From positions 1 through 30,563 of the IMG/VR virus record IMGVR_UViG_3300034418_004388: 30,563 bases of DNA; one strand, 5' to 3'. This document shows positions 1-30,563 of this stretch, piece after piece. The notes beneath the pieces are model-generated. The model did no database searches and was not told the DNA's origin. It worked only from the letters and a program-made list of their open reading frames with translations. The position numbers and the translations under genes were made by a program. Within the stretch, counting starts at the first letter, position 1, and the number at the start of each line of letters is the position of its first letter. The DNA is from a virus.

Positions 1-660
1 AGAACCATCTGTAACTAAAATTTGATCTGCTGTACCAGTTGCTGTTGGTAAAGTTAATGTGTATGAAGATGAAACTGTTCCTGGTGCTTTTAATCCAACG
101 TATTCACCACCAGTTGTGTCACCTAATCTTAATGCACCTGTTGCACCAAGAGTAACGTTTGTTCCATCCCAAACTAAATTAGCAGAACCACCAAATGAAC
201 CTGAACTATTAAATTGAATTTGTGTATCAGAACCACCTGGAGGTGTATCTGCTACTGCAGATATAACTTCATCACTTCCATCAACATAAACATAGTTTAT
301 TTTATTTGTAGTAACAGTATAAGTTGAAGCACCGGCACCTGCTGTAAATACTAATGATGAATCTGTTTTGTTATTAATTAAATATTCTTTTTCTACGTTT
401 GGTAAAGTAATTGTTGTTGGTGTTCCTGGCGTACCAGTAAACACTAAAATTTTACTTCTACCTGCTTCTGTTGTGTAAGTTGTTGTATCTGAGTTAGTTG
501 AAAAAGCTAAAGTTGTAGCTCCTGTAACCACAATATTAGAGATACCTGTAATTGCGTTATCTATTCTTTGTAAGTTTACGTTAGTTCTATCTCCCCACGT
601 TCCTGAGTTTTCACCACTCGCTTGGAGGATAATACCTAAATTTGAAAATGTACTAGCCAT
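1..660 (-). CDS. Tail fibre-like protein, partial (3' end beyond left edge)
   Basis: The reading frame is open from an ATG at 660 to the window edge (220 codons), so the C-terminus is missing. A GAGGAA ribosome site precedes the ATG. The translation is rich in Gly, Ser and Thr, with short beta-type stretches such as QIQFNSSGSFGG and a segment ending YTLTLPTATGTADQILVTDG, a style typical of phage tail-fibre or receptor-binding shafts. It is the last visible gene of the structural operon, 23 bp downstream of the Trp-rich protein. The fibre role is inferred from composition and position; no receptor-binding or chaperone domain is visible in the retained part. Confidence 0.7.
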   Translation of the reverse strand, partial: MASTFSNLGIILQASGENSGTWGDRTNVNLQRIDNAITGISNIVVTGATTLAFSTNSDTTTYTTEAGRSKILVFTGTPGTPTTITLPNVEKEYLINNKTDSSLVFTAGAGASTYTVTTNKINYVYVDGSDEVISAVADTPPGGSDTQIQFNSSGSFGGSANLVWDGTNVTLGATGALRLGDTTGGEYVGLKAPGTVSSSYTLTLPTATGTADQILVTDGS

Positions 661-683
661 ATAATTTCCTCATTATCATTTTT

Positions 684-1712
684 TTAAAAATCTGTCCACG
701 TTTGATTTGCACCGGTACTAATAGGTGTCCAAGTTTGCGTGGCTCCTGTTGTTATAGCTGACCACGGTTGATTTGCTCCTGGAACAATTGGGTTCCAATT
801 TGTAATAATAAGGTCTCCTGAACCTAAAGTCAAGTTATTACCTGTGACTTGAATAACTTGATCTGTAACAAAAGATAGTGTTCCTGTACCTACTGTAACC
901 TCTGATCCTGTAACGTGGTAAACAGAAGCTATATTTACAGTACCTACGGACGTTTGGACCGTTGATCCTGTAGGTAAAACATTAGCTTTTGCGTCAAAAG
1001 TAACACTACCAGAAGTAACTAATAGTTTACTAGCTATAACATTTATTTTAGCTTGGTTACTAAATCCTACTGTTCCAGTAGATAAACTTACACCAGAACC
1101 TGTAACACTTAATTCTAAACCACCTTCAATAATTACACCACCAACACTGATTGAAACTTCACTTCCATCAAATGTTGGAATAGCATTATGATTAACCGTT
1201 ACTGAACCTACACTAATTCCTACTTCAGATCCTGTTACAGCTTCTGTAAATCCATCTGCAGATATATTTGGAGATTGAACTGCTATTTGTAATAAATTAG
1301 TTGCAGCAACAACATCTGCATTTGCAATAACAGCAGGTGAATCTAATGAAAAAGTTAATTGAGATCCAGTTAATTCAAAACTAGATTTACCTTCAAAAGT
1401 TAAAGTTCCAAGTTGAATTGATAATTCAGAAGCTGAAGGAATAATATTAGCTGTACCTGTAACAGTAACTTGCGCACCAATACCGCCCCAGTTATCTGCA
1501 CTCCAAGCATCTTCATTCCAACCTTGATCAATTGGAGCTTGAATAGTTAATTTGTCAGGAAAAGAAAAGCTATTAGCATCCCAGGCTTTTGCATCCCACG
1601 CGCCTGAACCCCAACCACCTTCGTTTCCGATGGTTACAGTTACATCAACACCTAGACCATTCCAAGTGCCTTCACTCCATTTGCCTGAATTCCAAGGTGT
1701 GTTTGTAGCCAT
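684..1712 (-). CDS. Trp-rich repetitive tail/virion protein
   Basis: 342 aa in three parts. Residues 1-80 hold many Trp in WN/WS/AWD contexts (GKWSEGTWNGLG, GAWDAKAWDANSF, DAWSADNWGG). The middle, about 80-300, is a degenerate tandem repeat of roughly 25 residues with core VTGSxVxxSxGxV. The last 30 residues return to a Trp-containing repeat (QPWSAITTGATQTWTPISTG). There is no Cys. The repeat suggests a beta-solenoid or fibrous shaft. It sits between two virion genes near the fibre end of the operon. No good ribosome site precedes the ATG, so translation may depend on the upstream gene. Function beyond tail or capsid fibre is unknown. Confidence 0.7.
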   Translation of the reverse strand: MATNTPWNSGKWSEGTWNGLGVDVTVTIGNEGGWGSGAWDAKAWDANSFSFPDKLTIQAPIDQGWNEDAWSADNWGGIGAQVTVTGTANIIPSASELSIQLGTLTFEGKSSFELTGSQLTFSLDSPAVIANADVVAATNLLQIAVQSPNISADGFTEAVTGSEVGISVGSVTVNHNAIPTFDGSEVSISVGGVIIEGGLELSVTGSGVSLSTGTVGFSNQAKINVIASKLLVTSGSVTFDAKANVLPTGSTVQTSVGTVNIASVYHVTGSEVTVGTGTLSFVTDQVIQVTGNNLTLGSGDLIITNWNPIVPGANQPWSAITTGATQTWTPISTGANQTWTDF

Positions 1713-1734
1713 TGATTATTCTATGGCAACTGTA

Positions 1735-2160
1735 CTACGATATTCTTAGAATCGCACTTGTTGAGTTTGCATCTGGGAACTGAATAGTAAAGTCACCGTT
1801 TGTTGAAGTTTTGTCTCCACCGAAATCTAACACCACAACTGCTTTGTTTGATTGTGTTGCGTTGTAGATTAAAGCAGCGGATGCAGTGATTGTAGCTGTT
1901 TGAAAAGTCAAATCACTAAAGTCAACAAAAGCAATATTCTGTGCAACACTAACAGTTGTGTTTGTTAATGCAGCTCCTGCAGCAGTATAACCAGTTCCAC
2001 TTGTTTCATTGTCTGTTGTATAAACAGTTGTTGTGTCCGCAGCAAATCCAGTTACTGTTGTATACAAAGCTAAATTAAAAGTATCTCCAGAAGTTGTGCT
2101 GAAGTTATGAGTTCCTAAAAACAGTTCTTGTTTAAAACTATCAGGTACTATGTTTGCCAT
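1735..2160 (-). CDS. Virion structural protein (tail-region, beta-rich)
   Basis: 141 aa, Thr/Ala rich and without Cys, with the segment NETSGTGYTAAGAALTNTTV followed by ALIYNATQSNKAVVVLDFG. This style recurs in structural proteins of many tailed phages (established from the general look of such proteins, not from a search). AGGAGG lies just before the ATG. It follows the adaptor-like gene by 8 bp and precedes the Trp-rich protein by 22 bp. A small beta-sandwich virion protein is likely; its exact place in the particle is not shown by the sequence. Confidence 0.65.
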   Translation of the reverse strand: MANIVPDSFKQELFLGTHNFSTTSGDTFNLALYTTVTGFAADTTTVYTTDNETSGTGYTAAGAALTNTTVSVAQNIAFVDFSDLTFQTATITASAALIYNATQSNKAVVVLDFGGDKTSTNGDFTIQFPDANSTSAILRIS

Positions 2161-2168
2161 TTATCCTC

Positions 2169-2834
2169 CTATTTTGATGGGTCAACTGACGGTAAAGGAA
2201 CCCGTACAACTCCATCGGTGTATTCGTCTCTTCTTCTACGACCCGTTTGTTCAATACCAAATGACTCTTTAGCCGTTTGATATGATTGTTCGTAAACTTG
2301 TATCATATCTGGCGCACCTTTCAAGTATTTATATGTTTCTGCCAAACAACCATTTAATAATACATCTTCTGCATAAGTCGATAAATAAGTAGTCGAATTA
2401 TTATCAGAAGAATCTAAATTAACGTTTTTATAATAAGCAATCGTTACACTAAAATTAGTGCTTGGTGTTGGACTAACTACCCAAGTTACTTCATCCCAGT
2501 TAGCATAATATTTAGGAGTACCATACGTAGCAGAAGGTGTAGGATCATATTCTGCCATAAAACTAGTATCCTTTTGTTCTAAAAAAGATTGTTCGTTATT
2601 AGAATCAGTTATTTGTACATATCTAATATTAGTTAAAGCCGTAGGCACTGTTACATATCTATTACCTGTTGTCATTGCAGCCGTTGCATAAAATCTATAA
2701 TTGTCAGATTGAACTTCTCTGTAAACTCTATTTTCAGTATTTTTTACAATTTGTGCAATAGTAGAATCTGATAATCCTCCACTATCAACTTCTGTATAAT
2801 TTCTAATTTGTGTTCTTAATTCGTCGTATGTCAT
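2169..2834 (-). CDS. Head-tail adaptor / tail-tube-like protein
   Basis: 221 aa from MTYDELRTQIRNY; this ATG overlaps the previous stop (TAATG). The frame stays open further upstream, but that part lies antisense-free inside the neighbouring gene and lacks a better start. The N-terminus is helical with acidic residues. Residues 50-140 are beta-rich and Tyr-rich (ATYGTPKYYANWDEVTWVV, NFSVTIAYYKNV). A helical C-terminal part (LNGCLAETYKYLKG, YEQSYQTAKESFG) ends in basic RRRR. This layout fits the adaptor family typified by phage SU10 and T7 tail-tubular A-like proteins, which ring the portal. The next-but-one gene upstream looks distantly related. Confidence 0.6.
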   Translation of the reverse strand: MTYDELRTQIRNYTEVDSGGLSDSTIAQIVKNTENRVYREVQSDNYRFYATAAMTTGNRYVTVPTALTNIRYVQITDSNNEQSFLEQKDTSFMAEYDPTPSATYGTPKYYANWDEVTWVVSPTPSTNFSVTIAYYKNVNLDSSDNNSTTYLSTYAEDVLLNGCLAETYKYLKGAPDMIQVYEQSYQTAKESFGIEQTGRRRRDEYTDGVVRVPLPSVDPSK

Positions 2835-3325
2835 TATGGTGTTAAAGTTACCGGACCAGCCGATATACTTCCTCCTCCTATTCTTGCTTGTTGCGTTGCT
2901 GTTGTAGCTGCGTTCCAAGTATAATGATCTGTATCAGTCACAGTAATAGAATGACCGTTTGAATCATTAATATCATTAATTCCTATTCCATAACCACCTT
3001 CACCATCTCTAAATCTAACTATGTTTCCTGTTGATCTTCCGTGTGCTTCTTCAAACACAGAAACAGTTGATGATCCTGAAGTTAAGATTAATGGATTAAT
3101 ATCTAAAACTCTTGCTACCGCTGGTTCTGTTCTTGCAGGTCTTGCATCCTGTAATCCCTGTGCATCACCACCTTTTGGTTTTGGTTCTAGTTGCGGATGT
3201 TTAGGTTCATATTCAGTGTAATGAACTAAAGAACCATTCCATTCTTTTACCATTTCTGGATATGGAAATTCCATACCAGATCGATCAGAAATTGCTTTAG
3301 ATTTTTTACCTGTTGCAAAAGGCAT
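2834..3325 (-). CDS. Virion protein with FCCH-like beta domain
   Basis: 163 aa. The first 80 residues are polar and Pro-rich (EPKHPQLEPKPKGGDAQG). The C-terminal half (about 85-160) contains HGRSTGNIVRFRDGEGG and SITVTDTDHYTWNAAT, a pattern seen in phage proteins matched to the E1-FCCH-like small beta fold. It overlaps both neighbours by one base (TAATG arrangements), so it is translationally coupled between two adaptor-like genes. A role as a minor tail or tail-needle component is inferred. The fold match is from memory of the motif and is moderate. Confidence 0.55.
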   Translation of the reverse strand: MPFATGKKSKAISDRSGMEFPYPEMVKEWNGSLVHYTEYEPKHPQLEPKPKGGDAQGLQDARPARTEPAVARVLDINPLILTSGSSTVSVFEEAHGRSTGNIVRFRDGEGGYGIGINDINDSNGHSITVTDTDHYTWNAATTATQQARIGGGSISAGPVTLTP

Positions 3326-4044
3326 TATACTCCATCTCCATAAAATGTTTGTGGTGAAATAAATACAGAAGTTCTTTGACCATCTTCAGTCAATGCTCTT
3401 TGTAATTCATCTTCGTAAAATAATCTTAACTGTTCTGTTTTTTCTGGTGAATGTTTAATAGATAAATAATAAGCAAGTCCAGAAGTCATACAAGGAATAA
3501 ATCTATAAACAACATCTGCTGTATTAGTGTATGCACCTACATCTTGTATTCTTGCAAGATAATAAAATTTTAATTGGTAATTTGAACCTGAAAAAGCAGA
3601 ACCTGGAGTAATATATAAAAATACACTAGGGCTAGTAGTTCTTTGAACATAATATTGTGATGGTGTTCCTTGTGATAATTTATTAGGCAACGAAGCATAA
3701 GTAGATCTATCAATTTTAGTTAAAGTAGTATCAACTGGTGCTGTTGCTGTTGTATTATTTCTAACATAAGCTTCTAATACATCATTAATATCAGTTGGAA
3801 AATTTACATTATCATTTGCATAATTATATTCTGCTTGACCTAAAACTAATGGAATAGTTGCAAGTTTTACTTTCCATAAATGGATACCTCTATTACCCCA
3901 TTCAGAAAGTAGAATATTTAATGATCTTCTTGCGCTACGCAAATGATAACCCGTTCGAGCTCCACCTACTCCAGCTCTTTCTAAAGCTTCTTCAATTATT
4001 TCATCGATATCAAGATCGAAAGTTGTAGTGCCTGATGTAGCCAT
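3325..4044 (-). CDS. Head-tail connector / tail tubular-like protein
   Basis: 239 aa with a strong AGGAGG ribosome site. The N-terminus is helical (DIDEIIEEALERAGVGG, RRSLNILLSEWGNRGIHLWKV), followed by a beta-rich middle with YYVQRTTSPSVFLYITPG and a helical C-terminal region (FIPCMTSGLAYYLSIKHSPEK, LRLFYEDELQRAL). The motif of a short helical pair with SEWGNRG followed by LW is common in phage head-completion or tail-tube A proteins of short-tailed marine phages. It is probably the protein attached directly below the portal. The gene two downstream (2169-2834) has a similar plan, which suggests paralogous rings. Confidence 0.6.
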   Translation of the reverse strand: MATSGTTTFDLDIDEIIEEALERAGVGGARTGYHLRSARRSLNILLSEWGNRGIHLWKVKLATIPLVLGQAEYNYANDNVNFPTDINDVLEAYVRNNTTATAPVDTTLTKIDRSTYASLPNKLSQGTPSQYYVQRTTSPSVFLYITPGSAFSGSNYQLKFYYLARIQDVGAYTNTADVVYRFIPCMTSGLAYYLSIKHSPEKTEQLRLFYEDELQRALTEDGQRTSVFISPQTFYGDGV

Positions 4045-4052
4045 CTAGCCTC

Positions 4053-4370
4053 CTATTTATCGATGAACAAAATTAAAGTTGAATTTGTTACCGAAGTTGC
4101 TCCAACACCATCAACATATAAAACTCCATCTTCTGGAATATTTAATGTTTCAGTTTGTCCAGGTGGTACTGTTAAAGGAATGTAAACTCCTGAAGATGCA
4201 TCTGAGCTTACTGTTGTAGGATTTGTTAATCCATTAATAGTAGCTGACCCTGCTGTTCCTCCAGTAGTTGTGTTAGATTGTAAAGCATAACCTCTTAATC
4301 TTGTTCTTCCTGTAAACGCAACACCATTAGCACTTAGTACGACTGGTTTTACATCTGATTTCATACTCAT
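4053..4370 (-). CDS. Small virion protein
   Basis: 105 aa, Thr/Gly/Val-rich, predicted all-beta, ending VTNSTLILFIDK; no Cys or Trp. AAGGAG precedes the ATG, and a 10-bp stem-loop lies between it and the upstream gene. The pattern LTVPPGQTETLNIPEDGVLYV resembles small beta-sandwich decoration or head-fibre proteins of phages. It sits between the connector-like gene and another beta-rich virion protein. No specific family recognised. Confidence 0.55.
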   Translation of the reverse strand: MSMKSDVKPVVLSANGVAFTGRTRLRGYALQSNTTTGGTAGSATINGLTNPTTVSSDASSGVYIPLTVPPGQTETLNIPEDGVLYVDGVGATSVTNSTLILFIDK

Positions 4371-4390
4371 TTAATTTTTCTCCTTAAGTT

Positions 4391-4416
4391 TAAGTGTGGG
4401 CCGAAACCCACACTTA
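4391..4416 (-). terminator. Intercistronic stem-loop
   Basis: TAAGTGTGGG (4391-4400) pairs perfectly with CCCACACTTA (4407-4416) around a 6-nt loop. It lies 8 bp after the stop of the 4425-4961 gene. No U-run follows in the transcribed direction, so it may act as a partial terminator or an mRNA-stability element; the ribosome site of the next gene starts just after it. Confidence 0.55.
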
Positions 4417-4424
4417 ATTAATTA

Positions 4425-4961
4425 TTAACTTACTGTCGCACTAAACGGAGTAGCTGGTGTATTAGTACAAGCTGAAGTTACTTCAACTTTCCATTTACCC
4501 GCAGCAACCGCTGTACAAACTATTCTTGAAAAAGTTACGCCACCAGTTGTGTCACCATCTAAAGTGATTGTGTCTGATGTTGCTGCTGTTTCAAAACCAA
4601 CAACGTTGTCAGATGTGTCATCAATTAAAATTGCACTTCCAACCATAACATCAGTTGCATTAGCAACTTTTACAACTAGATCTCCAGTCTTCGTAATTGA
4701 AGAAAAGATTTCAAATTTTGCGCCAATGTTACTTAAGTTATTTAAGTCTGCTCCTGGTCCTGCAACTGCAGAATCAGCGTTAGCGTTGATTGCTGGTAAT
4801 GTGTAAGTTACTGCGTCTGCTGAATCATTGTAAACAATTTTCCCTGCGTGAGTTCCAACTGTTAATGATACACTAGCGTCAGCATCTACAACGTTACCTG
4901 GTCCTGTATTGTAAAATCCATTTTTAGATATTACTGGACCTTGAAATGTAGTGTTTGCCAT
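4425..4961 (-). CDS. Virion structural protein (capsid decoration/fibre-like)
   Basis: 178 aa starting MANTTFQGPVISKNGFYNTGPG, a motif typical of the N-terminus of phage structural proteins that carry a short beta region. The body is Asp/Thr/Val-rich with FEIFSSITKTGDLVVKV and TSDTITLDGDTTGGVTF, and the end is Thr/Ser-rich with one Cys pair region (IVCTAVAAGKWKVEVTSACTN). AGGAGG precedes the ATG. It is the first gene after a sigma70-like promoter at 5046-5074, which suggests high separate expression like a decoration protein. Exact role unknown. Confidence 0.55.
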   Translation of the reverse strand: MANTTFQGPVISKNGFYNTGPGNVVDADASVSLTVGTHAGKIVYNDSADAVTYTLPAINANADSAVAGPGADLNNLSNIGAKFEIFSSITKTGDLVVKVANATDVMVGSAILIDDTSDNVVGFETAATSDTITLDGDTTGGVTFSRIVCTAVAAGKWKVEVTSACTNTPATPFSATVS

Positions 4962-5045
4962 TTTTTATCCTCCTAGTTATTTCTACATAGTCTCTAGGCC
5001 GTCGACTATACTCGTCTATGCAGAATTTTATTGTATAGTAATAAT

Positions 5046-5074
5046 ACTATACTTTAGATTTGCGTTAAGCGCAA
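5046..5074 (-). promoter_or_regulatory. Sigma70-like promoter for the 4425-4961 gene onward
   Basis: Read on the minus strand: TTGCGC (5069-5074), a 17-bp spacer, then TATAGT (5046-5051). It lies in the 160-bp gap after the 5122 stop. The -10 is part of an 8-bp inverted repeat (GTATAGTA, 4 nt, TACTATAC). The leader between it and the ATG at 4961 contains a further short hairpin (ATAGTC/GACTAT). Confidence 0.55.
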
Positions 5075-5121
5075 GAGATCCTTAATAATAAAGCTGATTT
5101 ATTTATGTAGTAGCGTTTTGA

Positions 5122-5340
5122 CTAAGTAGCTACTGAAACTTGTGGTGCAGCCTCTTCAATCTTATTAATTAAATTAGCCTGTTTAGCTTCAGCTATTTTA
5201 ATATGACTGATAACTTCTTTAATCTTGTTATCAATCCTCACCATATCAAGGGTATATCTACCTTGATCGTTATAGTGCTGCTCCCATTCCAGTTCTAGTC
5301 CCCTTTTCTGTTTGTAAAGGGATTGAACGTGTGTTTGCAT
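5122..5340 (-). CDS. Small helical protein of unknown function
   Basis: 72 aa from MQTHVQSLYKQKRG; this ATG is chosen because GGAGG lies 6 bases before it, while the ATG 15 bases upstream lacks a site. It is highly charged and helical (QKRGLELEWEQHYNDQ, DNKIKEVISHIKIAEAKQANL), probably a coiled coil. Its first 71 bases overlap the 3' end of the 5270-5527 gene in another frame. It is placed downstream of the capsid-gene terminator. Function not recognised. Confidence 0.5.
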   Translation of the reverse strand: MQTHVQSLYKQKRGLELEWEQHYNDQGRYTLDMVRIDNKIKEVISHIKIAEAKQANLINKIEEAAPQVSVAT

Positions 5341-5527
5341 TACTAACCTCCTCATAGGTTAACCAAACTTTACGAGTATCATAAAATTCGGAATCTTCCC
5401 ATACTATATCATTTTTTCCTAACTTGTCAACTATTGCATCATTAAAGGATTTATCGTTATCTTCACAACTAATTGTGAAGTCACAAAAGTATCCATATGC
5501 TTTAATTTTAATTCGGAATGTTTTCAT
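5270..5527 (-). CDS. Small hypothetical protein
   Basis: 85 aa beginning MKTFRIKIKAYGYFCDFTISCEDND, with alternating hydrophobic residues suggesting a beta hairpin, then an acidic middle (KNDIVWEDSEFYDT). AGAGGTGA precedes the ATG. It lies directly after the terminator that follows the capsid gene. The tail after about residue 62 is read over the start of the next gene. No family recognised. Confidence 0.5.
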   Translation of the reverse strand: MKTFRIKIKAYGYFCDFTISCEDNDKSFNDAIVDKLGKNDIVWEDSEFYDTRKVWLTYEEVSNANTRSIPLQTEKGTRTGMGAAL

Positions 5528-5550
5528 ATAATTTTCACCTCTTGCAATAA

Positions 5551-5580
5551 AAAAGAGGCGGTTTTTAGGCCGCCTCTTTT
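5551..5580 (-). terminator. Rho-independent terminator after the major capsid gene
   Basis: AAAAGAGGCGG (5551-5561) pairs perfectly with CCGCCTCTTTT (5570-5580) around an 8-nt loop. On the minus strand the stem is followed by a T-run, giving a canonical intrinsic terminator 10 bp after the capsid stop. The A-tract on the other side means it could work in both directions. Confidence 0.85.
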
Positions 5581-5590
5581 AATTCAGTGC

Positions 5591-6496
5591 TTACGCACCT
5601 GGTGATCCGAAGATACCTCTAGGGTCAGACCAGCCGAAGCTGTATCTTTCTCTAGCTTTGTATCTAACGTTACCAGTGTCAAAGTCACCTTCCATTGCAG
5701 TTTTTAAAGGTGATCTGTTGAACATTTTCATACCATTAGGTACATCTGTTTTGATGAAGAACGCATCACTGTCTGTTAGGTAATTGTTAACCACATAACC
5801 TTGTGGAATCATACCTTTAGACACGATTGCATTTACATCGTTGTCAGCTGTTCCTACTCTACCTTGAGATTTCATCAATCTCTCTGCAGTAAATTGTAAC
5901 TCAGAAGGAATGATTAATTTCATACCTTGAGCAGCAATTTTTAATCCTCTTTCATCAGTGAAAGCTGCGATGTCGATTAACGATTGTTCTAATGAAGTTT
6001 CGTTAAGATCCGCAGATGTCGCTAATTCATTTGAGAATGTTCCTGCAATAGTTGGGTGAAGTGTAGAACAAAGTTCTAAACCATCCCCACCTAAGTAGTT
6101 AGTATTGAAAGCGTTGTTCAATACGTTAGCCGCTTTAACTTGCTTAGTGTTTGCCATAGATCTAGCTAATGCTTTTGTGTATCTAGTAGCAATTCTATCG
6201 TACAAGTTGTCCTCGATTGCTTCTTCAGTAATCGCGAACGCTAAAGCGATAGTTTCGTGAGTGTATCTGCTTGTAAAAGTTTCTTGTGCATTGTCAAATG
6301 TCACTGCTGAACCTTCAGGTTTAACAGCTGCATTCGCAAATCCAGATAACATTACTTCTTCTTCAAAAGCTCTGTCTGAATTTTCTGCATCATAGATTTC
6401 TACGTGCTGATTCTCGTATCTTTTATACTCTAGGCCGAATAGTGCATTCAACCCAGGCTCTAGTTCTTTAACTAGTTGTTGTCTTGATATTGCCAT
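5591..6496 (-). CDS. Major capsid protein (HK97-fold type)
   Basis: 301 aa. It starts MAISRQQLVKELEPGLNALFGLEYKRYENQ and includes SRYTHETIALAFAITEEAIEDNLYDRIATRYTKALARSMANTKQ, a helix-rich stretch found in Mu-like and T7-like coat proteins near the spine helix. It ends with SFGWSDPRGIFGSPGA. It forms the icosahedral shell of the particle. TAGGAG lies before the ATG, and a strong terminator lies just downstream. It follows scaffold and two capsid-associated genes, the usual order. Length is normal for a compact HK97-type coat. No N-terminal delta domain is present, in line with a separate scaffold. Confidence 0.85.
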   Translation of the reverse strand: MAISRQQLVKELEPGLNALFGLEYKRYENQHVEIYDAENSDRAFEEEVMLSGFANAAVKPEGSAVTFDNAQETFTSRYTHETIALAFAITEEAIEDNLYDRIATRYTKALARSMANTKQVKAANVLNNAFNTNYLGGDGLELCSTLHPTIAGTFSNELATSADLNETSLEQSLIDIAAFTDERGLKIAAQGMKLIIPSELQFTAERLMKSQGRVGTADNDVNAIVSKGMIPQGYVVNNYLTDSDAFFIKTDVPNGMKMFNRSPLKTAMEGDFDTGNVRYKARERYSFGWSDPRGIFGSPGA

Positions 6497-6507
6497 AGTT
6501 TATACTC

Positions 6508-7092
6508 CTATACTCCTACAGTTTGTTTATACAAGTGCTCATTGATTCTAACTACAAAGTTAACGTTTGCTGAAGTTAAATCATTATTTTCGATATCTTT
6601 TGATACACCAACTACCTGCAATTGTGCAGAAGTTGTTACAAAAGAAGCATCGTCTAATTCAACTTTAGATACGCCATTGATAGTTGATCCTGCTGTATAT
6701 TCAATGTCCGCTAATTCGAACACGTCTGTTGCAGCAGAAGCGCTTGCGTTATTTGATTGTACCTCGAACCTTTCGTGAGGATCGTCGTATACAAATGCTC
6801 TGATTTCTTCCCCATTAGCTACATTCGTTTGAGTGTAGTAATTTCGGTAAGTTGGTTTTCCAGTAGTTGGATCTTTAGTTATAAACGTACCCCAGAAAAC
6901 ACCAACTAAGTTAGTGTTTGCTGCAGCAGCTACTTCTACAGTTCCGCCTGCTACTGCTTTAACCGGGTCTCCCTGATAAATTGAACTCGCATAGTTATCT
7001 GCGATCAAGTATTCAGTTAAACCTTGGTTGTCAGCATTTTGACCAATCTTACCAATCGGTTTTAAACCAAAAGCTGCGTCTTTATTTGCCAT
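6508..7092 (-). CDS. Capsid decoration/stabilisation-like protein
   Basis: 194 aa beginning MANKDAAFGLKPIGKIGQNADNQGLTEYLIADNYASSIYQGDPVKAV, a motif common in proteins encoded just before the coat gene of marine phages. The body is beta-rich with GVFWGTFITKDPTTGKPTYRNYY and few charged helices. AAGGAG precedes the ATG, and only 11 bp separate its stop from the capsid start. A role as head decoration or stabilising protein is inferred from position and composition. Confidence 0.6.
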   Translation of the reverse strand: MANKDAAFGLKPIGKIGQNADNQGLTEYLIADNYASSIYQGDPVKAVAGGTVEVAAAANTNLVGVFWGTFITKDPTTGKPTYRNYYTQTNVANGEEIRAFVYDDPHERFEVQSNNASASAATDVFELADIEYTAGSTINGVSKVELDDASFVTTSAQLQVVGVSKDIENNDLTSANVNFVVRINEHLYKQTVGV

Positions 7093-7144
7093 AGTTTTTC
7101 TCCTTATTGGTTAATTGTATGATGGTCAGCGAATCGTTAAAAAA

Positions 7145-7600
7145 TTAACTTTTCTTAGAGCCACCAAAAGTTACTCTAGTTTGCCTTTCACTATTGATTG
7201 GCATACTAGGATGTTGATCCTTCAAAGGCTCGTTGTTTATAGCTTCATCACGATCTCGCGTTCTTTTATTAAAGTACGCTTCACGTTGTTTTGCGAGCTC
7301 TTCCGGTATCCTAGCCAACACTAGGCCACCAACTCCGATCACTCCCTTATACTTGCCGTCTTCAATGCTTGGAAAATCGTGATCTGGATATTCGTCAGCT
7401 CTTACGAGCTCCCATCCGGACCTAATTTTTCCCGACATATTCTTGCTGTCATCTTGACCAAGAACTTCGGCTCTTATCCATCTGTGCCTATAGCCATCTG
7501 GCGCAGGGGGTGCATCTAAACTTGATGGTGGAGTCCAAACTTTTTTTCGAGTTTCTTTTTCTCTAGTTTGACCCGCACGAGAAGTTTTATCAATTGTCAT
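7145..7600 (-). CDS. Hypothetical capsid-region protein
   Basis: 151 aa from MTIDKTSRAGQTREKETRKK, chosen because GGAGG precedes this ATG. It is basic at both ends, with the central segment GYRHRWIRAEVLGQDDSKNM and then SGKIRSGWELVRADEYPDHDFP. This combination is familiar from unassigned proteins between scaffold and coat genes of marine podoviruses. One base separates it from the scaffold stop. A nucleic-acid or scaffold partner is possible because of the charge; no function is established. Confidence 0.55.
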   Translation of the reverse strand: MTIDKTSRAGQTREKETRKKVWTPPSSLDAPPAPDGYRHRWIRAEVLGQDDSKNMSGKIRSGWELVRADEYPDHDFPSIEDGKYKGVIGVGGLVLARIPEELAKQREAYFNKRTRDRDEAINNEPLKDQHPSMPINSERQTRVTFGGSKKS

Positions 7601-7601
7601 A

Positions 7602-8585
7602 CTATACCTCCTTCGTGAGTTGCAATTGTCTTGCGTAATCTTCGAGTGGCACACCTAATTTTTTAGCGATTGCTACCTGTGAAGGTGTGAGTCTTACAGT
7701 TTTCTTGCGTCCCGTTGTAGCTGGACGTCTAGCTGAAGCAACTGTTTGAGTAGGTTTAACTTCTCTTTCAGTTGTAATTGACTCTACCTTATCAAATTTA
7801 TGCGGAAATTCAAGTCTTATTCTTTTATCAATTTCAGCATAATATTCGTCAGATTTAGGATCATAGCCTTCCTCTCGGACTAGCTTGTTATGTATATCAA
7901 ACGCAGTGTAAGTCATCGCAGAATCGTTACCAAACCACGCATTTTTAGTTGCCCAAGCTTCTGCTTTTGGATCAGCATCAACCTGTTCTTCTTGTCTTTG
8001 TGGTGTGATATTAACTTCTTTTGGTGTTTCTTTGACTTGCGTCTGTGCGCTTTTTAGCGTCTGCAATCTAGCAGAATCCATCGTTAACGAAGCAATTTGC
8101 TGCTGTGCAGCAACTTGTGCGTCTACGTCTCCACTATCGATTGCGTTTTTGAGAGCGATTTTGGCGGAGTCTAAACTTGTTTTAACTCTAGACTCAAACT
8201 CATTCATATAGTCTTTGTCTAAGTGTGCAAATCTAGCTTCAGCTTTTTCTTTTTGCGTTTTCATTGATTGCGCAAAAGTAATAGCTTCTTGTCTTTGCCT
8301 TTCAGCCTCTCTCATTTTACGAGTCAACTTAGCAATTCTTCTTTTTACAGAATCACTGTATTGTTCTAACTCGTCCTCTTTTTTCTCTGTCTTTTGTTTT
8401 TGATCGCCCTGAACATCAGACTGCTCACTAGATTTCTCAGGTGTATCAGCGGACTGATTATCGTCTTGAACGACTTCAAGCTTTTCATCTTCTTTCTCCT
8501 TTGTTTGCTCAGAATCTAAATTAATATCAGCACCTTCTTGTTCGCCAACATCAACTAGATCTTCTTTTTTATTTTCATCTGGCAT
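7602..8585 (-). CDS. Capsid assembly scaffolding protein
   Basis: 327 aa. Residues 1-75 are extremely acidic (many Glu/Asp/Gln). Residues about 78-185 are a long helical coiled coil (SVKRRIAKLTRKMREAERQR). The C-terminal end is basic and helical (ARRPATTGRKKTVRLTPSQ). Acidic N-terminus, coiled centre and basic C-terminal coat-binding helix is the design of T7/P22-type scaffolds. It directs procapsid formation between portal and coat proteins and leaves before maturation. Position upstream of the coat gene supports this. TAGGAG precedes the ATG. Confidence 0.75.
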   Translation of the reverse strand: MPDENKKEDLVDVGEQEGADINLDSEQTKEKEDEKLEVVQDDNQSADTPEKSSEQSDVQGDQKQKTEKKEDELEQYSDSVKRRIAKLTRKMREAERQRQEAITFAQSMKTQKEKAEARFAHLDKDYMNEFESRVKTSLDSAKIALKNAIDSGDVDAQVAAQQQIASLTMDSARLQTLKSAQTQVKETPKEVNITPQRQEEQVDADPKAEAWATKNAWFGNDSAMTYTAFDIHNKLVREEGYDPKSDEYYAEIDKRIRLEFPHKFDKVESITTEREVKPTQTVASARRPATTGRKKTVRLTPSQVAIAKKLGVPLEDYARQLQLTKEV

Positions 8586-8599
8586 AGTTTCTCCTATGG

Positions 8600-9052
8600 T
8601 TAGTATTGCGTGATGATTGAACTAGGATCTTTTACAGTTCCTAATACTTCATCATCGTTTAGTATTCTCAGCTCTCCACCTTCTATTGGTAATCTTGAAC
8701 CAGCATATCTAGCAAAGATGACCCAATCTTTTTCTTTACACCAAGGACCTGTTTTAAACTTTTCTTCATCTTGATAAGCTAAAGGTCCTAGTTTTAAAAC
8801 ATATCCAACATTAGTTGTGATACGTCCTCTGTCTAAAGTATCTTGTGATAAAATAAGTCCACCTTTAGTTCTTTCAGGTGGTGTAAATGGTAAAATTAAA
8901 ATTCTCCAACCACTTGGTTCAGGTAAATCTTCTGATGCTGATTTAATATTATCAGGTCCTAATGGTTCCTTTGTTTTAATGCTTTGATATTTTTCTTCGA
9001 GTGCGTTTTTATGTGTTGGTATCTCCTGAGAGATTGATGATTGTTCCGTCAT
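8600..9052 (-). CDS. GroES-like co-chaperonin
   Basis: 150 aa. Residues 46-142 match the GroES fold: GWRILILPFTPPE begins the barrel, RTKGGLILS (61-69) corresponds to the mobile loop with its GGhhL motif that docks on GroEL, and KDWVIFARYAGSRL (108-121) is the later barrel strand. A polar extension of about 45 residues precedes the domain; host GroES has none. Phage co-chaperonins such as T4 gp31 help the host GroEL fold the coat protein, and the location inside the capsid operon fits this. AAGGAG lies before the ATG. The first 44 bases overlap the upstream gene. Confidence 0.75.
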   Translation of the reverse strand: MTEQSSISQEIPTHKNALEEKYQSIKTKEPLGPDNIKSASEDLPEPSGWRILILPFTPPERTKGGLILSQDTLDRGRITTNVGYVLKLGPLAYQDEEKFKTGPWCKEKDWVIFARYAGSRLPIEGGELRILNDDEVLGTVKDPSSIITQY

Positions 9053-9245
9053 TAGTTTTTTGCTCCTTCGTTTTTAACAGGTTAGAGATTTCCTGCAGGG
9101 TATATTCATAAGCCCTGATTTGTCCTAATATATACTGATATTTCTCTAAACTGTCAATGTTACCTGACAGTAATGTATCAGTACCTCTTTGAATACCATC
9201 CTTTAACAGTTTTTGTATACCGTAAATAGTTGATATATCATCCAT
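9009..9245 (-). CDS. Small helical protein upstream of the GroES-like gene
   Basis: 78 aa, MDDISTIYGIQKLLKDGIQRG followed by the helical segment YQYILGQIRAYEYTLQEISNLL and a polar end. Its 3' end overlaps the start of the GroES-like gene by 44 bases in another frame, so the two are translationally linked. It has no Cys, no membrane segment and no recognised family. A small virion or assembly factor is possible. Confidence 0.55.
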   Translation of the reverse strand: MDDISTIYGIQKLLKDGIQRGTDTLLSGNIDSLEKYQYILGQIRAYEYTLQEISNLLKTKEQKTNDGTIINLSGDTNT

Positions 9246-9260
9246 CTCTTCTCTCCACTA

Positions 9261-9581
9261 TTAACAATTCCACTTTCTAAGTGATTTATTAATTCTTGAA
9301 TTTGGATCTCTTGCAGTTTTTGCAGAAGTTAATCTTTTTTTCATTCCGCTCATACGCGCGCAGAAAGATTTTCTTCTCTTAGCTGCCTTTGATCCTTTTT
9401 TTAATTTCGATGGCTTTGTTGTAACAGCCATAGATAATTTAGATCCTGGATTTGCTCTTCTATAAGAAGCAATTCCTTTTCTGTTTAATCCACCAGACTC
9501 AGACTTACCTTCTTTTCTTTGCCAAGCGGCTGTTCTTCCGCCTGATGCATATCCTGGTCTTATAGAATAATCAGTTCTCAT
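9261..9581 (-). CDS. Basic virion-region protein (DUF6321-like)
   Basis: 106 aa, very basic. It contains KGIASYRRANPGSKLSMAV and KRRKSFCARMSGMKKRLTSA followed by KTARDPNSRINKSLRKW, the signature that I recall for DUF6321 proteins of marine phages. A Gly-rich lead (GYASGGRTAAWQRKEG) precedes it. It overlaps the stop of the upstream 52-aa gene by one base. The basic charge suggests DNA or RNA contact inside the particle. Function is not established. Confidence 0.65.
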   Translation of the reverse strand: MRTDYSIRPGYASGGRTAAWQRKEGKSESGGLNRKGIASYRRANPGSKLSMAVTTKPSKLKKGSKAAKRRKSFCARMSGMKKRLTSAKTARDPNSRINKSLRKWNC

Positions 9582-9739
9582 TATTTACTTTGTGATCTTT
9601 TAAATGCTTTTGCTGTTGGTGCACCTTTAGCGCCTTTTTTTCTCATTGGTCTACCTTCAGCTCTTTTTTTGTGAATGTTGTACCAAAGACCTTTTCGCGC
9701 CATTTTACCAGATTTAGTTTTATGGTATTTACTAGCCAT
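9581..9739 (-). CDS. Very basic 52-aa protein
   Basis: Translation begins MASKYHKTKSGKMARKGLWY and continues with HKKRAEGRPMRKKGAKGAP, so about a third of residues are Lys or Arg. Its stop overlaps the ATG of the next gene (TAATG), and its start lies inside the end of the 31-aa Cys-rich peptide. No Cys and no membrane segment. It belongs to the run of tiny basic genes between portal and scaffold; a DNA-associated virion peptide is a guess. Confidence 0.6.
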   Translation of the reverse strand: MASKYHKTKSGKMARKGLWYNIHKKRAEGRPMRKKGAKGAPTAKAFKRSQSK

Positions 9740-9827
9740 TGTTTTTCTTCTTACAATTGCATTCGTGCTTACATATGCACGGAATGATTTTAAATATTTT
9801 ACATATCCAATGTTTAATGAATTTCAT
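9732..9827 (-). CDS. 31-aa Cys-rich micropeptide
   Basis: The peptide reads MKFIKHWICKIFKIIPCICK and then HECNCKKKNNG, with five Cys (one single, then CxC and CNC-type spacing) in an amphipathic basic frame. Its ATG overlaps the stop of the upstream 55-aa gene (TAATG), and its stop lies 8 bases inside the next gene. A metal-binding or membrane-surface peptide is conceivable. Coding status rests on the tight overlaps only. Confidence 0.4.
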   Translation of the reverse strand: MKFIKHWICKIFKIIPCICKHECNCKKKNNG

Positions 9828-9994
9828 TAAGCCATTCCTTTTTTCTTTTTAGCCGCTGCAATAAAATCACCTCTAGTAACTTTATCCTTTGGCGGATACA
9901 TAGCTGCTAACTTTTTCTTTTTTGATGACATCTTTTTTACTGAGCCACCTTTTTTAAAACCAGGAATCTGGTTGTTATATCTTTTATTTGGCAT
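9827..9994 (-). CDS. Basic 55-aa protein
   Basis: It starts MPNKRYNNQIPGFKKGGSVK and ends DFIAAAKKKKGMA. The FKKGG start followed by a Lys-rich run and PPKDKVTRGDF is a pattern I know from short proteins in marine phage structural operons. It begins one base after the stop of the holin-like gene and its stop overlaps the next ATG. Function unknown; the charge suggests binding of nucleic acid or acidic protein. Confidence 0.6.
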   Translation of the reverse strand: MPNKRYNNQIPGFKKGGSVKKMSSKKKKLAAMYPPKDKVTRGDFIAAAKKKKGMA

Positions 9995-9995
9995 A

Positions 9996-10388
9996 TTATT
10001 TTGCTCCTTTATTCATATTTATCACATCTGTAGCCTTAAGTCCATAAATTGCTGCGACTACTGAAACCCATAATCCAACTATCCACCAAGGCATCTCTTG
10101 TAATTTTTGAAAATACAAGTCAATCTTCTCTTGCATTTTTTCATCTTCTGCAAACACAGAATAAGCTAATAAAAACAATGGTGAAGAAATTGTTAAAAGT
10201 ACAAATTCGTCCTTCCAGTCTGATTTTTGATTTTCTGCAATCTTGCCAGAAAACTCTATTTCACCTCTTTTCATTTTTTCAATATGAAGAAGTTTAGCTT
10301 CTGACATTGCAACGTCAGCTGCTTTTTTATTCTTGTATATTTCTAGTCCAGATTTTAAACCTTGACCTAATAAACCCCAAGGAACCAT
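9996..10388 (-). CDS. Holin-like membrane protein
   Basis: 130 aa. The first 60 residues are an amphipathic charged helix. Two membrane segments follow: FVLLTISSPLFLLAYSVF (about 63-80) and WWIVGLWVSVVAAIYGL (about 101-117), joined by a charged helix. The SDWKDEF motif just before the first segment and PWW before the second match the family of 3TM holins associated with gene-transfer agents. Such proteins make lesions in the inner membrane for lysis. No endolysin is visible in this window. It could alternatively be a structural membrane protein. Confidence 0.55.
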   Translation of the reverse strand: MVPWGLLGQGLKSGLEIYKNKKAADVAMSEAKLLHIEKMKRGEIEFSGKIAENQKSDWKDEFVLLTISSPLFLLAYSVFAEDEKMQEKIDLYFQKLQEMPWWIVGLWVSVVAAIYGLKATDVINMNKGAK

Positions 10389-10389
10389 A

Positions 10390-10563
10390 CTAGTACCACT
10401 TAGCTGTTCTTTGCTTTTCTTTTAACATTCGTTTTTGTCCACCAACTTTTTGAGTTTGTGTTTCATTTGGTTTGCTCACTTCAACGTCAATGCCGCCTTT
10501 AGCATAACCATCTTTGTTAACAAACTTTTGAAAGTTCATAGACTTTTTATTTTCTTTTTCCAT
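10390..10563 (-). CDS. 57-aa hypothetical protein
   Basis: Translation MEKENKKSMNFQKFVNKDGY followed by AKGGIDVEVSKPNETQ and a basic end (GGQKRMLKEKQRTAKWY). Its start overlaps the 3' end of the DUF6496-like gene by 17 bases and its stop precedes the holin-like ATG by one base. The KGG/GGI element and basic C-terminus are shared in style with neighbouring tiny genes. Function not recognised. Confidence 0.55.
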   Translation of the reverse strand: MEKENKKSMNFQKFVNKDGYAKGGIDVEVSKPNETQTQKVGGQKRMLKEKQRTAKWY

Positions 10564-10714
10564 TACGTCTCCTTGCCATTCCTGCTTCGCTTAATGCGAT
10601 AGCAATTGCTTGTTTACGGTTTTTTACTTTTGGTCCTTTTTTAGAACCAGAATGTAATTTACCCTTTTTAAACTCTCTCATTACTTTTGAAACTTTTTTC
10701 TGTTTTTTGTCCAT
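10547..10714 (-). CDS. DUF6496-like basic protein
   Basis: 55 aa with the pattern KVMREFKKGKLHSGSKKGPK followed by VKNRKQAIAIALSEAG, the signature of the DUF6496 family found in phages and bacteria. It is strongly basic. The ATG overlaps the stop of the glycine-rich gene (TAATG). Its function is unknown; the size, charge and position suggest a DNA-associated virion protein. Confidence 0.7.
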   Translation of the reverse strand: MDKKQKKVSKVMREFKKGKLHSGSKKGPKVKNRKQAIAIALSEAGMARRRNGKRK

Positions 10715-11346
10715 TAGATTATTCCGTAGTATTGTTTAATATCTTGTATTGTAGCAGGAGCTTTTGGATCATTCAAAGGAGAAATATTTTGTCTAATATC
10801 ATCTATAGTAAATAGACCCATATCTAAACCCATTTTTTGTTTATCAAGAGCTTTTTTTTGACCTCCTGTTAAATCAGCGAACATCATTCGATCCGGACGA
10901 TTTATATCTACGATACCTTCTGGTTGTCCAAAAATATTAACATTATTTAATTTTCCACCTAAAAGATCGCTCATTGCTTCTTTGTTTAAATTATATCTAT
11001 CAACATAGTTTTGAGCTTTTTGTTGACCTAAATAACCACCTAGTAAACCACCAAATCCAGGTAAAAAAACATTTCCAAGAATAGAACCAAGTAAACCACC
11101 TATACCTCTAGATACGATTGGACTATTACCTAAAAAACCTCTAACGTTATTTAGTATTGTAGTAATTCCTGAATCACCAGGTTTTCCTGGTCCTAAAGCG
11201 CCTAATGCTGCAGTTGTTGGTTGAAAAACAACACTATTATCATATCCACCCGAATCACCACCAAAAGATGGTCCTCCGCCTAAATCAGCGCTAGTTATTC
11301 CACCACCTGATGGTCCTCCAAATGATACGCCTGCTTCATCGTACAT
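10714..11346 (-). CDS. Glycine-rich membrane-active virion protein
   Basis: 210 aa. Residues 1-40 are a Gly/Ser-rich flexible arm (FGGPSGGGITSADLGGGPSF). Residues about 80-110 are glycine-zipper-like and hydrophobic (GIGGLLGSILGNVFLPGFGGLLGGYLG), suited to insertion in a membrane. The C-terminal part is polar (GQKKALDKQKMGLDMGLF). It lies just after the portal gene. A small ejection or internal-core protein is likely by analogy with podovirus internal proteins; no family match can be stated. Confidence 0.5.
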   Translation of the reverse strand: MYDEAGVSFGGPSGGGITSADLGGGPSFGGDSGGYDNSVVFQPTTAALGALGPGKPGDSGITTILNNVRGFLGNSPIVSRGIGGLLGSILGNVFLPGFGGLLGGYLGQQKAQNYVDRYNLNKEAMSDLLGGKLNNVNIFGQPEGIVDINRPDRMMFADLTGGQKKALDKQKMGLDMGLFTIDDIRQNISPLNDPKAPATIQDIKQYYGII

Positions 11347-11347
11347 A

Positions 11348-13813
11348 TTATTGTCCTTTAATTTTTACGTTTTGCACACCCATTTTAGCCAAACTTACGC
11401 CTGCACGCAACTGTGCAAGTCTTTCGTTCTGTTCTAATTTTTCATCTTGAGTTTGCTGGTTCATCATTGCTTTCATACGGTCTAAATTGATCCGTTCTTC
11501 GTCATTTTGCTTCTTACGCTCGTTTTCCATAGCTCTAAGATCAACTTCTCTTGATTTTAATTTTAAAACTGGGTCATTATCCATCTGCGCAGTGATTTTA
11601 TTCTCTTCTTCAGAGAAATCTTTAGTCATTTCAGCAATTAATTGTGATTTTCTAGACTCAATTAGTGAAATTATCTGTTGCATACGTTGTTGAATCTGTG
11701 GAACAGGTCCCATTTGTTGCATTTGCTGTTGTAAAACTTGCATTTCTTGTAATTCTTGCACAAATTCTAGCTGAACTTGCTCTTGTGACATCAAAGAAAT
11801 GTGTTCAAGTATGTTTTTTTGGATAGAAGCCATCACAATTGGATTATTTTTAACCATATTGAGTGACATAAAGTTTAAATGTGCTTCAATGTGAGCTCTG
11901 TGGTTCTGTCCAGGGAATGCTTGGAACGGTTGACCACCTAAAGCAGTGATATGTTCTAAAGCTGGGTCCATTGGTTGTGGTTGTTGAGGTGGTGGTAAGA
12001 TTAAATCTATGTTTTTTACACCTAACGCTGAATACATATTACGATACGCTTGATACAAATTGTGCATCTTAGGATTAGAGCTTGCCAATTGCAGTTCCGT
12101 TTGGGCGATAGTGATCCTCTGTGTTTGAGAAAATATATTTGGATCCGCAACCGGCAAGATATCTATCCTTGCATCAAAATCAGCAGATTTGATTTCTCTA
12201 GTTCCGCCAACTACGTCGTAAGGATAAACGGGTGGTAAGTATGTTTTAAATACTTCAGCTAATAAAACGAATTCTTGTTTTAAGGCTGCATAAATTCTTT
12301 TGTGTATCGCTGACATTACCCGCGATCCACGTTCCAATAATGCTACGGTTGTGCCAACCGGTGCTTGTTGGTTAGCATCACCTACTTGCATATCTGCAAT
12401 AGACGCGAACCTTTGGCCAGCTGCTACTACGATACCTAATAATTGTAATAATGTTGGAGATGGTTCTTTAAATGGTAAAGGCATAAAAGAATCTCGTAAA
12501 TTACCTCCAGGCGCATCGACATCTCTAAATTCTCCTGGTTGAAGTGGTTGTGCATCATCTCTAACTCTTATTCCTCTTGTTTTAAATCCAGCCGGCAGAT
12601 TTGATAGTGTTCCTGCATCAAGAAGCTGCCTTAAGGCTGTCGTAGCTGTTCTTGATAGTCCACCTATCATATGAATCAACCCGAAACCATAAAAGCCTAG
12701 ACCTGGTAAGAATCTGAAATGTACAAAGTAATTAATTTTTTTCTTTAATGGATCACCTGCTCTATAATTTCTTTTAATCGATAGAACTTCTCTAGATGAT
12801 TCTTCAATAGTTACTACATAAGGTAATTTAATTCCTGTTGGTTCACCTGTTTCTTGGTTGATGTCTTCAAAACCTTCTAAATCTAAATTAACGTGACATT
12901 CAAGTAGTGTATAAATGTCATCTTGTTTTTGTTGTTTGATACCTTCTAGCTCTTGTTCTTTTTTAGTCACATCATCAGTTTTCATTGGTGGATCACCCAA
13001 CTCAATGTCTCTATAAAAACCGACTACTTGTTGTTTACGTAATTCATTTTCTGAAATTTTAATTACGTGCATAATAGATTCTGCATCATCTAAAGAAGTT
13101 GCAGAATAAGGTACAATTAAATCATCGGCAGGCACAAATTTAGAAACAGCTCTACCTAATAATTCATCATAGTAAACTTTTTTAAAAGTAGAACCTGCTA
13201 GGGGTAAATAAAATAACATTTGATCAAACTCAGATTCATATTCTTTCATACGATCCATAATTTGATAATTCATAAAGTCTTTAACTCTAACAGACTGATC
13301 TTCTTTTTCTTTTGAAGGTGCTCCTAAGATTTGAGTTCTTACAGGACCATCTGCTGGTAATAATTCTTTGTAAGCTTGTGCTTGGAATTGTGTAACCGCT
13401 TCAGCTAACACAGGGTGAGTAGCACCTGATGCTCCTCTAAATGGTTGAGTTCGTTCTGTATATTTAAAACCTAATAAATCTAAACCTTTAGTATAAGTTT
13501 GTTCCCAGTCTGCTCTTGAATTTTTATAATCCGTATAATCATCAGCCAGTTTAGATCCTAATTCCATTAGGACATCTTCATTTAAAATTTCTGCTAAGTT
13601 TGTATAATGATCTTCGCCTTGTTCTTGACTTGCAAGGCTAGGGTCAAATGAAACGGTTGCACCGCCATCATCTTCTGCTTGCACTTGAACAGGTTGATCT
13701 TTTAGTTGTTCAGAAATTTTTTCTGTTACAACTTCTTCCATTTCTCCTGAACCAGGAATTTCTATTTGTGTCTTGTTTTTACCAAGTTCTGATAAAGTCT
13801 TATCTATCGCCAT
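11348..13813 (-). CDS. Portal protein (P22-like)
   Basis: 821 aa. An acidic lead of about 80 residues precedes the portal core, which begins near DYKNSRADWEQTYTKGLDLLG and includes TQPFRGASGATHPVLAEAVTQF and DFMNYQIMDRMKEYESEFDQML. The motif PAGFKTRGIRVRDDAQPLQPGEFRDV and the helix with VGTTVALLERGSRVMSAIHKR are typical of P22-type portals in marine short-tailed phages. The C-terminus is a long Gln/Met-rich coiled barrel. It forms the dodecameric DNA gate at one vertex and binds TerL and the adaptors. Length is within the large range of this family. Confidence 0.88.
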   Translation of the reverse strand: MAIDKTLSELGKNKTQIEIPGSGEMEEVVTEKISEQLKDQPVQVQAEDDGGATVSFDPSLASQEQGEDHYTNLAEILNEDVLMELGSKLADDYTDYKNSRADWEQTYTKGLDLLGFKYTERTQPFRGASGATHPVLAEAVTQFQAQAYKELLPADGPVRTQILGAPSKEKEDQSVRVKDFMNYQIMDRMKEYESEFDQMLFYLPLAGSTFKKVYYDELLGRAVSKFVPADDLIVPYSATSLDDAESIMHVIKISENELRKQQVVGFYRDIELGDPPMKTDDVTKKEQELEGIKQQKQDDIYTLLECHVNLDLEGFEDINQETGEPTGIKLPYVVTIEESSREVLSIKRNYRAGDPLKKKINYFVHFRFLPGLGFYGFGLIHMIGGLSRTATTALRQLLDAGTLSNLPAGFKTRGIRVRDDAQPLQPGEFRDVDAPGGNLRDSFMPLPFKEPSPTLLQLLGIVVAAGQRFASIADMQVGDANQQAPVGTTVALLERGSRVMSAIHKRIYAALKQEFVLLAEVFKTYLPPVYPYDVVGGTREIKSADFDARIDILPVADPNIFSQTQRITIAQTELQLASSNPKMHNLYQAYRNMYSALGVKNIDLILPPPQQPQPMDPALEHITALGGQPFQAFPGQNHRAHIEAHLNFMSLNMVKNNPIVMASIQKNILEHISLMSQEQVQLEFVQELQEMQVLQQQMQQMGPVPQIQQRMQQIISLIESRKSQLIAEMTKDFSEEENKITAQMDNDPVLKLKSREVDLRAMENERKKQNDEERINLDRMKAMMNQQTQDEKLEQNERLAQLRAGVSLAKMGVQNVKIKGQ

Positions 13814-13821
13814 ATTTTATA

Positions 13822-14544
13822 TTACCTTCTTTTGAATAAAGTTGCAAGTCCGTCAGCCATTGGACCTCTTTCAGGTGGTATCGTATCTGTTAAACCACCA
13901 TCAGCGTATTCACCATAATCACCAAAATCTCTAGCTTCATCTGCTAAAGCTTCAGCTCTACCTTCTGCTTCACGAACGGCACTAGCACCTTTAGTATCTT
14001 TAGCGGCTACTTTGCCTGTTTCTGTCGTAACGTCTTTTGCGTAATTTTCTAAATACTTAGAATCTCCACCTAAGATTTCTTCTATGTCTTCAACTACCTG
14101 TGCATCAAAATCTACGTTGCCGTCTGGATCAGCATAAACAGGTGATACATCGGTTGCTTGGAAATCACCTTTAAACTTAGAGCCATCTTCTAAAGTTGCA
14201 GGTGGTTGATATTCAATGCCAAAATTTTGTCCATATTCATTTTTACCTATTATTTCAATTTTACCATCATCGTATTTTAAAACTTCAACACCAGGTAAAT
14301 CTGGGTCAGTTATTTTAGTAATGTCCTGATCTATCTTGTCTGCTCTATCAATGTTTTTAGAAATAAATTTTTGAATAAAAGTTGGAAACCAATCAGGCAT
14401 ATTTGTTGTTGTATTTCTAAGTTGTTTAATACCTTCAATGACATCCGCTCCTTCTTTTGCTAAGAAAGGTAAAAGTTTTTGCATAAGTGGTGTAGATAAA
14501 ATACCACCCAATAGTTTTAAAAAATTTCGTTTACTCGGATCCAT
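13822..14544 (-). CDS. Internal virion protein candidate with ADGGL tail motif
   Basis: 240 aa. The N-terminus KRNFLKLLGGILSTPLMQKLLPFL is a basic-hydrophobic segment resembling an export or membrane anchor. The middle is acidic with an EVLKYDDGKIEIIGKNEYGQ beta stretch. The end reads EYADGGLTDTIPPERGP then MADGLATLFKRR, and a related end is found on the 666-aa protein. AGGAAGGA precedes the ATG and it overlaps the 863-aa gene by 14 bases. It lies between ejection-type genes and portal; an ejected or core protein is inferred. Confidence 0.5.
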   Translation of the reverse strand: MDPSKRNFLKLLGGILSTPLMQKLLPFLAKEGADVIEGIKQLRNTTTNMPDWFPTFIQKFISKNIDRADKIDQDITKITDPDLPGVEVLKYDDGKIEIIGKNEYGQNFGIEYQPPATLEDGSKFKGDFQATDVSPVYADPDGNVDFDAQVVEDIEEILGGDSKYLENYAKDVTTETGKVAAKDTKGASAVREAEGRAEALADEARDFGDYGEYADGGLTDTIPPERGPMADGLATLFKRR

Positions 14545-17122
14545 TTTTTTCCTTCCTATCTTGGTAAGCTTGATATAAATCGTATGCTGTTAAACCAGCA
14601 CTCAAGGCAAGTCCAGGTAAACCTGCAAATCTACTTATACCTGCGATTGTTCTTGGGTTCAATCCTAATCTTAATACCTTACTTAAAATACCAGGAGTAG
14701 CTTCCCCTGCCTTTGTAATGATACCTGTTGTTTTTGCAAAAGGTTCTGCAAAAGCTAAAGATAGATATGGACTTTCTAAAAGAGGTTTAGTGCCTGCTGA
14801 TAATTTATCTAGTGCTCCACCTTCTATGAAAGCTTCTTTTTCTTCTTCGTCTAATCTAGGCATAAGTATTTCAGACGCTGATGCACCTTTTCTAATTTTA
14901 TCTGCAGCTCTTAAAACTTCGAAAGGAACTACAACTCCTGGTGTTCCAGTTGCAGTTAAAATTTTTCCAAGTCCACCTGTTAATCCAACAGCCGATCTAA
15001 TTCTGCCGCGACCTAGTTCTCTAGCTGTTCTATAACCTTCTGGCACGTAAGGTACACCTGCAGCTGCACCTGCTGCCATAATATAATTTTGATATTTTTC
15101 CAAAGCAGATTTCTGTTCTTCGTTTGATGGATATGTTTCAGGGTTATATTCATCAAAAGGTTTTACGTTAGCTTCTGCTTTCATAGCTTCTAGTTCAGCT
15201 TGGACAGGGGTTTGTTTTTCTTTTTCATATAACTCTTGAGAAGTCATTTGACCAGATTCCATTTCATTTTGTGTTGGCTCACTTGCAGAGGCCATTGTAC
15301 TAATAGCAGCAGCTCCAGCTGTTCCTGCTATCAAAGCTTTTGTTATTGGTCTAAATCTAGGAATTGCATTAAAAGCTTCTAATACTTTACTACCTTTTAA
15401 AATAGAACTACCCTGATTATTTTTTAATAGATTTATTCTATCCTTTAAAGATTTTGTAGATAAGAATAATCTATCAAAAGCATTTTTAAAGTAAGAGGGT
15501 TTAACGTCACCTGAGTATGATTCAAAATTTTGCATAGCTCTTTGCAAACTTTCATTTAAAGGACTATCTAAATCTCCCAGTCTAGGAGTTTGCGGATCTA
15601 TAGTTATTCTTTTACCAGATACTTCAAAACCACCAATTCTATATCCACCTGTTGCATCAGCAAATTCTTTTTGTATGTTTTGAATTGCTTCTTGGATAGG
15701 AACATCGTTAAAAGTTTTTGCACCTTGTTTTGCAGCTCTATAAACAGCTAACATTTTTTGATCATAGGGTGCTTTAAACTGATTTAAACTATCTTTAATA
15801 TATTCTATTCTTGTAAAATTTTTTCTATAGTTTGGAAAATTTTTCATTAAAGCTTTAATGTCAGTATGGTCACCTGCAACATCAAACTTAAATACTCTCA
15901 TCATTGAGGCTGTTTGGTCTATAAGATCTATGTCTTTTTTAGGTAAACCTAAAAGCCTTGCCATTCCACTGTTACTTATTTGACCCGCTGAATCAGTAAG
16001 TTCAATAAAACTTTTATGAAGATTTGAATTTAAATAATTTTTAGGTGATTTAATAGTTTTATATAAATTTTTTTCATATCGCAATGAACCTTCATCACCA
16101 GCGTATAAATTTCCAAGTTTTCTTAAACGAGTAACTAAAGATTCAGCAACGTCAACTTTATTTTTACCCGTGGCTTTAGCAAGTTCATTTGTAAAAAATT
16201 CTTTCTTTTCTCTTACGCCTACATTAGGATCTTGTAAAAATGCTGCATTGTCTTTAATAAGTTTATCTAATTTTTTTATATCTGGAAAAATATTTTTATG
16301 CAAAGAAGAAAATTCTTTATCTAAATTTAATCTTTTACCTGCTGATAAAACATAGTTTCTACTCATTTTTATGTTGTGTAAATTACTTACACCTTTAGCT
16401 ATTTGGAAAGGGTTAGTAATATCTGGATTACTTTTAATAAAATTTTTTACATAAGAGTCTCTTACTTTTTGTTCAGCTGCAGATAAATTAGAACCTGTTG
16501 GTTTTGTTATAATTGTTTTAATTTTTCCTTTTCGTTTACCCTCTTGTAAAATAAGGTTAAGGGTTTTATAATTTGGCTTATTGGTTGCAGATCTTATATC
16601 AGCAAGTTCACCTGATTTAACTAATTCGTCATAAATTTCATTATTAGCTTTTGTTTTACCAAGTTTCCAAATTTTTTCTTTGATGTCTTGTGGGTAGTCC
16701 GAAGCATTAATCAACGGGTAAATAAAAGTATTAGGATAATTATTCCTAATATATTTTTGGATAAAAGGTCTTTTTAATTTTGTTCCAGCTGCTTTATTAA
16801 TTTCATCTGGAGTTCCTAAAATCCTATTACCAGATGTTTTTTGTTTTAATAAATATTCCTCTAATTTAATAGCGTCTTTTTTTGTAAGATTATATGGAGT
16901 GTTTCTATTTTTAAAAGCTTTTTTAGCCGTTTCTCTTTCATTGGTAGTTATATCAAACCAATTTTTACCTGGATACGTTTCTTTAAACCATTCTTCCATT
17001 CCTGCAGGCATAGGAATAATTTTAGTTGGTTGTTTATACCAATATGTTTTACCTGATTTTGATTTTTCTGGATAAATATATTCTTTAGTTTTTACAGGGC
17101 TACCTAAAAATTCTTTTGGCAT
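14531..17122 (-). CDS. Large ejection/internal core-like protein
   Basis: 863 aa. The N-terminal 250 residues are very basic with helix-turn-helix-like pieces (ILGTPDEINKAAGTKLKRPF at 101-120), suggesting DNA contact. A helical middle follows. From about 600 on there are Ala/Gly-rich hydrophobic stretches (KALIAGTAGAAAISTMASA; VGLTGGLGKILTATGTPGVV; C-terminal AGISRFAGLPGLALSAGL). A DNA-binding front and membrane-active rear fits proteins that are ejected and guide the genome across the envelope (T7 gp15/gp16-type role). No peptidoglycan-cutting domain is visible. GGAG precedes the ATG, which overlaps the previous stop by one base. Confidence 0.55.
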   Translation of the reverse strand: MPKEFLGSPVKTKEYIYPEKSKSGKTYWYKQPTKIIPMPAGMEEWFKETYPGKNWFDITTNERETAKKAFKNRNTPYNLTKKDAIKLEEYLLKQKTSGNRILGTPDEINKAAGTKLKRPFIQKYIRNNYPNTFIYPLINASDYPQDIKEKIWKLGKTKANNEIYDELVKSGELADIRSATNKPNYKTLNLILQEGKRKGKIKTIITKPTGSNLSAAEQKVRDSYVKNFIKSNPDITNPFQIAKGVSNLHNIKMSRNYVLSAGKRLNLDKEFSSLHKNIFPDIKKLDKLIKDNAAFLQDPNVGVREKKEFFTNELAKATGKNKVDVAESLVTRLRKLGNLYAGDEGSLRYEKNLYKTIKSPKNYLNSNLHKSFIELTDSAGQISNSGMARLLGLPKKDIDLIDQTASMMRVFKFDVAGDHTDIKALMKNFPNYRKNFTRIEYIKDSLNQFKAPYDQKMLAVYRAAKQGAKTFNDVPIQEAIQNIQKEFADATGGYRIGGFEVSGKRITIDPQTPRLGDLDSPLNESLQRAMQNFESYSGDVKPSYFKNAFDRLFLSTKSLKDRINLLKNNQGSSILKGSKVLEAFNAIPRFRPITKALIAGTAGAAAISTMASASEPTQNEMESGQMTSQELYEKEKQTPVQAELEAMKAEANVKPFDEYNPETYPSNEEQKSALEKYQNYIMAAGAAAGVPYVPEGYRTARELGRGRIRSAVGLTGGLGKILTATGTPGVVVPFEVLRAADKIRKGASASEILMPRLDEEEKEAFIEGGALDKLSAGTKPLLESPYLSLAFAEPFAKTTGIITKAGEATPGILSKVLRLGLNPRTIAGISRFAGLPGLALSAGLTAYDLYQAYQDRKEKNGSE

Positions 17123-19122
17123 TATTTCTCCTCGAACATAGTTCCAATGCCATCAATCAATCCGCCTTCGGCATTTAGTTTTCTAGGTTTACCTGTCATT
17201 GGATCTAAAGGTAATTCTTGTTCACCTGTGACGATATTTTTACCTGTTTTTATATTAGTCGCGCCTTTAAAATTTGCTACATCTCTTTTTACTTCCATTA
17301 AGTAATTATAGGCTTCATCATATAAATCTATTTGAGTATTTTGTGGTAGATCAGAATATTCTGTTTTGTATCTAATTTCAGCAAGCATATCTGCTAACTC
17401 GTTAGCTTCATATTTAGTATCTTCACCAGTCATTCTAAAATCTATTTCTTTGTAAGCTTCTTCTAATTCTTTTCTGCCTTGTTTTTCAACTTTGTATTCT
17501 GAATACATTTGATCCTCATATTCTTTTCGTCTCTTAACGGCAGCTTCTGCTTCTTCAACTGTTCCTTCATTCATCCACGTTTCAGAGTCACCTAAAATTT
17601 CTTCATATTCTTCAATCTCTTCATCGGTTAACTGTCTATTTCTTCTTGGAAAGCTTTCAGGGTTCTCCCACATCTCATCAAACTCTTTAGCAGCTTCAGG
17701 ATCTTTAGCTCTAGCTTCTGCATCTTGCCGCATAATCGTTTCTCTTTCTTCTTGTCGTTTATTAAACTCTTCGTACATTTCTCTTAGTTTTGATTTTTCA
17801 GGTCTTTCAATATCATCCGCTGTTTTAACAACATTGGAACCTAATTTTTCATTAGCGACAGACATAACGCCTTCAGGTCCTTCACCAAAAGCATCCTCAT
17901 AAAGTTTTTGTATTTGTTTGAATCCGTTTTTTCTTTTGCTGACGTACTCTAACATTTTTCTTGGAACATCTCTAAGTTTAACTAAAGCTTCAATCATCCA
18001 AGCTACACTTGCACCGCCTTTAAAACTAACCCTGCCACCTTCTGCAAAGTCTTGATAGTTTTCTGGTTTATCCGTAACGCTTTCCATTAAATTTTTAATT
18101 TGTTCTTTGTTTTGAAATTTGTATTTATTGTAATAATTAATATAAAAATCTTTATTGATATCTAAATTGTATTTATCTTTGATGGCTCTTTCTAAAATTT
18201 CCATATGCTCCTCAATGGGTCTGCCTCTTTCAGGAGCAGCTTCAGATAAGAAATCATAAACGTCTTCTTCTGAAATTCCTTTTTTATTTTTAATTATTTT
18301 TTCTAAAGTTGTTTCGATGTTATATTTCATCTGACTATCATTATAAAAATCTTGTAAGTGATCTGCTAATTCTTGTGGACTGTTGCTGCCATAAAGTTCT
18401 ACCGTATCCGCAGCATCTTTAGCCAGTTCAATTTCTTCTGGCGACTTAGGTCCAATCTTAAATGCTTCCTTGTATCTTGGTAAAAAGATTCTTTCAAAAA
18501 CATCTACATCATTAACTGGGTTTTCTTGTAACATACGATAAGCATCTTCCGTTGTACCACCCGCATCTTTAATTTCTTGTATGATTCTATTAACTGCTTC
18601 TTGATCCATCTGAATTCTTTGCTGTGGCGAGATACCTTGGATATCATCCATCATTGATCTAAGATTTCTTGTTGACTGTAATATTCCACCAACTGGAGAT
18701 TCAGGATCTACATTTTTTGGTAAACCATATCGTTTAGTTATAACTTCTTCGACTGCTTGAGTCACAGGTGAACCTGTTTTAATATCTATTAAAGGTGCTT
18801 TCTCTCCTGTTGCAACAATGCCCGCGCTCCGCGGTTCAGTAATATTTAAATATTGTTTAACGTTATTGATAAAATTTTGTAATTCCATATCATTGGAATT
18901 AACTAAATAGTTTGCATTGTCTTCAAATTTTTTCTTTGCCAACTTCATAGAATTTTCTCCACCTGTTCTCATTGCTTCTAACAGATTAGGTTTAAAGGGA
19001 GTTATCTCATCTAATTTTGGAAACTTGATTACATTTGTTCCTTTACCAATAAAGTTAGAAGGCTTGATGCCTAACTTTGTTAAAAGAGATATCGCTTGTA
19101 ATATAAGTTGGTTTCTATTCAT
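17122..19122 (-). CDS. Large acidic helical virion protein, ejection-type
   Basis: 666 aa, highly charged and mostly helical. Residues 1-60 contain a moderately hydrophobic helix (LILQAISLLTKLGIKPSNF). At about 359-370 there is DFAEGGRVSFKGGA, then a second helical block of Glu-rich repeats (EEIEEYEEILGD). The C-terminus is LNAEGGLIDGIGTMFEEK. The AEGG motif thus appears both inside and at the end, as if two similar units were fused. It sits directly after TerL. No catalytic motif recognised. A core or ejection role is inferred from location and size. Confidence 0.5.
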   Translation of the reverse strand: MNRNQLILQAISLLTKLGIKPSNFIGKGTNVIKFPKLDEITPFKPNLLEAMRTGGENSMKLAKKKFEDNANYLVNSNDMELQNFINNVKQYLNITEPRSAGIVATGEKAPLIDIKTGSPVTQAVEEVITKRYGLPKNVDPESPVGGILQSTRNLRSMMDDIQGISPQQRIQMDQEAVNRIIQEIKDAGGTTEDAYRMLQENPVNDVDVFERIFLPRYKEAFKIGPKSPEEIELAKDAADTVELYGSNSPQELADHLQDFYNDSQMKYNIETTLEKIIKNKKGISEEDVYDFLSEAAPERGRPIEEHMEILERAIKDKYNLDINKDFYINYYNKYKFQNKEQIKNLMESVTDKPENYQDFAEGGRVSFKGGASVAWMIEALVKLRDVPRKMLEYVSKRKNGFKQIQKLYEDAFGEGPEGVMSVANEKLGSNVVKTADDIERPEKSKLREMYEEFNKRQEERETIMRQDAEARAKDPEAAKEFDEMWENPESFPRRNRQLTDEEIEEYEEILGDSETWMNEGTVEEAEAAVKRRKEYEDQMYSEYKVEKQGRKELEEAYKEIDFRMTGEDTKYEANELADMLAEIRYKTEYSDLPQNTQIDLYDEAYNYLMEVKRDVANFKGATNIKTGKNIVTGEQELPLDPMTGKPRKLNAEGGLIDGIGTMFEEK

Positions 19123-20591
19123 TAATAATATTCCTTATTGACAACGGGTGTTGGTTCATCTTTTTCATCTTCAGGATGTTCAACAAAGCCTCCTTGTCTA
19201 AATCTCATTACGGCTTGCGTCGTACTGTCGACCAAATCATCGTGGTCGCCATATGGAAATGCAGCGCACTCTTCTATAACCTCATCGGCGAATTTCATTT
19301 CAGGTGCCCAGATTTTTCCGCTTTCAAATAACGGTGCCACAGAGTTCACCCTAGAATGTTTATCGTTGCCCTTGCTCGGTGTAAAATTTATCACCGGGAT
19401 ACCCATTTTACGCAATTCATATGTTAAAGGCAAGCCCGAAGCTTTAGATTCAATGATAACGGTTTCAGGGTTCCAGTATTTATATTGTTCCATAGCAACT
19501 CGTTTTAACTCAGGAAACTCGTATCTTCCTTTGATGGAATCTACTAAAATCAAATTAGGACCTGAATCTTCGTTAGGATAAAATACACCCCACGTCGTAA
19601 TAGCAGAATAGTCTGCTCTTTCAGATTTTAAAAAAGCGGTATCGTAAGACTGTATGACGTGTTTTAAAGGTGGTAGTTCATCCTTCTCCCAGACCTGCCA
19701 CCAATCTCTTTTGATGATAGCGCCTTCTTCCGCTGTAGGATTTTGCATCCATTGTGCGTTCCATTTAGCCACGGTCAGCGATGCTTGTACACCTTCTAGA
19801 TCTCCCATCTTCCAATACTCTGGCCAAACAGGTTTATTGCTAGGTAAGATCGCTGGGAACTCTACAACTTCCCACTGATCTGCTTTTGCTTCCTTTTGTG
19901 CTTTCAATAACATTCCTGTTAAGTCCTTCGTGGACCAACGGGTCATAACTAAAACAATTCTTCCACCGGGTTGCAAACGCTGACGTGGTCCTGATGTATA
20001 CCATTCATAAGCTCGTTCCATAGCTTTATCGGACAGCGCATCTTGCTCCGAGTGCGGATCGTCTATGATAAGTAGATCCGCGCCTCGTCCGGTGATAGCT
20101 CCACCAACACCGGCCGCAAAGTATTCACCATTGGCATTAGTCTCCCAACGTCCAGCAGCTTTGGAGTCTTCACGGAGGGTGGTTCTAAAAACTTTTTTGT
20201 ATTCATCTGAATCGATAATATTTTTTGCTTTACGACCAAATCTAACTGCAAGTTCTGCGGTGTGGGTGGTTTGAATTATTTTTAAGTTTGGAAATCTACC
20301 AATCATCCAAGCAGGGAGGAGCGTGGATGCAAATTCAGATTTAGTATGCCTAGGGGGCATATTTACAATTAATCTTTTTATTTCACCTGTGGCTAATTTA
20401 TTAAATTTTTCTGAAATAATTTTATGATGGGACCCACTGATAAATTCAGGCCAAATATACTTTACAAATTCTAAAAAATCCTTTTCTATCTTAGATTGTT
20501 TTTTTTTCTCGGATAAACGTATTGCAAGACGCATATATTCCTTCCTGATGTCAGGAGGTAATTTTTTTATATTAATCTTGTCCAAATCCAT
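19122..20591 (-). CDS. terL: Terminase large subunit
   Basis: 489 aa from the ATG at 20591 (MDLDKINIKKLPPDIRKEY). A TTG at 20651 would extend it by 20 residues without support; an ATG at 20534 has the best ribosome site (AGGAAGGA) but removes a conserved-looking N-terminus. ATPase motifs: Walker-A-like PPRHTKS (79-85), Walker B LLIIDDP (173-179), coupling motif TRW (217-219). Nuclease motifs: SYDTAF (D317), IIESK (E381) and HDDLVDS (450-456). It pumps DNA into the procapsid through the portal and cuts concatemers. Its TerS partner lies about 5 kb away on the plus strand. Confidence 0.92.
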   Translation of the reverse strand: MDLDKINIKKLPPDIRKEYMRLAIRLSEKKKQSKIEKDFLEFVKYIWPEFISGSHHKIISEKFNKLATGEIKRLIVNMPPRHTKSEFASTLLPAWMIGRFPNLKIIQTTHTAELAVRFGRKAKNIIDSDEYKKVFRTTLREDSKAAGRWETNANGEYFAAGVGGAITGRGADLLIIDDPHSEQDALSDKAMERAYEWYTSGPRQRLQPGGRIVLVMTRWSTKDLTGMLLKAQKEAKADQWEVVEFPAILPSNKPVWPEYWKMGDLEGVQASLTVAKWNAQWMQNPTAEEGAIIKRDWWQVWEKDELPPLKHVIQSYDTAFLKSERADYSAITTWGVFYPNEDSGPNLILVDSIKGRYEFPELKRVAMEQYKYWNPETVIIESKASGLPLTYELRKMGIPVINFTPSKGNDKHSRVNSVAPLFESGKIWAPEMKFADEVIEECAAFPYGDHDDLVDSTTQAVMRFRQGGFVEHPEDEKDEPTPVVNKEYY

Positions 20592-20758
20592 AGATGGTAC
20601 CAAAACGTTTTTACCACGTCTGTATGTGTAAATCAAACCGTAAAGGGTCAAGCTGTGGGACCCCTTTTTGATTTTGGGGGGGTGGGCCCGTCAAGCCGCG
20701 AGCCAGTTTCCAAACGACCTGGGACCTCTCTATATATTTTTATTAAGTGAAGACGCGA
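20592..20758. other. Non-coding gap with G-rich patch
   Basis: This gap upstream of terL is unlike its AT-rich surroundings: it holds GGGACCCC, a run of seven G, and GGGCCC. Two CAAGC elements (20649-20655 and 20692-20698, the second followed by CGAGCCA) match the 7-bp repeat seen further right. No convincing promoter for terL was found. It could contain a packaging or terminase-recognition site, but this is only positional inference. Confidence 0.35.
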
Positions 20759-20780
20759 GCGGCCCCCGTTAGGGGGCCGC
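20759..20780 (-). terminator. Strong GC hairpin ending the 20787-23065 operon
   Basis: GCGGCCCCC (20759-20767) pairs perfectly with GGGGGCCGC (20772-20780) around a 4-nt loop. It lies 7 bp after the stop of the DUF3846-like gene. The downstream side is AT-rich (TTAATAAAAATATATAG on the minus strand) but not an immediate U-run. It probably separates the accessory operon from terL transcription. Confidence 0.75.
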
Positions 20781-20786
20781 GGTCAA

Positions 20787-21092
20787 TTATGCAGCCCAAC
20801 GTTTAAGGGCAGACTTTTTAATTAAGATTGCATTACCAGCAACCCAATCTTTACGACCAGTTATGTAGTTATCGTTGTCAAACGTATCTCTCCATAACTT
20901 TGTAGCCTGTTCGTTGATTGGCAAACCAATTAACTTGCCTTCCTCATTGATAATTAAATAATCACCATTAGGAAAAGATATCCCTTCTACATATCCACCA
21001 ACAAAGGCTTGAGCCGTTTTTAAATCCGGCTCATCCTTTACATCAGTTACAATTTTAAATTCAGGTTGAATGTCTTTTGATGTTAGTTCCAT
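20787..21092 (-). CDS. DUF3846-like protein
   Basis: 101 aa. The segment AQAFVGGYVEGISFPNGDYL followed by IINEEGKLIGLPINEQATKLW and ending near VAGNAILIKK fits the DUF3846 family, small phage and plasmid proteins with a ferredoxin-like look and unknown activity. Its ATG lies 10 bases inside the upstream gene, showing coupling. It is the last gene before the GC hairpin. Function unknown. Confidence 0.65.
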   Translation of the reverse strand: MELTSKDIQPEFKIVTDVKDEPDLKTAQAFVGGYVEGISFPNGDYLIINEEGKLIGLPINEQATKLWRDTFDNDNYITGRKDWVAGNAILIKKSALKRWAA

Positions 21093-21304
21093 ACAGACTC
21101 CATCAATGCACCGCCTGAAGCCTTGTTTAAGACTTCCATATATTCAGAAGTAGACAAACCAAGTTCATTAATTAGAAAATGTTGTCTGTCCGCTTGTGTT
21201 TGCATTATTCTTTTATCTTGCAAATAACGCACAGCCTTTTCCAAGATTTCAAATCTTTTAGATCCGCCCTCTTGATACTCAGGTTTAAGTTCTCGTTTCG
21301 TCAT
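21083..21304 (-). CDS. Small charged helical protein
   Basis: 73 aa, MTKRELKPEYQEGGSKRFEI followed by LEKAVRYLQDKRIMQTQADR and HFLINELGLSTSEYMEVL. The last part could form a helix-turn-helix-like pair (INELGLSTSEYMEVLNKA), but this is weak. The ATG follows AACAGAAAGGA, and a near-consensus promoter lies 34-61 bp upstream. It is coupled to the DUF3846-like gene. Function unknown. Confidence 0.5.
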   Translation of the reverse strand: MTKRELKPEYQEGGSKRFEILEKAVRYLQDKRIMQTQADRQHFLINELGLSTSEYMEVLNKASGGALMESVWN

Positions 21305-21330
21305 AATATATCCTTTCTGTTATTATTAAT

Positions 21331-21365
21331 GTATGGGATTATATATTAAACATTTATATTGTCAA
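21331..21365 (-). promoter_or_regulatory. Sigma70-like promoter with TCCCATAC box
   Basis: Minus strand: TTGACA (21360-21365), 16-bp spacer, TATAAT (21338-21343), both perfect consensus. It is followed at once by CCCATAC (box 21331-21338 on the minus strand, TCCCATAC). It overlaps the last bases of the upstream gene and serves the 21083-21304 and 20787-21092 genes. The box recurs at two other promoters here. Confidence 0.75.
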
Positions 21366-21696
21366 CTACTATTGTTTTTTCTGTATAAGTATGCGGCTTG
21401 TTTTCTCCGGTCTGCCAATTATAACTAGTTCCTTGAACCTTTCTTGTTGTAACCTCGCAAGGAGTTTCTAGTGGCTCCGGTCTAGGTGCTATTGCAATGA
21501 AAGCTCGTAAATGTTCATTGATATAATCTGTCATACATCGTTGACCACAAAAATAATTCCACATATGTTCAACCTGACTTTGATACCAACGAACCTTTCT
21601 AGTTCTTAAAACTTTATTTCCTTTCACACCTCGGACCCTATCTTGGGTTTGTTTTTTATGGCAATATGGTCCGTGGCACCAACTATAATCACTCAT
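21346..21696 (-). CDS. Cys/His-containing protein, zinc-finger candidate
   Basis: 116 aa. SWCHGPYCHKK (C7, C12) and YFCGQRCMTDYINEH (C50, C54, H62) form a possible zinc site joined by a basic stretch (GVKGNKVLRTRKVRWYQSQ). The C-terminus is beta-like (GTSYNWQTGENKPHTYTEKT). Its ATG overlaps the stop of the upstream 42-aa membrane peptide (ATGA). No known family; a zinc-binding regulator or RNA/DNA-binding protein is plausible. Confidence 0.55.
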   Translation of the reverse strand: MSDYSWCHGPYCHKKQTQDRVRGVKGNKVLRTRKVRWYQSQVEHMWNYFCGQRCMTDYINEHLRAFIAIAPRPEPLETPCEVTTRKVQGTSYNWQTGENKPHTYTEKTIVVDNINV

Positions 21697-21821
21697 TTTC
21701 TATACTCCTTTCTCCATAGTTCGTCTTGTTCAAATCTTTCTTGAAAAGATTTTTCTTTTTTTGCGGTAATCAAAAAGATTACCGCAGAAACGATTCCACC
21801 TAAAAAAATTAATTCAATCAT
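21693..21821 (-). CDS. 42-aa single-pass membrane peptide
   Basis: Translation MIELIFLGGIVSAVIFLITA then KKEKSFQERFEQDELWRKEYRK. One membrane helix with a GG kink is followed by a charged helix, so the tail should face the cytoplasm. Both ends overlap neighbours by 4 bp (ATGA): its start sits in the stop of the 21818 gene and its stop in the start of the 21346 gene. This tight linkage is the main evidence that it is a gene. A host-membrane effector or anchor is a guess. Confidence 0.6.
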   Translation of the reverse strand: MIELIFLGGIVSAVIFLITAKKEKSFQERFEQDELWRKEYRK

Positions 21822-22075
21822 TGTATTGTCTCGCCCTCTTTTTTAATTGCAATCTGAATTGATTGAGTTGCAGTTCTATAACCATTTGCGTCAGTATCAA
21901 AATAAGTTATTGACCCTCTATCCTTATCAATCTTGCATTTGTCTGTCCACATAGCATTCCTAAAAATAAACTTATTATGCTTTTTAGCAAAATAAGAAAT
22001 TACAAAATGCACTTTCTTTTCTAAAAGTTCTACAAAACTTTCTACATTATCTTCGTTAACTAAATGATGTTCCAT
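21818..22075 (-). CDS. Hypothetical 85-aa protein
   Basis: The protein starts MEHHLVNEDNVESFVELLEK and has a central FRNAMWTDKCKIDKDRGSIT then YFDTDANGYRTATQSIQI, a pattern of beta strands known from unassigned marine phage proteins. The ATG follows AACAGAAAGGA. It is first in a three-gene overlapping unit (with the membrane peptide and the Cys/His protein) behind a palindromic promoter. Function unknown. Confidence 0.5.
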   Translation of the reverse strand: MEHHLVNEDNVESFVELLEKKVHFVISYFAKKHNKFIFRNAMWTDKCKIDKDRGSITYFDTDANGYRTATQSIQIAIKKEGETIQ

Positions 22076-22094
22076 ATATTATCCTTTCTGTTTA

Positions 22095-22131
22095 TGTATG
22101 GGAATTTATAGCAATTCCCATACATTGTCAA
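22095..22131 (-). promoter_or_regulatory. Promoter with 12-bp palindromic operator
   Basis: Minus strand: TTGACA (22126-22131), 15-bp spacer, TATAAA (22105-22110). A perfect inverted repeat, TGTATGGGAATT (22095-22106) and AATTCCCATACA (22113-22124) with a 6-bp centre, fully covers the -10 and most of the spacer. A protein bound there would block RNA polymerase, so this looks like a repressor site. It drives the 21818-22075 unit. Confidence 0.7.
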
Positions 22132-22135
22132 TACC

Positions 22136-23065
22136 CTAATTTATGGCTTGATTTAATTTACCTGATTTAAACTGTGCGATAATATCTGCCTTATTATCTT
22201 CCTCATCACTATCCGCTAACAAACTAGCCAATGCACTAGGATTATAAATAGACAAAGCCATACTGCTTTCTGTGTCTAAAATAGTTTCATTTAAGACCAT
22301 ACCTAACTTATCCGCAAGTTCTTTTGCTTGGTCAAAATATTTGTATGATTTTAAACCTAGTCTTATTTTATCCATTTTAGATTTTATGTAGTCATAAAAC
22401 CTTTGATGAGTATCAACGACTTTTTCTTGCATAATTACAAATTGATTTAAAACCTCAAAGGTTTCGCTATCAACTTTAAATCGTCTTTCCCCACAATAAG
22501 ATGTGCCAATAACTTCAATATTATATCCATTATCCCAATCATCTTTAATAGTAGAGTTTCGTTTTCCGCTACCGCTACTTTCAGATCGCCACCCGAAATA
22601 TTTTTCTATTTCATTTTCGGAAGTATAATAACTAGGACTTCTTTTTCCATTTTCTGATTTGTTTTGATAGTCAGGGTCTTTACCACTTGCTCTTAATTCT
22701 TTATCAAAATAAGAACAAGCAAAGTCTCTAGTCAAACCAAAATTAACATTCATTGATTTTGTGTCTGCCTCGCCATCATCATTAATCGTAGGTGTTTCAA
22801 AATAAAAACAATGGTCATTAAAAATGTCCCCACCATTATTTCCATACTTTGATATCATTCTTTTAATTGTATCTACATCTTCTTGCGGTTGATGTTTTCT
22901 TACAATTTGATTACATAAATTATGTATTTTATCTTTATGTTCATCAAAGTTTGAGATTGCACCTAACCATTCTTGTTTAGGTTTGCTATCTTTATTTCTG
23001 AAAAAAGTTTCAAACTCATTTCCGATTTGAATTCTTTTTTCTGCGTTTAGTTTTATTTTTGTCAT
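22136..23065 (-). CDS. Hypothetical 309-aa phage protein
   Basis: Helical N-terminus (MTKIKLNAEKRIQIGNEFET), then KYGNNGGDIFNDHCFYFETP, and later NGYNIEVIGTSYCGERRFKV and ALSIYNPSALASLLADSDEE. Mixed alpha/beta with several conserved-looking aromatic and Cys residues, but no motif that I can assign; comparison with phage nucleotide-modification-associated domains was considered and is not strong. AACAGAAAGGA precedes the ATG, behind a consensus promoter. It is the largest accessory gene of this operon. Confidence 0.6.
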   Translation of the reverse strand: MTKIKLNAEKRIQIGNEFETFFRNKDSKPKQEWLGAISNFDEHKDKIHNLCNQIVRKHQPQEDVDTIKRMISKYGNNGGDIFNDHCFYFETPTINDDGEADTKSMNVNFGLTRDFACSYFDKELRASGKDPDYQNKSENGKRSPSYYTSENEIEKYFGWRSESSGSGKRNSTIKDDWDNGYNIEVIGTSYCGERRFKVDSETFEVLNQFVIMQEKVVDTHQRFYDYIKSKMDKIRLGLKSYKYFDQAKELADKLGMVLNETILDTESSMALSIYNPSALASLLADSDEEDNKADIIAQFKSGKLNQAIN

Positions 23066-23091
23066 TTGTTTCCTTTCTGTTAATATTTATT

Positions 23092-23120
23092 TTTATAGAC
23101 TACTTGACAAACTTTGTCAA
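23092..23120 (-). promoter_or_regulatory. Consensus promoter with TTGACAAA-C-TTTGTCAA palindrome
   Basis: Minus strand: TTGACA (23115-23120), 17-bp spacer, TATAAA (23092-23097), followed by the AACAGAAAGGA leader of the 22136-23065 gene. The -35 lies in a perfect 8-bp inverted repeat with one central base (23104-23120). The same palindrome gives TTGACA on the plus strand (23104-23109) with TATATG 17 bp on (23127-23132), a weaker plus promoter towards the island. Confidence 0.75.
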
Positions 23121-23210
23121 TAGGATTATATGGGATAAGGAAGATTATTCTCGTAAGACGAATTCGCAAGATATCGGTCTAAGATAAGAATAAAACTTTC
23201 TGTTTGGCTC

Positions 23211-23309
23211 CTGGGGTATGAGCCTTGATAATAACTACCCCAGCTCAAACTTGAGCCTTGGTCCTATTTGAATTCATTGTGCCCAATGTTGTTCATATCA
23301 AGTAGGACC
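23211..23309 (+). ncRNA. Candidate structured RNA / leader
   Basis: Stems seen directly: CTGGGGTA (23211-23218) with TACCCCAG (23236-23243); GCTCAA (23243-23248) with TTGAGC (23251-23256); GGTCCTATTTGA (23260-23271) with TCAAGTAGGACC (23298-23309), 12 pairs with one G-U; and inside it CATTG/CAATG (23275-23288). Such density without coding suggests a structured leader or small RNA. The first two stems share base 23243, so they compete or stack. No known RNA family is recognised. Confidence 0.4.
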
Positions 23310-23315
23310 TGGGGT

Positions 23316-23351
23316 CAAGCAGCAAGCTGCAAGGCGTCAAGCATCAAGCTA
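23316..23351 (+). repeat. CAAGCNN heptad array A
   Basis: CAAGCAG, CAAGCTG, CAAGGCG, one extra T, CAAGCAT, CAAGCTA follow head to tail with a 7-bp period. It directly follows the stem-loop region and precedes the plus-strand genes. Confidence 0.75.
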
Positions 23352-23525
23352 TTGACATTATAGGATTTTATGGTAAAAGTAATTAATGGTATGCGGGGTG
23401 ATCACAGCAAAAGCAAGTGGCCGTAACCAGAAAAAGACCCAGCGGGTGATCCTTGAGATCCGAAGTTTTGTTCGTAATTGGCAATTTGTCTGGAACAGCA
23501 CGCTGGGCACAACAGAAAGGAAAAT

Positions 23526-23708
23526 ATGATTATAACACAAAAAATGTACAACGATTATTTAGAGAGTATGCAGGACATCGACTGGAAAAGAATCCGGGCT
23601 TTAATTGAAGAAAGATATCCAGAAACAAAAACTTGGCCTGAAAAAATGTTTAGAATGTATTGCAGCGCCGTGGTAAGATCTGGTTTTAGAAAGGAAGGAT
23701 TAAATTGA
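23526..23708 (+). CDS. Small helical protein, first gene of plus-strand island
   Basis: 60 aa, MIITQKMYNDYLESMQDIDW then KRIRALIEERYPETKTWPEK. The ATG at 23526 is chosen since AACAGAAAGGA lies 4 bases before it; the frame extends 16 codons further up without a site. Helical and charged with four aromatic residues at the start. Its stop overlaps the next start (TGATG). Function unknown. Confidence 0.6.
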   Translation: MIITQKMYNDYLESMQDIDWKRIRALIEERYPETKTWPEKMFRMYCSAVVRSGFRKEGLN

Positions 23709-23920
23709 TGGATCAAAAAGATAAAGACATACGCTGGGCTGCCAGTCAATTCCTGTATGAGGATTTACCAGAAGACTATCAAGACTGGTCTGATATAAAA
23801 TTATTTAAATTTCTAAAGCACTACGCTTGGAAGCCGTTCGAACATTACAGCGGTGAATGGCTCTGGTGTCATATACAGGATCTAGCTGTACAGGTGAGGA
23901 AATATGCCGAAGAGAATTAA
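23708..23920 (+). CDS. Small acidic Trp-rich protein
   Basis: 70 aa, MDQKDKDIRWAASQFLYEDL then PEDYQDWSDIKLFKFLKHYAW and GEWLWCHIQDLA. It has six Trp and many acidic residues and is predicted helical. GGAAGGA precedes the ATG, which overlaps the upstream stop. The 3' end overlaps the next gene by 17 bases. It is probably a small protein-binding factor; no family known. Confidence 0.6.
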   Translation: MDQKDKDIRWAASQFLYEDLPEDYQDWSDIKLFKFLKHYAWKPFEHYSGEWLWCHIQDLAVQVRKYAEEN

Positions 23921-24107
23921 TTACAATGATCTGATCCCGTGGTTCACAATGAACCACGCGGACCTGCCTCCGCGGTACGTGGCCCGGACTCAAAAGTTTT
24001 TTGATGAGCTAGGCAACAAGCATCAAGCTACAAGCGCCAAGCGTCAAGCTGCCGCATTGTGGAGGCCCGGCTTACGTGTTAAAAATAGATTCAAAAGAAA
24101 GGTATAA
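23904..24107 (+). CDS. Basic protein whose end is encoded by the CAAGCNN array
   Basis: 67 aa. MPKRINYNDLIPWFTMNHAD then LPPRYVARTQKFFDELGNKH is a normal-looking N-terminal part with GAGGA before the ATG. From residue 38 the sequence (KHQATSAKRQAA) is simply the translation of five heptad repeats, then a basic tail WRPGLRVKNRFKRKV. A perfect 9-bp hairpin (CGTGGTTCA, 23938-23946; TGAACCACG, 23950-23958) lies in the gene. The array may have been inserted into the coding part. Function unknown. Confidence 0.5.
   Translation: MPKRINYNDLIPWFTMNHADLPPRYVARTQKFFDELGNKHQATSAKRQAAALWRPGLRVKNRFKRKV
24017..24051 (+). repeat. CAAGCNN heptad array B
   Basis: Five perfect heptads without interruption: CAAGCAT, CAAGCTA, CAAGCGC, CAAGCGT, CAAGCTG. 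The five fixed bases are unchanged in all copies and only the last two vary. It lies inside the 3' half of the 23904-24107 frame. Confidence 0.85.
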
Positions 24108-24110
24108 TTT

Positions 24111-24788
24111 ATGAATACAAAAGAAGCGTGGACCGCTGTTGGCGGTTTAAGTAAACCCTCCAAGATGCCTGGCTGGGCATATGGTATACCAGCTGCGGAA
24201 TGCAAGACTGGTAAGAAGCTCCAGAACGTAGAAGGCAGCACCTGTTATGGCTGCTACGCTCTGAAAGGTTGTTATGTATTTAAAGTTGTGCAGGATGCAC
24301 AATACAGGCGCCTGGCGTCCATCAGGACCGCTGTCTGGGTTGATGCAATGATTACATTAATCAATTCTAAAAAATCAAAAGAATTTAGATGGCACGACTC
24401 AGGAGACGTACAGGACTTAGAGCATTTAAAAAAGATCTATGAAGTATGCAAAGGCACGCCAGATGTCAAGCACTGGATGCCGACGCGCGAGGCGTGGGTG
24501 AAGCCTTACCTGAAGGATGCGCCTTCTAATCTGGTAATACGATTCTCAATGCCAATGGTGGACCAGGAAGCAGCAGCGAGCTGGCCGAATACGTCGACTG
24601 TTACCAGTGATCACAGCGTGGACAATTGCCCAGCCTTCAGGACCGATAAAACAGGGACTGTTCACACGTTGGAAGAGTACACAGCTATGACCAAACCAAA
24701 GAAAAAAGAATTAGATCTGGGACACTGCGGAAGCTGCAGACGTTGCTGGAACCCTGATATAAAAAACATAGCATATGGCCAGCACTAA
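24111..24788 (+). CDS. Gp88-family Cys-rich protein
   Basis: 225 aa. LSKPSKMPGWAYGIPAAECK at residues 13-32, STCYGCYALKGCY (43-55), EFRWHDSGDVQDLEHLKKIY (91-110), HWMPTREAW (121-129) and NLVIRFSMPM are the hallmarks of the phage gene-product-88 family (first named in mycobacteriophages). Cys at 31, 45, 48, 54, and the C-terminal C206-C209-C212 suggest a zinc or Fe-S site. Its activity is unknown. AGAAAGG lies before the ATG. It is the largest gene of the plus-strand island, GC-richer than its surroundings, and flanked by CAAGCNN arrays. Confidence 0.75.
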   Translation: MNTKEAWTAVGGLSKPSKMPGWAYGIPAAECKTGKKLQNVEGSTCYGCYALKGCYVFKVVQDAQYRRLASIRTAVWVDAMITLINSKKSKEFRWHDSGDVQDLEHLKKIYEVCKGTPDVKHWMPTREAWVKPYLKDAPSNLVIRFSMPMVDQEAAASWPNTSTVTSDHSVDNCPAFRTDKTGTVHTLEEYTAMTKPKKKELDLGHCGSCRRCWNPDIKNIAYGQH

Positions 24789-24848
24789 AAGGGCCCTGGC
24801 CAACAATCTAATAGTAGAACTGACCGCGATCCGTGAAGAGCGGATCCT

Positions 24849-24995
24849 CAAGCAACAAGCGCGGAGCATCAAGCACCAAGCCGTCAAGCGTCAAGCGGCT
24901 CATCGAGCAGCAAGCGTTGAATGTGGTCCCAATCATCAAGCGCCAAGCACCGAGATTCACGATGATCGACAAGCAAACCGTGGATCGCCAAGCTC
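24849..24995 (+). repeat. CAAGCNN heptad array C (degenerate)
   Basis: 24849-24898: CAAGCAA, CAAGCGC, GGAGCAT, CAAGCAC, CAAGCCG, extra T, CAAGCGT, CAAGCGG. Further copies: 24911 CAAGCGT, 24937 CAAGCGC and CAAGCAC, 24970 CAAGCAA, 24989 CAAGCTC. The array shares with array A a T insert after a CG-ending heptad. It overlaps the 3' end of the minus-strand nuclease gene. Confidence 0.75.
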
Positions 24996-25261
24996 TCATA
25001 AAGTTTAATGGAGCGAGGATCGAGGGTCTGAAGAAGGATAAAGTTTCGCTTTGTATGGGTCATATGAAACAATTTTTGATGAGGCGAAAACGATACTTTT
25101 TTAGTCTTTGTAACTTTTAATTCAACAGTAAAAAAACCACAATTATCATTGTAACCCAACAAATCTGGTACACCAAAGGATGCCCAAGATTCTAGTCTAG
25201 TCCAAGTAATTTTAGGTGTATTTTTCTTAACTAACTTCCAGAATTTTGACTCAGCTTTCAC
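24884..25261 (-). CDS. VRR-NUC-type endonuclease
   Basis: 125 aa. SKFWKLVKKN..TWTRLESWASFGVPDLLGY (E24, D33) then FFTVELKVTK (E47-x-K49) and FSPHQ (Q62) give the E..GVPD..ExK..Q pattern of PD-(D/E)XK nucleases of the VRR-NUC type, small Holliday-junction or flap-like cutting enzymes in phages. The final 35 residues (LVDHRESRCLALDD etc.) are read through the antisense of the CAAGCNN array. It is third in the 25622-24884 operon. Convergent with the gp88 gene, it shares no bases with it. Confidence 0.7.
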   Translation of the reverse strand: MKAESKFWKLVKKNTPKITWTRLESWASFGVPDLLGYNDNCGFFTVELKVTKTKKVSFSPHQKLFHMTHTKRNFILLQTLDPRSIKLYESLAIHGLLVDHRESRCLALDDWDHIQRLLLDEPLDA

Positions 25262-25269
25262 AGTAACGT

Positions 25270-25461
25270 CTAATCAACCAAGATGAATAATCTATGGGAT
25301 TCTTTTGCACCAATTAATTTATTTGTGACAAGTTTTACTTCTCTAATATCTTTAGGATGTTTCCAATTTGCACGTGAAACTATCTGAACTCTTGAGTTTT
25401 GACCAACTTCAGAATTATCTACAAACTTTTTTAATATTTGTATAAGTAATTTTGTTTGCAC
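25270..25461 (-). CDS. Small hypothetical protein with GTG start
   Basis: 63 aa. It begins with GTG overlapping the TAG of the upstream gene (TAGTG), with AAAGGTG ahead. The sequence is basic: QILKKFVDNSEVGQNSRVQI then VSRANWKHPKDIREVKLVT and ESHRLFILVD at the end, a short beta-rich domain. It lies 8 bp upstream of the nuclease gene in the same operon. Function not recognised. Confidence 0.5.
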   Translation of the reverse strand: MQTKLLIQILKKFVDNSEVGQNSRVQIVSRANWKHPKDIREVKLVTNKLIGAKESHRLFILVD

Positions 25462-25622
25462 TAGATAGCACCTTTGTTTCTAAATTGACTAACAATCTCA
25501 GAAACTTTTTGTTCTATTTCTTTTATTTTTTCTTGTAGTTTAGTTATTTCTTTTTCCTGTATTCTAATAACCTTTTCAAGATCGTCAGGTTTCATATTGT
25601 ACAAGTCTCTCATTTTCTCCAT
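25461..25622 (-). CDS. 53-aa coiled-coil protein, predicted leaderless
   Basis: MEKMRDLYNMKPDDLEKVIR then a heptad coiled coil (EITKLQEKIKEIEQKVSEI). The start at 25622 is chosen because it lies 6 bases after the -10 of the bidirectional promoter, so the transcript should start at the A of ATG. If translation starts at the ATG at 25613, GGAG of codons 1-2 would serve as ribosome site. The frame extends upstream across the promoter to 25718, which is unlikely to be translated. A dimerising small regulator or nuclease partner is possible. Confidence 0.55.
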   Translation of the reverse strand: MEKMRDLYNMKPDDLEKVIRIQEKEITKLQEKIKEIEQKVSEIVSQFRNKGAI

Positions 25623-25624
25623 AA

Positions 25625-25657
25625 TTGACTTATAGCGTAACATAAGGTATGAGTCAA
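25625..25657. promoter_or_regulatory. Near-palindromic bidirectional promoter
   Basis: Plus strand: TTGACT (25625-25630), 17 bp, TATGAG (25648-25653), then 6 bases to the TerS ATG at 25660. Minus strand: TTGACT (25652-25657), 17 bp, TATAAG (25629-25634), then 6 bases to the ATG at 25622. Each -35 overlaps the other promoter's -10, so only one polymerase can bind. Both expected transcription starts coincide with the A of the start codon. Confidence 0.7.
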
Positions 25658-25659
25658 GT

Positions 25660-26250
25660 ATGGGAAGACCAAAAGAACTCACTCCAAAACAAATGAAGTT
25701 TGCAGAGTTGTTAGTCACTAACGAAGGTAAAATGACTGCAACAGAAGCTGCAAAGCAGGCTGGCTATGAACCAGAACGTGCAAGATTTACTGCATCTGAA
25801 CTACGTAATCCAAATAGATATCCATTAGTTGTTAAATATATTGGTGAGTTAAGAACAGAGCTGCAAAAGAAATACGAAGTTACTTATGAGAACCACGTAT
25901 CAGAACTAGCTAAAATTAGAAATGACGCACTGAAGAAGGGTGCTTGGTCTGCAGCTGTAAATGCAGAAGTAGCTAGAGGTAAGGCAGCCGGGTTGTATGT
26001 AGAGCAAAAAATAATTAAGCACGGAAGACTTGAAGATATGACCGAAAAAGAGTTAGAATTAAAAATGAAGACAATCATTGAAGAACATAAAGGATTGTTA
26101 ATTGAAGCAGATTTTGAGGAAGTAAAAGAACAGGTAAATGATAATGGATCTAATGAATCAGATAGCGGAGGAAGCGAGGATAGCGAACAGCAACTCATCA
26201 ACTCCGGAACAGAAGAAGATAGCGACCAAGAACTGGTACAAACTAGTTAG
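25660..26250 (+). CDS. terS: Terminase small subunit
   Basis: 196 aa. GRPKELTPKQMKFAELLVTN then EGKMTATEAAKQAGYEPERA (about 2-41) is the helix-turn-helix DNA-binding head of Terminase_2-type small subunits. A helical oligomerisation core follows (GELRTELQKKYEVTYENHVS; AKIRNDALKKGAWSAAVNAE), then a Glu/Asp/Ser-rich tail. It recognises the packaging site and controls TerL. No ribosome site precedes the ATG, which falls on the predicted +1, so a leaderless mRNA is likely. It is on the strand opposite to terL and converges with the 26243 gene (8-bp overlap). Confidence 0.85.
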   Translation: MGRPKELTPKQMKFAELLVTNEGKMTATEAAKQAGYEPERARFTASELRNPNRYPLVVKYIGELRTELQKKYEVTYENHVSELAKIRNDALKKGAWSAAVNAEVARGKAAGLYVEQKIIKHGRLEDMTEKELELKMKTIIEEHKGLLIEADFEEVKEQVNDNGSNESDSGGSEDSEQQLINSGTEEDSDQELVQTS

Positions 26251-26542
26251 ACAGTTTAGTGAGTCTCTTAACGCAACCAATAGGAATGATATTCCTGTCA
26301 CCAAAAGTTAAGTTACCATTTTCATCTTTATCGTAGGTTGCAAAGAATTTAATAAACTTCTTATCCTTAGAATATATCCAGGCCTCAGATGTAGGTGAAG
26401 CAATAGTCATCTTATCAAACTCAGATTTATCAGCCCAACCAGTTTCACCGCAAGGGTCTATCCACTCAATTCTGTATTTCTTGTATGGAAATGATTTGTC
26501 TGACGTTAAGGTTGATCCAAGCTTTTTTCTTCGTTTTGGCAT
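26243..26542 (-). CDS. Hypothetical 99-aa protein, predicted leaderless
   Basis: Basic start MPKRRKKLGSTLTSDKSFPY, then YRIEWIDPCGETGWADKSEF and FATYDKDENGNLTFGDRNII with IPIGCVKRL at the end, a small beta domain often seen in marine phages without known function. No Shine-Dalgarno site precedes the ATG. On the minus strand TATATA (26549-26554) ends 6 bases before it, the same spacing as at the terS promoter, suggesting another leaderless message. Confidence 0.6.
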   Translation of the reverse strand: MPKRRKKLGSTLTSDKSFPYKKYRIEWIDPCGETGWADKSEFDKMTIASPTSEAWIYSKDKKFIKFFATYDKDENGNLTFGDRNIIPIGCVKRLTKLSN

Positions 26543-26547
26543 TTCTA

Positions 26548-26571
26548 CTATATAGAATATTTTTAGGACTT
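26548..26571 (-). repeat. 24-bp inverted repeat, left arm
   Basis: On the minus strand it reads AAGTCCTAAAAATATTC followed by TATATAG; 22 of 24 bases match the right arm at 26786-26809 in inverted orientation. It carries the TATATA -10 candidate of the 26243-26542 gene. Confidence 0.75.
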
Positions 26572-26648
26572 TATCTACTCACAAAAATTTCCCGAAGGTA
26601 ATTTGCAACCAGATACGAAAAGTGTTGATTTTATTGACTTTTTTAAAA

Positions 26649-26818
26649 TTGTACCATCTGCTTGGTACACTTGGTACATCAATGGTACAAAAAATTTGTC
26701 GTAAACCATTGATTCTATTATCTTTTTCCAAAATTGTACCATTGTACCACCGTTTTTGACTTTTAAAATTTTTTTTGAACACAACAAGTCCTAAAAATAT
26801 TCCTTATAGTGCGGTACA
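26649..26818. repeat. Cluster of TGGTACA/TGTACCA sites
   Basis: Seven GGTAC/GTACC elements occur in 170 bp: 26651 (GTACC), 26664, 26673 and 26684 (GGTAC), 26736 and 26744 (GTACC), and 26813 (GGTAC). Most extend to TTGGTACA or its complement. Orientation changes from one group to another, as for binding sites of a dimeric protein. Confidence 0.6.
26786..26809 (+). repeat. 24-bp inverted repeat, right arm
   Basis: AAGTCCTAAAAATATTC followed by CTTATAG on the plus strand; pairs with 26548-26571 (22/24). It faces right and ends in TATAGT, a -10-like hexamer, but no plus-strand gene follows. Confidence 0.75.
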
Positions 26819-26870
26819 TTATGTCAATATTGTGGCTATCCACGGTCCACGTGCCACGTTCCTACCGTAA

Positions 26871-27305
26871 TTAAATAAGTTTAGTAGCTTCATCAAGATA
26901 CAAGTCAGCTACACGTTTCAACTTAAAGTTGTTTGATGTAAAATGAGTAGTGTGTGGTAAGTCTTTTTCATACCAAATTAATTCGCGTTTAAGTTGTTTC
27001 AAGTTCCACGCATAGTAAGAACCATTATTAAACTTGACAATGTACCCTGGTATTCTGTTATACTTTTTAGCCTTTTCCATTAACGGTCTATATTTTATCT
27101 CCTCAATAAAAGAACCGTTAAATGCGAAGGGTGAATACTTCTCCCTATTTTTTAATTCAAGTACATAATTCGAATTATATGTATCAACAGAATTAAGCTT
27201 ATCGCTAGACTTAAGAATAGGGTCTTCAGAGAATACCTTTTGATTAAGTTCCTCAAACATTTTATCTTCATTTGCTCTCCAATTGTGTCTGCTCATAATA
27301 TTCAT
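26871..27305 (-). CDS. PD-(D/E)XK nuclease-like protein
   Basis: 144 aa. SVDTYNSNYVLELKNREKY (39-57) gives D41 and E50-x-K52, the metal-binding pattern of the PD-(D/E)XK fold. It is followed by FIEEIKYRPLMEKAKKYN and a beta pair GYIVKFNNGSYYAWNL. This is the plan of small phage resolvase or restriction-like nucleases. It overlaps the RecB-type gene by 38 bases; AAAGGA precedes the ATG at 27305 and a second ATG lies 3 codons in. Function in DNA repair or host-DNA degradation is inferred. Confidence 0.55.
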   Translation of the reverse strand: MNIMSRHNWRANEDKMFEELNQKVFSEDPILKSSDKLNSVDTYNSNYVLELKNREKYSPFAFNGSFIEEIKYRPLMEKAKKYNRIPGYIVKFNNGSYYAWNLKQLKRELIWYEKDLPHTTHFTSNNFKLKRVADLYLDEATKLI

Positions 27306-27957
27306 CTATCCTTTTCAAAAATTTGTGTTTAAAGAGTTTAAGTTCTAAACCCTCAATAATAAACTCTTGATAATAGTTATCAGGGGTACACATCATAATA
27401 ACACCTTTATCTATGTTGGTCCCATAGACGTAGTCGTGGGCCATTGCGTAAGCTGCCATTTGTAAGAAGTAGTCTTCAATCCAATCACGTTGTTTTGGTT
27501 TATTTGATTGTTTAAAATCGATGATTGCTTCTTTACCTTGATGAATGCCTGCTAGGTCCGTAGCTCCTGCGTACAAACCCGGATAGTGTAAGGTAACTTC
27601 TAAACCATAATATTCTTCTATGTTATGAAGTCCTTTTTCAATGATCGTTGAAGCCATTGAATGTGCTTGTTTACCAATATCCGTTAAATCTTGATAGCCT
27701 TCTCCTTTAATATGCATCTCAATAATTTTATGCATTGCTGTTCCTCTACTAGAAGAAGTATTAAAAACTTTTGCAGCTTCTGTTTCACCTACACGTTCTC
27801 GCCACCTCGTTAAACTTTGTCTAGCTTCAATAGGTTTAGTTGCGCTTAAAATAGTTGTGACCGAAGGTAGTCTTGATCCACTAATCTCGTAAACACGTTT
27901 ACCGTTGATGGAACTCCTGGTTGATGCAGGATAAATAAATTTATCGTTGTGCTTCAT
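27268..27957 (-). CDS. RecB/Cas4-type PD-(D/E)XK exonuclease
   Basis: 229 aa from MKHNDKFIYPAS; the frame extends 16 codons upstream within the previous gene, but GAAGG lies ahead of this ATG. Motifs: LPSVTTILSATKP (30-42), RGTAMHKIIE with H76, GATDLAG with D134, IIDFKQ with D147-x-K149, and QMAAY (Q166-x3-Y170), the full RecB-family nuclease signature. It probably resects DNA ends in phage recombination or replication, or degrades host DNA. It has no helicase domain and no Cys cluster, so it is not a typical Cas4. It is coupled to the following nuclease gene. Confidence 0.75.
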   Translation of the reverse strand: MKHNDKFIYPASTRSSINGKRVYEISGSRLPSVTTILSATKPIEARQSLTRWRERVGETEAAKVFNTSSSRGTAMHKIIEMHIKGEGYQDLTDIGKQAHSMASTIIEKGLHNIEEYYGLEVTLHYPGLYAGATDLAGIHQGKEAIIDFKQSNKPKQRDWIEDYFLQMAAYAMAHDYVYGTNIDKGVIMMCTPDNYYQEFIIEGLELKLFKHKFLKRIDEYYEQTQLESK

Positions 27958-28129
27958 ATGGACTAGCCCTTCCTGCGTGGTCTCTGATTTTATCAGGCCA
28001 TACACAATTGATTTCTAACTTTGAACCATCCTTAGATAATAAAGTTATTTTATGTCCGCGTTTCGTGTCCTCGATCCAATATCTCTCGTAATTAGTATAT
28101 TCGATCCAACCATCACCCTTTTTGTTCAT
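27941..28129 (-). CDS. Hypothetical 62-aa protein
   Basis: MNKKGDGWIEYTNYERYWIE then DTKRGHKITLLSKDGSKLEI. The start at 28129 is chosen since GGAGG lies 5 bases ahead and it overlaps the upstream stop (ATGA). It is aromatic, charged and probably beta-rich. The last 17 bases overlap the exonuclease start. Function not recognised. Confidence 0.55.
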   Translation of the reverse strand: MNKKGDGWIEYTNYERYWIEDTKRGHKITLLSKDGSKLEINCVWPDKIRDHAGRASPYEAQR

Positions 28130-28284
28130 TGTTGCCTCCATATCGTATTGTTTAAAAGTATCCTGACTTCATCTTCATTGATCTCACCTTGATTGTCACA
28201 ATCAAGGCAATCCGTATAAACGTCACCAACTTTAATGTAGCCATTACCATTACAATGAGTACAAATTTTATTTTGATTTGCCAT
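28126..28284 (-). CDS. DnaJ-type zinc-finger micropeptide
   Basis: 52 aa with ICTHCNGNGYIKVGDVYTDC then LDCDNQGEI: C8-x2-C11-xGxG and C26-x2-C29, the four-Cys arrangement of DnaJ central zinc modules. It binds one zinc ion by family rule; a role in protein-protein contact is likely. The start lies 17 bases inside the ribbon-helix-helix gene and the stop overlaps the next start (ATGA), so three genes are coupled. Confidence 0.65.
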   Translation of the reverse strand: MANQNKICTHCNGNGYIKVGDVYTDCLDCDNQGEINEDEVRILLNNTIWRQQ

Positions 28285-28435
28285 TAGACTTCTCTCCTTT
28301 GTTCTCTTTAAAAAACCTAATTAACCGACCAATCATTTTAGATCGAGTGCGATTTGTTTTATCAGCTAACATCCCAAGTTCTTTCCAATCTTCAATGTTA
28401 ACAGATAGAGATTTATATTTTTCTGGATTTGCCAT
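28268..28435 (-). CDS. Ribbon-helix-helix (CopG/Arc-like) DNA-binding protein
   Basis: 55 aa: YKSLSVNIEDWKELGMLADK then TNRTRSKMIGRLIRFFKENK. The strand KSLSVNI followed by two helices with the turn between ADKTNRTRSK matches the RHH fold; as a dimer it would bind an inverted-repeat operator. GGAGAG precedes the ATG. It could be the regulator of the palindromic promoters in this window, but no evidence ties it to a specific site. Confidence 0.7.
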   Translation of the reverse strand: MANPEKYKSLSVNIEDWKELGMLADKTNRTRSKMIGRLIRFFKENKGEKSNGKSK

Positions 28436-28443
28436 TTTCTCTC

Positions 28444-28716
28444 CTATCGTTTTTGAATTATATATTCGTATATAATTTCTTTGTTTTTATCTTCAGGGTG
28501 AACTAACCAACTTGATTTAGTATCACTTCTCATTCCTGAAATTTTTTTATGAACAACATCAATTACTTTTGATGTGCACATTTCATTTATGAACTTAATT
28601 ATTTTTTTAAGTTCGTGATCACCATCAGCTTTTTTAACTAAAAACCCTGTAAAATACACAGTTTTATCGCCTTTTTTAGCTTTTTGTAACCATTTAGATA
28701 CATCTTCAAACGTCAT
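28444..28716 (-). CDS. Hypothetical 90-aa protein
   Basis: MTFEDVSKWLQKAKKGDKTV then YFTGFLVKKADGDHELKKII, and a C-terminal WLVHPEDKNKEIIYEYIIQKR. The plan of helix, YFTGFL strand, helices and a terminal strand resembles small winged-helix-like phage proteins. AGAAAGGA lies 6 bases before the ATG at 28716; the open frame further upstream (to 28863) crosses the promoter and is rejected. First gene of the nuclease operon. Confidence 0.55.
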   Translation of the reverse strand: MTFEDVSKWLQKAKKGDKTVYFTGFLVKKADGDHELKKIIKFINEMCTSKVIDVVHKKISGMRSDTKSSWLVHPEDKNKEIIYEYIIQKR

Positions 28717-28746
28717 ATTATTTCCTTTCTTATTTTTATTTATCAT

Positions 28747-28783
28747 TATATGGGAATCTATACTAAAATAACAAGTGTTGCAA
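28747..28783 (-). promoter_or_regulatory. Promoter with TTCCCATA box
   Basis: Minus strand: TTGCAA (28778-28783), 15-bp spacer, TATAGA (28757-28762), then TTCCCATATAA. The layout (15-bp spacer, TATArA, TTCCCATA) is the same as at 22095-22131. An alternative reading is 17-bp spacer and TAGATT. It serves the 28444-28716 gene and the nuclease operon after it. Confidence 0.55.
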
Positions 28784-28836
28784 GAAATTATTTTGTGTGA
28801 TAGAGTGTTGATCTCTCTTCTCACCTTTTGTTTGCT

Positions 28837-28858
28837 CGTCTTATCGTCTGATAAGACG
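28837..28858 (-). terminator. Stem-loop ending the right-hand operon
   Basis: CGTCTTATC (28837-28845) pairs perfectly with GATAAGACG (28850-28858), loop GTCT. It lies 11 bp past the stop of the 28870-29079 gene. There is no clear U-run on the minus strand (AGCAAACAAAAGG follows), so it may be a processing or stability hairpin rather than a full terminator. Confidence 0.55.
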
Positions 28859-28869
28859 GGCACAAAACT

Positions 28870-29079
28870 TTAAATAGATTCTTGTTCTTTACAGGAAAAA
28901 TTAACTAATAATTTGTTTTTATTTACTTCTTCAACTCCTATTTCTCTTATAGCACCCATAGCATTAATAAAACCTGCAGTTGCACAGTCAAAATGGTCTT
29001 TGTATCTACCTATTTCAACAGGTTGTGTGCATTGTTGCATTATGACAGAACAGATTTGTATGGTAAGTAAAAATTTCAT
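28870..29079 (-). CDS. Small exported Cys-containing protein candidate
   Basis: 69 aa. MKFLLTIQICSVIMQQC is a short signal-like start with C10 and C17. Then QPVEIGRYKDHFDCATAGFI (C31) and NKNKLLVNFSCKEQ (C63). Paired Cys with a hydrophobic start suggests a periplasmic or lipoprotein-like disulfide protein; related short proteins with HYDC..GY patterns are common in marine phages as I recall. Its start overlaps the previous stop (ATGA). Role unknown; exclusion of competing phages is one possibility. Confidence 0.5.
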   Translation of the reverse strand: MKFLLTIQICSVIMQQCTQPVEIGRYKDHFDCATAGFINAMGAIREIGVEEVNKNKLLVNFSCKEQESI

Positions 29080-29207
29080 CCTTGTCCCCTATTTCTTTTT
29101 CTACGTGGAACTCGTTTATTATATGATTTAGCGTGACGGCCTGGACGTTTCTTAGGTGTCTCTTTAAAAAAGGTTACAGTTCCTATACTAGATTTCTTTT
29201 TCGCCAT
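29076..29207 (-). CDS. 43-aa basic micropeptide
   Basis: MAKKKSSIGTVTFFKETPKK then RPGRHAKSYNKRVPRRKRNR and GQG. Nearly half of the residues are Lys or Arg. The stop overlaps the next start (ATGA) and the start lies inside the zinc-ribbon gene. Similar MAKKKSSIGTVTFFKETPKK-type peptides are, to my recollection, frequent in marine phages. It probably binds nucleic acid. Confidence 0.6.
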   Translation of the reverse strand: MAKKKSSIGTVTFFKETPKKRPGRHAKSYNKRVPRRKRNRGQG

Positions 29208-29403
29208 CTACGTATGTATCAAATTTAGTTTTCTCATCAGCAAGAATATATTTAATAACTCCATTCACCTTCTGCTCTAAATTAGATCCACACGAAGTAC
29301 ATCGATAATGCGTTGGTGCAAAACTTACTAATAAAGTAAAGTCATTACATTCTGGGCATATGCCTGATACAACTTCTGTCGAAAAAATTTTATTGCCTAT
29401 CAT
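29188..29403 (-). CDS. Zinc-ribbon protein
   Basis: 71 aa. GICPECNDF (C16, C19) and YRCTSCGSN (C35, C38) with intervening beta residues make a classical zinc ribbon. The C-terminal part is polar. The ATG overlaps the stop of the SpeD-like gene (ATGA) and the 3' end overlaps the basic micropeptide by 20 bases. A role in nucleic-acid binding or transcription is suggested by the ribbon only. Confidence 0.65.
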   Translation of the reverse strand: MIGNKIFSTEVVSGICPECNDFTLLVSFAPTHYRCTSCGSNLEQKVNGVIKYILADEKTKFDTYVDGEKEI

Positions 29404-29804
29404 TTTCTGTAATTGAGTATACCACCAGATATATCAGAAAGTCCAGTCTCACGGTTTAAGTATTTATACTCAATCTTTGTTAATTCAAAGTCTTTTGCAA
29501 TCTTTTTACAAATGTCGTGTTCATCAAATTCACCACAAGAGTAAACATCTAATTGAATCATAGCTGGGTTAAGTTCGTCCCAAGTATGCATTACGATATG
29601 TGAAGTCTCTATGATGGCTGCAACAGTTAATCCTCTGTTACCAGGAATATCTAAATACTTTGCGTAAGGACCCATTAAAATTTTCATCCCTATACTTTCT
29701 ACAAAATCTCTCATCCAATCTACAATAGCTTCTTCGTCCTTTGGCGGACGTTTAGATTCGGCGCGTACGATTAAATGTTTATGTACTAATAAATTAGTCT
29801 TCAT
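29400..29804 (-). CDS. speD: SpeD-like pyruvoyl decarboxylase (AdoMet decarboxylase family)
   Basis: 134 aa. AAIIETSHIVMHTWDE (62-77) aligns with the SpeD active region: S68 is the serine that becomes the pyruvoyl group, H73 the processing histidine and C90 in LDVYSCGEFD the catalytic acid. The residue before the serine is Thr, whereas bacterial class-1b enzymes have Glu (ESH). SpeD makes decarboxylated AdoMet for spermidine; some homologues, including phage ones, instead decarboxylate ornithine or arginine. Its ATG lies inside the end of a 22-aa membrane peptide. The symbol is by family; the substrate is open. Confidence 0.75.
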   Translation of the reverse strand: MKTNLLVHKHLIVRAESKRPPKDEEAIVDWMRDFVESIGMKILMGPYAKYLDIPGNRGLTVAAIIETSHIVMHTWDELNPAMIQLDVYSCGEFDEHDICKKIAKDFELTKIEYKYLNRETGLSDISGGILNYRK

Positions 29805-29862
29805 TTAAAGCCAAATATACTAAAACTCCTATAATTACAATAGCTATGCCTAGAGTTTCCAT
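29794..29862 (-). CDS. 22-aa membrane micropeptide
   Basis: METLGIAIVIIGVLVYLALN plus ED is a single hydrophobic helix. Its stop lies 11 bases inside the SpeD-like gene. Codons in its middle contain ATAGGAG, which may supply ribosomes to the SpeD start about 20 bases on. No strong ribosome site precedes its own ATG. Evidence is composition and overlap only. Confidence 0.4.
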   Translation of the reverse strand: METLGIAIVIIGVLVYLALNED

Positions 29863-29890
29863 TCGATAGGGTGGGGTTGAAAATGTTCCA

Positions 29891-30112
29891 TTATTTAGGT
29901 TTTATTATTTTTTCTATGGTTAGACTACCATCAACATTTTTTGTTATCTCAGCCTCTACTTCACCACACATAAATTTCTTATTATCCATACCTATATTTC
30001 TCTCTGCCTCTCTTTTGTGCTTAAGGCAATCAGAGATTGAGTCTTGAATTCTATGTTCTATCAGTTGTCCATTTATAAATAGACAAAGCGCTATTACAAA
30101 ACTTGCACCCAT
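29891..30112 (-). CDS. Small membrane-anchored or exported protein
   Basis: 73 aa. MGASFVIALCLFINGQLIEH starts with a hydrophobic helix, then DSISDCLKHKREAERNIGMD and KKFMCGEVEAEI give two Cys likely to pair outside the cytoplasm. AAAGGAAG precedes the ATG, which overlaps the previous stop (TAATG). It resembles the 28870 protein in plan. Function unknown; a surface or periplasmic effector is plausible. Confidence 0.55.
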   Translation of the reverse strand: MGASFVIALCLFINGQLIEHRIQDSISDCLKHKREAERNIGMDNKKFMCGEVEAEITKNVDGSLTIEKIIKPK

Positions 30113-30288
30113 TATACAAATCTTCCTTTATTAGGGCCCTTTTTAATCATATATTTAGATGTGCCATTAGCTCCAATCTCTACTTCTTTACGAAGCATTT
30201 GAAAAAATTGTTTTTGTTTATCAGATTCCATTTTTTCTTGAGAATATTTAATACTTTTGTATTGATTTATTTTATCTCTATCAGCCAT
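30112..30288 (-). CDS. Small basic helical protein
   Basis: 58 aa, MADRDKINQYKSIKYSQEKM then ESDKQKQFFQMLRKEVEIGA and NGTSKYMIKKGPNKGRF. The start at 30288 is favoured over the ATG 15 bases upstream because GGAGG lies 9 bases before it. Highly charged, no Cys. Stop and start overlap neighbours by one base each. Function unknown. Confidence 0.55.
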   Translation of the reverse strand: MADRDKINQYKSIKYSQEKMESDKQKQFFQMLRKEVEIGANGTSKYMIKKGPNKGRFV

Positions 30289-30398
30289 TATTTCATCCTC
30301 CAATATTCAGTTATTTGTTTCCATTCACATTCAAAGTCTTCACAAGTGTAATCATATTCCTGGAGGGTCCCTGCGTTAATGCCCGTTTCCATTGCCAT
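30288..30398 (-). CDS. 36-aa acidic peptide with CEDFEC motif
   Basis: MAMETGINAGTLQEYDYTCE then DFECEWKQITEYWRMK. Its stop overlaps the next ATG (TAATG) and its start is inside the 3' end of the coiled-coil gene. The YDYTCEDFEC.W segment looks conserved in style with other marine phage micropeptides. No ribosome site, so it would be coupled to the upstream gene. Confidence 0.45.
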   Translation of the reverse strand: MAMETGINAGTLQEYDYTCEDFECEWKQITEYWRMK

Positions 30399-30563
30399 TG
30401 CTAAATTTAATATCTCTTGTTGCGTCTTTAAGCTTTTCAACATCTTTTTTTAACTTTTCAATATCATCTCTTGCTGCTTCCAGCATAACTTTAACGTGTA
30501 AATTTTCATCTAATAACTGTTGTTGTTTTTCAGTGTCTTCAGCCAAAGATTCTAACAGAAAAA
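30376..30563 (-). CDS. Coiled-coil protein, partial (5' end beyond right edge)
   Basis: The frame is open from the window edge to TAA at 30376 (61 codons). The visible part is a charged heptad coiled coil (LLESLAEDTEKQQQLLDENL then EAARDDIEKLKKDVEKLKDA) ending NGNGNGH. It is the first gene seen of the right-hand overlapping operon. Function unknown. Confidence 0.6.
   Translation of the reverse strand, partial: FLLESLAEDTEKQQQLLDENLHVKVMLEAARDDIEKLKKDVEKLKDATRDIKFSNGNGNGH

Follow-up and report, generated by a model that had tools for sequence, protein, structure and literature searches.

The 37-bp gap between the start codon of the terminase small subunit gene (TerS) and that of its divergent neighbour is probably occupied by two overlapping, opposed sigma70-type promoters, both yielding leaderless mRNAs and unable to be occupied at once. 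The gap was analysed in a 30.6-kb IMG/VR virus record (30,563 nucleotides, the whole of which is called here the window). The nearest named phage is HTVC027P, whose host is the SAR11 strain HTCC1062, and the element is found in a family of its uncultured marine relatives. The geometry of the element, its conservation, the start codons of unrelated genes abutting it and the loss of Shine-Dalgarno (SD) sites are directly visible in the sequences.

The letters, the 17-nt spacers and the 6-nt discriminators in both directions are as given in the preliminary description, and the rechecked coordinates are listed in Table 1. The arms of the element are 10 bp each and complementary at nine positions of ten. 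On the TerS side, the discriminator TCAAGT (25654-25659) is followed by the ATG at 25660 on the plus strand; on the left side, TCAATT (25628-25623) is followed by the ATG at 25622-25620 on the minus strand. The 37 bp between the two ATGs make up the whole intergenic gap, and the predicted transcription starts are 38 bp apart. Each -35 box was originally placed on the opposite -10 box. This overlap exists, but it covers only 2 bp (25629-25630 and 25652-25653), whereas the remaining four bases of each -35 box cover the discriminator of the partner. TTGACT-17-TATAAG and TTGACT-17-TATGAG agree with the sigma70 type in their boxes and spacing (-35 near TTGACA, -10 near TATAAT, 16-18 bp); the T at -7 is missing, with G in its place in both -10 boxes of the window. 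Since both -10 boxes deviate from the consensus at their sixth base, where T is expected, a strict sigma70 scan omits both promoters.

Table 1. Features of the TerS divergence region in the window
Feature	Position	Strand	Evidence
Near-symmetric bidirectional promoter element (predicted), 33 bp, TTGACTTATAGCGTAACATAAGGTATGAGTCAA	25625..25657	both	geometry, conservation in relatives, spacing controls
-35 box TTGACT, candidate TerS promoter	25625..25630	+	best-scoring register, PWM scan
-10 box TATGAG, candidate TerS promoter; 17 bp past -35, 6 bp ahead of ATG, without T at -7	25648..25653	+	sequence and PWM scan
-35 box TTGACT, candidate leftward promoter	25652..25657 (read 25657-25652)	-	sequence and PWM scan
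-10 box TATAAG, candidate leftward promoter; 17 bp past -35, 6 bp ahead of ATG	25629..25634	-	sequence and PWM scan
Conserved centre of the element (its positions 14-20), TAACATA (TAnnnTA); may be a secondary -10 shared by both directions or a contact site for a regulator	25638..25644	both	column frequencies (A15 94%, T19 93%)
Terminase small subunit (TerS), 196 aa, gene 1 of the right transcript, predicted leaderless	25660..26250	+	PF03592 E 2e-7 (above cut-off), phrog_51 E 3e-16
53-aa coiled-coil protein, gene 1 of the left transcript, predicted leaderless	25461..25622	-	ATG at 25622
63-aa protein, homologue of HTVC027P gp31	25270..25461	-	47% over 55 aa, E 5e-12
Nuclease-like protein (GVPDLLGY..FFTVELKV), gene 3 of the left operon	24884..25261	-	phrog_2165 E 3e-10

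The assignment of TerS agrees with both of its profile matches. The first gene on the left was listed as an 85-aa open reading frame with a GTG start, which would run across the promoter; the ATG at 25622 was taken instead. Its 53-aa product has weak profile matches, to coiled coils only. Homologues of gp31 are the usual promoter-proximal left genes among the relatives. The nuclease-like protein has an additional weak match to phrog_5702 (Holliday junction resolvase), and its homologue is located left of TerS in relatives and in phage 023Pt_psg01. The left operon is met by a converging plus-strand gene encoding a GP88-family protein (24111-24788; PF17338, E 2e-28). Near-consensus sigma70 promoters (TTGACA-16-TATAAT, TTGACA-17-TATAAA) are observed on the minus strand of the window at 21338-21365, 22131 and 23092-23120, and the minus-strand genes behind them do have leaders and SD sites.

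Conservation of the junction in related phages had been set beforehand as the test on which the proposal could fail, and the junction is conserved. Of 201 TerS loci from IMG/VR, 162 have the architecture CAT, 1-6 bp, TTGAY..RTCAA, 2-3 bp, ATG at the point where TerS and its neighbour diverge. This set was assembled partly by pattern scans; the unbiased figure, for TerS loci chosen by the protein alone, is 49 strict elements in 80 loci. In the other protein-picked loci the element often lies farther upstream, adjoining an inserted gene that starts at the element edge. Most TerS loci without the strict form have a degraded element with 35-45 bp between the ATGs. The strict elements from all fetched loci comprise 72 distinct sequences, and in many loci the near-palindrome immediately precedes the TerS ATG where TerS itself is only 60-70% identical. 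The isolate HTVC027P also carries the element, with gp30 inserted and gp31 divergent. The element is absent from HTVC023P, DSL-LC04 and 023Pt_psg01 (TerS identity about 37-41%). The 33-bp version with TTGACA/TGTCAA was not found by pattern scan of IMG/VR, and a scan of genome contigs with a hand-made consensus TerS as the query retrieved no relative.

The link with TerS was also recovered by searches that did not involve this protein. A pattern consisting of the element and both start codons occurred in 12 contigs; TerS abuts the element in 11 of them, and in the remaining one a NifU-like gene is inserted ahead of TerS. A looser TerS-independent pattern at the exact spacing gave at least 119 sites, nearly all of them TerS loci among the matches listed. 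Open reading frames of at least 40 aa flank 105 of these sites on both sides, and about seven, among the matches listed, look like chance. Control patterns whose spacing was altered by -3, -1 or +1 bp matched 9, 18 and 15 sites, respectively, and reading frames flanked 0, 4 and 0 of these on both sides; the four were TerS loci again. Judged by its conservation, the element is more than a product of chance.

In both directions the start codon lies about where +1 should be, in agreement with the symmetric promoter proposed for this junction. With 6-7 bp between each -10 box and its ATG, transcription in either direction should start at the AUG or within one or two bases of it, and from this distance we infer that both messages are leaderless. 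Leaderless transcripts, invoked in the original proposal as known from Alphaproteobacteria, are indeed established there (PMC7566282). Both genes start with AUG, and the only SD-like sequence is a weak AAGG before TerS of the window. The claim that neither gene has an SD site thus stands for the first genes of the family, with median anti-SD energies of 0.35 (right) and 0.0 (left), but not in full for the window, where AAGG at 25644-25647, 12 nt before the TerS ATG, has -4.0 kcal/mol against the anti-SD. This AAGG is upstream of the predicted start site and is not retained in the relatives. Where TerS is displaced to the second position, it has an SD site (median -4.1). The two least SD-like of the 86 genes of HTVC027P are gp30 and gp31. 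The statement that almost every other gene of the window has an SD site largely holds: among 32 genes of the window that were scored, 78% reach -4 or better, vs 23% of random 17-mers of HTVC027P.

Registers were compared using an approximate promoter weight matrix (PWM). By this matrix, the leaderless register, with the -10 box 6-7 bp before the ATG, is the best on both sides of the window, on 76 of 82 left sides and on 32 of 82 right sides; for 28 of the 82 right sides a different register, at 23 bp from the ATG, scores higher. The low number on the right is due to the clade with TTGAT, whose right-hand promoter scores poorly by the same approximate matrix, and this counts against the reading with two promoters.

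The genes at the element edges are not the same throughout the family. The first genes fall into at least seven sequence clusters on the left and at least six on the right, and each of the 82 distinct junctions has an ATG right beside the element on either side, with gaps of 1-6 bp on the left and 2-3 bp on the right. On a quick TerS tree the left family is replaced at least six times, the right-hand insertion state (a gene before TerS) switches about nine times, and the inner sequence is turned round four times, including between the window lineage and its sister L004. The element therefore outlasts its neighbours. In L081 (3905-3947, TerS turned to plus) a NifU-domain gene (PF01106, E 2e-21), its ATG abutting the element, stands between the promoter and TerS, and in L011 a 2OG-Fe(II) oxygenase-like gene occupies the same place. 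With respect to TerS, the asymmetric core (window 25635-25647) has opposite orientations in the window lineage and L004, and likewise in L173, L185 and L086 compared with their relatives. Such a flipped core looks as if the element had inverted.

These replacements leave no fixed antagonistic pair of genes. The preliminary description had proposed that packaging and a nuclease operon are alternative outputs of a switch, and this specific claim was rejected: the partners are interchangeable, two genes of the left operon precede the nuclease-like gene, and no regulator of such a switch was identified in the window. A regulated switch gains no support from these sequences, and when bidirectional promoters of E. 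coli were tested experimentally, competition was observed only at high activity (PMC12825309).

Many phages keep the packaging site next to TerS. The tight linkage to TerS in the pattern scans could thus mean that the element is a pac or cos site, but this is highly improbable, as genes are inserted between the element and TerS and the element stays beside the new first gene. Moreover, some lineages retain TerS although their palindrome is disrupted, and packaging does not need ATG spacing on both sides.

Dyad symmetry might also point to an operator for a dimeric regulator, perhaps TerS or another phage protein, with transcription starting elsewhere. Element positions 5 and 29 co-vary, being complementary in 96% of cases vs 57% expected, and conserved spacer positions (14-15 and 18-21) would fit such a protein as well. 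However, the change of base 5 from C to T, which hits both arms together, occurs mostly within one clade. Across the dyad, only TTGAY and TA are almost fully complementary; the other arm positions pair at the level expected from independence. Natural spacing variants bear on the same question. Two 32-bp lineages (L049 and L055; L223 and L238) and one 37-bp lineage (L042-L044) alter the distance between the half-sites, whereas the distance from TTGA to the opposite TA keeps promoter spacing, with about 16-17 bp from -35 to -10 and 5-7 bp to the ATG. L049 and L055 have TTGACA-17-TATTGT, L223 and L238 have TTGACT-17-TAAAGT in the TerS direction, and L042 has TTGACA-17-TATTTA/TATAAA. In L006 and L007 the right arm TCAA is lost, and TTGACC-17-TA..-6-ATG is retained on the TerS side; a left operon was looked for next to this promoter and not found, so that the left -35 arm vanishes where the left gene is missing. 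A simple repeat of the ACAAGCG type is observed left of the TerS promoter in these two loci. An operator would also leave aside the fact that the element edges coincide with the starts of unrelated genes on either side. Taken as sequence evidence, the spacing variants, the arm loss and the dyad pattern favour two promoters over an operator, which we regard as quite unlikely.

An RNA hairpin formed by the arms is possible in close relatives of the window (-12 kcal/mol, z -4.3). This reading was rejected because the pairing of the arms is lost in two other clades.

In the column frequencies TTGA and TCAA are set by the search pattern and hence were not counted as evidence. The TA at element positions 9-10, which was not fixed in any search in the TerS direction, is 99% conserved. 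No T occurs at -7 on either side in any of the 70 distinct 33-bp elements, which counts against the two promoters; G or A is found instead, as would follow from the overlap, in which the base at -7 pairs with the fifth base of the opposite -35 box. T at -7 is present only in variants freed from the overlap between -35 and -10 (L049, L223, L007). The spacer is also conserved (T14 79%, A15 94%, T19 93%, A20 66%, and TTAC), and for A15, T19 and TTAC this is beyond the needs of a promoter and points to an additional bound protein or to a shared central -10 box. The second possibility would make the central TAnnnTA a bidirectional -10 box of the E. coli type, with leaders of about 10 nt without SD sites and with accessory outer arms. 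It would provide the T at -7 that is missing from the outer boxes, and starts 18 bp apart are the most frequent arrangement known (PMC12825309). On the other hand, there is no good -35 box 17 bp upstream of the central box (TTCTCC in the window), the invariant TTGA and TA at 17 bp are left unexplained, and L049 has no central TAnnnT in the TerS direction, yet its outer boxes are perfect. A shared central box is therefore unlikely to be the main arrangement.

Neither symmetric bidirectional promoters nor leaderless mRNAs of phages are new in themselves. The E. coli bidirectional promoters described by the Grainger group (PMC12825309) are similar in their near-symmetric DNA, in the polymerase binding in two orientations and in the steric block of simultaneous binding. 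However, they share one -10 box and their starts are 10, 18 or 23 bp apart, whereas the phage element has separate -10 boxes, is itself the whole intergenic region and would have both ends at an AUG; only the central TAnnnTA is a candidate for a box of the E. coli type. In the available text on the Pr/Pc promoters of plasmid pLS20 (PMC4207663), the -10 and -35 boxes of one divergent promoter are proposed to lie on the -35 and -10 boxes of the other; this text describes two promoters of unequal strength, one weak and one strong, together with the regulator Rco, DNA looping and a long leader, and reports neither symmetry nor a leaderless pair. In the cI/cro immunity region of phage PY54 (PMC4488713), divergent genes are expressed from leaderless mRNAs starting at AUG, as determined by RACE, but with separate promoters, an operator and two repressors. 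Here the first genes of the window are TerS and a small coiled-coil protein, neither of them repressor-like, and no repressor was found among the first genes searched. The locus therefore does not match a lambda-type cI/cro switch, in which divergent genes code for repressors that act on operators between them. The divergent promoters of EcoRV-type restriction-modification systems (PMC5333194) have overlapping cores and exclusive polymerase binding; they differ in the control by a C protein, and the EcoRV C transcript is not leaderless.

The arrangement that we consider likely is thus a pair of opposed sigma70-type promoters fused into one near-palindrome. Each -35 box (TTGAY) would cover the discriminator and the last two bases of the -10 box of its partner. 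RNA polymerase would bind in either orientation, never in both simultaneously, as two polymerases are expected to exclude each other sterically, and both messages would be translated as leaderless mRNAs. Where TerS and its neighbour diverge, the element would provide a short promoter that favours neither direction, and a gene could be joined to it on either side as long as its ATG is suitably spaced. It is conceivable, though rather doubtful, that the element is a portable two-way module, at which genes are swapped or inserted by recombination at a symmetric, invertible sequence, since no leader or SD site is needed; competition between polymerases would then fix the ratio of the outputs and limit the dosage of TerS.

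The papers found in this work contain no description of a conserved promoter that fills the entire gap between two genes and gives leaderless messages on both sides. The natural variants separate promoter geometry from the palindrome, and HTVC027P on HTCC1062 offers an isolate system in which the prediction is testable. If the two promoters act as proposed, leaderless translation would be widespread at one locus of abundant marine phages.
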